Source: Methanococcus maripaludis C5
GTDB lineage: Archaea > AGJL01 > Methanococci > Methanococcales > Methanococcaceae
Length of the DNA: 64,000 bases
NCBI RefSeq assembly: GCF_000016125.1
Contig: NC_009135.1
Span: 620,001 to 684,000, forward strand
Reading direction: 5' to 3'
Made by a program: the position numbers and the translations under genes. Positions 1 to 64,000 of the stretch are shown in pieces. The notes under the pieces were generated by a model, which was not told where the DNA came from, did not search any database, and saw only the letters and a list, made by a program, of their open reading frames with translations. The number at the start of each line of letters is the position of its first letter. The first letter of the stretch is position 1.

Positions 1-155
1 TTTCTCATTCGTTCATGTTCCGGATTCCAGTCCCTTAAATCGTATTTTGGTTCTTTTTCGTTCCAACTTACAAGGTTTAGCTCTTTTTTCCATCCATTTG
101 GGTATTCATAAAGTACTCCGATATGTTCGACAATTTCAAATGTAATTTCTGCCAT
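1..155 (-). CDS. PC4/YdbC-like single-stranded nucleic acid-binding protein (partial)
   Basis: Only the first 51 codons are present; the gene runs off the left edge. The minus-strand start is ATG at 155, about seven bases after a GAGGT ribosome binding site. The visible protein begins MAEITFEIVEHIGVL and continues through GWKKELNLVSWN and EPKYDLRDW. This is the signature of the small YdbC branch of the PC4 (p15) coactivator family, which binds single-stranded DNA or RNA. It is separated from the frc operon by about 150 AT-rich bases and is probably an independent gene. The function in methanogens is not known to me, and the family call rests on pattern memory alone. Confidence 0.6.
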   Translation of the reverse strand, partial: MAEITFEIVEHIGVLYEYPNGWKKELNLVSWNEKEPKYDLRDWNPEHERMR

Positions 156-311
156 GTGTAAAACCTCGTTTAGATATAAATAATTAAAAAAGATTTAATA
201 AACATTTTTAAAATAAGTTTGGATATTTTTGTAAAATTGATTTGAAAAAATAGGAATAAAAAAATTTGGTGTATGCCTGTAACTATCAATATCAAAAATT
301 AAAGGAATGGA

Positions 312-1160
312 TTAGTATGGAACAGGAAGTCCCATCTCTTTTCTATGAACGATTTCTTTATCGTTTTTCTCTTTTTTCTGGAGCGCAAGTTTTTGAACTA
401 AGTCAAGACCTGGTTTCACGTCTTCAATTGGTTTTGTTTCAAGGGCTCCAGCTTCAATCATTTTGTTTAGGTATTCTTCCCCTTTTGCAGTTCTAACAAA
501 AATTGTGCTCCATCCGTCAGGGCTTCCGACTGAACCTGTTGAGATATCTGCAAGTTCTGCGGTGTAGTCCATACAAACGTGGCATGATTTTTGTTCGTAC
601 ATGTGTGTATCTTTCAAAGGAACTGTTTTTACATCACCTGATTTTGAGTAAACCCAGAATTTACCTTTTCCAATATCGGTTTTTAAAACATCGTTCATTC
701 TAATTCCAGCATACTGTTCTACAATTGCTTTCATACCTTCGTAAGGGAAGTTTTCCATGCAGAATATTCCCATCACAAGTGCAATTTTTGAATCAGTGTG
801 TCTAAAACCCATTGGGTATTTCATTAATTTTCTAATTGCTCGAACCTGACAAGGAGTTCCAACAATTCCAACTTTTTCAAGTGCATATTCTCTTACTGCA
901 TCTTTTAACACAGCAATGTTTGGAGAAACTGTATATTTTGTTCCCGCAGCTGAAAGTACTTCTTCAGGAGTTGTAGCAATTTTTGGAACTGCTTTAAATC
1001 CATCTTCAGTATTTGCAACAATTACACCATCTAAAAGGCCATTTTCTAAACCGTAGATGTATGACGCAGAAATTATTCCTCCGTCCTGTGATTTTTTAAG
1101 TATTGCTTTATCTGTGGCTCTTGCAGATATAGCTGTTTTATATGTTCCAAAAGGATCCAT
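312..1160 (-). CDS. frcB: Coenzyme F420-reducing hydrogenase, beta subunit (selenium-free)
   Basis: FrcB is the F420-binding iron-sulfur flavoprotein of the cytoplasmic F420-reducing [NiFe] hydrogenase; it passes electrons from FrcG to F420 through FAD and one [4Fe-4S] cluster. The 282-residue protein starts [14 protein letters not shown] and shows the FrhB-type pattern [12 protein letters not shown] and a cysteine group around [16 protein letters not shown], both typical of this family. I prefer ATG at 1160 (GAGGTG six bases upstream) over the GTG three codons earlier. It is the last gene of the minus-strand operon frcA-frcD-frcG-frcB; 21 bases separate it from frcG. The paralogous Fru enzyme uses selenocysteine in its A subunit. 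The assignment to Frc rests on the Cys-type FrcA upstream and the vhc neighbour. Confidence 0.93.
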
Positions 1161-1181
1161 AATTAACACCTCTAAACTTAA

Positions 1182-1910
1182 TTATTCGATTTTTTGAACT
1201 AATTCTGGAAATCTAACTCTTGGGCACTGGGCTCCACAAAGGCCGCATTTTATGCAAAATTCGCTTAGTATATTCGGTTTTCCTTCAATCATCTCTATTG
1301 CTCGAACTTGACATGCTGCAGCACAAGTTCCGCAACCCATGCAAAGCGACTGGTCTATAACATTTTTGATTACATCGCATCCGCAAGCATCTTTTCCATA
1401 TTTTGCAATTTCTGCAAATGGTTCTAAATAATCCATATCGCCGTTTAATGCAGCCATAATTAAGTTTACAATTGATTCTGGTGAAGGTGGACATCCTGGA
1501 AGTGCCAAATCCACTTTAATTACATCACCAATTGGAACGAAAGAGGCATGCGAAGGCTGTGGCATTTGATTTCCTCTTCCAAATCTAGTAACTCCGCCAG
1601 ATGCTGCACAGGCACCGAGTGCTACAACAATTTTTGAATTTTTTCTTGTAGTCAAGATGTCTTCAACTGAGTGGTGGTCGTCTAAACAGACACTTCCTTC
1701 AACGAGTGCAATGTCAATGTCTTCAGGAATTTTTCTTTCGATCAATATTTTATCGTCAGTTTCAGTAATTTCTGTCTTTTCATCTGCGAGTGTTAATGCA
1801 TACACTAGATCAACAGCTCCCAATATATCTAAAAGTTTTTCATAAGTGTCTGAAAGGGAGATTAAACATCCTGTACAACCACTCATGTGTATATGGGCAA
1901 CTCTTACCAC
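1182..1910 (-). CDS. frcG: Coenzyme F420-reducing hydrogenase, gamma (small) subunit
   Basis: FrcG is the iron-sulfur small subunit that carries electrons from the NiFe site in FrcA to FrcB. The 242-residue protein has the N-terminal small-subunit motif [10 protein letters not shown], which ligates the proximal cluster, the GCPPSPESI loop, and two C-terminal ferredoxin-type motifs ([12 protein letters not shown] and [12 protein letters not shown]). The start is GTG at 1910, four bases after GGTGA. The gene lies 10 bases from the end of frcD, so it is translated from the same mRNA. Length and motif order match the FrhG/FruG family without any gap. Confidence 0.94.
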
Positions 1911-1920
1911 TATATCACCA

Positions 1921-2421
1921 TTATTCGTTTAATTCATCTATTATTAATAAAACAGCGCCATCTACAGCAGCATTTACTTCGTCTGAAAGTTCGAGAAGAA
2001 TGTCTGGTGCAGGCACATTTTTTTGTTGGCATCCAATAACAACAATTTTCACGCCGTAATCGTCTTCAATATCTTTTAACATCCCTGCAAGAGGCATGTC
2101 GTGAGCATCAATATGATATTTATCGATATCAGGTAGGTCTTTTGAATACAATGTTTTCAATTCTCCAGGCGGTAATCCATAATCGATAACATCTGCAATT
2201 ATTATTTTCTTCAATGGAGTTTTTTCATCAATCAAGGAAAGTATAAAGTGAGAAGCTCCGGTTCCTGCATCGATAATCTGTATTTTATCCGAATTAAGGA
2301 TTGGATATTCATCTTTTACTTCATTTAACTTATTTACTACAGTGTATCCAAATCCATCGTCTCCAAACAAGATATTTCCGCATCCCAGGATTAAAACTTC
2401 TTTTTCTAAATATTCGGGCAT
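1921..2421 (-). CDS. frcD: F420-reducing hydrogenase maturation endopeptidase
   Basis: FrcD is the HycI/FrhD-type protease that removes the C-terminal tail of the large subunit after nickel insertion; it is not part of the final enzyme. The 166-residue protein begins [19 protein letters not shown], and [13 protein letters not shown] is the family's N-terminal signature with the metal-binding acidic residue. An Asp near [11 protein letters not shown] and a His in [11 protein letters not shown] fit the other metal ligands. It starts at ATG 2421, six bases after GGTGA, and sits 10 bases downstream of frcA, its presumed substrate gene. Confidence 0.92.
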
Positions 2422-2431
2422 GATTCACCAG

Positions 2432-3664
2432 TTATTGTATTAATTTTTTGTCAACAATTTTGTTATCATAGTCCATTGCAATTACGTGGGTTGCACAGGA
2501 TACACATGGATCGTATGCTCTTACAACGTGTTCTGCAAATTTGTAGTGGGTTCCTTCTGTAGCTTTTCCAATTAATGGGATATTCCAGGTGGTTGCAACA
2601 ATTGCGTTATAATAGGTAATTCTTCCTTTTGCGTCAATTGCAGCTTGGTGGGTGTTGTGACCTCTCGCAGCTTCATGAACACCAAGACCTACTTTTTCAC
2701 CGTCTCCGAGGATGGGTTCATTTGATCTTGTTTTTCCATTAACATCTAATTCATCAAGGATTTCCATTGCTTTTTTTACGTGTACAACGTTTTCATAAGC
2801 TCTTGCAATGTGTATTGCCATAGCACCTTTGTTTTTAAAGTCGTGGAATCTTGCAAATCTTGCTCTTGGACCAACTTCCATTAATCTGCCATTGTATCTT
2901 GGAATTGTGGTACAAGCTTGCACTGCAACGTCTTTTTCGTACACGTCGTATGGCGTATATTCAACTACCCTACTTTGGTCGATGTTTTCCCTGTTTCCGT
3001 ATGTTGCATCAGTTGCAATGTATCCAAAATCGTGGTAACCTAATTTTTCAGGAATTTCTGTTCCATCTACAAGCATGTTGCTTTCAAAAATAGGAATTAA
3101 ATATTCAACATGTTCTTTTGCTAATTTTTCGTATTCTCTGCATTTGTAGTATATTTTTGAAGCTGCATTTTCGGTAATGTTTTTTAACATACCTCCAACT
3201 TTGATATTTGGTGCGTGGATTGCTTCTCCACCGATTGTATCAACAATATACTGTCCAGTTTTTCTCATTTGTTGAATTCTTGTGATATATTCAACTCGGT
3301 CTGATTCAGGTATAAAGTCTGGAGCGATTAAAAACTCGTGTAATGGGTGGGAATGCATTTTATTTCCAAGACCCGTTAATTCTCTTAACAATAATCCATC
3401 TTTTGGTGGTGTAATTCCACATGCGTCTTCAATAGCTTCTACTGAGGAAGTAGCGTGTGCAATTGGACAAATTCCACAAAATCTTGAAACGGCAATTGGT
3501 GCAAATTCCGCAGTTTTTCCGACCAAAAATTTTTCAAATCCTCTGACGGGGGTAACACTCAAATAGTTACCTTTTTCAACAATTCCATCGTCATCCACTT
3601 TCAAGACAAGTTTGGTATGCCCTTCATGTCTTGTCGTAGGATTTATCTCTACCGTCTTACCCAT
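2432..3664 (-). CDS. frcA: Coenzyme F420-reducing hydrogenase, alpha (large, NiFe) subunit
   Basis: This large subunit binds the NiFe(CN)2CO centre where H2 is split. The 410-residue protein has the N-terminal ligand motif [10 protein letters not shown] and the C-terminal motif DPCVSCATH, after which the maturation protease is expected to cut and release the tail. All nickel ligands are cysteines: there is no in-frame TGA, which separates this Frc enzyme from the selenocysteine-containing Fru paralogue of Methanococcus. The start is ATG at 3664, four to five bases after AGGTGAT. It is the first gene of its operon and is divergent from vhcD across 357 bases that hold the shared control region. 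Confidence 0.95.
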
Positions 3665-4021
3665 TAGATCACCTATCTTTAATATTAGGTATTTGATAAT
3701 ATATTACCTAAACTATATTCTATAATATCTATTAAAAAAATTGTTAATTACACCAAATAAAAAGAGTTATATGTTAAAACAAAAAGTGATTTTTTAAATA
3801 ATTATTACTACTTTTTTATTAAATGTAACATAAAATATTATTAAATATTATTTTTATATTATTAAACAGGTATAAATTAGAAATTCTTATTAACATATAT
3901 AGTTTTTTATTTTCCATCAAAATATCTAATTTATATATTAATAATTGTCATACTCACATCAATTAGATTAACTATTTAAGGTATTAGTTTACCGAATATC
4001 TAATAACCTAGAGGTGAAATT
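3665..4021. promoter_or_regulatory. Divergent frc/vhc control region with two dyad elements
   Basis: This very AT-rich gap separates the divergent frcA and vhcD starts and must hold both promoters. Two inverted repeats are visible. On the frc side, TTAGGTA (3685-3691) faces TACCTAA (3705-3711) across 13 bases. On the vhc side, AGGTATTAG (3979-3987) faces CTAATAACCT (4000-4009) with one bulged A, immediately before the vhcD ribosome binding site GAGGTG (4011-4016). In M. voltae the homologous frc-vhc region is known to be controlled by selenium through a LysR-type regulator; linking these particular dyads to that control is inference. Several TATA-like runs exist, and I cannot choose the true box A by eye. 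Confidence 0.6.
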
Positions 4022-4444
4022 TTGTCTGAAGAATGGGAGCCAAAGATAGTCGGCTTTTGTTGCAATTGGTGTACCTATGGTGGTGCAGATACGGCAGGAG
4101 TTGGCAGGATGCAGTATCCTCCAAGCATAAGGATCATAAGAGTGATGTGTTCTGGAAGGATTGAACCATCATTTATATTAAAAGTCTTCAAAGAAGGTGC
4201 AGACGGCGTTTTTATAGGTGGATGTCACTTAGGGGACTGCCACTACGATGCTGGAAACTACAAATGGCAAAGAAGAGTTATGATGCTCTACGATATGCTT
4301 GATGAACTCGGAATCGGCAGAGAACGAGTTCTCCACGAATGGATTTCAGCTTCAGAAGGTGAAAAATTCCAGACGAAAATGAACGAAATATACGACAGAA
4401 TAAAAGCTTTAGGTCCGTGCACCTTGAATGAAAATCTTAAATAA
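4022..4444 (+). CDS. vhcD: F420-non-reducing hydrogenase, delta subunit (MvhD type)
   Basis: VhcD is the small iron-sulfur protein that links the Vhc hydrogenase to HdrA of heterodisulfide reductase. The 140-residue protein shows the MvhD pattern: [15 protein letters not shown] near the start, VMCSGRI near residue 40, and [10 protein letters not shown] near residue 60, which supply the cluster cysteines. The start is TTG at 4022, preceded by GAGGTG. The paralogous VhuD carries selenocysteine; here every such position is cysteine. The gene is the first of the operon vhcD-G-A-B, with hdrA just behind it, and stops 16 bases before vhcG. Confidence 0.93.
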
Positions 4445-4460
4445 CTATTAAGGTGGTTTT

Positions 4461-5363
4461 ATGGTAAAAATAGCTACAACATGGCTTGCATGCTGTTCTG
4501 GATGCCACATAAGTCTTGTAGATTTACATGAAGATTTATTGAATGTTCTTGAGCAAGTTGAATTGGTACATTGCCCTGTTTTAATGGATGTCAAAGAAAT
4601 TCCAGATGGTATTGATGTTGCACTGATTGAAGGAGGTATTAGAAACGAAGAAAACCTCCAAACTGCACAAGAAATGAGAAAAAAGGCAAAAATTGTAATT
4701 GCATTTGGAACATGCGCAGCTTTTGGCGGAATTCCTGGAATGGGCAATTTATATTCAAATGAAGCTCTTTTAGAAAAAGCTTACAAAACTACATTTTCAA
4801 CGAAAAACGAAGAAGGAATTATTCCAAGTGAAGATGTTCCTGAATTAACTTCGAGAGTAAAACCCCTTTCTGATGTAATTGATGTGGATTATATCCTTCC
4901 AGGATGCCCCCCAAAACCAGAATTAATTGCAGAAGTTCTTACTTCACTTTTAAAAGGTAAAGCTCCACAATTAACGACTAAAAATATGTGTGAAGTATGC
5001 CCTAGAGAAAAAAGTAAGGAAGGAGTTTCAATAGGCTCGATTAAAAGAAATTACGAAGGAACGCCTGACCCTAAAAAATGTCTGCTTGAACAAGGTTACC
5101 TCTGCATGGGAATTGCTACAAGGGCTTCTTGTGGTGCAATATGCCCAACAGCAGGAGTTCCCTGTACAGGATGTTATGGACCTACCGATAAAGTAGTAGA
5201 TCAGGGTGCTAAAATGGTTTCTGCACTTGCATCGGATTATAAAATTGATGAAGACAGAACAATGGATCCAAACGAACTTCCTAAACAGATACTTGACAAA
5301 GTGGGCAGTTTTTACAAATTTACGCTCCCTAGTGCATTAATTCCGATAAATAATAAAAGGTAA
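4461..5363 (+). CDS. vhcG: F420-non-reducing hydrogenase, small (gamma) subunit
   Basis: This is the iron-sulfur small subunit of the Vhc [NiFe] hydrogenase, carrying electrons from the NiFe site to VhcD and HdrA. The 300-residue protein has [11 protein letters not shown] at the N-terminus, [14 protein letters not shown] in the middle, and the [11 protein letters not shown] loop, followed by a C-terminal cysteine-rich domain ([32 protein letters not shown]) for the remaining clusters. The start is ATG at 4461 after AAGGTGG. It lies between vhcD and vhcA with gaps of about 20 bases on each side. No frame damage is seen. Confidence 0.94.
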
Positions 5364-5383
5364 TATACTGATACGGTGATATA

Positions 5384-6799
5384 ATGACAAAACTGTCGAT
5401 AGAACCTGTTACCAGAGTTGAAGGACACGGTAAGGTTACACTTTCCTTTGACGACAGCGGAAAACTCGATAAAGTTAATTTCCACGTTGTCGAAGTTAGA
5501 GGTTTTGAAAAATTCTTGGAAGGAAGGTATGTTGAAGATGCTTCAGTATTTACCCCAAGAATTTGTGGAATTTGCCAGGTTTCACACAATTTAGCAAGTG
5601 CAAGAGCAGTTGATAATGTATTTGGTGTAAAAATCCCAAAAACCGCGGACATGCTCAGAAATTTAATGCAACAAGCTTCAAATGTACACAGCCACGCGCT
5701 TCACTTTGGAATGCTCGCATCTCCTGATTTAATGTTTCCAATGACCGATGATGCACTCAAAAGAAATGTATTGGGTGTCGCTGCTGAAAACATGGATGTT
5801 GTAAAAGATGCAATTTCAATGAGAAAAATTGGTCAAACAATTATTCAAAAAGTTGGTGGAAAGGCCATTCACCCAGTAACTGCAGTTGTTGGGGGTCAAT
5901 CAAAACCATTAACTGAAGAAGAAAGAGACGAACTTTTAAAAATGTCAGAAGATCTTGTGGATACGGCTGAAAGAACTTTAATTGTTGGAAAACAATTGTT
6001 GGAAGGGTTAAAAGAACAAGATCTCCTTGATCTTGGTTATTTTGAATCATACCACATGGGTATGGTAAATAACGGTGCACAGGATATTTACGAAGGAAAA
6101 ATCAGGGTTGTAAATCCTGAAGGAAAAATTGAATACGAATACGATCCTTCAGAGTATTTAAATTATATGTCAGAAGGAGTAAGGCCATATTCATACCTTA
6201 AATTCCCGTATTTAACTGAAAAAGGTCCTGTTGATGGAGTTTATAGGGTAAATACACTTTCAAGGTTAAATGTGTGCGATAGAATGCCTACACCTATTGC
6301 TCAAAAATACTACGAAGAATTTGTAAAAACATTTGGAAAACCTGCACATCAACCGATGCTTTTCCACTACGCAAGATTAATTGAAATTGTTTCAAGCGCA
6401 GAACTCATAAGACAATTCTTAGAAGATGATACAATTGTTGGAACGGATATAAGGGCAGAACCAACCGACCTTGTTGGAGAAGGTGTTGGATGCCTCGAAG
6501 CTCCAAGAGGAACGCTGGTACACCACTTCAAAACAGATGATAAAGGAATTATCACAGATGCAAATTTAGTTGTTGCAACTGTTCAGAATAACCCTGCAAT
6601 GGATATTGGTGTTCAAAAAGTTGCTGAAAAATACATAAAAACACCAGAAGACGCAAAACCACATGTTTTAAACCACATGGAAATGGTAATTCGAGCATAC
6701 GATCCATGCCTTTCATGTGCAACGCACACAATTGACGGAAAAGAAAGAATGCTTTCAATGGATGTCTTTAAGGGCGGAAAATTAATTAAAACAGTATAG
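5384..6799 (+). CDS. vhcA: F420-non-reducing hydrogenase, large (alpha) subunit, unsplit cysteine form
   Basis: VhcA carries the NiFe active site of the hydrogenase that feeds heterodisulfide reductase. The 471-residue protein has the N-terminal ligand motif RICGICQVSHN and the C-terminal motif DPCLSCATHT, with a tail of about 20 residues for removal by the maturation protease. The C-terminal motif is part of the same polypeptide; in the selenium-containing Vhu enzyme of Methanococcus it is a separate tiny VhuU subunit with selenocysteine. This, and the absence of an in-frame TGA, identifies the Vhc isoenzyme. The gene starts ATG at 5384 after GGTGATATA. Confidence 0.95.
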   Translation: MTKLSIEPVTRVEGHGKVTLSFDDSGKLDKVNFHVVEVRGFEKFLEGRYVEDASVFTPRICGICQVSHNLASARAVDNVFGVKIPKTADMLRNLMQQASNVHSHALHFGMLASPDLMFPMTDDALKRNVLGVAAENMDVVKDAISMRKIGQTIIQKVGGKAIHPVTAVVGGQSKPLTEEERDELLKMSEDLVDTAERTLIVGKQLLEGLKEQDLLDLGYFESYHMGMVNNGAQDIYEGKIRVVNPEGKIEYEYDPSEYLNYMSEGVRPYSYLKFPYLTEKGPVDGVYRVNTLSRLNVCDRMPTPIAQKYYEEFVKTFGKPAHQPMLFHYARLIEIVSSAELIRQFLEDDTIVGTDIRAEPTDLVGEGVGCLEAPRGTLVHHFKTDDKGIITDANLVVATVQNNPAMDIGVQKVAEKYIKTPEDAKPHVLNHMEMVIRAYDPCLSCATHTIDGKERMLSMDVFKGGKLIKTV

Positions 6800-6807
6800 G
6801 GGATATT

Positions 6808-8001
6808 ATGATCAAGATAAACACTGAAGACTGTTACATGTGTAAAGCTTGTGAAAATAGCTGCCCTACAGAAGCTTTAAAATTAAATCCCTTTAAGGTA
6901 TGCCAACTTTGTGGAAATTGTGTCAATGCATGTCCCAATGATGCTCTAAATTTAAGAGAAATTGAATTAAATGGCAAAACTATTAAACAGATTGAATATT
7001 TCCCTACAAAATGTGATTTGTGTGGAGAATGTGTTAAAGACTGCCCAAATAACCTCAAAATTGAAAATGATAAATTAAAAGGGTTCTGTGTAGGCTGTAT
7101 GAAATGTATTGATGCATGTCCTGACAATTATGTTGGAATGGAAGGTGTAGTTGAACCTGCTAAAAGAGATATAACATTACCAAAGGAACCTATTACCGTA
7201 CTTGATGAGTGTGTGGGCTGTGGAGTATGTGTATCAGAATGTCCTGTTGGTGCAATTTCAATAGAAAATGAAAAAGCAGTAGTTGACAAGGATTCGTGTA
7301 TATACTGTAGCATATGTGCACAGACCTGTCCCTGGAATGCTATCTTTGTCGCGGGCAAAAAATCGCCAAAAAGAGACAAAAATATTGTTAAATTTAGCGT
7401 AGACAGCGATTTATGTATCGGATGTGGGGACTGTACTGATAAATGTCCAAAGGATTTGATTGTTCTAAATGAAATGATTGCAGTACCTCCAAAAGGATGT
7501 CCTGCATGTGGATTATGTAAAGCAGCATGTCCTGTTGATGCAATAGATCTGGTAGTTGAATATGCTCCACCAAAACCTGTAACCGATGAAGGTATAGTTT
7601 GGGATGAAGAAAAATGTGCGTACTGCGGACCTTGTGCCCTAAAATGTCCAAACAATGCGATAACTGTAGTAAATCCAAAAGGACTCGAACTTCCAAGCAG
7701 GGCAAAAACACAGAGCCAGAACGAGTTTAAAATGTGTATAAGATGCGGTGCATGCGTTCAAAGCTGTCCATCTGGCGCACTTAGGATGGGTAAAATCACT
7801 CACAACGGTAAAGAATACGAAAGAATCGAATTTAGTCCTAAGTTATGTGATTCTTGTGGAAAATGTGTTGAAACGTGTCCATACGACATGCTTACATTAA
7901 CTGGAAAACCAGAAAAACCTCTCGAAGGGTTCTGTGTAATGTGTTTAAAATGTATTGAAGCCTGTGATAAGGTTAAAAAGAACGCACTGTCTTTGAAATA
8001 A
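6808..8001 (+). CDS. vhcB: Polyferredoxin of the Vhc hydrogenase operon
   Basis: This polyferredoxin is co-encoded with the hydrogenase and is thought to carry electrons. I count twelve CxxCxxCxxxC motifs in 397 residues, from CYMCKACENSCP near residue 10 to CVMCLKCIEACD near residue 380, enough for twelve [4Fe-4S] clusters in six tandem ferredoxin-like units. The last motif ends in CD instead of the usual CP. The start is ATG at 6808, directly after the vhcA stop (nine bases, with GGGGAT as binding site). Long frames seen on the opposite strand are shadows of its repetitive Cys-rich coding. Confidence 0.94.
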   Translation: MIKINTEDCYMCKACENSCPTEALKLNPFKVCQLCGNCVNACPNDALNLREIELNGKTIKQIEYFPTKCDLCGECVKDCPNNLKIENDKLKGFCVGCMKCIDACPDNYVGMEGVVEPAKRDITLPKEPITVLDECVGCGVCVSECPVGAISIENEKAVVDKDSCIYCSICAQTCPWNAIFVAGKKSPKRDKNIVKFSVDSDLCIGCGDCTDKCPKDLIVLNEMIAVPPKGCPACGLCKAACPVDAIDLVVEYAPPKPVTDEGIVWDEEKCAYCGPCALKCPNNAITVVNPKGLELPSRAKTQSQNEFKMCIRCGACVQSCPSGALRMGKITHNGKEYERIEFSPKLCDSCGKCVETCPYDMLTLTGKPEKPLEGFCVMCLKCIEACDKVKKNALSLK

Positions 8002-8027
8002 TTTTTAATAGATGTAGCTATTAAAAA
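8002..8027 (+). other. Perfect 10-bp hairpin between vhcB and hdrA
   Basis: TTTTTAATAG (8002-8011) and CTATTAAAAA (8018-8027) are exact reverse complements around a six-base loop, starting right after the vhcB stop codon. In RNA this gives an AU-rich stem-loop followed by a purine-rich stretch. It could slow or process the transcript between the hydrogenase genes and hdrA, or act as a weak terminator. There is no long U-tract after it, so full termination looks unlikely. Role is inference. Confidence 0.45.
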
Positions 8028-8090
8028 AAGTAATAATGGTATTAAACTATGTATTTGGACTAACAGTTCAAGCCAGATATTGGTGATATT

Positions 8091-10055
8091 ATGGAAGAAC
8101 CAAAAATAGGAGTTTATGTCTGCCACTGCGGTGTAAACATTGGCGGTGTAGTTGACTGTGAAAACGTCGCAAGAACTGCAGAAGGACTCGAAAATGTTGT
8201 GATTGCAAGAGATTACAAGTACATGTGTGCGGATCCTGGGCAAGAACTCATCAAAAAAGATATCAAAGAACTTGGATTGAACAGGGTAATTGTTGCAGCA
8301 TGTTCTCCAAGACTTCACGAACCTACCTTTAGAAGATGTGTCGAAGAAGCAGGTTTAAACCCATTTTTGTTTGAATTTGCAAACATTCGTGAACACTGTT
8401 CATGGGTACACATGAAAGAAAAAGAAAAAGCAACTGAAAAAGCAAACGACCTTGTAAGAATGGCTGTTGCAAAAGCAAGACAACTCGAACCTTTAGACTA
8501 CCTAAACGTTCCAGTTACCAAAAGAGCAATGGTTATCGGAGCAGGAGTTGCTGGAATTCAGGCAGCACTTGATTTAGGGGATGCAGGTTACGAAACAATT
8601 GTGGTTGAAAAAACACCGTCAGTTGGGGGTAGAATGGCCCAGCTCGATAAGGTATTTCCAACAAACGACTGTTCAATCTGTATTTTAGCTCCAAAAATGG
8701 TTGACGTTGCAAAACACCCAAATATTAAACTTTACTCTTACTCCGAAGTAAAAGATGTAAAAGGGTATATTGGAAACTTCAAGGTAAAAATTGAGAAAAA
8801 ACCAAGATATTTATCCGAAGAAAAATGTACTGGATGCGGTTCATGTGAAGAAGTATGCCCTATATCAGTTCCAAACGAATTTGATATGGGAATTGGGCTT
8901 AGAAAAGCAATTTATAAGCCGTTCCCACAAGCAGTTCCTGCAAAGTACACAATTGACAAAGAAAGCTGTATAGATTGTGGTTTATGTGCAAAAGTCTGCG
9001 GACCTCAGGCAATCGATTACGGTCAAAAACCAGAAATTATCGAAGCAGATGTGGGTACAATCATTTCTGCAATCGGATACGATCCATATGACCCAACTGA
9101 AAAAGAAGAATATGGATATGGAAAAATTCCAAATGTCATAACCTCAATGGAACTTGAAAGAATGATCAACGCATCTGGTCCAACGATGGGTAAGGTAATC
9201 AGACCAAGTGACGGTCAAAAACCAAAAAGAATTGCATTTATACAGTGCGTTGGTTCAAGAGATGCGAAAATTGGTAAAAAATACTGTTCAAATGTATGCT
9301 GTATGTATGCAATGAAAAACTCGCAGTTAATTAAAGAAAAAGCTCCTGAAACAGATATAGACATTTACTACATGGATATCAGAGCATTTGGTAAGGGATA
9401 CGAAGAATTCTACGAAAGAAGCTCAAAACAGTATGGAATCAAATTTATCCGTGGAAGACCTGCACAAGTGCTAGATAATCCTGACGGAGATAATCCAATA
9501 ATCAGGTCAGAAGATACCCATTTAGGTGAAATCTTTGAAAACGAATACGATTTAGTAGTTCTTTCAGTAGGTATGGTTCCAACATCAACTGCTGACGAAG
9601 TACAAAAATTACTTGGTGTTTCAAGATCCGCTGACAGGTTCTTCATGGAAGCACACCCTAAATTAAAACCTGTTGATACTGCAACAGATGGTATCTACTT
9701 AGCAGGTGCATGTCAGGGTCCAAAAGATATCCCTGCATCAGTTGCACAAGGTTCAGCTGCGGCATCAAGAGCTGCAATACCTCTTGCAAAAGGGGAAGTT
9801 CAGGTTGAACCAATTGTTGTAACAATTGATGAAAATGTCTGCGGTGGATGCGGTATCTGCGTACAGCAGTGCCCATACGGTGCTCCAAGATTCGTTGAAA
9901 AAGACGGTAAAGTTGTAGCAGAAGTTCTTTCAGCTTTATGTAAAGGCTGTGGAACCTGTGCAGCAGGATGTCCTAGTGGTGCACTTGAGCAATCTCACTT
10001 TAAAACAAGCCAGATATACGGACAAATTGAAGGCGCGTTTAAGGATTCTTACTAA
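8091..10055 (+). CDS. hdrA: Heterodisulfide reductase subunit A, cysteine form
   Basis: HdrA is the FAD-containing subunit of the electron-bifurcating heterodisulfide reductase complex; it accepts electrons from the hydrogenase through VhcD and splits them between ferredoxin and the HdrBC branch. The 654-residue protein shows an N-terminal cysteine domain ([12 protein letters not shown]), an FAD Rossmann motif [19 protein letters not shown] near residue 147, ferredoxin motifs near residues 245 ([12 protein letters not shown]) and 290, a Cys group [11 protein letters not shown] near 405, and two C-terminal ferredoxin motifs near 583 and 617. There is no in-frame TGA, so this is the Cys paralogue rather than the selenoprotein known in methanococci. 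ATG at 8091 follows GGTGATATT. Genes for HdrB and HdrC are not in the window. Confidence 0.95.
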
Positions 10056-10057
10056 AT

Positions 10058-10074
10058 TCTTTTTTTTATTTTTT
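10058..10074 (+). terminator. T-rich terminator after hdrA
   Basis: Two T runs directly follow the hdrA stop codon. Archaeal transcription commonly ends at such U-tracts without a stem-loop. It probably closes the vhc-hdrA transcript, although the next gene begins only 46 bases later and some read-through is possible. Confidence 0.5.
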
Positions 10075-10101
10075 AAATTTGGTGATTTTTAGGGTGAAAT
10101 A

Positions 10102-11406
10102 ATGAATGTTATAAAAAATGTAGTATGCCCTTTCTGCGGAACTCTTTGCGATGACATTGAATGTTTTGTGGAATCGGGACATATTTTAAAGACAAGAAAC
10201 GCATGCAGGATCGGCCACAGTAAGTTTACACACAGAAAAGGAGCTGTAAGATATACAGAACCGCTCTACCGTGAAAACAAAAAAGATGATTTTAAGAAAA
10301 TCGACTTTGATACTGCAATTGAAAAAACTGCTGAAATTTTAGTAAATGCTAAAAAACCTCTTATTTATGGATTTTCTGCAACAGAATGTTATGCACACAT
10401 TGAAGGAATGAAGCTGGCTGAATAAATAAGGGGAATTGTGAGCAATACTGCCGAAGTATGCCGCGGTCCAAGTGTTTGGGCGCTTCAGGATGTCTGGTAC
10501 CCGATATGTACGCCAGGTGAAGTTAAAAACAGGGCCGATGTTGTAATTTACTGGGGTTCAAACCCGATGCATGCACATCCAAGACACATGAGCAGATATG
10601 GAGTTTTCCCAAGAGGCTTTTTCAGGGGTCGCGGAAGAAACGATAGAATTTTAATTGTGGTGGATCCAAGGGAAACAGATACTGCAAAATTAGCAGATAT
10701 TCATTTAAAAGTTGATCCACACAAGGATTATGAATTGATAAGTGCGATAAGATCTGCTTTAAAAGGTTTTGAACTTCAGTCTGAAACTGTTGCAGGAATT
10801 CCTAAAGAAACGATATATGAAACTGTTGAAATACTGAAAAATGCGCAGTTTGGGGAACTTTTTTTTGCAATGGGCGTTACACATACTGCGGGAAAGCACA
10901 GAAACATCGATACTGCAATCGAACTTGTAATTTATTTAAATGCACAAACTAAATTTACGCTGATTCCAATGAGGGGCCACTACAATGTAAATGGCTTTAA
11001 TCAGGTGTGCACTTGGATCAGCGGATTTCCTCTATGTGTGGACTATTCAAGAGTATTTCCAGAATTTAATCCGGGAGAAACGAGTGTAACTGATACATTA
11101 CTTAGAAATGAAGCAGACGCGATGCTAAATATTGCATCAGACCCCGGAGCGCATTTTCCGCAGAATGCAGTTAAAAGAATGTCTAAAATTCCTTTAATTT
11201 GCATTGATCCACACGAAACTCCAACTTCAGTTCTTGCAAATATAATTCTCCCCCCAACGATTGCAGGTGTGGAAGATACCGGAACTGCCTATAGGATGGA
11301 TGGAGTTCCGTTAGAGCTTAGAAAAGTAATCGATCCGCCTGAAAACACACTTGCAGATCGGGAAATATTAAAAAGAATATCGAAAAAAGTAGCAGAACTG
11401 CTTTAA
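10102..11406 (+). pseudogene. Formylmethanofuran dehydrogenase subunit B homologue split by one in-frame TAA
   Basis: FwdB/FmdB is the molybdopterin-binding catalytic subunit that reduces CO2 at the first step of methanogenesis. The reading frame runs from ATG 10102 (GGGTGA upstream) to 11406, 434 codons, close to full family length. It begins KNVVCPFCGTLCDD, and later has TAEVCRGPSVWALQD, with cysteine at the metal-ligand position that is selenocysteine in some paralogues, and SNPMHAHPRHMSRYG. A single TAA at 10423-10425, in KLAE*IRGIVSN, breaks it after 107 residues. The frame reopens at once, and GTG at 10438 is preceded by AGGGGAATT, so the second part could be translated separately. TAA cannot encode selenocysteine or pyrrolysine. 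It is either a recent nonsense mutation, a working split gene, or a sequence error. Confidence 0.85.
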
Positions 11407-11415
11407 TTAATAATT

Positions 11416-12045
11416 TTATTTTTTATTATTAAATAATTTTTCTCTATAGTAGCTATTTGAAGTATAGATCGCAGCAAGGGGGTTGTGGCCCAAAACTCTA
11501 TCTTTAACGCCAATAACGGTAACTGGAGCTTCTGAATATTTTATAAATAATGAGTCGTGCCCAACACAGAGTCCTAGTATAATATTTAGATCTGTTTTTG
11601 TTTCGTTTAAAAATAATGCTTGGCCGATAGGATTACACATTGCTTCATATTCATATTCGTGAACTTTTTCATTTTCTGTTATTTTTATGAATTCTTTTGA
11701 AATGCTTCCTGCTTTACAAACAACGGATTCAACTTCAAAATTATGATCCAAAAACATGTTTTGTAAAATTCCTGCTTCTTTTGAAAGTCCAGTACAAAAT
11801 GCAATTCCAAGTTTTTTATAATCCATTTTTTTCGCAAACAAAATAGTTTCTTCGATTCGAGTAAGTTTGCAGTAGCCTTCTGATTCTACAAGCGCAGAAT
11901 TGTATGCAATTTTTTCATTTTCTTCTTCCAAATATAATTCTTTACTTTTTTCAATGACTTTGGCAGAATTTGGACATTTTTTCGGCAATTTTTCAACTTC
12001 ACCAGATTTACAGGCTTTTATATTGCACAATGCACAGTAATACAT
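11416..12045 (-). CDS. DUF1847-like cysteine-containing protein
   Basis: The 209-residue protein starts MYYCALCNIKACKSGE and continues with cysteines in KKCPNS, GYCKLTR, IAFCTGLSKE, CKAGS, EAMCNPIGQA and GLCVGHDSLF. This pattern matches the DUF1847 family, a group of probable metal-binding proteins of unknown function found in anaerobes. I choose ATG at 12045 because GGTGA lies just before it; a longer frame upstream adds 30 hydrophobic residues with no binding site. It is convergent with the broken fwdB homologue and follows the flavin-binding gene upstream by about 50 bases, possibly in one transcript. Confidence 0.7.
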   Translation of the reverse strand: MYYCALCNIKACKSGEVEKLPKKCPNSAKVIEKSKELYLEEENEKIAYNSALVESEGYCKLTRIEETILFAKKMDYKKLGIAFCTGLSKEAGILQNMFLDHNFEVESVVCKAGSISKEFIKITENEKVHEYEYEAMCNPIGQALFLNETKTDLNIILGLCVGHDSLFIKYSEAPVTVIGVKDRVLGHNPLAAIYTSNSYYREKLFNNKK

Positions 12046-12097
12046 TAAATTCACCAGGGTAGTTACATTAAATATATTATATGTTATTATGTTGATT

Positions 12098-12580
12098 TTA
12101 TTCATCACTATTTTTAAGAGCAACAATGTCCCCAACGTCAGTTAATTTCCAAACGTAAGTGTTGTCAACAGTAATTAGGTTTTCCAAGGGTTCTCCCGGG
12201 TTATGCCCAAGTGCCTCTAAAACTATTTTCGATAGATTTTTTGAAACGATTAGATCTACAAACTGTTTTCTGATTTCTTTCTTTTTTTCTAAATGATATT
12301 CTGGAACGATTTTTCCTTGAAGGGTTATAAATTTATAACAAGACATATCATCAGAATATCTTTCAATTTCTACTGATACATAAGGGTTATTTTTTAAAAG
12401 CTCAATTTTACGACCGTATTTTGTCGAAAGAAAGTACAAATTATTTTCGTTGAATACGTATAGAAATGGTGCAATGTATGGATATTTCGATCCCGAAAAC
12501 GCAATTCTTGAAATATGGTTCTTTTCTATGAGTAAATCGTATTCTTCACGAGTCATCTTAGGAATTTTAAAAACCATCAT
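12098..12580 (-). CDS. Pyridoxamine 5'-phosphate oxidase-like split-barrel protein
   Basis: The 160-residue protein resembles the small flavin-binding split-barrel family related to pyridoxamine phosphate oxidase and to nitroimidazole-resistance proteins. The N-terminus has a helix then the strand pattern RIAFSGSKYPYIAPFLYVF, a later FLSTKYGRKIELLKNNPYVSVEIE (phosphate and FMN contact region), and a C-terminal strand TYVWKLTDVGDIVAL. The start is ATG at 12580 (or the adjacent ATG at 12577) after GAGGGG. The substrate is unknown. Its start lies 330 bases from nifH on the other strand. Confidence 0.75.
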   Translation of the reverse strand: MMVFKIPKMTREEYDLLIEKNHISRIAFSGSKYPYIAPFLYVFNENNLYFLSTKYGRKIELLKNNPYVSVEIERYSDDMSCYKFITLQGKIVPEYHLEKKKEIRKQFVDLIVSKNLSKIVLEALGHNPGEPLENLITVDNTYVWKLTDVGDIVALKNSDE

Positions 12581-12796
12581 AAATCCCCTCAAAATAAATT
12601 TTCATAGGATATTATCTGATTTTTAAGATTGATATAATTTTGTTTAATTTATAATTTTTATATTCCTCTTCACGATTTTTCCAATTATTAACTATTATTA
12701 ATTACCTTTTTACTTAAAAGTTAATTTAAACTAATTAAAAGGGGTCTTTTTAGTTTTTATGGCGTGATTATCGCTGTTTTTTCGATAGATCCGAAA

Positions 12797-12808
12797 ACTT
12801 TATATAGT
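12797..12808 (+). promoter_or_regulatory. nif operon promoter (BRE/TATA)
   Basis: CTTTATATAGTA at 12798-12809 is a strong archaeal box A with an A-rich BRE-like CCGAAAA just upstream. It predicts transcription start near 12825-12833, so the first NrpR-type operator lies at the start site and the second just downstream of it. The rest of the 12581-12790 gap is AT-rich, and I see no gene in it. Confidence 0.8.
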
Positions 12809-12832
12809 AAACCACAGTATAGCATAGATCAC

Positions 12833-12848
12833 CGGAAATAAACTTCCG
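12833..12848 (+). promoter_or_regulatory. nif operator 1 (NrpR-type)
   Basis: CGGAAATAAACTTCCG fits GGAA-N6-TTCC, the known operator of the nitrogen repressor NrpR in M. maripaludis, extended by one C/G pair. It lies about 25 bases after the TATA box, where bound repressor would block initiation under ammonia. 2-Oxoglutarate is known to release NrpR. Confidence 0.88.
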
Positions 12849-12864
12849 TATAATAACTAAGAGA

Positions 12865-12882
12865 TCGGAATTAGATTTCCGA
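12865..12882 (+). promoter_or_regulatory. nif operator 2 (NrpR-type)
   Basis: TCGGAATTAGATTTCCGA is a second GGAA-N6-TTCC site with two extra symmetric bases on each side, centred 33 bases downstream of operator 1. Two tandem operators in the nif leader are known in M. maripaludis, where the second allows graded repression. This site has the longer symmetry of the two. Confidence 0.87.
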
Positions 12883-12907
12883 AAGACAACAATACATAGA
12901 GGCCTAA

Positions 12908-13738
<831 letters not shown>

Positions 13739-13779
13739 ATAAATTAAATTAATTACCTTAAATTTTCAAGAGGGCAAAA

Positions 13780-14097
13780 ATGAAAATGATTAGAGCAGTA
13801 GTCAGACCAAGTAAAGCAGAAGAAGTTGTAGATGCACTCGCTGAATCCGGATGCGTAGCTTTAACAAAGATGGACGTTATCGGAAGAGGAAAACAAAAAG
13901 GAATCAAAATCGACCAGATATACTACGACGAACTTCCAAAAACAATGCTTATGATTGTAGTTGAAGACGACGCAGCAGAAAGTGTTGTTGAAATAGTTAC
14001 AAAAACTGCATACACAGGAAACTTCGGTGACGGTAAGATATTCGTTTCCCCTGTAGAAGAAGCATACACCGTTAGAACAAGATCATGCGGATTATAA
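13780..14097 (+). CDS. nifI1: Nitrogen regulatory PII-like protein NifI1
   Basis: NifI1 is a PII (GlnB) family protein that, with NifI2, inhibits nitrogenase after ammonia addition and releases it when 2-oxoglutarate and ATP rise. The 105-residue protein starts MKMIRAVVRPSKAEEVVDAL and has the C-terminal PII strand GDGKIFVSPVEEAYTVRT. It lacks the uridylylated Tyr loop of classical GlnB. The gene sits between nifH and nifD, a position peculiar to archaea and some anaerobic bacteria, and starts after AAGAGGG. Confidence 0.96.
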   Translation: MKMIRAVVRPSKAEEVVDALAESGCVALTKMDVIGRGKQKGIKIDQIYYDELPKTMLMIVVEDDAAESVVEIVTKTAYTGNFGDGKIFVSPVEEAYTVRTRSCGL

Positions 14098-14106
14098 GGT
14101 GATTCT

Positions 14107-14472
14107 ATGAAAGAGATAATCGCAATAATCCGGCCAAGTAAAATGGCTGCAACAAAAAATGTCCTTGAAGGCCTTGGATTTCCAGCAATGACTGCAAACA
14201 GGGTTCTTGGAAGGGGAAAACAAAAAGCAATTGTTGGAGAACTCGGTTTCGAAGTTGACAACAAAGAATTGTTATCCCAGCCGGGGGACATGAGATACAT
14301 CCCAAAAACAATGATGACATTAATTGTTCCAGATGAGGATGCAAGCCTTGTAGTCGAAGCAATTATGAAAGTAAATAAATCTGGTCAATACGGAGACGGA
14401 AAAATTTTCGTTTGTCCAATTGATGATATAATCACAGTGAGAACCTCTGACAGAGGAGAATCTGCACTTTAA
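14107..14472 (+). CDS. nifI2: Nitrogen regulatory PII-like protein NifI2
   Basis: NifI2 is the second PII-like partner needed for nitrogenase switch-off; the NifI1-NifI2 complex binds the MoFe protein. The 121-residue protein has a longer T-loop (GFEVDNKELLSQPGDMRYIP) than NifI1 and the same C-terminal strand GDGKIFVCPIDDIITVRT. It begins nine bases after nifI1 with GGTGA as binding site, so the two are translationally linked and probably made in equal amounts. Confidence 0.96.
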   Translation: MKEIIAIIRPSKMAATKNVLEGLGFPAMTANRVLGRGKQKAIVGELGFEVDNKELLSQPGDMRYIPKTMMTLIVPDEDASLVVEAIMKVNKSGQYGDGKIFVCPIDDIITVRTSDRGESAL

Positions 14473-14525
14473 TTGAATAAACCCCAAATAAATATACCCT
14501 TTAAAAATTTTTTAGGAGAGCGAAC

Positions 14526-15956
14526 ATGCCATTCTGTTTATTGGATGTAGATAAAGATATCCCTGAAAGAGAACAACACGTTTACATCAAAGATTCAAAA
14601 GATACAAACGGACATTGCCAAAAATGTAATACCACCACGATCCCTGGAAGTATGACCGAAAGAGGCTGTGCTTTTGCAGGAGTTAAAGGTGTGATTACTG
14701 GTGCAATAAAAGACGTACTACAAATAGTACACTCGCCTGTTGGATGTTCCGCATACGGAAACGGTACAACAAAAAGATACCCAACAAACTCAACAATGCC
14801 TGATGGAAGTACATTCCCAGTTGAAAACTTCAACCTCAAACACATTGTCGGAACAGACTTAACTGAATCCGATGTTGTATTTGGTGGAATGAACAAACTC
14901 AAAAAAGTAATTCGAGAAGGCGCAAAAGAGTACCCTTTCGTAAATGCAATCTACGTTTACGCAACATGTACAACGGGTCTTATCGGAGACGACTTAGATG
15001 CAGTATGTAAAGAAATGCAAGCAGAACTTGGAAAAGATGTTGTAGCATTCAATGCTCCAGGATTTGCAGGACCAACACAATCAAAAGGACACCACGTAGG
15101 AAACTACACGATATTTTCAAAATTGGTTGGAACAAAAGAACCTCTAGAAACAACCGATTACGACATCAACCTTATTGGAGAATATAACATCGATGGTGAC
15201 TACTGGGTCCTTGAAAAATACTTCGATGCTATGGGCATCAGAGTTCTCAGTAAATTTACTGGAGATGCATGCCACGATGAGCTCTGCTGGATGCACAAAG
15301 CAAAATTAAGCCTTGTAAGATGCCAAAGATCTGCAACATACGTAGCAAAATTAATTGAAGAAAAATACGGTGTACCATACATTAAAGTAGATTTCTTCGG
15401 TCCAGAATACTGTGCTGAAAACTTAAGAACAGTAGGTAAATTCTTCGGAAAAGAAATTGAAGCTGAAGCTGTTATTAAAAAAGAAATGGAAAAAATCCAG
15501 CCTGAACTTGATTTCTACAAATCAAAATTACAGGGTAAAAAAGTTTGGATTTCAGCAGGAGGTCCAAAAAGCTGGCACTTATCCAAACCACTCGAAGAAT
15601 ACTTAGGAATGGACGTGGTAGCACTTTCCGGTCTTTTCGAACACGAAGATGGATACGAAAAAATGCAGGAAAGGGCAAAAGATGGTACAATTATCATTGA
15701 CGACCTGAACACACTTGAAATGGAAGAAGTTGTTGAAAAATACCACCCCGAAATCGTTCTTGGAGGTATCAAAGAGAAATATTTCTTCCACAAATTGGGA
15801 GTATCTTCAGTAATGATACACTCTTACGAAAACGGCCCATACATCGGATTCGAAGGATTCGTAAACTTAGCAAAAGACATTTACACAGCAATATACAACC
15901 CAGCTTGGAGTTTAATGGAATTTGAAGACGAAGAGCCAGGTGATACAAATGAGTGA
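14526..15956 (+). CDS. nifD: Nitrogenase MoFe protein, alpha chain
   Basis: NifD holds the FeMo-cofactor and shares the P-cluster with NifK. The 476-residue protein shows the P-cluster cysteine segments [20 protein letters not shown] and [10 protein letters not shown], the FeMo-cofactor Cys in [11 protein letters not shown], and the cofactor His in [16 protein letters not shown]. The binding site is TAGGAGAG before ATG 14526. Its last eight bases overlap the start of nifK (ATGAGTGA), which suggests coupled translation of the two subunits. Confidence 0.97.
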
Positions 15957-17337
15957 ATTAAACGTAATCAAAAAAGAAAGAACTGCGGTAATCAACCCGC
16001 TTGTAACCTGCCAGCCATTAGGTGCAATGTATGCAGTAATGGGAATTTATAGGGGAATGCCTTTAGTTCACGGATCACAAGGATGTTCAACATTCGTAAG
16101 ATACGGATTCTCAAGACACTATAGGGAACCTGCAGATATTGCAGTAACTTCACTTCACGAAGATGCAGCAGTATTCGGTGGAAGAAAAAACTTGATTTCT
16201 GGTCTTGGAAACTTGGCACAAAGATTTAAACCTGATGTAATGGGTGTTGTAACAACCTGTTCAAGTGAAATCATCGGAGATGACGTTGGTGGTTTCATTA
16301 AAACAGCTAAACAAGAAATTGTAAAGAAAATGGGAGAAGAAGCTGCTAACAAAATCAAAATTGTTCAGATTAACACCCCAAGTTTCGTTGAACACCAGTA
16401 CAAAGGATACGACAATGCAATAAAAGCAATTGTTGATACTTTGGCTGAACCAAAAGACGAAGAAAATGGAAAATTAAACATTGTTCCAGGAATTGTAAAC
16501 CCTGGAGACATCAGGGAAGTAAAACACATGCTTTCACTCATGGGAGTTGAAGGTATTTTACTTACCGATACATCTGATCCATTTGATTCGCCACTCAGAC
16601 CTTCAGTCGCAGAAAAAACCCCTTACTACCAAAAAGGTGGAACAACGCTTGCAGAAATTCAAGACTGTGCAAACTCACTTGGTACAATTTCACTTGCTAA
16701 CTATGCAAGCAGTGCTCCTGCTTCACTCGAGAAAAAATACAACATGCCTTCAAAAGTAAGCGAAGCACCAATTGGTATTAAAAATACTGACAGCTTCATA
16801 AGAACCGTTAAAAAATTCACTGGAAACGACGTTACTGAAGAAATCCTTGACGAAAGAGGTATTGTAATTGACGCAATGGCAGACGTTGCATCAAGATACT
16901 TATTCGGAAGAACAGTGGCAATCTACGGTGACCCATCAATAACAGTAGGAATGGCAAGATTCATAACAGAACTTGGAATGATTCCTAAAGTGGTATGTAC
17001 TGGAGCTAAAAATGACTACTTTATTGATGACTTGAAAAAAGTAGCTAAAGAATCAGATGAAGATGTCGATGCACTCTTCGGACAAGACTTAAGAGCATTA
17101 GACGTTTACTTAAGAGAAAACCCAGTCGATTTATTGATTGGCCACTCAGATGGTAGATTGATGGCTAAAGACCTCGGAATACCACTATACAGAGTAGGAT
17201 ACCCAGTATATGATAGAGTAGGATACCAAAGAAGACCAATCATTGGATACAATGGTGCTTTGAACATTGTCGATGGAATTACAAACACAATCCTCGATAA
17301 ATACTACGAACCTCAAGACTGGAAACTCCAACAGTAA
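15949..17337 (+). CDS. nifK: Nitrogenase MoFe protein, beta chain
   Basis: NifK is the partner of NifD and supplies the other half of the P-cluster. The 462-residue protein has [28 protein letters not shown] and [13 protein letters not shown], the three P-cluster cysteine segments. I start it at ATG 15949 ([14 protein letters not shown]), preceded by GGTGA inside the end of nifD; an upstream in-frame ATG at 15922 has no binding site. It lacks the long N-terminal extension of some bacterial NifK proteins, as expected for the short archaeal type. Confidence 0.97.
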
Positions 17338-17358
17338 GCCCTATTAAAGAGGAATACT

Positions 17359-18795
17359 ATGGCTTTGAACCTTGATACAGAAAACCGGAAAATGAAAAAT
17401 GGATGCGATGATTTTGACTTAGAAGTCAAAATCCCAAACTCCGTTTTCGAAAAATTAAAATCAATTGAAGCTTTAAAGGCCAGGGAATCACAAATGTGCA
17501 TCTCGGGTGAAGGCGATTCAATTCCTACATGTGACCAAAACTCGACCCCTGGAATGATTACCCAGAGATCCTGTGTATACGGGGGAGCAAGAGTTGTTTT
17601 AATGCCCATAACTAATGCAGTACATCTCGTACACGGTCCAATAGGCTGCGCAGCATGCACTTGGGACATTCGTGGAAGTAAATCTACCGCAGATAAACTT
17701 TATAAAAACGGATTCTCAACAGACTTGCAGGAATCAGATGTTGTATTTGGTGGAGAAAAAAAGCTTTATGAATCCATTTTGGAAGTAAATAAGCTTTATA
17801 ATCCCGGTGCAATATTTGTTTATTCCACTTGTGTAGTTGGTTTGATTGGAGATGATATCAAAGCAGTTTGTAAGCAGGCAGAAGAAGCAACAGGATGCAG
17901 AGTTATTCCGGTACAGTCAGAAGGGTTCAAAAGCTTTAATAAATCTGCAGGTCACAAACTCGCATGTGACGCAATGCTTGACTATTTAATTGGCACAGAA
18001 GAGCCAGAAGAAGAGCACCCATATGGTATTAATATAATTGGAGAATTCAATGTCGCAGGAGATCTCTGGGGAATTATTCCATTATATGAAAAAATGGGTG
18101 TAAAAGTACACACTGCAATTACTGGGGACTCAACAGTTTCCAAAGTTGCAAGTGCACACAAATCTAAATTGAATATAGTTCAATGCCAAAAATCATCTAA
18201 TTACTTAGCCGCCCAAATGGAAAAGAAATACGGAATACCTAGCATTAAAGTAAATTTCTTTGGAATCGATGAAACTACAAAGTCTTTAAGGGCTGTTGCA
18301 GAATTTTTCGGTGACGAAGAAATGATTAAAAGAACCGAAGAACTCATAAAATCAGAAGTTAAAAATCTTCGAGATGAAATTTCTGAATACAAAAAAGATC
18401 TAGCTGGAAGTACTGTAGCAATATATTCCGGAGCCCACAAATCATGGGCACTGGTAAGCGCATTTGGTGAACTCGATATGGAAATTATCATGAGTGGTAC
18501 CCAAAACGGAAAACCAGAAGATTACCAAAAAATTAGGGAGCACGTCTGCGAAGGTACATTAATTGTAGACGATGCAAGTTCAATGGAACTTGTACAGCTT
18601 CTCAAAGAATACAAACCTGACATATTAATTTCTGGAGCTAAAGAAAAATACCTATCACTGAAAAGTGGAGTTCCCCACTGTGATTTCAATCACGATAGGA
18701 TAACTGCATTCTCAGGTTTTCAGGGCTTCATAAATTTTGCAAGAGTTGTACATACCGCAGTTATGACGCCAGTGTGGAAACTTTCTAGAAAATGA
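17359..18795 (+). CDS. nifE: FeMo-cofactor assembly scaffold NifE
   Basis: NifE, with NifN, forms the scaffold on which the NifB product is matured to FeMo-cofactor before transfer to NifD. The 478-residue protein is a NifD paralogue, with TQRSCVYGGARVV, HGPIGCAACTWDIRG and YSTCVVGLIGDDI, which keep the cluster cysteines, but it lacks the cofactor-binding His segment of NifD. The start is ATG at 17359 after AGAGGAAT. It is followed 17 bases later by nifN. Confidence 0.95.
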   Translation: MALNLDTENRKMKNGCDDFDLEVKIPNSVFEKLKSIEALKARESQMCISGEGDSIPTCDQNSTPGMITQRSCVYGGARVVLMPITNAVHLVHGPIGCAACTWDIRGSKSTADKLYKNGFSTDLQESDVVFGGEKKLYESILEVNKLYNPGAIFVYSTCVVGLIGDDIKAVCKQAEEATGCRVIPVQSEGFKSFNKSAGHKLACDAMLDYLIGTEEPEEEHPYGINIIGEFNVAGDLWGIIPLYEKMGVKVHTAITGDSTVSKVASAHKSKLNIVQCQKSSNYLAAQMEKKYGIPSIKVNFFGIDETTKSLRAVAEFFGDEEMIKRTEELIKSEVKNLRDEISEYKKDLAGSTVAIYSGAHKSWALVSAFGELDMEIIMSGTQNGKPEDYQKIREHVCEGTLIVDDASSMELVQLLKEYKPDILISGAKEKYLSLKSGVPHCDFNHDRITAFSGFQGFINFARVVHTAVMTPVWKLSRK

Positions 18796-18812
18796 TGATT
18801 TAGAGGAATATT

Positions 18813-20189
18813 ATGACTGAAAAAAAATTTGCTGTAATAAATCCATGTAAAATATGCCAACCAATGGGTGCAATATTTGCATTAATGGGTGTAAAGCATT
18901 CAATGCCGTTAATACACGGATCGCACGGATGCAGCACGTACATGAGATTCCAACTTGGACGTCATTTTAAAGAAGCTGTAAACGTGGCATCTACATCAAT
19001 GAGTGAAGCAAATGCTGTACTCGGTGGTGAAGAAAATTTAAAACATGCGATCAGAAACGTGAGCAAAATTTACGGCCCTGAAATAATAGGTGTAACTACA
19101 AGCTGTCTTAGTGAAACTATTGGTGACGACGTTGAAGGGATCCTCCGGTTATTCAAGGCACAAAATGATGATTTGCCTGAAATAGTCCCTATATCAACCC
19201 CAAGCTATAAACATACGCACGTAGAAGGATACGATTCAACAGTTAAAGCACTAGTGGAACATTTAGCAACTCCATCTAAGCCAAATTCCAAGTTAAACGT
19301 GATTACTGGAATGGTTTCTCCGGGAGACATTGCAGAAACCAAGAAAATATTGCGTGAAATGGGTATAGACTCAATAATTCTAACCGATACTTCGGAATCT
19401 ATGGACGCCCCTTACGATGGAGAAGTTTCATTTGTGATGTCTGCAGGAACCACCGTGGAAGAACTTAAAGACACTGCAAATTCATTTGCAACGATTTCAC
19501 TCTGTAAGCACGCAAATTCCGCCGCCAAATTCCTCCATGATGCTTATGGAATAGAATCTGTGTCACCATATCTTCCAATAGGTCTGCAGAGTACTGATGA
19601 ATTTATGAATGAACTTTGTAAACTTACTAATAAAGAGATACCTGAACAGATAACTAGAGAACGTGGAAAATTAATTGACGCCATGATCGACGCCCACCAA
19701 CATAATTTCGGAAGAAAAGTTGTAATCTACGGCGATCCAGATGTCGTAGTTGGATTTACGAGATTTGTCTTGGAACTTGGAATGATTCCTTCAATCGTCT
19801 GTACAGGAAGCGAAAGTAAAACTTTCGTTGAAGACATCAAAGCAGTAACTAAAGATAGCAAACATAAACCAGTAATCTTAGCTCCAGGAGATCTCTACGA
19901 TCTCCATGAAGAAATTAAAAAATCAAAAGTGGATCTTTTAATTGGAAATTCATACGGTTCAAGAATTGCAGGTGCCGAAAATATTCCATTAATTCGAATG
20001 GGTTTTCCAATCTATGATAGAGTTGGAGCTCAAAGAATAACTTGCGTAGGATATACTGCAGGAATTAGGCTTGTAGATACTATAACCAACACCATACTCG
20101 ACAGGTACTTTGACGAGTTTGGATGGGCATTAAATGAAGATACAGAGGTAGACCATGGAGACTTTGAAAGTAGCCATTGCATCAACTGA
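18813..20189 (+). CDS. nifN: FeMo-cofactor assembly scaffold NifN
   Basis: NifN is the NifK-like half of the NifEN scaffold. The 458-residue protein has INPCKICQPMGAIFALMG, HGSHGCSTYMRFQLGRHF and GVTTSCLSETIGDDVEG. Its start, ATG 18813, follows AGAGGAAT. The last 35 bases overlap nifX in another frame. No nifB is present in the window, so the cofactor precursor must be made by a gene elsewhere. Confidence 0.94.
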   Translation: MTEKKFAVINPCKICQPMGAIFALMGVKHSMPLIHGSHGCSTYMRFQLGRHFKEAVNVASTSMSEANAVLGGEENLKHAIRNVSKIYGPEIIGVTTSCLSETIGDDVEGILRLFKAQNDDLPEIVPISTPSYKHTHVEGYDSTVKALVEHLATPSKPNSKLNVITGMVSPGDIAETKKILREMGIDSIILTDTSESMDAPYDGEVSFVMSAGTTVEELKDTANSFATISLCKHANSAAKFLHDAYGIESVSPYLPIGLQSTDEFMNELCKLTNKEIPEQITRERGKLIDAMIDAHQHNFGRKVVIYGDPDVVVGFTRFVLELGMIPSIVCTGSESKTFVEDIKAVTKDSKHKPVILAPGDLYDLHEEIKKSKVDLLIGNSYGSRIAGAENIPLIRMGFPIYDRVGAQRITCVGYTAGIRLVDTITNTILDRYFDEFGWALNEDTEVDHGDFESSHCIN

Positions 20190-20475
20190 TGGCGTAAACG
20201 TCAACATGCACTTTGGAGCTGCCACACATTTTCTTATTTTTGAAGTAAAAGATAATGTGGCAGAATTCATGGAATTTAGGGAAAACCCAACAACGACAAT
20301 AAAAGAGCACACTGATAGGTGGATCCACGCACTCGATCTTTTAAAAGACTGTGGTGCAATCTTTTGCAGTAGAATTGGAGATAATCCCAAATCCGTTCTC
20401 GAAGAAAAAGGCATGAAAGTAATTGCAACAGAAAATACATTAAAAGACGCTTTAAAGGAATTTTTAACCGCCTAA
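20155..20475 (+). CDS. nifX: NifX/NifB-C-terminal family cofactor carrier
   Basis: NifX-type proteins bind the iron-molybdenum cofactor precursors between NifB and NifEN. The 106-residue protein starts METLKVAIASTDGVNVNMHFG, with the HFG motif typical of the dinitrogenase iron-molybdenum cofactor binding fold, and ends in KVIATENTLKDALKEF. The start overlaps nifN by 35 bases, and GAGGTAG lies just upstream. It is the last gene of the operon; 575 bases without a gene follow. Confidence 0.93.
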   Translation: METLKVAIASTDGVNVNMHFGAATHFLIFEVKDNVAEFMEFRENPTTTIKEHTDRWIHALDLLKDCGAIFCSRIGDNPKSVLEEKGMKVIATENTLKDALKEFLTA

Positions 20476-20506
20476 TTACCTATTACTTATCAAATTTTAG
20501 TTATTA

Positions 20507-20599
20507 TGCGGTTTTCAAAATGATTACCCGACCTTAAGAACTTAATCCATTATGAACAGTGGATCTAGGGGTTTTATCACTAATTTCGCTAAAACCGCA
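20507..20599 (+). ncRNA. Candidate structured RNA downstream of nifX
   Basis: TGCGGTTTT (20507-20515) and AAAACCGCA (20591-20599) are exact reverse complements that could close a 93-base element. Inside it, TTAAGAACTTAA (20533-20544) is a small dyad. GGTTTTA (20570-20576) can also pair with TAAAACC (20590-20596), so two exclusive folds compete for the same 3' arm. The stretch is richer in G and C than its surroundings, which in AT-rich archaea often marks a functional RNA. It may be the end of the nif transcript, a separate small RNA, or an attenuator. I know no named family that matches. Confidence 0.35.
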
Positions 20600-20663
20600 C
20601 TTTTAAATTTTAACTTTGAAATTCTTTTTCTTAGGCCAAAAAGAGTTTAAAAAAGTAATTTTA

Positions 20664-20711
20664 CAGTGTGCAATAGTGAAATTATCCCCCCCAGACCCCC
20701 ACTTCACACTG
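20664..20711. repeat. Inverted repeat around a C-rich run
   Basis: CAGTGTG (20664-20670) faces CACACTG (20705-20711). The loop between them holds two C runs, unusual for this genome, and AGTGAA (20675-20680) can also pair with part of the 3' side. A T-run and A-run follow at 20713-20725. It may be a terminator or the second module of the RNA candidate just upstream. The rest of the gap up to 20920 is plain AT-rich sequence in which I see nothing else. Confidence 0.35.
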
Positions 20712-20924
20712 ATTTTTTAAAAAAATTTACAACAGGTTTAGTTGTCGTAAACCTCCACAATAGTATTTGCTTTATTAGTTAATATAATTATGTGACTATT
20801 CAATATTTACGTAAATTTAGTATATTAAATAATTTTTTTCAGGTTTTGATTTTTAGCTTATGTTATAATAGTGTTACCCATTAATTATATATACTATCTT
20901 TTAAAAAAAGGGTGTATAAGCCTT

Positions 20925-21025
20925 TTTAAATTTTGAAACCTCATATTTTCGGTTTTTCAATTTGTTATTTGGGATACCCCCTATGTTGATATATCTCGTT
21001 TAAATTTTGAAAGATTTATATATAT
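20925..21025 (+). promoter_or_regulatory. ablA control region: direct repeats, GGGATACCCC dyad and TATA box
   Basis: A good box A, TTTATATATAT, lies at 21015-21025 and predicts initiation just before the ablA ribosome binding site, hence a very short leader. Upstream are two exact 14-base copies of TTTAAATTTTGAAA (20925-20938 and 20999-21012), and between them the dyad GGGATACCCC (20971-20980). The same ten bases occur upstream of the betaine transporter at 29796-29805. abl genes are known to be salt-induced in Methanococcus and Methanosarcina; that these elements mediate it is inference. Confidence 0.5.
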
Positions 21026-21050
21026 CGATAGTATTTTTTAGGTGATAATT

Positions 21051-22352
21051 TTGAACGAATTAAGTGACGAAAGTATATTAAAATATACGAAAAAAATTTC
21101 AGAAAACGCCACGATTGATAATTGGAATGATTATAAATGGCAACTTTCAAATTCGATTAAGGATGTTGATACTTTAGAAAAATTTCTTGGAATAAATTTG
21201 GATAAACACGAAAAAAAGGAAATCCAAAAAGCAATTGAAGTATTTCCAATGTCAATTACCCCATATTATGCAAGTTTAATCGATACGAAAAATTTAGATA
21301 AAGATCCAATTTACAAACAAAGTGTGGCATCTTCAAAAGAGCTCATACTTGAAAATTTTGAAATGGAAGACCCATTATCTGAAGATGATGACTCTCCTGT
21401 CGTTGGAATAACCCACAGATATCCAGACAGAGTTTTATTTTACATAAATCCAAACTGTGCAATGTACTGTAGGCACTGTACTCGAAAAAGAAAGGTTTCA
21501 GAAAAAAGCAGTAATCCTTCAAAGGAAGAAATCCAAAAAGCAATCGATTACATTAAAAATAATGATAAAATAAGAGACGTTTTACTTTCAGGTGGGGACC
21601 CTCTTTTACTTTCTGATGAATTTTTGGACTGGATACTTTCAGAAATAAGCAGCATAAAACACGTTGAACTCATAAGAATTGGATCAAGGGTTCCCGTAGT
21701 TCTTCCTCAAAGAATTACTGATAATTTAGTCAATACTCTAAAAAAATACCATCCAATCTGGATAAATACGCACTACAACCATCCTGTAGAGATTACAAAA
21801 GCATCTAAGGTAGCACTTGATAAACTTTCAGATTCTGGAATTCCTCTTGGAAATCAAACTGTATTACTTGCAGGAGTTAATGATTGCCCGTATGTTATGA
21901 GAAAATTAAATCAAAAACTTGTTTCTTCAAGAGTAAGGCCGTACTACCTTTATCAATGTGATTTATCAAAAGGAATCTCCCATTTTAGAACTTCAGTTAG
22001 TAAGGGGTTGGAAATTATCGAAAGTTTAATTGGACACACAACAGGCTTTGCAGTTCCTAGATACGTTGTAGATGCACCCGGAGGCGGTGGAAAAATTCCT
22101 GTAATGCCAAATTACGTAGTTTCATGGGGATCTGATAGGGTAATCTTGAGAAATTATGAAGGAATTATCACAACTTACGTTGAACCGTCAGAATATGGTG
22201 GATGCAGTAAAAACTGCGATAAGTGTGATAGAATGTGTATCGGGGACTTTGAAATTAATCAAACCGGAATTGAAAAATTAATGACGGATGTAGATGATTC
22301 AATATCTTTAATCCCTGAAAACAACGAGAGAGTTGCCCGGAGAGATGAGTAA
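21051..22352 (+). CDS. ablA: Lysine 2,3-aminomutase (beta-lysine synthesis)
   Basis: AblA converts L-lysine to L-beta-lysine, the first step to the compatible solute N-epsilon-acetyl-beta-lysine. It is a radical-SAM, PLP-dependent enzyme. The 433-residue protein has the radical-SAM motif CAMYCRHCTRKRK near residue 140, the GGDP motif in LLSGGDPLLL, and the KamA-type C-terminal zinc cysteines (GGCSKNCDKCDRMC). I choose TTG at 21051 because AGGTGA lies six bases before it; the GTG at 21042 is part of that binding site. It abuts ablB directly. Its control region is described separately. Confidence 0.93.
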   Translation: MNELSDESILKYTKKISENATIDNWNDYKWQLSNSIKDVDTLEKFLGINLDKHEKKEIQKAIEVFPMSITPYYASLIDTKNLDKDPIYKQSVASSKELILENFEMEDPLSEDDDSPVVGITHRYPDRVLFYINPNCAMYCRHCTRKRKVSEKSSNPSKEEIQKAIDYIKNNDKIRDVLLSGGDPLLLSDEFLDWILSEISSIKHVELIRIGSRVPVVLPQRITDNLVNTLKKYHPIWINTHYNHPVEITKASKVALDKLSDSGIPLGNQTVLLAGVNDCPYVMRKLNQKLVSSRVRPYYLYQCDLSKGISHFRTSVSKGLEIIESLIGHTTGFAVPRYVVDAPGGGGKIPVMPNYVVSWGSDRVILRNYEGIITTYVEPSEYGGCSKNCDKCDRMCIGDFEINQTGIEKLMTDVDDSISLIPENNERVARRDE

Positions 22353-23177
22353 ATGGAAAAAATAATCGAAATAAATGATTCAATTATCCAGATAAGTGAT
22401 TTAAACGATAGAATCTACATAATGAAACTTGGAAAAGATGCAGATGAATTAATTAAACATGTCGATAAAGTATGCACTGAAAAAAAGCTTTCAAAAGTTT
22501 TTGCAAAAGTTTCAGGAAATCAGAAAGAAATTTTTGAAAAAAACGGATATATTTGTGAAGGAAAACTTAAAAATTACTTTTTAGATGATAATGCATATTT
22601 CATGTCTAAATTTTTTGAAGACTCCAGAAAAATATCGAAATTTCCAAAAGAAGCAGAAGATGTTTTAAATTATGTAGAAACTGTTGATGTAGATTCATAT
22701 ACAAATATTGATGAGAAATTTCACTTAAAAATTGCAAATGAATCGGATGCGGAAAAATTATCAAAACACTATTCAAAAGTTTTTGAAACGTACCCTTTTC
22801 CAATAAATGACCCAAATTATATATTGAAGACAATGCAGACAAACGTAAAATACTTTATAATTGAAGATAATGGTAAAATCATTGCAGCATCGTCTTGTGA
22901 GATGGATATTAAGAACAAATGCGTTGAAATGACTGATTTTGCAGTTCTTGAAGAATATCGAAAAGAAGGGCTTTCTAAGTACTTATTATATATAATGGAA
23001 AAAATAATGAAAGACAATGGATACCGGGTTTTTTACACGATTGCAAGAAGTATCTCGTATGGAATGAATATCACGTTTAAAAAAATGGGCTATACTTACA
23101 GCGGAACTGCAATTAGCAATACAAACATTTGCGGAAACTTCGAAGACATGAATTTTTGGTACAAGCTCGTAGAATAA
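22353..23177 (+). CDS. ablB: Beta-lysine N6-acetyltransferase
   Basis: AblB acetylates beta-lysine to N-epsilon-acetyl-beta-lysine, an osmolyte made by methanogens at high salt. The 274-residue protein has a GNAT fold in its C-terminal half (FAVLEEYRKEGLSKYLL is the acetyl-CoA loop; FTIARSISYGMNITFKKMGY follows). ATG at 22353 comes directly after the ablA stop codon, with GGAGAG in the end of ablA, so the two are translationally coupled. The N-terminal 100 residues are particular to the AblB family. Confidence 0.92.
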   Translation: MEKIIEINDSIIQISDLNDRIYIMKLGKDADELIKHVDKVCTEKKLSKVFAKVSGNQKEIFEKNGYICEGKLKNYFLDDNAYFMSKFFEDSRKISKFPKEAEDVLNYVETVDVDSYTNIDEKFHLKIANESDAEKLSKHYSKVFETYPFPINDPNYILKTMQTNVKYFIIEDNGKIIAASSCEMDIKNKCVEMTDFAVLEEYRKEGLSKYLLYIMEKIMKDNGYRVFYTIARSISYGMNITFKKMGYTYSGTAISNTNICGNFEDMNFWYKLVE

Positions 23178-23327
23178 CATTTCAACTCTTTTAATTTTTT
23201 TAATTTTTAAATTAACTTCAATTTTTTTCTATTTTTGATAATTCTATCCTTATTTTTAAAATTAAAATGAAAAGTTTAATTATTTTAAAAAAACATAAAT
23301 TGCACAAGAGTTATTTTGGGGGATTTT

Positions 23328-23804
23328 ATGAAGGAACTTGAAGCGGCAATTGCAAAGTATCATGCAATGAAATTGAAGGATATTCTTCCACCGATAGATA
23401 CCCTTCCGGTTTTATGCAATGATTCTTCAGTTATGGATGTTTTAGAGATACTTAGAACGAGGCATCACGTTTGGGTAATAAACTGTAAAGAAGATGGAAA
23501 ACTTATTGGAGTAATTCGGTATTTGGACGTTATAAATTTTATAATGCCTCCCGAGAAACATTCGACATTTATTGGGACTACTCGAACGGTATTAATGTCA
23601 ATACAGGGTGGGGCGGAAGTTGCAAGCGAAGTAATGGAAAAAAGTGCGATTAAAATAAACTACAATAAATCTGTTTTAGGGGCACTTGAAAAAATGAAAA
23701 GATATAATTTACAACTTTTAGCCGTAGTTGATGATGAAAATAGGCTCGTTGGGGAGGTTAGCCTCAGGATATTGATAAATAAGTTTCTTGATCTCTGCTT
23801 TTAG
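23328..23804 (+). CDS. CBS-domain pair protein
   Basis: The 158-residue protein is made of two CBS motifs: residues about 20-75 (LPVLCNDSSVMDVLEILRTR, then LIGVIRYLDVINF) and about 95-155 (KINYNKSVLGALEKMKRYN, then LVGEVSLRILINKF). CBS pairs bind adenine nucleotides and gate enzymes or transporters. ATG 23328 follows GGGGGAT; a frame start four codons earlier lacks a binding site. The stop codon overlaps the binding site of the antiporter gene behind it, so it probably regulates that transporter. This pairing is inference from gene order. Confidence 0.85.
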   Translation: MKELEAAIAKYHAMKLKDILPPIDTLPVLCNDSSVMDVLEILRTRHHVWVINCKEDGKLIGVIRYLDVINFIMPPEKHSTFIGTTRTVLMSIQGGAEVASEVMEKSAIKINYNKSVLGALEKMKRYNLQLLAVVDDENRLVGEVSLRILINKFLDLCF

Positions 23805-23813
23805 GTGTTTTTG

Positions 23814-24980
23814 TTGAGTATCTCGTGGGTATTATTTACGGTTGGGCTATGTCTAATATTTGGAAAAATTGGAAACGAATTAATGTGGAGAATCGGGTTT
23901 CCAAGCGTGTTTGGCGAAATAATTGTCGGAATCATATTTGGAAATCTTTTATTTTTTGGAATAGTTGATTCAAGTCATTTAACGCTTCACGAAAATGATA
24001 TATTTGATTTTTTGTCAACTGTTGGCATTATGTTTTTATTATTTTTAAGCGGGCTTGAAATAGATATACACAAACTAAAAAAGACCGAATATATTTCAAT
24101 AGTTGCAGCAGTATTTGGTGCGCTGTTTCCATTAATTTTGGGATATATTGTCCTCTCCAAATTTGGATACACCACCAAAGAATCCATTGTCGGAGGGGTA
24201 ATTCTTACAGCAACGAGTATTGGGATTACAGCAAGACTTTTAATGGATTTAAAAGTTTTAAAAACTGATGTAGGGGCAGCTGCAATTAGTGCTAGTATTC
24301 TAGATGACTTTTTAGGTCTTATTCTTCTTATACTCGCAGTTGGATCTGGAAGTTTACTAGGACTAATTTCTGAAATCACAGTATTTTTCATAATTACTGG
24401 ATATTTGGGATGGAAATTAATTAACCGATATTTAATTTTTGCAGAAAAATTCCATATCGAAAAAACCGTTCTATCATTTACAATTGCGTTAATGTTTTTA
24501 TTTTCATTTTTATCAGAAAGCTGGTTTGAAGTTGCAATTGAAGGGGCATTTATGGCAGGATTAATCCTTTCAAAAACTTCTGAAGGTAAAACACTTGCAA
24601 AAGAGATAAAATCAATTGGAAATTCATTTTTAATTCCATTATTTTTTATATATACGGGGGCAAGGCTAAATTTAACGGCATTTTTAAATCATGAAGCGCT
24701 AATTCTCGCTACAATTTTTATAATTGTTGGGGTTTTGAGTAAATTTGTTGGGTGGGGACTTGGAGCAAAATTGATGGGTAAGTGGAATCTTAAAAAATCG
24801 ATACAGCTCGCTTCGGCATCAGTTCCAAGGGCAGAAATAGCGCTGATAAATTTAATGATTGCGGTTTCTGCAGGTGTGATTTTAGAAGAAAATATTTCAA
24901 AATTCATTGCAGCAACGCTGATATTTGTTACATTTTCGATAGTTATAACACCGCCGCTCTTAAAAAAAGTTTTTGAGTAG
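23814..24980 (+). CDS. CPA2-family cation/proton antiporter membrane protein
   Basis: This very hydrophobic protein of about 388 residues has roughly eleven to twelve membrane segments and the CPA2 (KefB/NapA-like) hallmarks: PSVFGEIIVGIIFGN, FLLFLSGLEIDIHKL and LSASILDD-like ISASILDDFLGLIL, where the Asp pair binds the ion. It probably exchanges Na+ or K+ for H+. Start choice: AGGTG at 23803-23807 best serves the TTG at 23814; GTG at 23805 and TTG at 23811 are alternatives. It overlaps nothing but is immediately behind the CBS gene, and both lie in the osmoadaptation block. No C-terminal TrkA-N domain is present; the CBS protein may take that role. Confidence 0.88.
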   Translation: MSISWVLFTVGLCLIFGKIGNELMWRIGFPSVFGEIIVGIIFGNLLFFGIVDSSHLTLHENDIFDFLSTVGIMFLLFLSGLEIDIHKLKKTEYISIVAAVFGALFPLILGYIVLSKFGYTTKESIVGGVILTATSIGITARLLMDLKVLKTDVGAAAISASILDDFLGLILLILAVGSGSLLGLISEITVFFIITGYLGWKLINRYLIFAEKFHIEKTVLSFTIALMFLFSFLSESWFEVAIEGAFMAGLILSKTSEGKTLAKEIKSIGNSFLIPLFFIYTGARLNLTAFLNHEALILATIFIIVGVLSKFVGWGLGAKLMGKWNLKKSIQLASASVPRAEIALINLMIAVSAGVILEENISKFIAATLIFVTFSIVITPPLLKKVFE

Positions 24981-25031
24981 TATTTCTATTAAATTTTAAA
25001 AAGAATAAAACAAATAAAAAATAAAATTTAT

Positions 25032-26435
25032 TTAGAGTATTTTTTCATTTAAAAGTTCAGAAATTGATTCATAAATTTTTTGAGTAAGTAATTCAATTTC
25101 TTCAGGTTTAATTACTAAGGGGAGCACGAATATCAAAGTGTTTCCAATTGGCCGGATATAAATTCCTTTTTCAAGGAGTCTTCCAGCAGTTTTGTAACCT
25201 GCTTTGTATCCGTAATCATATGGTTCTTTAGTTTCTTTATTTTTTACAAGTTCTATTCCAATCATGTAGCCGGATTTTCGAATATCTCCAACACAGGGGA
25301 ATTCTTTTAATTTATCAAGGTTTTCGTGTAATAATTTGATATTTGGCCTTATTTCTTCGCAAATATTGGTTTCTTCTAAAATATTGAGTGTTTCAATTGC
25401 TGAGGCACATATGATCTGGTTTCCGGCATAGGTGTGGCCGTGAAAGAGCTGTTTACACTCGTCAAAACTTCCTAAAAATGCATCGTGTATTTCATCGGTT
25501 GCAAGGGTTAGTGCAAGTGGCAAATATCCGCCAGTAATTCCTTTTCCAAGGCATACAATGTCAGGTTTTTCTAATTCTTTTAATTCATCTATATCAGAAT
25601 AAAATGCTCTTCCAAGCCGTCCAAAAGTTGCGATTTCATCGAGTATTAATATAATATCAAGTTCCTTACAAATTTTTGCAACACCTTCGATGTATCCTTT
25701 AGGATATGGAATCATTCCAGCTGAACCCATGACGCCAGCTTCTAAAATAACGCAGAATATCTCGTCTTTATTCGTTCTAATTAAATCTTCCATTTCTTTT
25801 AGACACTTCATCTCGCATCCTAATTTATTTCTTTCATCAGTGTCTTTAAAATTGCAGTATTCGCACCTGTAGCAAAATGGGGCACTTGCATGGTATCCGT
25901 CAAACAATAATGGTTCAAAACAACCGTGGAAAAGTTCGCTTCCCCCAACACTCATTGCACCAACCGTGTCTCCATGATATCCTTCTTTAACCGACACAAA
26001 TTTTGTTTTATTTGTAAGTCCTTTTAATTTGCAGTATTCAAATGCCATTTTTACGGCAATTTCAACAGCTTCTGCACCATCTTCTGAAAAAAACACCTTT
26101 GTAAATTGTTTTGGGGAAAAATCAACGTATCTTTTTGCCAAAATTGCTGATGGAACGTTTCCACATCCGAGCTGAGTAGAATGTCCAATTTTTAAAGCCT
26201 GTTTTGAAATAGCATCGGCTATTCGTTTTTCAGAATGTCCAAAGAAATTACACCAGATCGATGAAACTGCATCCATATATCTTTTGCCATTTACATCAAT
26301 TAAGTAAATTCCTTCTCCACTTTCAATTAAAAGTGGATTTCCTTCAGAATATTCTTTCATCTGGGTAAATGGGTGCCAAACGTATTCTTTATCCCATTTC
26401 TCAAGGTCGTTTTTTGAATAGTTTTTTGATTTCAT
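25032..26435 (-). CDS. bioA: Adenosylmethionine-8-amino-7-oxononanoate aminotransferase
   Basis: BioA is a PLP aminotransferase of biotin synthesis that uses S-adenosylmethionine as amino donor to make 7,8-diaminopelargonate. The 467-residue protein has the BioA N-terminal WHPFTQMKEY, the GYHGDTVGAMSVGG loop, LDEIATFGRLGRAF around the PLP Asp, and the catalytic Lys in CLGKGITGGYLPL. ATG at 26435 follows GGTGTT. Biotin synthesis genes bioB, bioD and bioF are not beside it. It stands alone, convergent with the antiporter gene, between osmolyte genes. Confidence 0.93.
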   Translation of the reverse strand: MKSKNYSKNDLEKWDKEYVWHPFTQMKEYSEGNPLLIESGEGIYLIDVNGKRYMDAVSSIWCNFFGHSEKRIADAISKQALKIGHSTQLGCGNVPSAILAKRYVDFSPKQFTKVFFSEDGAEAVEIAVKMAFEYCKLKGLTNKTKFVSVKEGYHGDTVGAMSVGGSELFHGCFEPLLFDGYHASAPFCYRCEYCNFKDTDERNKLGCEMKCLKEMEDLIRTNKDEIFCVILEAGVMGSAGMIPYPKGYIEGVAKICKELDIILILDEIATFGRLGRAFYSDIDELKELEKPDIVCLGKGITGGYLPLALTLATDEIHDAFLGSFDECKQLFHGHTYAGNQIICASAIETLNILEETNICEEIRPNIKLLHENLDKLKEFPCVGDIRKSGYMIGIELVKNKETKEPYDYGYKAGYKTAGRLLEKGIYIRPIGNTLIFVLPLVIKPEEIELLTQKIYESISELLNEKIL

Positions 26436-26607
26436 TATAAAACACCAGAGATTTTTAAATTATTTTTAATTTAATCAAGTTGTTTATCATTATTATCTCA
26501 AAAATATGGATTTAGCAAATATAAGGCTTTTCGAAAAAAGTTTCAAAAATATGTAAAAATAATTTTCTTTAAAAAAGTTTCAAAAAAGAAATAAAGAATT
26601 TTTATAG

Positions 26608-27495
26608 TTAGTTCATGTGTGAAATCCATTCAGCTACAAGTTCAGGGTTATTTGCAACCCATTCTTCTGCAATTTCTTCTGGATCTTTTCCTTCATCACT
26701 GTATTCGTATATCCATCCGCTCTGAACGCTTGGATCAACTTCGAATTTCTGGAAGAATTCGTAGACTTCGGGGTAGTCATCTTTAAAGTCGTTTCTTGCA
26801 ATGGTGTATACTTTGTCACCATCACCGTATACTTTTTCAGGGTCATCCAACATTGTTATGTTGAATTTAAAGAAAACTGAGTGGGGTTCCCATACGGTAA
26901 CTATAATGTTTTCATTTTCATTCATTGCACGTGCAAGCTCCGCCATCATTGCAGGCGTACTGCTTGATTGTAATTCGTAACCTTCTAAGCCGTATGTTTC
27001 AATGGCATTTTCAGTGCTGGACATGATTCCAGCTCCAGGTTCAATTCCAACGATTCTCGCATCGAATAATTCTTCATTACCATTCAAGTCAGTAATTGAT
27101 TGTATTCCTGATTCATATGTGTATGTTGGAACTGCAAGACCAAGTGCGGTTCTTTCAATGTTTACATGAACCATTTCAAGCTGGTCTCCATATTGTGCCC
27201 AGTAGTCTTGGTGGGTTGTCGGTAACCATCCTGCAAGTAATATATCAAGTTCGCCTTCTGCAAGTTTTGCATATGTAATTCCCGCATCAAGCTGGTTTAA
27301 TTCAACATTGTAGCCTTGTTCTTCAAGGATTACTTTTACAACCTCTGATTTAACAGTAACTCCTGGCCAAGGGGGTAACCCGAATTTTATAGTCCCTTTT
27401 TCAAGGTCTTCTGTGCTTTCCGAAGATTGAACACATCCTGAAAACATGACAGCCAAACCTAAAATGGCAATGGCAAATAACGTTCCATACTTCAT
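26608..27495 (-). CDS. Glycine betaine/proline-type ABC transporter, substrate-binding lipoprotein
   Basis: This OpuAC/ProX-type protein captures betaine or a similar osmoprotectant outside the cell. The 295-residue precursor has a signal peptide of about 20 residues with lipobox MFSGCVQ. The mature part has the aromatic cage residues expected for quaternary ammonium ligands: LPPWPGVTVKSEV, LAGWLPTTHQDYW and VTVWEPHSVFF. ATG at 27495 follows AAGGTGA. It is the last gene of the transporter operon, 15 bases after the permease. Confidence 0.92.
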   Translation of the reverse strand: MKYGTLFAIAILGLAVMFSGCVQSSESTEDLEKGTIKFGLPPWPGVTVKSEVVKVILEEQGYNVELNQLDAGITYAKLAEGELDILLAGWLPTTHQDYWAQYGDQLEMVHVNIERTALGLAVPTYTYESGIQSITDLNGNEELFDARIVGIEPGAGIMSSTENAIETYGLEGYELQSSSTPAMMAELARAMNENENIIVTVWEPHSVFFKFNITMLDDPEKVYGDGDKVYTIARNDFKDDYPEVYEFFQKFEVDPSVQSGWIYEYSDEGKDPEEIAEEWVANNPELVAEWISHMN

Positions 27496-27510
27496 AAGTT
27501 CACCTTTTTA

Positions 27511-28353
27511 TTATATTTTAGATCCCACGAGGTTACGGGTAATCCTATCAAAAATTACAGCAAGAAATGTAACTGCAATACCTGCTTCGAGAGCGGGTGC
27601 TAAACTATATCGTTGGATACCGGAAATTATAACCTCACCTAACCCGCCCGAGCCGATAAATCCGGCAATAACTACCATTGAGAATGACAGCATGATTGCC
27701 TGATTTACGCCCATCATTATTGAAGGAACTGCTGTAGGCAGCTCTATTTTTGTTAATATCTGCCAGGAAGTGCCACCAAAGGCCTTTCCAACTTCAATTA
27801 ATTCGCCAGACACCTGCTCAATTCCAAGTGATGTAAGTTTTATTGCAGGGGGCATTGCAAAAATTACAGTTGCAATAACTCCGGGAACTTCCCCGATTCC
27901 AAAGAATAACACTGCTGGAATCAAGTATGCAAGGGATGGGAGTGTTTGCATTACATCGAGAAGTGGATCGAGCAGCATGCTGACTATTTTTGAACGCGCC
28001 TTTACTATTCCCAAAGGAATGCCTAATAAAAGCGCTATCAGTGTAGACGTTATTATTAGCGATAGTGTGATCATTGATGTATCCCACAGGCCCATCATCA
28101 TGATAATAACCAGGAAAAATGCTGTGAACGGAACCGATTTAAGATTAACCGTTTTCCAGACAAGTATTGAGATTAAAAGAATCATCAAATACGGATTTAT
28201 TGTAAAAAGTACAAAATGGAAAAAATCCACAGCGCTTTGAATTACCGATGAGACAATGTCAAAAAATCCCGAGTAGTTATCGATTAAAAAGTCTATTAAA
28301 TTTACTAAAAATTTTCCAATTCCAAGATTAAATGTATCTGCCAACGAAATCAC
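27511..28353 (-). CDS. Glycine betaine/proline-type ABC transporter, permease
   Basis: This OpuAB/ProW-type permease has 280 residues with about six membrane segments and the binding-protein-dependent EAA loop near GEVGKAFGGTSWQILTKIELP-like sequence (visible as ELIEVGKAFGGTSWQIL). The frame opens at GTG 28353, but TTG at 28344 has the better binding site (CGTGATT) and may be the true start. It is four bases after the ATPase gene. Together the three genes form a compatible-solute importer of the PROT family. Confidence 0.91.
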   Translation of the reverse strand: MISLADTFNLGIGKFLVNLIDFLIDNYSGFFDIVSSVIQSAVDFFHFVLFTINPYLMILLISILVWKTVNLKSVPFTAFFLVIIMMMGLWDTSMITLSLIITSTLIALLLGIPLGIVKARSKIVSMLLDPLLDVMQTLPSLAYLIPAVLFFGIGEVPGVIATVIFAMPPAIKLTSLGIEQVSGELIEVGKAFGGTSWQILTKIELPTAVPSIMMGVNQAIMLSFSMVVIAGFIGSGGLGEVIISGIQRYSLAPALEAGIAVTFLAVIFDRITRNLVGSKI

Positions 28354-28357
28354 GCTC

Positions 28358-29527
28358 TTAATTTTTTATCAGGTTAATTACTTCTTCAAATTCAACGTAT
28401 CCTAAAAAGTTATTTTCATCGTCAACGACTGGAACAGGATAATCTGAAGAAATAAATTGAGGTAATCCTTGATTTATAGTTTTTACATCTTCCAGGGGTT
28501 TGATTTTTTGAATACAGTTCATAATTTGTTCTGAATTTTGAAGTTCTTCTGCACTTACCACTCCGAGGTATTTTCCAGAGTCATCGAGTACGTATGCATA
28601 TTCAAGGCTTAAATCGCCTAGAATTTTAACTGCATGTTCCTTTTCCATTCGCGTATTTAGTGTAAATTCTGGTTTTTTAACAAGTGATTCAGCTCGAATT
28701 ACTGTTGTTTTATCAACTTCTTTTACAAAAGATTCAACAAAATCGTTCTGAGGATTTAAAAGGATTTCTTCTGGATGTGACAACTGAACGAGGCTTCCTT
28801 CTTCATTTAAAATCATAATCCTGTCGCCAAGTTTTATAGCTTCGTTTAAGTCGTGAGTTATAAATATAATCGTTTTTTTCATCTTTTTTTGAATTTTTAA
28901 AAGAAGTTCCTGCATTTCAAGCCTGATTAATGGGTCAAGTGCACTGAATGGTTCATCCATTAACAATATTTCTGGTTCTACTGCAAGACCTCTTGCAAGA
29001 CCGACACGCTGCTGCATTCCGCCACTAAGTTCTGAAATTTTACTTTTTTCCCAGCCTTTAAGTCCAACAAGTGAAAGAGCCTTTTCTGACTTTTCAATTC
29101 TTTCTTCAAGGCCCACCCCTTGAATTTCAAGGCCAAGGGCTACGTTTTCTAAAACAGAACGGTTTGGTAAAAGTCCAAATTTTTGAAATACCATTCCAAA
29201 ATACTTTCTTCTAATTTCAAGGAGGTCTTTTTCGCGCATTTGGGAGATATCAACGCCATTTTCAAGAACAATCTTTCCATAGGTTGGTTTTATAAGCCTG
29301 TTGATACACCTTATCAGTGTAGATTTACCGCTTCCGGAAAGTCCCATAATTACAAAAATTTCTCCTTTTTTAACGTCGAAATTAATGTCTTTAAGTCCAA
29401 CAACCTGTTTTGTTTTTTCCTTTATTTCTTTTCTAGAAAATCCTTCTTTGATTAACGGGTAGGCTTTTTCTGGTTTTTTACCAAATATTTTATATAATTC
29501 TGTTACCTGGATTATGGGGTCATTCAT
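28358..29527 (-). CDS. Glycine betaine/proline-type ABC transporter, ATPase with CBS domains
   Basis: This OpuAA/ProV-type ATPase energises the importer. The 389-residue protein has Walker A GLSGSGKST near residue 63, signature LSGGMQQRVGLARGLA near 170, Walker B ILLMDEPFSALDP near 190, and a C-terminal pair of CBS domains (residues about 275-389). In homologous transporters this module senses ionic strength. ATG at 29527 follows GAGGGAT. It is the first gene of the operon, with a leader of roughly 140 bases from the predicted promoter. Confidence 0.93.
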   Translation of the reverse strand: MNDPIIQVTELYKIFGKKPEKAYPLIKEGFSRKEIKEKTKQVVGLKDINFDVKKGEIFVIMGLSGSGKSTLIRCINRLIKPTYGKIVLENGVDISQMREKDLLEIRRKYFGMVFQKFGLLPNRSVLENVALGLEIQGVGLEERIEKSEKALSLVGLKGWEKSKISELSGGMQQRVGLARGLAVEPEILLMDEPFSALDPLIRLEMQELLLKIQKKMKKTIIFITHDLNEAIKLGDRIMILNEEGSLVQLSHPEEILLNPQNDFVESFVKEVDKTTVIRAESLVKKPEFTLNTRMEKEHAVKILGDLSLEYAYVLDDSGKYLGVVSAEELQNSEQIMNCIQKIKPLEDVKTINQGLPQFISSDYPVPVVDDENNFLGYVEFEEVINLIKN

Positions 29528-29862
29528 TTAATCCCTCTTAAGTCAACAATAATGTTTCAAATGTAAATTATGAATTTTAACGAACTATTCTTCGAAAAAT
29601 GAGTTTCGAGTAGAAAATAATTTCAAAAGTATTTCCAAATTCGAATTTAAGAATGCCTATGAGAATACCTTAAATTTCTAAACCATACTTTATATAATTA
29701 TTGAGTTAACTATTTATAATATATATTTAAAAAAACGCAGAAACTGTCAATTTGGTTAAGATACCTAATTATAATGACTTTTTAAAATTGAATATGGGAT
29801 ACCCCTAGAATGCAATGTAACTTTAAAATTTAGAAAAAATGAAAATAATAGTTAAAGGTTAA
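29528..29862 (-). promoter_or_regulatory. Promoter region of the betaine transporter operon
   Basis: Read on the minus strand, a box A (AATTATATAAAGTA; plus-strand 29688-29701) lies about 160 bases before the ATPase start. Between it and the gene are TTCGAA-containing dyads near 29586-29612 that could form an RNA hairpin in the leader. The dyad GGGATACCCC occurs at 29796-29805, about 100 bases upstream of this box A and downstream of the TPR gene that ends at 29863. The same ten bases lie before ablA. Apart from these I see no gene in the 335 bases. Confidence 0.45.
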
Positions 29863-31365
29863 TTAATTACTTCCAAAAAATTTTTTGAAGAAATTACTTA
29901 AAATGTATGAAAAACTATTGAGTTGATCTTCGGTATCTTTTTTTCCAAGTTTTGCCAATTCAAAGTTTGTATTTATTTCCAATGCTCTATCGTAACATTC
30001 TAATGCTTTTTCATAGTTTTCAAGTTTAAAAAAGGTATTTCCTTTGTTATTCCAAATTTCTTCATCTTCTGAATCTAATTCCAATGCTTTGTCATAACAC
30101 TCGATAGCTTCATCGTATCTTTCGAGTTTATAAAGAGTATCTCCTTTGTTATTCCAAATTTCTTTGTCATTGGAATCTAATTCAATGGATTTATCGTAAC
30201 ATTCTAATGCTTCTTCGTATCTCTCAAGTTCAAAAAGGGCATTTCCTTTATTTTGTTGCGCTTTAGTGTAATTAGAATCTATTTCTAAAGCTTTATCATA
30301 ACAGGTTATTGCTTCGTCGTATCTCTCAAGTCCTGTTAAAGCATAACCTTTGTTATTCCAGAATTTCTCATTTTTAGAATCTATTTCTAAAGCCTTATCT
30401 AATCACTCAATGGCTTCTTCGTATCTTTCAAGTTCGTTCAAAGAAGATCCTTTTTTATTCCAGAATTTCTCATTTTTAGAATCTATTTCTAAAGCCTTAT
30501 CTAAACACTCAATGGCTTCTTCGTATCTTTCAAGATTTGAAAGAGAACAACATTTACTATACCAAATATATTCATTTTTAGAATCTATTTCTAAAGCTTT
30601 ATCATAACACTGGATGGCTTCGTCGTATCTTTCGAGTTCATAAAGTGCGTATCCTTTATTGCCCCAAATGACATAATCTCCAGGAGATAGGAGTAAAGCT
30701 TTATCATAGCATTTTATGGCTTCGTCGTATCTTTCGAGTTCATAAAGTGTATTTCCCTTATTATTCCAAGCATGCATATAATCAAAATAGTTTAAAGCTT
30801 TATCATAGCATTCTATGGCTTCATCATATCTTTCGAGTTCATAAAGTGTATTTCCTTTATCAGTTAACATGTATATATCATTTGGATAGGTTTCTAAAGC
30901 GATATCAAGACATTCTAAAGCTTCATCATATCTTTCAAGACCATATAATGAGGCACCTTTCATATAGTAAACTTCTGGATTTTCGTCATATATTTCCAAT
31001 GACTTATCAAAACATTCAATGGCTTCGTCGTATCTTTCAAGATCATGCAATGCATATCCCTTATATTGCCAAACGTCATAATAATCAGAATTGATTTCCA
31101 AAGCTTTATCATAGCATTCTATGGCTTCTTCAGACCTATTTATTGCATATAAAATATAGCCTTTACTGACCAATGCTTCTACATGGTATGGATTAATTCT
31201 TAAAGTTTCATCAAAACTTTCAATTGATTTTTCAAAGTTTCCGTTTCCAAGATAGTCAAGTCCGCTATCAATCCAGTCTTCGGTAGATGATCCAATCGTG
31301 CCTGCATAACATGTATTCATAATAAAAAGAATTGAAAATAGTATTAAAACCCCCTTTAATTTCAA
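29863..31365 (-). pseudogene. Secreted TPR-repeat protein interrupted by an in-frame TGA
   Basis: The frame encodes about 500 residues: a signal peptide (MKLKGVLILFSILFIMNTCYAG) and some thirteen TPR units of 34 residues with the recurring core ERYDEAIECYDKAL. TTG at 31365 is the best start, since GGTGA lies six bases before it; ATG at 31377 overlaps that site. One TGA at 30403-30405 replaces the Cys codon TGT of the repeat core (EEAIE*LDKAL). The rest of the frame is open to TAA at 29863. The repeat copy 102 bases upstream in the gene is identical over 75 bases except for this base. I find no selenocysteine insertion hairpin in the 3' region, so a nonsense mutation is the simplest reading. 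Confidence 0.85.
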
Positions 31366-31536
31366 AATAATCACCATTTTTTTATTGGTTAAATAAATGT
31401 TGTAAAAATTGCACATTGATCCCGTCTTAATGAGCATTTTATACCCATAAAAATTATATTTATGCCCTTATTAAATTATCGATTTAACTTCAACAAAAAA
31501 GTAAAACTTATTTTTAAAAATTTAGAAAAAAAGTTT

Positions 31537-32136
31537 TTAAAAGAATTTAGGAAGTTCTATTTTAAACGGATCGTTAGATTTTTTACGGGTTTTTTTCGGT
31601 TCAGCAGTTTTTTTGGCAGTTGCTGGTTTCGAAGTTTTATTCTTCGGTTTTTTAGGCTCTGAATCTTTAGATTTTGGTTTAACACTTGTGGCCCGGGGTT
31701 TAGGTGTTTTTTTAACAACGATTTTAATATTTTTTTGGGAAAATCCCATGGAGTCCCCAGTGTTAATGTTCCTTAATTCATACTTTAAGTCTTCAAGCGT
31801 TTTTATGCTAGTTTCACCAGTTAGTACTATAACTACTCCTTCAGAATAGTCCTGCATATATCGACTAACCTGCCCCAATAAACGGTCTACTTTTGCTTTT
31901 TTATCAAGATTATGTTTAAGTTCAATTCCGACAGCTCGTTCAACGGCAATGTCGCACAAGTTTCTACCACTTTCCATTCTTACTGAGTAATTTGACGAGC
32001 CGAAAAAAGAATCATTATTTAAATTAGTTCTAAGGTGGTGAAACAGGTCGTCTTGATAACCTTTTTCATTTGGATAAAATTTTGGTTTCCAAACCTTAAC
32101 ACTGTCGTGAACCTTTGGTAAAAGTCCCCCAAACAT
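31537..32136 (-). CDS. Possible PD-(D/E)XK nuclease-fold protein with basic tail
   Basis: The 199-residue protein has two parts. Residues about 1-120 show a restriction-endonuclease-like pattern: a helix (YQDDLFHHLRTNL), Asp in GRNLCDIAVERAVGIELKHN, where D and ELK are spaced as in a PD-(D/E)XK active site, and the helix LLGQVSRYMQDY with the Gln often found next. Residues about 130-199 are Lys/Pro/Thr-rich and basic, a likely nucleic-acid-binding tail. ATG at 32136 follows GAGGGGAT. I do not recognise a named family; the fold call is inference. It is divergent from the cytosine deaminase gene and has no restriction-modification partner nearby. Confidence 0.5.
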   Translation of the reverse strand: MFGGLLPKVHDSVKVWKPKFYPNEKGYQDDLFHHLRTNLNNDSFFGSSNYSVRMESGRNLCDIAVERAVGIELKHNLDKKAKVDRLLGQVSRYMQDYSEGVVIVLTGETSIKTLEDLKYELRNINTGDSMGFSQKNIKIVVKKTPKPRATSVKPKSKDSEPKKPKNKTSKPATAKKTAEPKKTRKKSNDPFKIELPKFF

Positions 32137-32301
32137 AAAAATCCCCTCATAAGTCAATAGTTAAAATTTTTTAAAAAAGTATATTTAAAAATGTCGATTT
32201 TAATTTGATAAAAATAATTTTTAAAGTTATTCGCTTTCAGAAATTATAAATATTGTTTTTAAAAGAATTTCTTTAGATAATTTTGGATTGATGGTGGAAA
32301 A

Positions 32302-32739
32302 TTGACTGATTTTATAGATGAAGCATTAAAAGAAGCTAAATTAGGACTCGAAGAAGGTGGAATTCCAATCGGGGCAGTTTTAGTTTACAAAAATGAGATT
32401 ATCGGTCGAGGACATAATAGAAGGGTTCAAAATAACAGCGCAATATTGCACGCTGAAATGGACGCGCTTGAAAATGCTGGACGGCTAACTTCAGATGTTT
32501 ATAAAAATTGCGAACTTTACACCACGCTTTCTCCCTGCATCATGTGCAGTGGCGCAGTTTTGCTTTATAAAATTAAAAAAGTAATAATCGGGGAAAATGA
32601 AACTTTTTTGGGTGCAGAAAATCTTTTAATAAAAAATGGTGTTGATGTTGAAGTTTTAAATGACGAAAGATGCGTAAAAATGATGGAAGATTTTATAAAA
32701 AATAACCCAAAATTATGGAATGAAGATATCGGAGAATAA
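32302..32739 (+). CDS. Cytosine deaminase (yeast Fcy1-like, zinc-dependent)
   Basis: The 145-residue protein belongs to the cytidine/deoxycytidylate deaminase fold. Zinc ligands are in LHAEMDALEN and LSPCIMCSGAV. The sequence around ELYTTLSPC, VIIGENE and the C-terminal LWNEDIGE resembles yeast cytosine deaminase more than tRNA adenosine deaminase, so conversion of cytosine to uracil for salvage is the likely reaction. The start is TTG at 32302 after GGTGG. The dehydrogenase gene follows after 30 bases and may be co-transcribed. Confidence 0.8.
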   Translation: MTDFIDEALKEAKLGLEEGGIPIGAVLVYKNEIIGRGHNRRVQNNSAILHAEMDALENAGRLTSDVYKNCELYTTLSPCIMCSGAVLLYKIKKVIIGENETFLGAENLLIKNGVDVEVLNDERCVKMMEDFIKNNPKLWNEDIGE

Positions 32740-32769
32740 TTTAAAAATAGCTTAAAAAAGTGATTTTTC

Positions 32770-33723
32770 ATGAAAATAGTCGTGCTTGATGGATATACCA
32801 TGAATTCAGGGGATTTATCCTGGAGTAATTTGGAAAAATTCGGTGAACTTAACGTATATGATAGAACTTCCGAATCAGAAGTAATTGAAAGAATTTCAGA
32901 CTCCGAAATTGTCATTACAAACAAAGTAATCATTGGAAGAGAAGTTTTTGAAAAATGTAAAAACATAAAATATGTTGGAGTTACTGCAACGGGTTATAAT
33001 GTTGTAGATACCAATTTAGCAAAGGAATTCGGGGTAACTGTAACAAATGTTCCGGCATATTCAACTGATTCTGTATCACAGCTTGTATTTTCATTTATTT
33101 TAGAATACTGTCAAAATGTTTATAAATATAATGAAAGCGTAAAATCGGGAGATTGGGTAAATTCAAAAGACTTTTCATACCGAAAATTTCCAATCGTAGA
33201 ACTTGCAGGTAAAAATCTTGGAATAATTGGTTTTGGTGCAATCGGAAAAAAAGTTGCAGAAATTGGGAATGCTTTTGGAATGAATGTAATTGTAAACACG
33301 AGAACCATCTCAAACACAAATTTAAATGTTAAATTCGTATCAAAAGAAGAAATTTTTAAAAATTCCGATTTTTTAACACTGCATTGCCCATTAACTGACG
33401 AAACAAAAGAAATTATCAATAAAAATACGCTTGAATTAATGAAAACGTCTTCATTTTTAATAAACACGGGAAGGGGAGGACTTGTTAACGAAAAAAATCT
33501 TGCAGATGCATTAAATCTTGGCAATATTGCGGGAGCAGGTCTTGATGTGCTTTCAAACGAACCTCCAAAAGAAGATAATCCCTTAATCAACGCTAAAAAT
33601 ACGTTTATAACACCACATGTTGCTTGGGCATCTTACGAAGCGAGAAACCGGCTAATGAATGTAACTATAAACAATGTAAAGTCATTTATCGAAGGAAATC
33701 CTATAAATGTTGTAAACAAATAA
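32770..33723 (+). CDS. D-2-hydroxyacid dehydrogenase (glycerate dehydrogenase-like)
   Basis: This NAD(P)-dependent enzyme reduces 2-keto acids such as hydroxypyruvate or glyoxylate. The 317-residue protein has the NAD motif LGIIGFGAIGKKV near residue 150, the catalytic Arg in INTGRGGLVNEKN, the Glu in GLDVLSNEPP, and the His in TPHVAWAS. The substrate cannot be read from sequence. The length is that of the glycerate-dehydrogenase branch, shorter than SerA, and no ACT domain is present. The start is ATG at 32770. Confidence 0.88.
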   Translation: MKIVVLDGYTMNSGDLSWSNLEKFGELNVYDRTSESEVIERISDSEIVITNKVIIGREVFEKCKNIKYVGVTATGYNVVDTNLAKEFGVTVTNVPAYSTDSVSQLVFSFILEYCQNVYKYNESVKSGDWVNSKDFSYRKFPIVELAGKNLGIIGFGAIGKKVAEIGNAFGMNVIVNTRTISNTNLNVKFVSKEEIFKNSDFLTLHCPLTDETKEIINKNTLELMKTSSFLINTGRGGLVNEKNLADALNLGNIAGAGLDVLSNEPPKEDNPLINAKNTFITPHVAWASYEARNRLMNVTINNVKSFIEGNPINVVNK

Positions 33724-33760
33724 TTTATTAAGCTTAATTTTTAAGTCAGGAGATATTTTT

Positions 33761-34954
33761 ATGAAGCTAACTGATGTCGTAAGTTTTGCAGGGCGAAACA
33801 TAACCCAAAAAAAGACGCAGAGTTTTTTAACAATAATTGGCGTTGTTATTGGTATTTTGGCAATTGTCAGTTTGATTTCTCTAGGCTATGGTGTTCAAAA
33901 TTACATAACTGGCGAAATTACGACCATCGGTGCAAATATTATTTCACTTATTCCTTCACAAAATTTTGGAGGTCCTGCAGTTTCTAAAACATTCAATGAT
34001 AAAGATGTTGATGCTGTAAAAAGCGTTAGGGGAGTTGATGAAGTTGTCGCCGTATGGTTAGGCAGTTACGAACTTGAATATCGGGATGAATCCATTTATG
34101 GAAATATTCTCGTAGTCGAACCTTCAAAATTTACTTACGTATACTCAACAACGTGGGGTTACGAGCCGTATAAAGGGCGCTGGATTGAAGATAGCGATAA
34201 ATATTCATGCATGATTGGATATGGGCTTGCAACAAACTCTTTTGACGATGAAATAGATATCGGAGATAAAATAACGATAAACGATACAAAATACAAAGTT
34301 ATTGGAATACTCGAAGAAACCGGAAACCCTGCAACCGAAAATTCAGCTATTTTATCAAAAGATGTAGGTCAGGCACTTTTCGAAATCGATGATGAATACA
34401 ACAGGATGATTGTATCTGTAAAATCTGGCGAGGATGTACTTCGAGTTTCAGAAGATATTCAAAAAGAAGTGGAAGATTCAAGAGGGGACGAAAACTTTTC
34501 TGTTTTAACAGCAGAACAGCTTGCAGAATCAATTAACAGCATATTTAATGTTTTAACAATATTCTTAGTTGGTGTTGCAGGAATTTCATTACTTGTTGGT
34601 GCTGTTGGAATCTCAAACACGATGCACATGAGTATACTTGAAAGAAGAAAAGATATTGGAATTTTAAAAGCACTTGGTGCAGAGAACACGACAATTTTAT
34701 CAATATTCGTGGTTGAAGCTGGATTTTTAGGGTTATTTGGTGGAATTATCGGAACTATAATTGGAATATTAATTGCAAAGGCTGTTGAATACTTTGCAGC
34801 AGTTTCAGGTTATGGAATTATAAAAGCGTGGATTTCATGGGAATTGATTATCGGAGTTTTAATATTCTCATTTGTGGTTGGAATATTGAGTGGATACTTC
34901 CCTGCAAGAAGCGGTGCAAAATTAAATCCTGTCGATACTTTGAGGGGGGAATAA
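33761..34954 (+). CDS. MacB/FtsX-type ABC transporter permease
   Basis: The 397-residue protein has the MacB layout: one N-terminal membrane segment (residues about 20-45, TIIGVVIGILAIVSLISLG), a large outside domain, then three membrane segments near 265-285, 315-345 and 360-390 in an FtsX domain, ending ARSGAKLNPVDTLRGE. These permeases work with a LolD-type ATPase, exporting peptides or lipids or moving mechanical force, but no ATPase gene is adjacent, so the partner lies elsewhere. ATG at 33761 follows AGGAGAT. Confidence 0.88.
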   Translation: MKLTDVVSFAGRNITQKKTQSFLTIIGVVIGILAIVSLISLGYGVQNYITGEITTIGANIISLIPSQNFGGPAVSKTFNDKDVDAVKSVRGVDEVVAVWLGSYELEYRDESIYGNILVVEPSKFTYVYSTTWGYEPYKGRWIEDSDKYSCMIGYGLATNSFDDEIDIGDKITINDTKYKVIGILEETGNPATENSAILSKDVGQALFEIDDEYNRMIVSVKSGEDVLRVSEDIQKEVEDSRGDENFSVLTAEQLAESINSIFNVLTIFLVGVAGISLLVGAVGISNTMHMSILERRKDIGILKALGAENTTILSIFVVEAGFLGLFGGIIGTIIGILIAKAVEYFAAVSGYGIIKAWISWELIIGVLIFSFVVGILSGYFPARSGAKLNPVDTLRGE

Positions 34955-35081
34955 TTTTAAAAAATTAATTAAAACAAAAGTAATAAGAATAAAATGTTTA
35001 AAAATTAAAAGCAAGTTATATAATTTCAAATTTATTCGATTTCAATAATTTATTATATTTTAGTTATTTAGCGGTGAAATT

Positions 35082-35996
35082 TTGAAGTTAAGAATCGGAA
35101 CAAGAGGCAGTACGCTTGCAATGATCCAGACAGAATATATCGCAGGTCTTTTAAATGATCTCGGTGTCGAAACAGAAATAATTATTGTCAAAACTACTGG
35201 TGACAAAGATCAGAACAAAAAACTCGCAGATCTTGGACTTGGTGTTTTTACAAAAGAACTCGACAATAAAATGCTCGAAAACGAAATTGATATTGCAGTA
35301 CACAGTTTAAAGGATGTTCCAACTCTTTGGAGTGAGGAATTGCAGATTACTGCAACGCCAAAACGGGAGAGTCCTGATGATATAATAATATGGAGAAAAG
35401 ACAGCGATTTTGATATCGAACACGATGAATTAAATATCGGAACTTCAAGCATTAGAAGAACGTCTTTTTTACAATTTACGCATCCAAATCTAACGCCTAA
35501 ACTTTTAAGGGGAAATGTTGCAACAAGAATTAATAAATTAAGAACTGGGGAATACGATACAATCATAATGGCAAAAGCAGGGCTTATAAGGCAGGGTATC
35601 GATTTATCAGAATTTAATTACAAAAAACCTGAAATATTGCCTGCTCCTGCGCAAGGTGTTATTGGAGTTGCTTCAAGAAAGGCTGATACGAAAATAAATG
35701 AAATTTTGGACAAAATATGTGATAAGAAAACATATATTGAAGCTGCTGCTGAAAGATGGGCTTTAAAAGAATATGGTGGTGGATGTCAGGCACCTTTTGG
35801 AGCTTTTGCAATTTATGATACTGAAGACGGGATTTTAAATTTAAGATGTGAACTTGTGGATGAACAGGGCACTATAAAGCGAGTAAAATCAAACGAAGGA
35901 TTTATAATCTGCACTACTGATGATGTTGAACTTGCAAAGGAACTCGGTGCAAGAGTCGGTGCATTATTTAAAGAAATCGAAACTTTTACTTATTAG
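35082..35996 (+). CDS. hemC: Porphobilinogen deaminase (hydroxymethylbilane synthase)
   Basis: HemC polymerises four porphobilinogens to hydroxymethylbilane, the path to uroporphyrinogen III and in methanogens to coenzyme F430, corrinoids and siroheme. The 304-residue protein has RIGTRGSTLAMIQTE at the N-terminus, AVHSLKDVPT, GTSSIRR, LRGNVATRINKL, and the dipyrromethane-cofactor Cys in YGGGCQAPFGAFA. The start is TTG at 35082, after GCGGTGA. A T-rich terminator follows directly. Confidence 0.95.
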   Translation: MKLRIGTRGSTLAMIQTEYIAGLLNDLGVETEIIIVKTTGDKDQNKKLADLGLGVFTKELDNKMLENEIDIAVHSLKDVPTLWSEELQITATPKRESPDDIIIWRKDSDFDIEHDELNIGTSSIRRTSFLQFTHPNLTPKLLRGNVATRINKLRTGEYDTIIMAKAGLIRQGIDLSEFNYKKPEILPAPAQGVIGVASRKADTKINEILDKICDKKTYIEAAAERWALKEYGGGCQAPFGAFAIYDTEDGILNLRCELVDEQGTIKRVKSNEGFIICTTDDVELAKELGARVGALFKEIETFTY

Positions 35997-35997
35997 T

Positions 35998-36018
35998 TCT
36001 TTTTTCTTTTTTTTAAAA
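35998..36018 (+). terminator. T-rich terminator after hemC
   Basis: Two long T runs broken by a single C begin right behind the hemC stop codon, the usual form of an archaeal U-tract terminator. No stem-loop is visible. Confidence 0.5.
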
Positions 36019-36085
36019 ATTTAGAGAAAGTTTTAAATTATTTAAAGTTTAATTTTATTTTAATTGTAAATATCGAGGGATTTTT

Positions 36086-37735
36086 ATGGCAGATTATAAC
36101 AATGCAGTAGTTTTCTATGATGCTAGCGGAATTGAATATTCAAAACAGATTAAAAAAACTCTTGAAAAGGGTTTTGAAAGAGAGTGTTTTTTAATAAACT
36201 TAGATGCTCGTGAAAATACCATTTCAAAGATTAATTCGGCGCTGAGAACGAGTAAATATGTTATTTTTTTGTTTAGTTCGATGTATTCTAACGAAGAAAT
36301 GTTAAATGAAGCAAAAAATGCATTTAATTCTGATAAACAGGTGATTTCTTTAAAATTAAACGATCCCAGTTTAAAACAACAGATTTCAGTCCACCAGTCT
36401 GAATTTACAGATAACTACAGTCTTTCAAAAAAAGTAAGCGAAGAAGTTGAAAAACTCAAAAAAATGGAAATCAAAGGTCCAGATTTTGTAGAATCCGTTG
36501 TTTCGTTTAGCATGGGAAATATTTACTTTAATTTTGAAAAATACGACGAAGCCATAAGATGCTACAAAAAAGCCGTAAAGATAATACCTGATTTTGTAGA
36601 TGCACTAAATAATTTTAATTCACTCTCAAGCACGAAATTATCTGAAATTGAAGATAAACGACCTGCCATATACAAGGATGCAAAAATTGATGAAATTGTA
36701 CCTGATATTTTTGAAAATGCTGCTGAAGAAGAACCAAAAGAAACTCAAAAGTTTACAGAACTTGAACCAGATGAACTTGAAGACCGTATTTTAGATGGGG
36801 ATATTGGAACAGTAGATGAACCGGAAATCGAAGAAGTAGTTGTTGATGAAATAGACGTTGAAATGCCTGTTGAAGAAATTTTAGAAACTGATTTAGAAAA
36901 TAAAATTGACGATGAAATCGAAGAATTAAATGACAAACAAGATGTAATTTTTGAAGAAGAACCAAAAGAAGACATCGAAATTGAAGTTAATGATGTAAAT
37001 GAAGAAATTCTTGATGATTTCGAGGAAGAAGAAATTGAAGCCGATATTGAAGAAGTCGTTAAAGAAATTTCTGAAGAAACAATTGAAGACATTGAAGTTT
37101 TAGAAGTTATTGCTGAACCTGAATCAGATATCAAAGAACTAATTGATGCAGATACTATTGAATTAGAATCGCTTGAAGAAATATTAGATAAAACTGAAAT
37201 TGAAGCTGAAACGGAAGAAATAATTAGGGAAGAAATAACAGATACAGGTTTTGCTGAAGTTTTAACTTTTGCAAACGCACTTTACGAATCTGGAGATTTT
37301 AACGCTGCTGAAGTAGAATATAAAAAAGCAATAAGTTTAAATCCTGACTATTCGGAAGCACACAATAATTACGGATGCCTTTTAGAATATCTCGAAAGAT
37401 TTGATGACGCAGAAATTGAATTTAAAAAAGCAGTTGAATTGGATGTTTTAAATTCAAAGGCACATAATAACCTTGCAACACTTTTAGCAAAATCTGAAAA
37501 ATATGAAGAAGCAGAAATGCATTATAAAAAAGCAATTGAGCTTGATACAACTTACTGGGGAGCAATTTATAATTTAGGGGCAATGTACGCAACTTTAAAA
37601 AGATATGACGATGCGATAGCCCAAGTCAAGTCAATGATTAAAATATTCCGGTCTGAAGGAAATATTAAGGAAGTTTTGGAGCTGAAAAAACTCGTAAAAC
37701 ATTTAAAAAAATTAAAAATCCAAAATGGTAAATAA
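36086..37735 (+). CDS. TIR-like domain, acidic linker and TPR repeats
   Basis: The 549-residue protein has three parts. Residues 1-115 look like a TIR/flavodoxin-type fold: strand AVVFYDAS, helix, strand ECFLINLD, helix, strand YVIFLFSSMYSNEEMLNEAKNAF and strand QVISLKLND. The serine-rich turn followed by a helix with a conserved-looking Glu recalls the TIR active-site region. Residues about 140-175 carry one TPR unit. Residues about 205-385 are almost all Glu, Asp, Ile and Val, a long acidic linker. Residues about 388-515 carry three or four more TPRs. ATG at 36086 follows GAGGGAT. TIR proteins in prokaryotes can be NADases or adaptors; neither is shown here. Confidence 0.6.
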   Translation: MADYNNAVVFYDASGIEYSKQIKKTLEKGFERECFLINLDARENTISKINSALRTSKYVIFLFSSMYSNEEMLNEAKNAFNSDKQVISLKLNDPSLKQQISVHQSEFTDNYSLSKKVSEEVEKLKKMEIKGPDFVESVVSFSMGNIYFNFEKYDEAIRCYKKAVKIIPDFVDALNNFNSLSSTKLSEIEDKRPAIYKDAKIDEIVPDIFENAAEEEPKETQKFTELEPDELEDRILDGDIGTVDEPEIEEVVVDEIDVEMPVEEILETDLENKIDDEIEELNDKQDVIFEEEPKEDIEIEVNDVNEEILDDFEEEEIEADIEEVVKEISEETIEDIEVLEVIAEPESDIKELIDADTIELESLEEILDKTEIEAETEEIIREEITDTGFAEVLTFANALYESGDFNAAEVEYKKAISLNPDYSEAHNNYGCLLEYLERFDDAEIEFKKAVELDVLNSKAHNNLATLLAKSEKYEEAEMHYKKAIELDTTYWGAIYNLGAMYATLKRYDDAIAQVKSMIKIFRSEGNIKEVLELKKLVKHLKKLKIQNGK

Positions 37736-37745
37736 TCTAGATATT

Positions 37746-38606
37746 TCAGATATCTTGTTCTTTTTTCCAAGTAATCATGGCTTCTTTTGAATTTTTTTCA
37801 AATTTCCAAGAATCTTCTGTTTTGGTCAACTCTTTGGATAATACTTCTTTTACTTTTAAATACTGTTCATCAGTTAGTGTAACATCTCCCCGAGCCTTGA
37901 ATCTGTCCAAATAGTGTTCAGCTGCCTCATCCAAATCTGCAAATGTTTGTGAAAATGGTTTTTCACTTAATTTAACATCTGCATATATTCCAAGTTGGTG
38001 TAATATATTGTAGATTAAAATATATGTCATTCCAAATTCTTTTTTCTCAGGTTTTTGTTCAAAAATGGATTCCCTAATTTTAGAATATACTCCTCTCCAA
38101 GCCTGACGAGTTCCAAATGTTAAGATGCAGCAGTATTTTTCAGCATAATTATTCATTTTTTTGAGGGATTCTTCCATGTCATCTACGCCAAGGGAATATG
38201 ATGAAAATACAACATCGGGGTTAATTTCCGCATTTAATCCAAAATTATCCCATCTTTTGTTTATTATGTTTATGTTGTCAATTTCTTCTTCTTTCATTCT
38301 ATTTTTTAAAATATCGATCATACCCGTAGACTGTTCTACAACAGTAATTTCTTCAACTTCTTTTGCAAGGGGTATCGTGTAAGTTCCAGGTCCAGGCCCA
38401 ATTTCTAAAATAGATGTGTTTTTATCGAGATTAAACTCATTTTTAAAATGATTAATATTATTTTTGACCCATCCATTTTTATTATTCAGTACATTTTTAG
38501 CGTAATTTTTTGAAAAAACATCCCAAAAATTTTTTGATTCTTTTTCAGACTTAAATTGGGTTTTTCCATGATTTTTTCGGTAATATTCAGCCCAGTCTAC
38601 GTCGAT
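37746..38606 (-). CDS. Class I SAM-dependent methyltransferase with no standard start codon
   Basis: The open frame runs from TAA at 38618-38616 to 37746. It shows a methyltransferase N-terminus (VDWAEYYRKNHGKTQ, then KNFWDVFSKNYAKNV) and the SAM motif ILEIGPGPGTYTIPLA, followed by motifs PDVVFSSYSL and YCCILTFG. Up to ATG 38321, which is far inside the SAM domain, the frame has no ATG, GTG or TTG. AGGTGA at 38617-38612 points to ATC at 38606 as the start, giving 286 residues. Either ATC is used, or an ATG mutated to ATC. Only the C-terminal 191 residues could be made from ATG 38321, and that piece would lack the SAM-binding motif. The substrate is unknown. Confidence 0.75.
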   Translation of the reverse strand: MDVDWAEYYRKNHGKTQFKSEKESKNFWDVFSKNYAKNVLNNKNGWVKNNINHFKNEFNLDKNTSILEIGPGPGTYTIPLAKEVEEITVVEQSTGMIDILKNRMKEEEIDNINIINKRWDNFGLNAEINPDVVFSSYSLGVDDMEESLKKMNNYAEKYCCILTFGTRQAWRGVYSKIRESIFEQKPEKKEFGMTYILIYNILHQLGIYADVKLSEKPFSQTFADLDEAAEHYLDRFKARGDVTLTDEQYLKVKEVLSKELTKTEDSWKFEKNSKEAMITWKKEQDI

Positions 38607-38790
38607 AGTTTCACCTTACCATTTTTGTAACAATATTTTACATTCTCGTATATATCTTATATGATTTATTTTTAAAAATTTATTAAAAAAATCATAAAAT
38701 TTAAATATTATTCATAATTATTACATTTATTTAGAATAGGCATATTAGTTATGACTATTTTTAAAAAAATATTAATAAACAGGTGAATAA

Positions 38791-40407
38791 ATGGCAATCA
38801 GTATTAAAAAAATAGTTAGCATCGGTATAGGTGGCTTGATGCTTGGTTCAGCATTTTGTTCAGGTGCATTTGCAGTAGAAAAAGTTGGGGATGTAGATTC
38901 TTTTGTTTCAGATATTTCGACCGATAATTCAAATGTTGATATTATTGTTGGTTCAAATTCAGTAGCTTCAGACGTTGTATCTGCTGCAAATATTGCGGCA
39001 AAAATTGGATCATTATCCTTTTTAGAACAAAACGGTGAAAGTGCTTCTGCAACTTTATCAATTGCTTCAAACTCCAAATCAGATGAATTTAATTTAGTCG
39101 GTTCTGGAGTTACTGATTCACTTTTCGCAGTTTCCACAGATGATGACTATGTATCTGTCATTTCAAATGCAGATTTTGACAGTACAAGTAATCTAGATGC
39201 TACAGGATATGTTTCACTTGAAGATTTAGGTAATTTGATGGAAGTATCAGATACTGACCCTTCAAGCTGGTTTACTAATTCAGACGATGATGTTTCCGCA
39301 GAATTTTTATTTTTAAGACTTAAAACTGATGGTGCAAACTGGAAGGTAAATTCTGATGAAATGTCCTATATGACAATGTTATTTAATGAAAATACTTTTG
39401 TAAGTGCAGGATTTCCAACAGGGTTAGGGTGGCTGGCTCCCGGACGTAATATTGCATATTTGGGTGAAGAATGGACATTGATGGGTCTGAGTCCAGATGC
39501 TGATAAAGTTTGTATGGGAAAGGAAGTTTATCGAGGCACGATAAAAGAAGGGGAATCATATTCAGTGAATGGGTGCGAAATAAAAATCGATTCAATTATA
39601 ACGGATGGTGCTAAATATAAAGTCAGTGCAAAAATATTAAAAGATGGTGCGGTTATAGCGTCTACATATAATGAAGCACCAACAAACTTAATTGCAGGCG
39701 GAATTGGAGTAAGATTTCAAAAAGTTTATGAAAGTATAGATGGAAATGTAGGTCATGCTGATGTTGTAATTGTAAATAATGTAAAAGGAATGCCTTTAGG
39801 ATCAGAAGTGATTCCAGATTATGAAATTTACACAGTAGTATATGATTCCGTAAGTAAGCAGTTAAAATACAGCGATGATTTTGTAAAGGGCCAACAAAAC
39901 GTAGGTCTTGCTTTAAAATATGTTGGAGATGACTTAAAAGGTTTAGAATCTGATGATAAAGTTAAAGTTGCAGATTATGCAGATTTCTTGTTTGATGATG
40001 AGGGAAGCAGTGCAACCAAATTAAACGTATTCTTCGAAATGAATGAAGAAAAAGAAGTTAGCTTAGTACAAAGCCAGAAAATAAACGTCTTAAATGCGGA
40101 AATTGTTGCAAATGCAATTACTACAGGAGACAAAGAATCTATAACCGTAAGTGCCCCAGTAGTTAAATTGGACACTGAAACTTCAATGGATGCTTCAGAA
40201 AATCCATTAATATTGATTGGTGGGCCGATTGTAAATTCAATAACTAATGAATTATCAAATGCAGGTTTAATTGCAATTGATGGCGAATCCCTTGCAACTT
40301 TAGCAGTAGTTTCTGATGTTGCAAATGGAAACGATGTTTTAATTGTTGCCGGTGGCGACAGAAGCGCTACAACAGAAGCAGCAAATGCTTTAATTGAAAT
40401 GATTTAA
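38791..40407 (+). CDS. S-layer protein family (methanococcal type)
   Basis: The 538-residue precursor has a signal peptide (KIVSIGIGGLMLGSAFCSGAFA, cut near residue 29) and then the methanococcal S-layer N-domain (VDIIVGSNSVASDVVSAANI), a long Asp/Ser/Val-rich body, and the S-layer C-domain with LILIGGPIVNS and VLIVAGGDRSATTEAAN near the end. The protein is acidic, as expected for a cell-surface lattice. ATG at 38791 follows AGGTGA. It may be the main lattice protein or a paralogue; the modest codon signal and its place between unrelated genes do not decide. A possible box A (GTATATATCTT) lies near 38648. Confidence 0.85.
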   Translation: MAISIKKIVSIGIGGLMLGSAFCSGAFAVEKVGDVDSFVSDISTDNSNVDIIVGSNSVASDVVSAANIAAKIGSLSFLEQNGESASATLSIASNSKSDEFNLVGSGVTDSLFAVSTDDDYVSVISNADFDSTSNLDATGYVSLEDLGNLMEVSDTDPSSWFTNSDDDVSAEFLFLRLKTDGANWKVNSDEMSYMTMLFNENTFVSAGFPTGLGWLAPGRNIAYLGEEWTLMGLSPDADKVCMGKEVYRGTIKEGESYSVNGCEIKIDSIITDGAKYKVSAKILKDGAVIASTYNEAPTNLIAGGIGVRFQKVYESIDGNVGHADVVIVNNVKGMPLGSEVIPDYEIYTVVYDSVSKQLKYSDDFVKGQQNVGLALKYVGDDLKGLESDDKVKVADYADFLFDDEGSSATKLNVFFEMNEEKEVSLVQSQKINVLNAEIVANAITTGDKESITVSAPVVKLDTETSMDASENPLILIGGPIVNSITNELSNAGLIAIDGESLATLAVVSDVANGNDVLIVAGGDRSATTEAANALIEMI

Positions 40408-40416
40408 AAAAATAAA

Positions 40417-41475
40417 TTATTTTTTAATTTTTTCTAAAACTTTTTTATCCAGCCATTCTTTTGAAATGTATTTTTCGTAAACTGGAAGCCTTTCTTTTAA
40501 TTCAAATCCAAGTTCTTTTGAAAAACTGTTTAATTCTTCAATATCTGGCCATGGGGCTTCGGGGTTTACAAAGTCTTTTGTTAATGGAGAAACTCCGCCC
40601 CAGTCATCAATTCCAGCCATTAAAAACAGCTGTCCAGTTTCGCGATTTAAATTTGGTGGAACTTGAATTGAAATACCTTCTAAAATTAATTTTGAAAGAA
40701 TTATCATTTTAAACATTTCAATAGGACTTGGTTCTTTGTAATTTTCCATTGGAATTAGGGGTTTTGATCTAAAGTTTTGAACGATAACTTCTTGAATATG
40801 TCCATACTTTTCATGAATTCGTTTGATTTCAAATATGGAATCAATTCTTTCTTCAAGAGTTTCTCCAATTCCAATCAATATTCCCGTAGTAAATGGAATT
40901 TTTAATTTTCCCGCATTTTCGATCATTTCAATTCTTAAATTAGGGTCTTTTCCTGGACTCTTTTCATGTGCGATAGTACTGCATAATCTCGCACTTGAAT
41001 TTTCAAGCATCAAACCCATCGAAGCATTTACTTCCCTTAGGTATTCCAGTTCATCGTAAGACAAAATCCCGCAGTTAGTATGTGGTAAAAGATTCGTGTT
41101 TTCAAGACACCACGCACTTATTTCGTATAAATATTCTAAAATTCCATAATACCCCATTTTTTTCAATTCTTCTTTCACTTTCTCGTTTTCATCAACATTT
41201 TCCCCAAAAGTGAATAGCGCTTCCCTGCACCCAAAAGCATTTGCTTTAGTTAAAATTTCTTTCATTTCGTCCATTTTTAGCAATTTAAAGTTTTCATTTC
41301 TAAATGTGCAGTATCCACAGACGTTTCTGCACCAGTTACAAACAGGAATAAATGCATTTTTTGAAAAAGTAATGGTTTTAGAAGAATTTTGTGTATTAAT
41401 ACCTTCTAATTTTTCCAAAATGGAGTTTATTGAATTTAATTTTAAAAAATCCAATGCTTCATTTTTTGTTATCAT
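40417..41475 (-). CDS. cofG: FO synthase subunit 1 (7,8-didemethyl-8-hydroxy-5-deazariboflavin synthase)
   Basis: CofG is one of two radical-SAM proteins that build the deazaflavin FO, the chromophore of coenzyme F420. The 352-residue protein has the radical-SAM triad in [10 protein letters not shown] near residue 55, [11 protein letters not shown], and the C-terminal [26 protein letters not shown] typical of the CofG/CofH group. ATG at 41475 follows TTGGGGATT; the frame's earlier TTG is inside that site. CofH is not in the window. nadC follows upstream at 24 bases and is read in the same direction. Confidence 0.93.
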
Positions 41476-41498
41476 CTGAATCCCCAAATTAAATTAGT

Positions 41499-42338
41499 TT
41501 AAAGTAAATCAAGTCCGATATCAACAGATATTGCTGAATGAATTAATGAACCCATTGAAATAACGTCTACATTATATTTTGCATAAGTATTCACGTTATT
41601 TTCGTTTATTCCACCGCTGAGCTCAATTTTTGGTCTGAACCCAGTTTTTTGTTCAAATTCTGAAACGATATTTAGTGCAGTTTCTATATTTTTAAATTCA
41701 AAATTGTCGAGAAGTATTATATCTGGCTTATATTCAATTACTTTTTTCAACTGGTCGAGAGTATCAACTTCTACTTCAATTTTTTTAGAAAAGCTTAATT
41801 TTTCAGCTCTTTTAAAGCATTCATCTATTCCAACTGCCTGAATGTGGTTATCTTTAATCATTACCATGTCATCAAGCCTGAATCTGTGGGTATCTCCACC
41901 ACCAACAAAAACTGCATATTTTTCAATCATCGAAAGTAGCGGGTGTGTTTTTCTTGTTGCTGCAATGTTTACAGTTTTATTAATTTTTCGTACATTTTCA
42001 ATTATCCTGTTGGTTTTAGTTGAAATTCCAGAAATATGCATTAAAAAGTTTAAAGCCGTCCTTTCAAGAATTATTATTGTTTTTGTATTTCCCTTAACCT
42101 TTAAAAAAGGTCCAATAACTTTATCTCCTTCGTTTACTAATGGAGTACAGGTTAATCCGTTTTTTTCCATAAATTCAATTACAAAATCAATTCCACAGAT
42201 TATGGATTCTTCCTTAGCAACAAAAACAGCTTCCGATTCCTGATTTTTAGGTATCATTAATTCTGTTGTCAGGTCTCCAAAACCTACATCGTAATCGAGT
42301 GATTTTTCCAATATACTTAAAGCATGATTTTTCAACAC
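41499..42338 (-). CDS. nadC: Nicotinate-nucleotide pyrophosphorylase (quinolinate phosphoribosyltransferase)
   Basis: NadC converts quinolinate and PRPP to nicotinate mononucleotide in NAD synthesis. The 279-residue protein has DVGFGDLTTELMIP, the Arg/Lys-rich AATRKTHPLLSMIEKYAVFVGGG loop that binds substrate, MIKDNH, and LLDNFEFKNIETAL with ELSGGINENNV for PRPP. The GTG at 42338 is five bases after GGTGA; the frame opens four codons earlier within that site. It probably shares an mRNA with cofG. Confidence 0.94.
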   Translation of the reverse strand: MLKNHALSILEKSLDYDVGFGDLTTELMIPKNQESEAVFVAKEESIICGIDFVIEFMEKNGLTCTPLVNEGDKVIGPFLKVKGNTKTIIILERTALNFLMHISGISTKTNRIIENVRKINKTVNIAATRKTHPLLSMIEKYAVFVGGGDTHRFRLDDMVMIKDNHIQAVGIDECFKRAEKLSFSKKIEVEVDTLDQLKKVIEYKPDIILLDNFEFKNIETALNIVSEFEQKTGFRPKIELSGGINENNVNTYAKYNVDVISMGSLIHSAISVDIGLDLL

Positions 42339-42426
42339 GATAATCACCAAGTTTTTATAACTGGCCTAATTATTATAAATATTGCGTTTATTATTTTTAT
42401 TTTAGTATATATAGGGGAAATACACG

Positions 42427-42819
42427 ATGTTAAAAACACTACCTCCGACCTTGAGAGAAAAAAAAAGGTACGTTGCACTTGAAATTATTTTTGAAGAAGA
42501 ACTATTTCAAAAAGACGTAATTGCAATTGTTAGAAATGCTTTAATGAATTATTCTGGGGTTTTAGGCTGTTCTAGAACAAACCCTTGGCTAATTGATTAC
42601 AACCACCCATATGGAATACTCAGAATTTCAAGAGAAGAAGTCAATAATTTACGAAGTTCGCTTAGTTTAACAAATGAACACCGAAAAAAGCCGATAAATA
42701 TACACATAATTGGAATTTCAAACTCTGTAAAGCACGTTCGTGAGAAGTTTTTACACGTACCGCACGAACCATACTACAAAGTTATACAAAAACTTAAAAA
42801 AAAGGGCCCAAAAAAGTAA
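42427..42819 (+). CDS. rnp2: Ribonuclease P protein component 2 (Pop5)
   Basis: Rnp2/Pop5 is one of the protein subunits of archaeal RNase P, which with the RNA matures the 5' ends of tRNAs. The 130-residue protein starts MLKTLPPTLREKKRYVALEI and has the family segments WLIDYNHPYGILRISREEV and a basic C-terminal tail (KLKKKGPKK). ATG at 42427 lies in TATATAGGGGAAATACACG context. Its divergent neighbour is nadC, and it is convergent with a small membrane-protein gene seven bases away. Confidence 0.9.
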   Translation: MLKTLPPTLREKKRYVALEIIFEEELFQKDVIAIVRNALMNYSGVLGCSRTNPWLIDYNHPYGILRISREEVNNLRSSLSLTNEHRKKPINIHIIGISNSVKHVREKFLHVPHEPYYKVIQKLKKKGPKK

Positions 42820-42825
42820 TTTAAG

Positions 42826-42951
42826 TTATACTTCAGCAGTAGCGGCCCAAAACCAAAAAGTACTCCATACGGAGATTCCAACGACTGCTAAAGATACAAA
42901 TATGGTGTCGTAGCAGCCAAGGACTGTATTGATCACATAGTTTAAATCCAT
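42826..42951 (-). CDS. Small (41-residue) membrane protein
   Basis: This short gene translates as MDLNYVINTVLGCYDTIFV followed by SLAVVGISVWSTFWFWAATAEV. It has a single hydrophobic segment of about 20 residues and an aromatic patch (STFWFW). ATG at 42951 follows GGGGGGTG with six bases of spacing, and a box A (ATTTTATAG; plus-strand 42992-43000) lies about 45 bases upstream. A perfect ten-base inverted repeat spans the promoter-to-start region. I do not recognise the protein. Binding site, promoter and good codon sense make it more than a chance frame. Confidence 0.6.
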   Translation of the reverse strand: MDLNYVINTVLGCYDTIFVSLAVVGISVWSTFWFWAATAEV

Positions 42952-42991
42952 AATGTACACCCCCCAGTGACATATTGTACTGTGTACATTA
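42951..42991 (-). promoter_or_regulatory. Perfect 10-bp palindrome over promoter and start codon of the small membrane-protein gene
   Basis: TAATGTACAC (42951-42960) and GTGTACATTA (42982-42991) are exact reverse complements 21 bases apart. Each arm contains the self-complementary TGTACA, and a third TTGTACT lies between them. On the minus strand the upstream arm adjoins the TATA box, and the downstream arm covers the ribosome binding site and ends at the ATG. It could be an operator for a dimeric repressor or an RNA hairpin hiding the start site. Confidence 0.65.
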
Positions 42992-43092
42992 TTCTATAAA
43001 ATATTGCTCCTTAAAAAAACCATTTTTTTTACGTTAATCGCCTAAAGAATCCATAATATGGGGTAAAAAAGGATTTAATTAATATTTTGGAA

Positions 43093-44637
43093 TTATGGCC
43101 AGGTTATTACTTTAGGAATTTCTGGCAATTTTCCAACTTTTTTCTGGATTAATTCTGGCCAATCGTCGTAATTGTAGCCGTACTGTGCTAAAAATCCAAT
43201 TACCCATCTGGTTAGTCCGTATCCTGTACATCCAGTCCAAACTTTTCTTTCTTTGTAGTCTTTAATTCCAAATCCTTCTACAAAGTGTGTTCCATGAATG
43301 TTTGCTGAAGTTACAGCAACACCTTTTCTTTCTTCTTTAACGTGTGGTAACCATAGTCTCATTTCGTATTTTGGAACATCAGGGAATTCAATTCCTCTAG
43401 CTTCTGATTTTCTACCTTCTAAATAGAATGGATCGTCTCCAACTTCAGTCCAGTATTCTAAATCTAATTTTTCTGCTAGTTTTTCAGCGTATTTTAGGGT
43501 ATCGTCTCTCACTTTTTCCACAAATTCGGGAGTACCCATCCATACACATTCGCCCCTCAAGAACTCATTTACTCTGTCAAGACCTTTGGCTCCACCGCCT
43601 TCCCACCTGTAAGTCCAACCACTTTTGTCGAAAAATTTCGAAGGGTGATCAACATCTACCAATTCATGATCGAAGAATGTGTAGAACGGTTCACACTGTG
43701 CAGGTGCTAAAACGTATGCAGGATCTCTTAACAAAGTTTTTAATTTTTCAATAGGAATTTCCTTTTTAATCATCATTTCGTTTACAAAATCCTGAAACAT
43801 TTCAGGTTCCCTTTTTGGAGGGCATACATAGTACATTCCTTCAGGAAGTCCCTCTAAATATCTCATTTTGTACATTACATCCAAGGGAATTAATTTTGGG
43901 AATAAACATTCGTCAAATCCTATTTTATCGATACATTCTTCGATAATTATGCTTTCGAATGCTCTGAATAATTTTGCCATTGGTGCAGTATAAAACCACT
44001 GTCCTCTTCCAGGGAATCTTTTTACCCAGCCGTATGGTTCTGCGAGTTCAGTTGGGTCCGTATCAAATGTAATTTCTCTTTTTGCTTTGTAGTCTGAAAC
44101 AATTGTTCCTGGAGCAATTTTACAAACTTCAAACGTTAAGTCTTGATCTTGTTTATCAAGTTCATTTTTAACGAATTTAATCGCCCTGTCAATAATATTT
44201 CTTTTTAATTCTCCATCGCCTAAATTTTCAAAGACAATGTTAATTTTTTCACTTTCTAATTCAACTTCACATTCTGGAACTTTCAATCCTTTTAATTCGC
44301 TAACTTTTGAAGGTTCTGCTGTGAGTGTTACAATGTATTTATCAATTGCAACATCCCTAATACCAATCTGGTGTTTTCTTCCAACTTTTTCCATTATTGG
44401 TTTTTTCAATCTTACAATACCTTCATGCGCTCTCGTGTAGGTTCCTGAAGTCATTTTAAGTTTTAAATCTTTTCCGTCAAATTCGTAAGTTTCAATTTTT
44501 GAAGCTTCGTTTTCTTTGCCTTCTGGAACACCTTTTAAGAAAATATCTCTGTTTTCCAAAACTTCGACGATATCTTTTTGTGTTTCTTCTTCGACATCCT
44601 TGCTGAATATTATTCTCCCATCGAGTTTAAATCTCAT
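43093..44637 (-). CDS. serS: Seryl-tRNA synthetase, methanogen type
   Basis: This is the rare archaeal form of SerRS, also charging tRNA(Sec) with serine in methanococci. The 514-residue protein lacks the coiled-coil arm of bacterial SerRS and instead has an alpha/beta N-terminal domain ([20 protein letters not shown]). The catalytic core has a zinc-ligand region ([27 protein letters not shown]), class II motif 2 [16 protein letters not shown] and motif 3 [17 protein letters not shown] at 44637 follows CGGTGA. The length is that of the family. Confidence 0.95.
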
Positions 44638-44700
44638 GAAATCACCGAATCAATTTACAAATAATGTTTTACCTAATAGTTTTTAAATTTTTAGTATTGA

Positions 44701-45720
44701 TCATTGAATCATTTGAGATTTTATTGATTCAATGATTTTTTCTGTAACTTCAGAAGTTTTTAAGTGTCCCCCAAGATCCGGAGTTAGGTATTTACATTCA
44801 ACAGTTTTTTTAACTGCATTTCTTATGTATTCCGCTTCTTTATTTATTTTTAAATGATCAAGCATCATTGCAGCACTTAAAATTGTTGCAATCGGGTTTG
44901 AAATTCCTTTTCCAGCAATATCTGGTGCGGATCCATGCACTGGTTCGAATAATCCGTTTTTGTCACCAATATTTGCTGAAGGAGACATTCCAAGTCCTCC
45001 GATAAGTCCAGCAGCTTCATCCGATAAAATATCTCCAAATAAATTTGTTGTAACCATGACATCAAACATTTGCGGATTTCTAATTAAATACATCGCTGTT
45101 GCATCAATCAAATAGTCATCAGACACTATTCCCAATTTTTCATATTTTTTCGATATTTCTTCAAATACCCCTAGGAATAACCCATCTGTGATCCTCAAAA
45201 CATTTGCTTTGTGAATACAGGATACTTTTTTTCTATTGTTTTGAAGTGCATAATCAAAAGCAAATTTTACAATTCTCGAGCTTCCAAATTTAGAAATAAT
45301 TCGTTCAGCAGTCGCAACTTCATTTTTTTCGTCGTAATATTCTTTTTTCACATAAAGACCTTCGGTATTTTCGCGAATTATCACAAAATCAAGGTTTTTG
45401 AAGTTGAAAGTCGGTCTTATATTTGCATAAAGGTCGAGTTCTTTTCTTAAAGTTAATATTGGACTTCTATAGGGTTTATTTTTTAATTCAGTTGGTTTTG
45501 GGGTAGTAACAGATCCAAAAAGAATAGAATCAGATTCTTTTGCAATTTCTATGGTCTTTTCAGGTATCGCATCGCCACATCTTTTAAAACATTCGTAGCC
45601 CGCATGTGTTTCTATAAATTCAAAATCCCCAATTTCATTCAAGACGCGCACTGTTTCAGGAATCACTTCGTTTCCAATGCCATCTCCATTAATAACACAA
45701 ATTTTGGGAGTGTTTCTCAT
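44701..45720 (-). CDS. aksF: Isopropylmalate/homoisocitrate dehydrogenase family (probably AksF)
   Basis: The 339-residue protein is an NAD-dependent beta-decarboxylating dehydrogenase. Visible motifs: CVINGDGIGNEVIPE, RENTEGLYV, the Lys in CIHKANVLRITDG, TNLFGDILSDEAAGLIGGLGMSPSANIG, and VHGSAPDIAGKGISNP. Methanococci have two such genes: LeuB for leucine, and AksF for 2-oxosuberate, a precursor of coenzyme B and biotin. The RENTEGLYV form and the position next to serS suggest AksF, but the motifs do not exclude LeuB. ATG at 45720 follows GGTGG. Confidence 0.8.
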   Translation of the reverse strand: MRNTPKICVINGDGIGNEVIPETVRVLNEIGDFEFIETHAGYECFKRCGDAIPEKTIEIAKESDSILFGSVTTPKPTELKNKPYRSPILTLRKELDLYANIRPTFNFKNLDFVIIRENTEGLYVKKEYYDEKNEVATAERIISKFGSSRIVKFAFDYALQNNRKKVSCIHKANVLRITDGLFLGVFEEISKKYEKLGIVSDDYLIDATAMYLIRNPQMFDVMVTTNLFGDILSDEAAGLIGGLGMSPSANIGDKNGLFEPVHGSAPDIAGKGISNPIATILSAAMMLDHLKINKEAEYIRNAVKKTVECKYLTPDLGGHLKTSEVTEKIIESIKSQMIQ

Positions 45721-45837
45721 AAAACCACCAAAAAACTCGCACCTATTTATTCGATTTTAACGCAGAGATATCATATGCTTCAAACATATAAAAATACTTT
45801 GCAAAGTTTAATTTTTAAAATACAAATAATTCGATTT

Positions 45838-46182
45838 TTATTCATCAAATGGCCGTATTTTTTTCATCAATTTTTTAATTTCATCAATTTGTTTCGATTC
45901 TACGGAATCGTTAGACTGAATTTCGGACTTTTCATTGTACAAATAATCAACGTATAGCTGTAATTCATCCCAAATAATCTCTTCAATTTCTTCTTCTCCG
46001 AAATCTCCTAAAAATTCTTCGTTTTCTAAAGCATAGAGTGCGGTTCTGCATGAATCGTTTCTTCCAAGATACATGTCTTCAGAATAAATAAAAAGTTTCG
46101 GGTCAACGTCTCTTGAAATCGATTCTGCGCTTTTTAATACGTTTTTTATAACTTCAAGTTCATTTTTACTAAAGTTTACCAT
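45838..46182 (-). CDS. Uncharacterised acidic protein
   Basis: I do not recognise this 114-residue protein. It is strongly acidic and mostly helical by eye: MVNFSKNELEVIKNVLKSAE, then FGEEEIEEIIWDELQLYVDYL, and a charged C-terminus KKLMKKIRPFDE. No membrane segment or signal peptide is present. ATG at 46182 follows TGGTG. It is transcribed in the same direction as aksF but 117 bases away. Confidence 0.6.
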   Translation of the reverse strand: MVNFSKNELEVIKNVLKSAESISRDVDPKLFIYSEDMYLGRNDSCRTALYALENEEFLGDFGEEEIEEIIWDELQLYVDYLYNEKSEIQSNDSVESKQIDEIKKLMKKIRPFDE

Positions 46183-46372
46183 AGAACACCAGTTTTACTA
46201 TTTTTATTTTAAATAATCTGGATAATTTATATTTAAATCTATATTTTAAAAGGAATATTTATATAAAAACAACCCCTATTTTGAATAAATATGTCTTAGA
46301 AAATAGTGAAAATGCTTTTTAAATTATTTTAAACTATAAATTTACATGAATTATATAATTTAACGTGAGAAC

Positions 46373-47254
46373 ATGGAAAATATCGAGTACGAAATTAAAT
46401 ATGCAATAGACCATATGATGGAGAACAACTACCCTAGAAAAGAACTTTGGAACATGGATTCAAAGGTTCCGGGTCTTTTAAGTGGAATTAGGGCAGGAGA
46501 CGATGGAGTAGTTGTTGGAAAATCGGTTTACAATATGGAAGGGCCATACCCATTAATATTAGGCTCAAAAACTGCACTCATTCACACCACCTGTGATATC
46601 GTTGCAATGGGTGCAAAGCCACTTTATGCAATGGATGCAATTCAGGCTGCAAATGAAGAAGAAATTAAAATTGCAGTTGATGGTTTAAAAAAACAGTCAA
46701 TTGGACTTGATATCCCAATAATTGGTGGAAATACCCAAACTATTGAATCATTAAAATCCTGCATGAGTGTAGTTGTTTTTGGAAAACTTGTTTCAGACAC
46801 ATTTGTTCGAGATTCTGGTTCAAAAGATGGAGATGTAATGTTGATGCTTGGACATCCTGTTGAAGGCGACATTGGAGAAAGAATCCAAAAAGCAAAGAAT
46901 AAATTTGATACATTTTTAGATGTTTTGAAAAACGATATCGAAGTTCACGCCTGTAAAGATGCTTCAAGGGGCGGTTGGCTTTGTAATATTTTAGAAATGC
47001 TTTTAAAAGCTCAAAATGGTGTTGAAATAACTGGCTTACCATATCCTCGAGCTACAAGATATCTTGGAACATATTTAGTAAGTGTTCCTGAATATGAAGT
47101 TTCAAATGTTTTAGAAATTGCAGTTAAAAATAGATGTCCACTTACTCCTTTTGGAAGAGTAACTTCAGAAAAGGTTCTTAAAATTGGAAATAAGGAATAT
47201 ATCAACAGAGAAGAAATGAATAAATTGATAAAAAGTTTTCCTTATAAATCTTAA
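46373..47254 (+). CDS. PurM/SelD-like ATP-binding protein (possibly methanogenesis marker 2)
   Basis: The 293-residue protein has the AIR-synthase-like fold: N-terminal GDDGVVV and TTCDIVAMGAKPLYAMDAIQ, GIIGG-like IPIIGGNTQT, and the C-terminal VHACKDASRGGWLCNILEML. The family includes PurM, HypE, ThiL and SelD. It lacks the SelD N-terminal Cys/Sec motif and the HypE C-terminal Cys, so neither fits. A PurM-like family conserved in methanogens is known as methanogenesis marker protein 2, and this is my best guess. ATG at 46373 follows GTGAG. Confidence 0.6.
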   Translation: MENIEYEIKYAIDHMMENNYPRKELWNMDSKVPGLLSGIRAGDDGVVVGKSVYNMEGPYPLILGSKTALIHTTCDIVAMGAKPLYAMDAIQAANEEEIKIAVDGLKKQSIGLDIPIIGGNTQTIESLKSCMSVVVFGKLVSDTFVRDSGSKDGDVMLMLGHPVEGDIGERIQKAKNKFDTFLDVLKNDIEVHACKDASRGGWLCNILEMLLKAQNGVEITGLPYPRATRYLGTYLVSVPEYEVSNVLEIAVKNRCPLTPFGRVTSEKVLKIGNKEYINREEMNKLIKSFPYKS

Positions 47255-47289
47255 TTAATTTTAATTTTTAAGTTAAAAAAATATTATTT

Positions 47290-48255
47290 TTAAAGTAATT
47301 TAGAAAGAGAGGAGTTTTCAAGACGGTATATTTTTGATAACTCTTTAAGAATAGCTTGAAATATCGGGTCGTTTCCACCATATTTTTCAGCATAATTTTC
47401 AAGTCCTGAAATATGGTTATATAGTACATCAGGATATGTTTTCGATATTTCATAAACAGTATTTAATACCATGTTTCTAACAATCATGTTTTTTGAATTA
47501 CGCATTAAATCTAGGGTCTGGTCCATTGTATTATCCACTTGCCCTTTTGTAAGTGTAGGCAATTTTGATAATTGGTATACAACGTTTAATGGATCCATTT
47601 CATTAATTTTTCCAGATTTAAGATGTTCTATTGTAAATACGTTAAATTGCAGATCTTCTTTTGAAATGGATTCTTCAAGTATTTTTTCAGTTATCTCTAG
47701 CTTATCGGGCATTATAAAGAATAGTGATGATCCAATTTCCATTAATCTTCCAAATAATGATTCTTGCTTTGAAGATTTCATTAACTTTTTGACATGTTTT
47801 TGAAGCATTTTTTGATTGTCAGATAAGTGATATTCTTTAAATTTTCCGTATTTTTTTATTAGGTTTCCCGTATAATTTCGAATATCCAAATTAACAAATG
47901 TTTTGTTTATGTGGTTTAGCTCATGATTGAAGTTTTCATAAACTTCAGGGGACACGTCAGTTATTAACTTAAGTGAAATTAGTGAATTTAAAACCACAAT
48001 TTCACTTTTTTGTGTTAATAATGCTTTCAATGGGGAAAATAATTCTGAAATATCTTTATTATTTTTTAAGTAATTTTTTGTGAGCATATAAATTGCATTA
48101 GCCTTTACGACTTCACTTTCTGATTTTAAATATTTAAACAAATCCGAAGTTAGTGAATCGTCCTCATCTAGCATTTTTTGAGCATCATTTATTCTGTCTT
48201 CTTCGAGGAGTTTTTTAAATTTGTTAGATTTCGAACGAAGAAATCCGAGGACCAT
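47290..48255 (-). CDS. HEAT-like helical-repeat protein
   Basis: The protein of about 321 residues is all helical with paired-helix units such as SEVVKANAIYMLTKNYLKNN, SEIVVLNSLISLKLITD and NMIVRNMVLNTVYEISKTYP, a HEAT/ARM-like pattern at residues about 45-110 and 235-275. No catalytic motif or membrane segment is visible. ATG at 48255 follows GGTGATTTG. It lies 30 bases downstream of another uncharacterised gene, and further upstream is a TPR gene in the same direction. The three may be one transcript of scaffold-type proteins. Function unknown. Confidence 0.6.
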   Translation of the reverse strand: MVLGFLRSKSNKFKKLLEEDRINDAQKMLDEDDSLTSDLFKYLKSESEVVKANAIYMLTKNYLKNNKDISELFSPLKALLTQKSEIVVLNSLISLKLITDVSPEVYENFNHELNHINKTFVNLDIRNYTGNLIKKYGKFKEYHLSDNQKMLQKHVKKLMKSSKQESLFGRLMEIGSSLFFIMPDKLEITEKILEESISKEDLQFNVFTIEHLKSGKINEMDPLNVVYQLSKLPTLTKGQVDNTMDQTLDLMRNSKNMIVRNMVLNTVYEISKTYPDVLYNHISGLENYAEKYGGNDPIFQAILKELSKIYRLENSSLSKLL

Positions 48256-48287
48256 CAAATCACCTATTTCCCCTTTTTTACCAGTAT

Positions 48288-48785
48288 TTAAAGTTCATTT
48301 TCAGCAATAGGGGTGATTTTATATTCCATATCTTTGTTTTTTCTCATAATTTCTAAGAATTTAATGCAATTTGAAGGGTCCTTATTTGTAACAATTATCT
48401 CTAGTGATCCTTTAATAAATTCATCTGACGAAAGTTTGGATTTTATGGGAACTGAACCATATTCCATTAAAATTTCAAGAAGTTCTTTCTGCACAGTTAG
48501 GCAGTTTTCTGCATCCCCATTTATGGATATTTTATATGATGGAAAAAGTAATTCATAACAATTTACCAAAATTATTTCATTTTTTTGGAGTAATTCACAA
48601 AGTTTTGCATAATTTTCGCTTTTTGTTTTAACAACAAATTTAATCGAATAAAATTTATGATTTAAACTATTTTTAACAGTTAAATTATATAATCCACTAA
48701 CATTTTCAGCGATTAACATTCTTAATTTTCCAAAAACTTCAGATTCCGATAAAGCCTGAGTTACATAGAACTTTTCTTCTTCCAA
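48288..48785 (-). CDS. Uncharacterised protein
   Basis: I do not recognise this 165-residue protein. It has alternating strands and helices (YVTQALSESEVFGKLRML, NHKFYSIKFVVKTKSEN, YKISINGDAENCLTVQKELL, GSLEIIVTNKDPSNCIKFL), which suggests three repeated alpha/beta units of about 50 residues, each with a strand then a helix. The start is TTG at 48785, four bases after AGGTGG. It stands between the TPR gene and the HEAT-like gene. Confidence 0.55.
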   Translation of the reverse strand: MEEEKFYVTQALSESEVFGKLRMLIAENVSGLYNLTVKNSLNHKFYSIKFVVKTKSENYAKLCELLQKNEIILVNCYELLFPSYKISINGDAENCLTVQKELLEILMEYGSVPIKSKLSSDEFIKGSLEIIVTNKDPSNCIKFLEIMRKNKDMEYKITPIAENEL

Positions 48786-48879
48786 TTTTCCACCTTGCTC
48801 GAATTTGGATTTTCTTAATCGTATAATGACGATTCTATTTATAATTATATGATATGATTTTATAATTTATGGCCAACAT

Positions 48880-50067
48880 CTACAAAAAGTTTGAATTTTG
48901 CACATTTTTTTCAAAAAGGGCAATTTCAGGTTCAAGTTTAATTGCAGTTTCATAAGCATATTTCGAATCTTCTTTTTTTCCAACAGTACCATAGACTTTA
49001 GAAAGCTGTATCCAAAAGTCTGAAACATTTTTATTCAGATTTATTGCTTTTTTGTAGCAGTCTATTGCTTCGTAATGTCTTTCTAAAATGTCTAAAACCT
49101 GTCCTTTGTAGCACCATGCTTTTGCATATTCGTTATCTTTATCCAGTGCTTTTTCAATAAATTCGAGGCTTTTATTATAATTTTTCAGTCTAATATATGT
49201 TCGAGCAAGTTTTATAAGTATGGATGGATTTAATGGGTTCCTTTCACTTGCAAGTTCTAAATAATAAGTGGCAGTTTCATAATCTTTATTATCATAATAC
49301 AGGAGTCCAACCCTACACCAAGGTTCGTGGCTGTTCATATGTTTTTCAAGTACTTTTGTATAAAGATCAAGAGCTTCATTAGTTTTTCCAAGTTTTCTAA
49401 AAGCATCGCCCTTTGATAGGGTTACTTCAAAGTCGCCTTTATGTTCAGTCAAATACATATCGTAAAATTGAATTGCCTTTTCATACTTTTTGACAGTATA
49501 AAATGCATTACCTATATTTTTCCATACTTCTGTATCATATGGACTTATTTTCAAAACTTTTTCATAAATATCAAGAGCTTCATCAAATTTTTTAAGTCCC
49601 ACAAGTACAGTTCCTTTTTTTGCAAGTACTTCCTTATATTTCGGCTTTTTTTCTAAAATTTTATCGAATTCCACAAGAGCTTCATCAAATTTACCCATTT
49701 TTAAGTAAGCATTGCCTAAAATTTCAGTAATTTCAAAATCTGGTTCGGAAACATCCTTTAAAACTTCAACAGATTCATTAAACAATTCCAAAGAATTTAA
49801 CAACATTGCATAATTTTTTACCATTTCAAGATCATTTGGACTTATTGATAAAGCTTTTTCGTAGGAGTCCTGAGCTAATTTTGGTTTATCAAGCATTTGG
49901 TAGGCATGTCCTTTGAAATACCATGCATGAGGATTATTTGGTTCAGAATTGATGGTTTTATTAAATAATTCTATTGCTTTTTGATATTTGCCCCTATTAT
50001 AATATTCCATGCCTTTTCCAAACAATTTTTTTGGTTCCTTTGTTTCAAAAATGGAGAGTAGTCCCAT
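48880..50067 (-). CDS. TPR-repeat protein (cytoplasmic)
   Basis: The 395-residue protein is about eleven tandem TPR units from residue 12 on, for example YYNRGKYQKAIELFNKTI, YEKALSISPNDLEMVKNYA, FYTVKKYEKAIQFYDMYL and HYEAIDCYKKAINLNKNV. It has no signal peptide or membrane segment, so it should act inside the cell as a docking scaffold. ATG at 50067 follows AAGGGCTC. The repeats are more diverged than in the broken TPR gene at 29.9-31.4 kb. Confidence 0.85.
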   Translation of the reverse strand: MGLLSIFETKEPKKLFGKGMEYYNRGKYQKAIELFNKTINSEPNNPHAWYFKGHAYQMLDKPKLAQDSYEKALSISPNDLEMVKNYAMLLNSLELFNESVEVLKDVSEPDFEITEILGNAYLKMGKFDEALVEFDKILEKKPKYKEVLAKKGTVLVGLKKFDEALDIYEKVLKISPYDTEVWKNIGNAFYTVKKYEKAIQFYDMYLTEHKGDFEVTLSKGDAFRKLGKTNEALDLYTKVLEKHMNSHEPWCRVGLLYYDNKDYETATYYLELASERNPLNPSILIKLARTYIRLKNYNKSLEFIEKALDKDNEYAKAWCYKGQVLDILERHYEAIDCYKKAINLNKNVSDFWIQLSKVYGTVGKKEDSKYAYETAIKLEPEIALFEKNVQNSNFL

Positions 50068-50247
50068 GATGAGCCCTTTTAGATTTCTTTAATATTAATT
50101 TTGAACGTATACATTTATCTAACTTTTTATTTTTTTGATAAAAATCGCCATAATTATCAAATTTAGATATATTATCATGTTCTCCGCGTAAAGACGTAAT
50201 TTAACTTCTAAAAATATATTTAAAATAACATTTATTCTGTATATGAA

Positions 50248-51015
50248 CTAAAATGAAACTATTCCAACGGATAATAATATCGTAGTTGCAGATAAAAATA
50301 CTATATCATTAAATCCAATTTTTTGACCAAGTGTTTTTATTTTGGAATCTTTTGAATATCCTCTTGAAAGCATTCCTAAATATGTTCTTTCACCTTGTTC
50401 ATATGATTTTAAAAAAACAAGTCCGACTAAAGATCCAAAAGTATTCAAAAGATCATTATAACTTAAATTTTTTCGGTTGAGTGCTCTTGATTTCTGCGCT
50501 TTTAGGGTGGATTCTAAAACATCGAACATTACAAAAAGGTATCTTATCATCATTCCAAGAAGGGTAGACATAATGCTCGGAATTCCAAGTTTTTTTCCAG
50601 CATTAATTACTTCATACATCGGAGTAGTCGAGGAAAGTAGCACTACAGAGGATATTGATACCAAAAACTTTAAAAATAACGAAATTCCAAAATCCAATCC
50701 TTCCGCGTATACTGGAAGCATTCCCAAATAAAATATTACTGATCCTCCTCGAATGAATGGCTGAAATAATGCTATAAATCCACCAAATGGAATTATCATA
50801 ATGATTCTTTTAATTAAATTTAGAAGAGGGATTTTTGAAAAGAGCATTACGAATAAAATGTAAATTTCCATTAAAATCATCAGATGAATATTGTTAAATA
50901 TTGTTGCAGTCAAAACTACGGCAAAAACAAAGATTAATTTGATTCTAGCATCTATTTTATGAAGTGGACTTTCAACAAATGCATCTCGTTCTAAACTATG
51001 AATTGATCCGTGCAA
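50248..51015 (-). CDS. cbiQ: ECF-type cobalt/nickel transporter transmembrane subunit CbiQ
   Basis: CbiQ is the T component that joins the ATPase to the CbiMN substrate module in cobalt or nickel uptake. The 255-residue protein has about six membrane segments and the coupling motifs STLKAQKSRALNR and GERTYLGMLSRGYSKD (the A-R-G type sites). The N-terminus (SIHSLERDAFVESPLHKIDARIKL) is typical. The frame starts at TTG 51015 with only a weak binding site. The matching ATPase gene cbiO, usually next in line, is absent; a TPR gene follows instead. Confidence 0.85.
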   Translation of the reverse strand: MHGSIHSLERDAFVESPLHKIDARIKLIFVFAVVLTATIFNNIHLMILMEIYILFVMLFSKIPLLNLIKRIIMIIPFGGFIALFQPFIRGGSVIFYLGMLPVYAEGLDFGISLFLKFLVSISSVVLLSSTTPMYEVINAGKKLGIPSIMSTLLGMMIRYLFVMFDVLESTLKAQKSRALNRKNLSYNDLLNTFGSLVGLVFLKSYEQGERTYLGMLSRGYSKDSKIKTLGQKIGFNDIVFLSATTILLSVGIVSF

Positions 51016-51155
51016 ATTTTAACCAACTGCTTTTATTACAATATTATACAAATGATTATGGAGTATTATTAATTTAAAATAGTTCCTAATCTATAAAAAG
51101 TCATGTTATTTTTAAAACTAAAAGAAATAATACAAATGTTTATTAAATAATATAC

Positions 51156-51458
51156 TTAAAATTCGTAATCAACGGCAGTTCTCAGTTCTGCAACTGATTT
51201 TACAAATTTTCCAACTTTCAAATGTGAGGGATGTTTTTGATAAACATCTAAATCTTCAAAATTACCAAATTCAGATACTAAAACTACATCGTAGTTATTT
51301 TCAAATTTTTTTGAATCTATTCCAACTTCAATATATTTTATTTCAGGAATAACTTCTTTTAACGCTTCTAAATTTGTTTTAATAATTTTTGCATTTTCTA
51401 ATTTTTCATTAGCATTTGCATTATCTTTTAATTTCCACATAACGATATGTTTTATCAT
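51156..51458 (-). CDS. Dabb-domain (stress-responsive alpha/beta barrel) protein
   Basis: The 100-residue protein has the Dabb fold: MIKHIVMWKLKDNA at the start, EIKYIEVGIDS, YDVVLVSEFGNFEDLDVYQKHP and HLKVGKFVKSVAELRTAVDYEF at the end. Such small dimeric proteins are seen across bacteria and archaea with unclear roles. It lies between cbiN and cbiQ in the same direction, an unusual place. ATG at 51458 follows CGGTG. Confidence 0.85.
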   Translation of the reverse strand: MIKHIVMWKLKDNANANEKLENAKIIKTNLEALKEVIPEIKYIEVGIDSKKFENNYDVVLVSEFGNFEDLDVYQKHPSHLKVGKFVKSVAELRTAVDYEF

Positions 51459-51578
51459 AGATACACCGGTTTAATTTTAAAATCATGTTTTTGGTATAAA
51501 TTATATAAAAATATGCAAGAAAAGTAAACTCCCAACATTTTGAAATTTTAAAAAATTAAAAAAAATAAATCAAAGTTT

Positions 51579-51905
51579 TTAGTTTTCTGATGTTGATTTT
51601 TTAAAGATTGAACCAACGCCAAATGAAAGTGCAGTTATTAATAAAATACCAATAATTAATGCACCAATTTCCCCAATTTTGTCCATTCCTGGAATTGCAT
51701 AGTCGGGCATTGGTGAAGGTGCAATCGTTCCTTCTTCTTCAAGACCTGCTTCTTCCAAATTTGCTCCAAGAACTTCTTCGTTAATGATTTTTTCTGCAGC
51801 GCTTTCCAATCCATCAGGGTCACCTGAAGCTAAAAATGGTGCTGCAAGTCCAAGTAATAAAGCAACAATTAATCCTGCAACCAATATTGAGTTATTGTTA
51901 TTCAT
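51579..51905 (-). CDS. cbiN: Cobalt/nickel transporter auxiliary subunit CbiN (PDGLE type)
   Basis: The 108-residue protein has an N-terminal membrane segment ([21 protein letters not shown]), the PDGLE motif in [13 protein letters not shown], and a second C-terminal membrane segment ([19 protein letters not shown]). It is the partner of CbiM in metal uptake. Its ATG at 51905 follows GCGGTGA and overlaps the end of cbiM by eight bases. It should still be translated even if cbiM is broken, unless coupling fails. Confidence 0.9.
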
Positions 51906-52607
51906 GTGAAATCACCGCTTTTACGCTCTTTACAAGATCCGGTCGAGCTGATGCGAGGTAACCTACCACTATTGCAGTGATTAAACCTTCAATAATTCCG
52001 ATAACTGCGTGGTAAAGGCCCATAAATTGAAGTCCAAGGTCAATAGGGAACGTTCCTGCAATTGCAAGTTCTGCTGCACAAACTAATGAAGCGATGAATG
52101 TTGCAGACCATCCTGCAGTAAATACTGCTGCGTGGAAGTTTGTTTTTTTCAATGCTTTGAAGATGTAGTATCCTACAAATCCGCCTACAATACCCATGTT
52201 AAATATGTTTGCACCCATGACGATTAAACCACCGTCTGCAAAGAATAATCCTTGAACAATTAAAACAAGAGCTAACATTAATACCGCAGCCCACGGGCTA
52301 TCAAATAAATACAACTCGACTAATAACCGATCAAAAAATATGCTAACATTAATACCGCAGCCCACGGGCTATCAAATACTATCGCAGTCAATGCCGCACC
52401 AACCATGTGTCCACTGGTTCCCCAAGGTATTGGCATGTTCATTGCCTGAATTGCAAAAATACCTGCTGCAAGTGCCGTAAATAATGGAACTGTTTTTTCA
52501 TTCATTTCTTTTGATGCCCATCTTAAGGACATACTCAGGAATATCAGGGAAATTACCCAAAATATCCCGCTTTCCCATAATGGGATAAATCCATCTGGTA
52601 TGTGCAT
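51898..52607 (-). pseudogene. cbiM: Cobalt/nickel transporter substrate-binding subunit CbiM, disrupted by a 71-base insertion
   Basis: CbiM binds the metal with its N-terminal His. The gene starts ATG at 52607 ([14 protein letters not shown], after GGTGGGG) and reads normally through [23 protein letters not shown], then meets a stop at 52320-52322. The remainder, from a second copy of [12 protein letters not shown] on, is intact in another frame to 51898. The cause is a 37-base direct repeat (52271-52307 and 52342-52378) with 34 foreign bases between. Removing 71 bases restores an open frame of 212 residues, the family's usual length. As it stands, the downstream part lacks the metal-binding N-terminus. 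Confidence 0.85.
52271..52378. repeat. 37-base direct repeat pair inside cbiM
   Basis: Positions 52271-52307 and 52342-52378 are identical over 37 bases; 34 unrelated bases (52308-52341) lie between. Both copies encode [12 protein letters not shown] on the minus strand. The 71-base period shifts the frame. Recombination or slippage between copies would delete exactly 71 bases and repair cbiM. Confidence 0.9.
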
Positions 52608-52803
52608 AGCCCCACCCATTTTAGAGTATCAATTTTTTGATATATTTAATACAGATAATATCTGATATATCGCAGTATTTATATGTTATCATATTTTATT
52701 ACTATGTAACAATAATCTGTAATTATTATTACTCATATGGGCAAAATTATATTATAACCGGATTACAATTAAGAAGAAAAGAATTAACAAAAATGTTGAA
52801 AAA

Positions 52804-55047
52804 ATGCATGTCTTGGATCTACTTAAAGAAAACAAAATTACTGAATTAAGGCCCCCTCAAAAAAAAGTAATTGACGAAGGACTTTTTGATAAAACAAAGA
52901 ATTTTTTAATATGTATTCCAACGGCTAGTGGAAAAACGCTTATTGGAGAAATGGCTTTATTAAATCATATTTTAGATGAAAATAAAAATTTAACTGGGAA
53001 AAAAGGACTATTTATCGTTCCATTAAAGGCGCTTGCAAATGAAAAATTTGACGAATTTAGGGAAAAATACGAAAAATATGGAATAAAAGTAGGACTATCA
53101 ATTGGAGATTTTGATACAAAAGAGAACCTTTCAAAGTTTCATATTATTATAACTACTTCTGAAAAGCTCGATTCACTGATGAGGCATAACGTTGAATGGA
53201 TAAATGATGTATCGTTAGCAGTAATTGATGAAATCCATTTAATCGGAGACAATGAACGAGGAGGTACATTAGAAGTAATATTAACGAAGTTGAAAAACTT
53301 AAATGCCCAAATTGTAGGTCTTTCTGCAACCATTGGAAACCCTGAAGAACTCTCAAACTGGTTAAATGCAAAATTAATTGTTGATGGATGGAGACCAGTT
53401 GAACTAAAAAAAGGAATTTACTTTGAAAATGAACTTGAATTTTTAAAAAATCCTGCAAAAAAAATAAAACAAGTTTCTCGAAATAATTTGACTGATTTAA
53501 TAGTTGATAGTGTTGAAGAAAAAGGTTCTTGTTTGATATTCTGTAATTCGAAAAGAAATGCAGTTGGTGAAGCAAAAAAACACAATTTAGCTAAATATTT
53601 AACAAGAACTGAACAGCATGAATTGAATAAGTTAAGCGAAGAAATTTTATCAATACTCGATAGGCCCGTTGAAACTTGTAAAGCACTTTCGAAATGTATA
53701 CAAAATGGTGTGGCATTTCACCATGCAGGCCTTACTTATAAACACAGAAAAATTGTTGAAGACGGATTTAGAAACAGGCTTATAAAAGTAATTTGCTGTA
53801 CACCAACACTTTCAGCAGGATTGAATTTACCATGTAGACGAGCAATTGTGCGAGACATTAAACGATACTCACAAAACGGTCTTGTAGATATTCCAAGAAT
53901 GGAAATTCAGCAATGTATTGGAAGAGCCGGTCGGCCTGGACTGGATCCTTATGGTGAAGGAATAATTTATATTAAAAATGAACGTGACGCCGAAAAAGCT
54001 TATGAAATACTCACAGGAAGTGTTGAAAATATCTATTCAAAACTTGCAAATCAGAAAGTTTTGAGAATTCATATTTTAGGTTTAATCTCGACAGGAGAAA
54101 TTAAAGACGGACAAAATCTTGTTAATTTTATGAAAAATACATTTTATGCACACCAGTTTGGAAATATTGGTGCTGTTTTATTAAATGTATCCGAAGTTGT
54201 AGAATTTTTAGAAAAAAATAAGTTTTTAGAAACAACAATTCACAAAAAAACAGAGAACAAAGTTAGGGAACTTTCTTTCGACTCTTCAAATAATTTAGTT
54301 TTAGATTCAAAAGAAACGTCGTTTGATCTTACAAATCCTAATTCAAACATTGAATTTAGATCAACGAAGCTTGGAAAAAGAATTTCTGAACTTTATATTG
54401 ATCCGATGAGTTCTGAAATTATAATTGAAGAATTACATGAATTGAAGAAAAAATGCGACCAATTGGATCGATCAAAAATTGATCAGTATTTATTCTATTT
54501 AATTTCAAAAACTAACGAAATGAGGCCACTTTTAAGAATCAGGCCGAATGAAGAACTTGATTTAATTCTTGAAATGGATAAAATGGGACTGAAAGATTAT
54601 TCGATAGAAAATATTGAAGCTTTTAAAAATTCAAAAATGTTTTGCGACTGGGTAAGTGAAATTCCTGAAGAAATAATTTTAGAAAAGTACGGTGTTGAAC
54701 CAGGAATACTGCGGTACAAGGTTGAACAGGCTAAATGGATGATATATTCGACAAAAGAGATTGCAAAATTAATCCATTTAGATAATAGTGAGATCTATAA
54801 ATCACTTTTAAAAATGGAAGTAAGGATTGAATATGGTGCAAAAGAAGAACTAATTGAACTTTTAAACGTTAAGAATGTGGGCCGTATAAGATCGAGAAAA
54901 CTATATGATGCAGGAATCAGATCTAAAATCGAGATAAACAAAAACCCTGAAAAAATACTTGAACTTTTCGGCGAAAAAATCGGTAAAAAGATACTTGGAG
55001 AACATGGAATGAAATATGGCCAACAAACTCTCCTAAATTTTAATTAA
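52804..55047 (+). CDS. Ski2-like DNA helicase Hel308
   Basis: Hel308 is a 3'-5' superfamily 2 helicase of archaea that acts at stalled replication forks. The 747-residue protein has the Q-like segment ITELRPPQKKVIDEG, Walker A PTASGKTLIGEMA, motif Ia PLKALANEK, DEIH box VIDEIHLIGD, SATIGN, GVAFHHAGL, TPTLSAGLNLP and the motif VI QCIGRAGRPG. The C-terminal part has a ratchet domain and a helix-hairpin-helix-like end (VKNVGRIRSRKLYDAGI). The start at ATG 52804 has no good binding site. The length is that of the family. Confidence 0.92.
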   Translation: MHVLDLLKENKITELRPPQKKVIDEGLFDKTKNFLICIPTASGKTLIGEMALLNHILDENKNLTGKKGLFIVPLKALANEKFDEFREKYEKYGIKVGLSIGDFDTKENLSKFHIIITTSEKLDSLMRHNVEWINDVSLAVIDEIHLIGDNERGGTLEVILTKLKNLNAQIVGLSATIGNPEELSNWLNAKLIVDGWRPVELKKGIYFENELEFLKNPAKKIKQVSRNNLTDLIVDSVEEKGSCLIFCNSKRNAVGEAKKHNLAKYLTRTEQHELNKLSEEILSILDRPVETCKALSKCIQNGVAFHHAGLTYKHRKIVEDGFRNRLIKVICCTPTLSAGLNLPCRRAIVRDIKRYSQNGLVDIPRMEIQQCIGRAGRPGLDPYGEGIIYIKNERDAEKAYEILTGSVENIYSKLANQKVLRIHILGLISTGEIKDGQNLVNFMKNTFYAHQFGNIGAVLLNVSEVVEFLEKNKFLETTIHKKTENKVRELSFDSSNNLVLDSKETSFDLTNPNSNIEFRSTKLGKRISELYIDPMSSEIIIEELHELKKKCDQLDRSKIDQYLFYLISKTNEMRPLLRIRPNEELDLILEMDKMGLKDYSIENIEAFKNSKMFCDWVSEIPEEIILEKYGVEPGILRYKVEQAKWMIYSTKEIAKLIHLDNSEIYKSLLKMEVRIEYGAKEELIELLNVKNVGRIRSRKLYDAGIRSKIEINKNPEKILELFGEKIGKKILGEHGMKYGQQTLLNFN

Positions 55048-55075
55048 AATTGTAATATAAATTTTTTAAAAAAGT

Positions 55076-55146
55076 TATGCTCAGCTGTCCCCGTTGTCTT
55101 CATCGGAAAAGGTTCCTCAGTGAAGTCGGCACTCATCATTGCATAC
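55076..55146 (-). ncRNA. Box C/D guide RNA (2'-O-methylation)
   Basis: On the minus strand all four boxes stand in order: C box ATGATGA (plus 55133-55139), D' box CTGA (55117-55120), C' box CGATGA (55100-55105) and D box CTGA (55081-55084). TATGC and GCATA form a five-base terminal stem outside C and D. The guides are GTGCCGACTTCA before D' and AGACAACGGGGACAG before D, each of normal length. Such RNAs direct fibrillarin to rRNA or tRNA. It is a GC-rich island in the AT-rich gap between hel308 and the exonuclease gene. The targets are not identified by me. Confidence 0.82.
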
Positions 55147-55258
55147 TTAAATCAGGGAAATATTCTTTAATTAGATATAAAGCTTAAATAACCTGATATA
55201 TATAGTTGAGTTATCTTGAAATAAGTTATTAAAAATTTAAAATTAAAACGTGTTAAAG

Positions 55259-55834
55259 ATGTATGTTTTTTTAGATACTGAAACAACAGGCCTTCACCCA
55301 GGACAGATTGCACAGCTTTCTTATCTGGTAACTGATGAAGATTTGAACTTAAAAAAAGTTTTTAATCAATACTACTTGGTTGACCATATGTCAAGAAGCG
55401 CTGCAAAAGTTCATGGATTAACTATGGATATACTTGATGAATTATCAAATGGAATGACTTTTGAAGATACTGTCGATGAAGTACGGGATGATCTTGAAGA
55501 TTCTGTAATAATCGGACACAATATTTCATTTGATATTCGATTTTTAAAAGCAGAGTTTGAAAGACTCGGTCCAGAATACATTCCAAAAGATAAATTCTGT
55601 ACAATGTTTCATTTTACTCCAATTTGTAAACTTCCTGGCCAGAAACGATATAAACGGCCAAAATTGGTTGAATTGATGGAATTTTTAGAACAGTGTCCAC
55701 ACGAGGGACTCGAATTTACAAAAAAAACGTATGGTTGCAGTGACGTTGGATTTCACGATGCAAGGTACGATACTGGAATTTTGTATTTATGCTACAAAAA
55801 AGGAGTTTTACTTGACCATATAAAAAAAGATTAA
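55259..55834 (+). CDS. DnaQ-family 3'-5' exonuclease
   Basis: The protein of about 191 residues has the DEDD exonuclease motifs: Exo I VFLDTETTGLHPGQ, Exo II IIGHNISFDIRFL, and Exo III FHDARYDTGILYL with His five residues before the Asp (DEDDh subtype). Extra cysteines (CTMFHFTPICKLPG, EQCPHEG) are unusual. It may act in DNA or RNA proofreading or repair; it stands beside hel308. I favour ATG at 55259; a GTG three codons earlier is possible, and neither has a strong binding site. Confidence 0.85.
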   Translation: MYVFLDTETTGLHPGQIAQLSYLVTDEDLNLKKVFNQYYLVDHMSRSAAKVHGLTMDILDELSNGMTFEDTVDEVRDDLEDSVIIGHNISFDIRFLKAEFERLGPEYIPKDKFCTMFHFTPICKLPGQKRYKRPKLVELMEFLEQCPHEGLEFTKKTYGCSDVGFHDARYDTGILYLCYKKGVLLDHIKKD

Positions 55835-55863
55835 ATTTCATTTAATTAGTTCTTTTTTAATTT

Positions 55864-56406
55864 TTAAAATTTCCATTCATCTTTTAAAATACTGTAGACT
55901 TCTGCATCGATAAATTTTCCATTTAAGAGTTCTGCACTTCTTTCAATTCCTTCAAATTTAAAATTTAGCTTTTTTGGAATTTTTGAACTTTTTTCATTTC
56001 CAATTCCACATTTTATCTGTATTCGGTTTAATTTTAAGGTATCAAATGCATAATCTATCATTTTTACTACTGATTTAGTCACAATTCCTTTATTTTCAAA
56101 TTCTTTTGTAATCCAGTATCCAATTTCCGTTTTTTTATTTTCAAAATCTGTCAGCTTAAATCCAATCAACCCTATTTTTTGGTTTTTGTAAATAATAACC
56201 GTAACAAGGTCTCGAATATCTTCTGGAAGAAACCGTATCGAGTGTATAAAATCTTTTGTATCGGCTATTTCTTTCGTAGAATCTACAAATGAAAGCCATG
56301 TTCTAAGATTTTCTCGATCAGAATCAATTAATTTAAAAATTTCTTCTGCATCTGACAATTCTATTTCTTTTAAAACAATTTCTGAATCCACTTTAAGTTG
56401 CAACAT
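55864..56406 (-). CDS. GNAT-family N-acetyltransferase (RimL-like)
   Basis: The 180-residue protein has the RimJ/RimL-type GNAT pattern: LKEIELSDAEEIFKLIDSDRENLRTWL near the start, QKIGLIGFKLTDFENKKTEIGYWI, the acetyl-CoA helix EFENKGIVTKSVVKMIDYAF, and RIQIKCGIGNEKSSKIPKKLNF. This group acetylates protein N-termini or small amines. ATG at 56406 follows TTGGGGAAG; the frame extends 29 codons upstream but with no binding site. It is divergent from pyrG. Confidence 0.85.
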   Translation of the reverse strand: MLQLKVDSEIVLKEIELSDAEEIFKLIDSDRENLRTWLSFVDSTKEIADTKDFIHSIRFLPEDIRDLVTVIIYKNQKIGLIGFKLTDFENKKTEIGYWITKEFENKGIVTKSVVKMIDYAFDTLKLNRIQIKCGIGNEKSSKIPKKLNFKFEGIERSAELLNGKFIDAEVYSILKDEWKF

Positions 56407-56516
56407 AATTCTTCCCCAAAGTTTCCGATAAACTACATATACTCTTAAAACATACATGAATCTATTACTTATTCTAACATTTGGATTTTTCAAAATCTGG
56501 AAACATTTATATTTGA

Positions 56517-58175
<1,659 letters not shown>

Positions 58176-58197
58176 TTAATTATTTGGAGGAAAATCA

Positions 58198-59130
58198 ATG
58201 TTTAAAACAGAGCCGTTTATAGAAGAATCTATTGAAGAAATAAGAAAGCAGATTAACAATAGAAAAACGATTATTGCATTGAGTGGCGGAGTTGACAGTG
58301 CAGTTGCTGCAGTTCTTACAGATAAAGCAATTGGGGATAAATTACTTGCAGTTTACGTTGATACTGGATTAATGAGGAAAAATGAGTCTGAAGAAATCTG
58401 GAAAATTTTTAAAGAACAGATGGGACTCAATTTAAAAATTGTTGAAGCAAAAGACATATTTTTAAAAGAACTCGAAGGAGTAATTGATCCAGAAGAAAAA
58501 AGAAAAATAATTGGAAGGCTCTTTATTGAAGTATTTGAGAAAGTTGCAGAAGAACAGGGTGAAGAAGTACTCGTTCAGGGAACAATTGCACCAGACTGGA
58601 TTGAAAGTGAAGGACAGATTAAAACACACCACAACATTGCGTTACCTGGTGGAATGGTTTTAGATGTTGTTGAACCTTTAAGAGAACTCTACAAAGATGA
58701 AGTTAGACTTTTAGCAGTTGCACTTGGACTTCCAGACCAGATTGCACACAGACAACCTTTTCCGGGACCCGGACTTGCAGTTAGAATTTTAGGCGAAATT
58801 ACAGATGAAAAATTAGCAATCTGTAAGGAAGCAAACTTCATCGTTTCAGAAGAAATTGAAAAAACCGAACTTAAAAACGAACTCTGGCAGTACTTTGCAG
58901 CAGTGCTCGATACAAAAGCAACTGGTGTTAAAGGAGATATTAGGGATTACAACTGGGTTGTTGCACTTAGATTTGTAAAATCACTCGATGCAATGACTGC
59001 ACATACTCCTGAAATCCCGTACGATTTAATTAAAAAAATAAGCAAAAGAATTACCTCTGAAATTCCAAATGTTACAAGAGTGGTTCTTGACGTAACTGAT
59101 AAACCACCAGCAACAATTGAATTTGAATAA
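58198..59130 (+). CDS. guaAb: GMP synthase, ATP-pyrophosphatase subunit
   Basis: In methanogens GMP synthase is split; this 310-residue subunit activates XMP with ATP and takes ammonia from the separate glutaminase subunit. Visible motifs: the PP-loop [14 protein letters not shown] near residue 28, [22 protein letters not shown], and the C-terminal dimer domain [20 protein letters not shown] at 58198 follows TTGGAGGAAA, a strong binding site. The glutaminase subunit gene is not in the window. Confidence 0.94.
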
Positions 59131-59253
59131 TTCTTTAAAATACATCTTTTTTTAAAATTTAATTCTACCTACACAATAGCTATTTATTTTTAAACTTCGT
59201 TATTCATTATATCAAAAGATTTGGACTGTTTTTAACTTTTGAAAGGATGGAAC

Positions 59254-59847
59254 ATGAAGAACAATTACGGTATTCAAAAATGGCACAGCCATGGAGCAAT
59301 GCTCTGTAATTCTGAAAAATATTCGGAAGCACTTGAGTGTTATGATAAAATACTTTCATATTATCCAAAAGATTTTTTAGCAGTCTTTGGAAAAGGAATG
59401 GTTTTTTTAAAACTTAAGGAATACGAAAAAGCATTGTGGTGTTTCAACAGCGTTTTAAACATGAATTCATCATATATTCCTGCAATAAAAAATAAAGCAA
59501 TTGTGGAAGAAAAGTTAAAAAAGCAGGAACGCGAAAATTATAATAAATTTTCAAAATTGGGCGTTGAAAACTACAAACAGGGAAATTTTGAGAAGGCTCT
59601 CGACTATTTTGAAAAAGCTTTTGAAATAAATCCATATTCAGAAACTTTAAGAAAAAATATTGAAAAGACACGCCTTAAATTAAAAGAAACACTCCCTATC
59701 AGATGGAATAATAAAGGAGTCGAATATTACAAGGTTAAAAACTACCAAAAGGCGTTCGAATGCTTTGAAAAAGCTGTTAAGTTAAATCCAAATTTTGAAT
59801 CTGCTTTAAAAAATAAAGCAATGGTTCAAAAGTTACTTAAAAATTAA
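59254..59847 (+). CDS. TPR-repeat protein
   Basis: The 197-residue protein has about five TPR units, such as EKYSEALECYDKILSYYP, EYEKALWCFNSVLNM, GNFEKALDYFEKAFEINP and NYQKAFECFEKAVKLNP. It has no signal peptide. ATG at 59254 follows AAGGATGG; the frame opens five codons earlier within that site. It stops 21 bases before the flippase gene and may be co-transcribed with it. Confidence 0.85.
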   Translation: MKNNYGIQKWHSHGAMLCNSEKYSEALECYDKILSYYPKDFLAVFGKGMVFLKLKEYEKALWCFNSVLNMNSSYIPAIKNKAIVEEKLKKQERENYNKFSKLGVENYKQGNFEKALDYFEKAFEINPYSETLRKNIEKTRLKLKETLPIRWNNKGVEYYKVKNYQKAFECFEKAVKLNPNFESALKNKAMVQKLLKN

Positions 59848-59868
59848 GTTCATTTTGTTTGTGATTTC

Positions 59869-61140
59869 ATGATTAAAAACTTAAAAAAAGATGGAATTGT
59901 AAAAGACAGTGCATACATGATATTTTCAAACATGTATTCCAAATTTGCAGCCTATCTTTTTTATTTTTTAATACCATTTATTCTTGGAACTGAGGGTTTT
60001 GGTATCATTAAAGGGTTAATGCCGATTTTAGATACGTTAGTTATTATTTTTTGTTCGGGAATTCCGCCAGCAATGGCAAAATTTATTTCTGGCAATGACC
60101 TTAAAGAAAATACTTGGATATACGATATTTTAAAAGTAATGTTTATTTTTTCAATATTTGGCGGAATTTTTACAGTATTTTTAAAATATTTGCTTGGCGG
60201 AAACTATTCTAATTTACCAAATGTTTATTTTTACGCTGTCGCACTTGCATTACCATTTTCAGTAGTTATTTCGTGGAGCAGGGGCGTATTACAGGGAAAT
60301 TTAAAAATAAAGAATTTATCAAAAACATGGATTTTAGAAAATACTTCAAAAGTTGTTTTTTTAGTAATTTTGAGCTATTTATTTGGCGTATTTGGTGGAA
60401 TTCTATCGATTTCAGTTTCATTTTTAATCGGCGGAATTTTTGGAATCTACCTCTTATCAAAATCAAATCTAGAATATTCATTTTCACATATTTTAAAAAA
60501 TATATTTTCACCGATAAAAGAGAAGGAATCTGTTAAAAAAGTTATATATTATTCAATTCCTATCGCACTTACGACTGCATCCTATAGGCTTATAAATGAT
60601 CTCGATGGTATTTTCATACTTTCGATGCTTGGAGCTTATGATAATGGTGTTTACGGATACGCATCGTTACTTTCAAGGCTTCTTTTCTTGTTCGCATCTG
60701 CAATAGCAATAGTACTAATTCCAAGAATTTCAAAATCGAAAGACATTTCATATTTTAAAAAAGCAACAATTTTGAACATTTTAATAGTTTTACCTGCATT
60801 ATTAATAATTTTTTTATTCTCAAAAGAACTTTTGAAACTGTTTTTTGGAATAAATACTCCTGAAAGCGTTACTTCTTTAAAAATACTCTCAGTATCTGCA
60901 GTTTTCATGAGTACATATACAATATGTGCGTCATCCCTTCAGGGTCTTGGATACGCAAAAATTCCAGTATATGTTTTATTTTTAGGCATTTTGTTAAATG
61001 CAATATTAAATTACATGTTAATTCCAAATTTGGGCATTATTGGCGGTGCAATTGCAACTCTTTCATCGTCATTTGCTGTATTTGTATTAATTTGGATAAT
61101 TACATTTAGTAAGCTTAAAAAAATTAAAAATAATAGTTAA
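59869..61140 (+). CDS. Polysaccharide-type flippase (MATE/Wzx superfamily)
   Basis: The 423-residue membrane protein has about twelve membrane segments. It resembles lipid-linked oligosaccharide flippases: AYMIFSNMYSKFAAYLFYFLIPF at the N-terminus, FCSGIPPAMAKFIS, SWSRGVLQGNLKIKNLSK, and LNAILNYMLIPNLGIIGGAIATL near the C-terminus. It could move the N-glycan carrier of the cell-surface glycoproteins, but no glycosyltransferase gene is close, so the substrate stays open. ATG at 59869 follows GTGATTT. The lipid flippase MurJ is a less likely match. Confidence 0.82.
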   Translation: MIKNLKKDGIVKDSAYMIFSNMYSKFAAYLFYFLIPFILGTEGFGIIKGLMPILDTLVIIFCSGIPPAMAKFISGNDLKENTWIYDILKVMFIFSIFGGIFTVFLKYLLGGNYSNLPNVYFYAVALALPFSVVISWSRGVLQGNLKIKNLSKTWILENTSKVVFLVILSYLFGVFGGILSISVSFLIGGIFGIYLLSKSNLEYSFSHILKNIFSPIKEKESVKKVIYYSIPIALTTASYRLINDLDGIFILSMLGAYDNGVYGYASLLSRLLFLFASAIAIVLIPRISKSKDISYFKKATILNILIVLPALLIIFLFSKELLKLFFGINTPESVTSLKILSVSAVFMSTYTICASSLQGLGYAKIPVYVLFLGILLNAILNYMLIPNLGIIGGAIATLSSSFAVFVLIWIITFSKLKKIKNNS

Positions 61141-61243
61141 AATTTAATAATTTTAGTTTTAAATATTATTTTGAATAAATCTTTTTATACTTAAAATAAA
61201 ATAATTTCCAGAGTTAAATTAAATGCGAAAGAGATGATGAAAC

Positions 61244-62470
61244 ATGGCCGAAAATTTTGTGGTTGTGGATGGAGGGGTCGTAGCTCCAAAGGGTTTTAAG
61301 TCAAACGGGCACAAGGATAGAAAATACGGTGCTGCTTTAATATATTCAGAAACAGATGCAGTTGCAGCAGGGGTATTTACAACAAATAAGGTTTTTGCAC
61401 ATCCTGTTGCTCTTTCAAAAGATGTTTTAGTAAATAATAATGTATTCAGGGCAATTGTTGCAAATAGTGGAAATGCAAACTGCTTTACAAAAGGCGGAAT
61501 GGAAGATGCAGAATTACTCGTGAAAAAAGCAGCTGAATTATTAAAAATTCCAGAAAATCAGGTACTTTCAGCATCAACAGGGGTAATTGGTAGGAAAATG
61601 CCAATGGATATCATAACTTTGGAAGTTGAAAGGGCTTTTGAAAATATGGATCTAGAAAACAGCAACGAAAATGCATCAAAAGCGATAATGACTACTGACG
61701 CATTTCCAAAAACGGTTGCAGTTGAATTCGAAGTAAAGGACAAAAAAATTAGAATCGGAGGAATTGCAAAAGGTGCTGGAATGATTGCACCAAACATGCT
61801 TCATGCAACAATGCTTGGATTTATTACAACGGATATTGAAATATCAAAAGAAGATTTAACCAATTCCCTTCAAAAAGCAACTGACGAAAGCTTTAACAAT
61901 GCAGTTGTCGATGGAGACATGAGTACAAACGATACTGTGTATGTTTTAGCAAATGCTCAAAGTGGTGTAAAATATACTGACTGCAAAGATGAATTTGATG
62001 AAGCTTTAACATATGTTTCAAAAGAGCTTGCAAAAATGATTGTTTCAGATGGTGAAGGTGCTAAAAAATTAATTGAAGCGACCGTTTATGGTGCAGAAAC
62101 AAAAGAAGACGCAAAAAAAGCTTCGATGTCGATTGTTAGATCACTCCTTTTAAAAACCGCTTTTTTTGGTGCTGATCCAAACTGGGGAAGAATTGCAGCT
62201 GCCGTCGGATACAGTGGTGCCGAAATGGACATGGCCAATTTTGATATTATAATAGGTGATATTTCTTCAGAAAAACAGGCAATTTTAGTTAAAGCAGGGG
62301 AGCAGATTGCAGACTGCGGAACTCCTGAGTTAAAACTTGCAGAAGAAATAATGAAAGAAGATAAAATCAAAATAATCGTGGATTTAAAAATGGGAAGCTT
62401 TGAAAACACGGCATTTGGATGCGATTTGGGATATGAATATGTTAAAATAAATTCAGAATATACAACCTAA
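61244..62470 (+). CDS. argJ: Glutamate N-acetyltransferase / ornithine acetyltransferase
   Basis: ArgJ moves the acetyl group from N-acetylornithine to glutamate in the cyclic arginine pathway, and in some species also uses acetyl-CoA. The 408-residue protein has GVFTTNKVFAHPVALSK, ANSGNANCFT, the self-cleavage site around GMIAPNMLHATMLGF (the Thr becomes the nucleophile of the beta chain), and ADPNWGRIAAAVGYSG near the C-terminus. The cleavage region has two extra residues (LH) against the usual NMATML. ATG at 61244 follows AGAGATGATG. Confidence 0.95.
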   Translation: MAENFVVVDGGVVAPKGFKSNGHKDRKYGAALIYSETDAVAAGVFTTNKVFAHPVALSKDVLVNNNVFRAIVANSGNANCFTKGGMEDAELLVKKAAELLKIPENQVLSASTGVIGRKMPMDIITLEVERAFENMDLENSNENASKAIMTTDAFPKTVAVEFEVKDKKIRIGGIAKGAGMIAPNMLHATMLGFITTDIEISKEDLTNSLQKATDESFNNAVVDGDMSTNDTVYVLANAQSGVKYTDCKDEFDEALTYVSKELAKMIVSDGEGAKKLIEATVYGAETKEDAKKASMSIVRSLLLKTAFFGADPNWGRIAAAVGYSGAEMDMANFDIIIGDISSEKQAILVKAGEQIADCGTPELKLAEEIMKEDKIKIIVDLKMGSFENTAFGCDLGYEYVKINSEYTT

Positions 62471-62596
62471 ATTTTTTAAATTTTTTTAAATAATCTTACT
62501 ATTTTTTAAATGAATATTTTCAAAATATTCCTAAATTTAAATCATTATCCATTAAGTTTTTTAATATGTTTTTACTACTGTATTTTTGGTGTAATT

Positions 62597-63256
62597 ATGA
62601 TTATTTTTGGACTTTTTGGAAAAACGGGTTGTGGAAAAACCGAAATTTTAAACGAATTAAAGAAAAAGTACTCAGTCGTAGATATCGAAGGCTGTGCAAA
62701 CAATAAAGGAAGTATTTTGGGGGATTTATACGATTTATCATCAAATACTCAGGAAGAATTTGATGCATGCCTTGAAAAACAGAGAAAAATTGCGGAAAAT
62801 ACGGGATACTGCATAGTCGAATTTGAAGGAAGGCGAATTGGTGGCAGAACCAAAGTAACTATCCCTGAACCATTTTCTGATTTAAAATGTTACGAACATA
62901 ATATCGTTGTAAACTGCCCTTACGAATGCCAGATTAAGAGACTTTTAAACTGGTATCTTCCAAAAAACGAGGTTGAAAAAGAAATTTTAATCGATAAATT
63001 TATTGATTTAAAATCTGCACTTTCAAAACCTGAAAAAATCGAATTAATGGACGAAATAGTTGATTTACTAAAAAAAGATGAATACAACGATGCTGCAATT
63101 TTAATTGAAGAAGGACTTTACAGTGAACACTACTTAAGGCATATTGGTAAGGTAAAACACGATTTAATCATAAATAACGAAGATATTCTAAAATCCACAG
63201 AAGAAATATCAAAATATATTGACGAAATTTTGAAAAAACACGGAATTAAAATTTAA
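62597..63256 (+). CDS. tRNA 2-selenouridine synthase, P-loop subunit
   Basis: The 219-residue protein corresponds to the C-terminal half of bacterial SelU (YbbB), which replaces sulfur by selenium in the wobble uridine of some tRNAs. It has Walker A GLFGKTGCGKTEIL near residue 6, EGCANNKGSILGDL, and VEFEGRRIGGRTKVTIP. ATG at 62597 follows TTGGTG; a hydrophobic upstream extension from ATG 62510 has no binding site and is not like SelU. Methanococcal SelU is known to be bipartite. Here the P-loop gene comes before the rhodanese gene, the reverse of the bacterial domain order. Confidence 0.85.
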   Translation: MIIFGLFGKTGCGKTEILNELKKKYSVVDIEGCANNKGSILGDLYDLSSNTQEEFDACLEKQRKIAENTGYCIVEFEGRRIGGRTKVTIPEPFSDLKCYEHNIVVNCPYECQIKRLLNWYLPKNEVEKEILIDKFIDLKSALSKPEKIELMDEIVDLLKKDEYNDAAILIEEGLYSEHYLRHIGKVKHDLIINNEDILKSTEEISKYIDEILKKHGIKI

Positions 63257-63265
63257 AGTGAAAAC

Positions 63266-63919
63266 ATGGACGAAAACATTCTTTCAAGGCTACTTACATT
63301 TAAAAATGATGTTATATTATCAATCCGGTTGAAAACTGGTGAAAAAGCAATTTTAAGGAATGGAAAAATTGCTGCTGGAAAATTAACTGGACAAATCGCA
63401 TCATTTATTTCCGAAAGTTCTAAAAATATCACAAAACCGAGTGTTTTAGAATTTTCTGGCGAAATGTTTTATTTTGAACCGGTAAATATTAAAAAATACC
63501 TTGGATCAATTGGAAGTGAGCTTTCAGATGAGGTTATTACAATTGAACAGTTTTTCAATCTAAACTCTGAATATATAACAATAATCGATGCAAGGTCCCC
63601 AAGAGAATTTTCTGAAAAAACCATTTCCAATGCAGTAAATATCCCGCTTTTTTTAACGGAAGAATATGAAACTATTGGAAAACTCTATAAACACGAAGGA
63701 AAAGAAGTTGCAATTGCTAAAGCTGGAATTATTATTCAGGATGGAATAAAAAGAATAGTTTCAGAATCATTAAAATTGGATCCAAATAAAAATTTAGTTG
63801 TGTTTTGTGCAAGAGGCGGTATGAGAAGCCAGTCAATTGCAACGATATTAAAACTGTTGGGATTTAAAGTAAAAAGGCTTGTAGGCGGATTTAAAAGCTA
63901 CAATATTTCAAAAACATAA
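63266..63919 (+). CDS. tRNA 2-selenouridine synthase, rhodanese subunit
   Basis: The 217-residue protein corresponds to the N-terminal half of bacterial SelU. Residues about 90-215 are a rhodanese domain: IIDARSPREFSEKTISNAVNIPL and the catalytic Cys in VVFCARGGMRSQSIA, then KRLVGGFKSY. The first 85 residues are an extension I do not recognise. ATG at 63266 is nine bases after the P-loop gene stop, with AAGTGAA as binding site, so the two parts are co-translated. Confidence 0.85.
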   Translation: MDENILSRLLTFKNDVILSIRLKTGEKAILRNGKIAAGKLTGQIASFISESSKNITKPSVLEFSGEMFYFEPVNIKKYLGSIGSELSDEVITIEQFFNLNSEYITIIDARSPREFSEKTISNAVNIPLFLTEEYETIGKLYKHEGKEVAIAKAGIIIQDGIKRIVSESLKLDPNKNLVVFCARGGMRSQSIATILKLLGFKVKRLVGGFKSYNISKT

Positions 63920-63939
63920 AAAATAATAAAAAAGAAAGT

Positions 63940-64000
63940 TTATTCTTCTTCTAAAAGGTCCATTAAACCTTGTTCGTTAAGAATATCCAATATTCTTTTT
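63940..64000 (-). CDS. C-terminal end of an unidentified gene (partial)
   Basis: The last 61 bases carry, on the minus strand, an open frame ending KRILDILNEQGLMDLLEEE before TAA at 63942-63940. The acidic helical ending looks like real coding sequence, and the frame runs off the window edge. It would be convergent with the selenouridine synthase genes. Too little is present to name it. Confidence 0.4.
   Translation of the reverse strand, partial: KRILDILNEQGLMDLLEEE

Follow-up and report, generated by a model that had tools for sequence, protein, structure and literature searches.

A cbiM-type metal-transporter gene in this genome is interrupted by 34 bases that lie between two identical 37-bp copies of cbiM sequence, a structure that is most probably the outcome of ectopic (neo-CRISPR) spacer integration by the organism's own type I-B Cas1-Cas2. 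Central to this reading is a correspondence in length, in that the duplicated target in cbiM measures 37 bp where the native CRISPR repeat measures 37 nt, and the 34-nt insert falls inside the native spacer range of 34-40 nt. The lengths expected of spacer integration were predicted from the anatomy of cbiM before the array was examined. Since 37 nt is a common CRISPR repeat length, the length match alone is not decisive.

Structure of the interrupted gene

The window, by which is meant the whole 64,000-base stretch of DNA that was analysed, corresponds to positions 620001-684000 of a chromosome of 1,780,761 bases, which is accompanied by a second contig of 8,285 bases. Within the window the two copies of the target (copy 1, 52271-52307, GCTAACATTAATACCGCAGCCCACGGGCTATCAAATA; copy 2, 52342-52378) are identical at 37 of 37 positions and, as the outer bases mismatch on either side of both, the maximal exact match is 37, neither longer nor ambiguous. 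Between the copies lies the putative ectopic spacer (52308-52341, AATACAACTCGACTAATAACCGATCAAAAAATAT), which is unrelated to them. An earlier reading, made from the sequence alone, had described exact 37-base repeats around 34 unrelated bases in cbiM, and this is borne out, with the interval 52271-52378 exact.

The broken gene now reads as two overlapping open reading frames on the minus strand. The 5' part of this cbiM/nikM gene (52320-52619, 99 aa) covers positions 1-90 of the Pfam CbiM family and has its stop codon within the insert, and the 3' part (51898-52365), which is shifted in frame, covers positions 75-205. The true start of the gene is probably the MHIPDG at 52607. When 71 bases, equivalent to one copy plus the insert, were removed in-script, a single open frame of 651 nt was recovered, and the repaired CbiM is 212 aa long when counted from the conserved MHIPDG start. 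The sequence-only reading was thus correct that cbiM is broken and that deleting one 71-bp unit repairs the frame precisely.

The gene order after the broken cbiM is a PDGLE-domain gene downstream, which would take the NikN/CbiN partner role (51579-51905, minus strand; Pfam PF13190), followed by a cbiQ-type transporter subunit gene (50248-51015, minus strand; Pfam PF02361). Both of these partner genes are intact, which suggests that the insertion is recent. A second CbiM, also intact, is encoded at 85 kb of contig 1 together with genes that are labelled CbiN-like and CbiQ-like from a reading of their sequences, with no family search behind the labels. The broken copy would appear to belong to a nickel-type (NikM) system and the intact copy to a cobalt type. 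Elsewhere in the window, at 29974-31128, about 11 diverged units of 102 bases (34 codons) form TPR-like coding repeats.

The empty site in relatives

In all the relatives aligned, which extend from congeneric genomes that are 93% identical through to other genera, the target is present as one copy without the insert, and in the nearest relative the two BLAST halves of cbiM overlap by exactly 37 bases. Such a single-copy empty site across relatives indicates that the insertion and the target duplication arose in this lineage. A cas1 gene is missing from G005 and from the two nearest empty-site relatives, G002 and G004, but the empty site occurs in other, cas1-bearing relatives as well, and the association between the absence of cas1 and the empty site is therefore weak.

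The native CRISPR-Cas system

The genome has one cas locus, of type I-B, and one array. The locus contains a single full-length cas1, adjoining cas2 and cas4, as well as cas5b, cas7, cas8b and cas6b, and the putative catalytic E, H and D residues are present in Cas1. The array is located directly downstream of the cas locus on contig 1 (742879-744906), approximately 70 kb from the cbiM insert, and is made up of 28 perfect repeats, each exactly 37 nt, plus a degenerate 29th. Across the 27 spacers between the repeats, spacer length ranges from 34 to 40 nt, and three spacers have the minimum of 34 nt. The repeat sequence includes ATTGAAAC, which we take to be the Cas6b handle. At up to three mismatches the native repeat is confined in this genome to 742879-745762, and at the same threshold it was not found in any other genome of the family. 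A canonical CRISPR array at cbiM is accordingly ruled out, as the "repeat" found there is cbiM sequence.

The array has two further features. Around 820 bases (contig 1, 744906-745762) separate the 28th repeat from the degenerate last repeat, and this gap holds a gene for a RelE/YafQ-like toxin along with a small DUF2683 gene, the latter a candidate antitoxin, which together would represent a toxin-antitoxin pair within the tail of a CRISPR array. Among the spacers, numbers 12 (743718-743754) and 16 (744015-744052) share 28 bases and numbers 13 and 27 share 18, which suggests that the same element, or related ones, supplied spacers more than once.

Target sequence and source of the insert

Does the cbiM target resemble the native repeat in anything other than length? 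The two are identical at 11 of 37 positions, against a background mean of 10.7, the similarity between their ends is not significant, and an obvious leader match was looked for in the flank of the target with none seen. The target does hold a GC-rich inverted repeat, AGCCC-AC-GGGCT, the 3' arm of which occupies positions 25-29; the native repeat carries CAAG at the corresponding place (25-28). For the strongest inverted repeat p is ~0.06 and for the position of the arm ~0.07 in either orientation, both of them post hoc and neither significant; a comparable arm feature is found in ~7% of random 37-mers, so the position of the inverted repeat is a lead only. The off-target sites of S. thermophilus resembled the leader-repeat junction, and the non-resemblance at cbiM thus counts mildly against spacer integration, with the caveat that those events were mostly half-site and in vitro.

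With regard to the origin of the 34 bases, the sequence-only reading had suggested looking for them in the rest of the genome, and no copy was found there at up to three mismatches. Nor was a protospacer found in IMG/VR, phages, plasmids, genome collections or the genomes of the phylum, where four insert patterns were used for IMG/VR and two for genome_contigs, and where the matches obtained were chance ones that were short or of low identity. The canonical spacers served as a control: among phages, plasmids and family genomes all 27 lacked a convincing source, and the best match was 28/37 to one viral contig. Given that no convincing source turned up for the canonical spacers either, the protospacer search lacks power and the null for the insert says little. 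Foreign DNA may well have supplied the insert.

The wider genome was scanned piecewise for exact direct repeats of at least 25 bases with a gap, over 932,285 bases (52% of the genome). The bases scanned yielded neither a further structure of repeats around an unrelated insert nor another ectopic event, which argues that the cbiM repeat is not due to chance; the number of ectopic events stands at one. The other gapped repeats consisted of apparent coding-repeat arrays, one microsatellite and repeats on the small contig. This microsatellite, of AAAT, runs for at least 85 bases from about 1,090,604 of contig 1, and the 8,285-base contig carries spaced direct repeats of 41 bp and 27 bp (8034-8167 and 137-225), which are possibly iterons or origin repeats.

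Alternative explanations

The structure could also be ascribed to error-prone repair of a break in cbiM, where template switching or end joining doubled 37 bp and added a 34-bp filler. Duplications with filler DNA occur generally, and a single event in which no site preference is visible is compatible with an origin of this kind. However, the filler is without a template in the genome, 34 untemplated bases would be unusual, and the exact lengths of 37 and 34 would have to be coincidental; repair is consequently regarded as unlikely. An assembly or cloning artefact is given much less weight. The long form is known from one assembly, and a join error had been named as the main alternative by the sequence-only reading, but the assembly comprises two contigs at 99.85% completeness, and such an error would hardly yield a 34-mer that is absent from the remaining genome and from plasmid records. 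The uniqueness of the 34-mer, which holds at up to three mismatches, makes a join error very improbable.

The idea of a phase-variable metal-uptake switch, reversible and upheld by recombination between the 37-bp copies, was also put forward in the earlier reading. It draws on the fact that losing one unit yields an intact CbiM, and recombination between direct repeats is possible. Against it, the comparison with relatives, which are of other species, returned the short form only, and the interrupted form is present in none of those aligned. Moreover, the site has neither a recombinase nor a paired arrangement, the insert shows no sign of a recombinase site, the lengths of 37 and 34 are those of a CRISPR repeat and spacer, and the structure as a whole resembles one recent insertion. 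The ON/OFF proposal has thus not been sustained and can be given scarcely any credence. Least credible of all is the footprint of a transposon or casposon whose target duplication was exceptionally long. A target-site duplication does exist, but inverted repeats are absent from the insert, and the searches with the 34-mer have so far turned up no element with such ends in any genome. The sequence-only reading already held 37 bp to be too long for a normal transposon; the usual lengths are 2-14 bp, or 14-16 bp for casposons, and 37 bp is far above both.

Proposed mechanism and significance

In the case of ectopic spacer integration, the type I-B Cas1-Cas2 complex, together with Cas4, would have put a 34-bp prespacer into cbiM and not into the CRISPR array. 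The strand ends of the prespacer would attack opposite strands of cbiM at positions 37 bp apart, as in normal spacer acquisition, and gap filling would double the intervening 37 bp to leave the order target-spacer-target. The resulting gain of 71 bp shifts the frame such that CbiM is truncated after about 95 residues. Cas1-Cas2 is in this way the putative agent of the insertion, and metal transport would presumably be lost through the break. Reversion through copy-to-copy recombination, in the manner in which arrays lose spacers, is mechanically possible. The generation of a crRNA from the one-spacer unit is unlikely, because the cbiM target has neither the native repeat sequence nor the Cas6b handle.

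A broader and considerably more tentative proposition is that the native, unmanipulated type I-B adaptation complex is a natural mutagen, which broke a chromosomal metal-uptake gene by ectopic spacer integration and left behind a one-spacer proto-array that recombination can cleanly excise, with revertible loss-of-function variants as a possible consequence.

Most of what is known about off-target integration comes from in vitro work or from overexpression of Cas1-Cas2. If spacer integration at cbiM is true, a tractable methanogen has had one of its genes broken naturally in this way, which would reveal a mutational cost of ordinary CRISPR adaptation and be a rare natural trace of the CRISPR integrase as a mutagen. 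Ectopic integration would then account for the broken metal transporter subunit of the strain. It would also provide a simple signature to look for across all genomes, namely a repeat-length duplication flanking a spacer-length insert outside an array, and the natural rate of neo-CRISPR birth would become measurable.

Comparison with known systems

Natural candidates for such loci were reportedly described in Yersinia pestis and Sulfolobus islandicus by Nivala, Shipman and Church in 2018. A passage in one paper attributes off-target spacer integration in vivo, with Cas1-Cas2 overexpression, to Nivala et al. 2018 (PMC11788318), and a passage in another cites Nivala et al. 2018 for non-canonical integration near IHF-like motifs (PMC9456107). 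In vitro, the Cas1-Cas2 of S. thermophilus integrates at non-CRISPR plasmid sites that resemble the leader-repeat junction (PMC6895254). These events share with cbiM a target in non-CRISPR DNA, but the S. thermophilus sites are junction-like, with integration there probably half-site, whereas the cbiM target shows no such resemblance.

The type I-B array of the same genome, with its 37-bp repeats and unique spacers of 34-40 nt, has lengths in common with the cbiM structure, from which it differs in that the cbiM "repeat" is coding sequence without a leader or Cas6b handle and flanks one spacer only. The neo-CRISPR loci of Nivala et al. 2018 are like cbiM in that one spacer-length insert outside the array is accompanied by a repeat-length target duplication; unlike those loci, the present case is found in a type I-B methanogen and within a protein-coding metal-transporter gene. 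Off-target spacer integration is a known but rarely documented process, of which cbiM would, on this comparison, be a further case.
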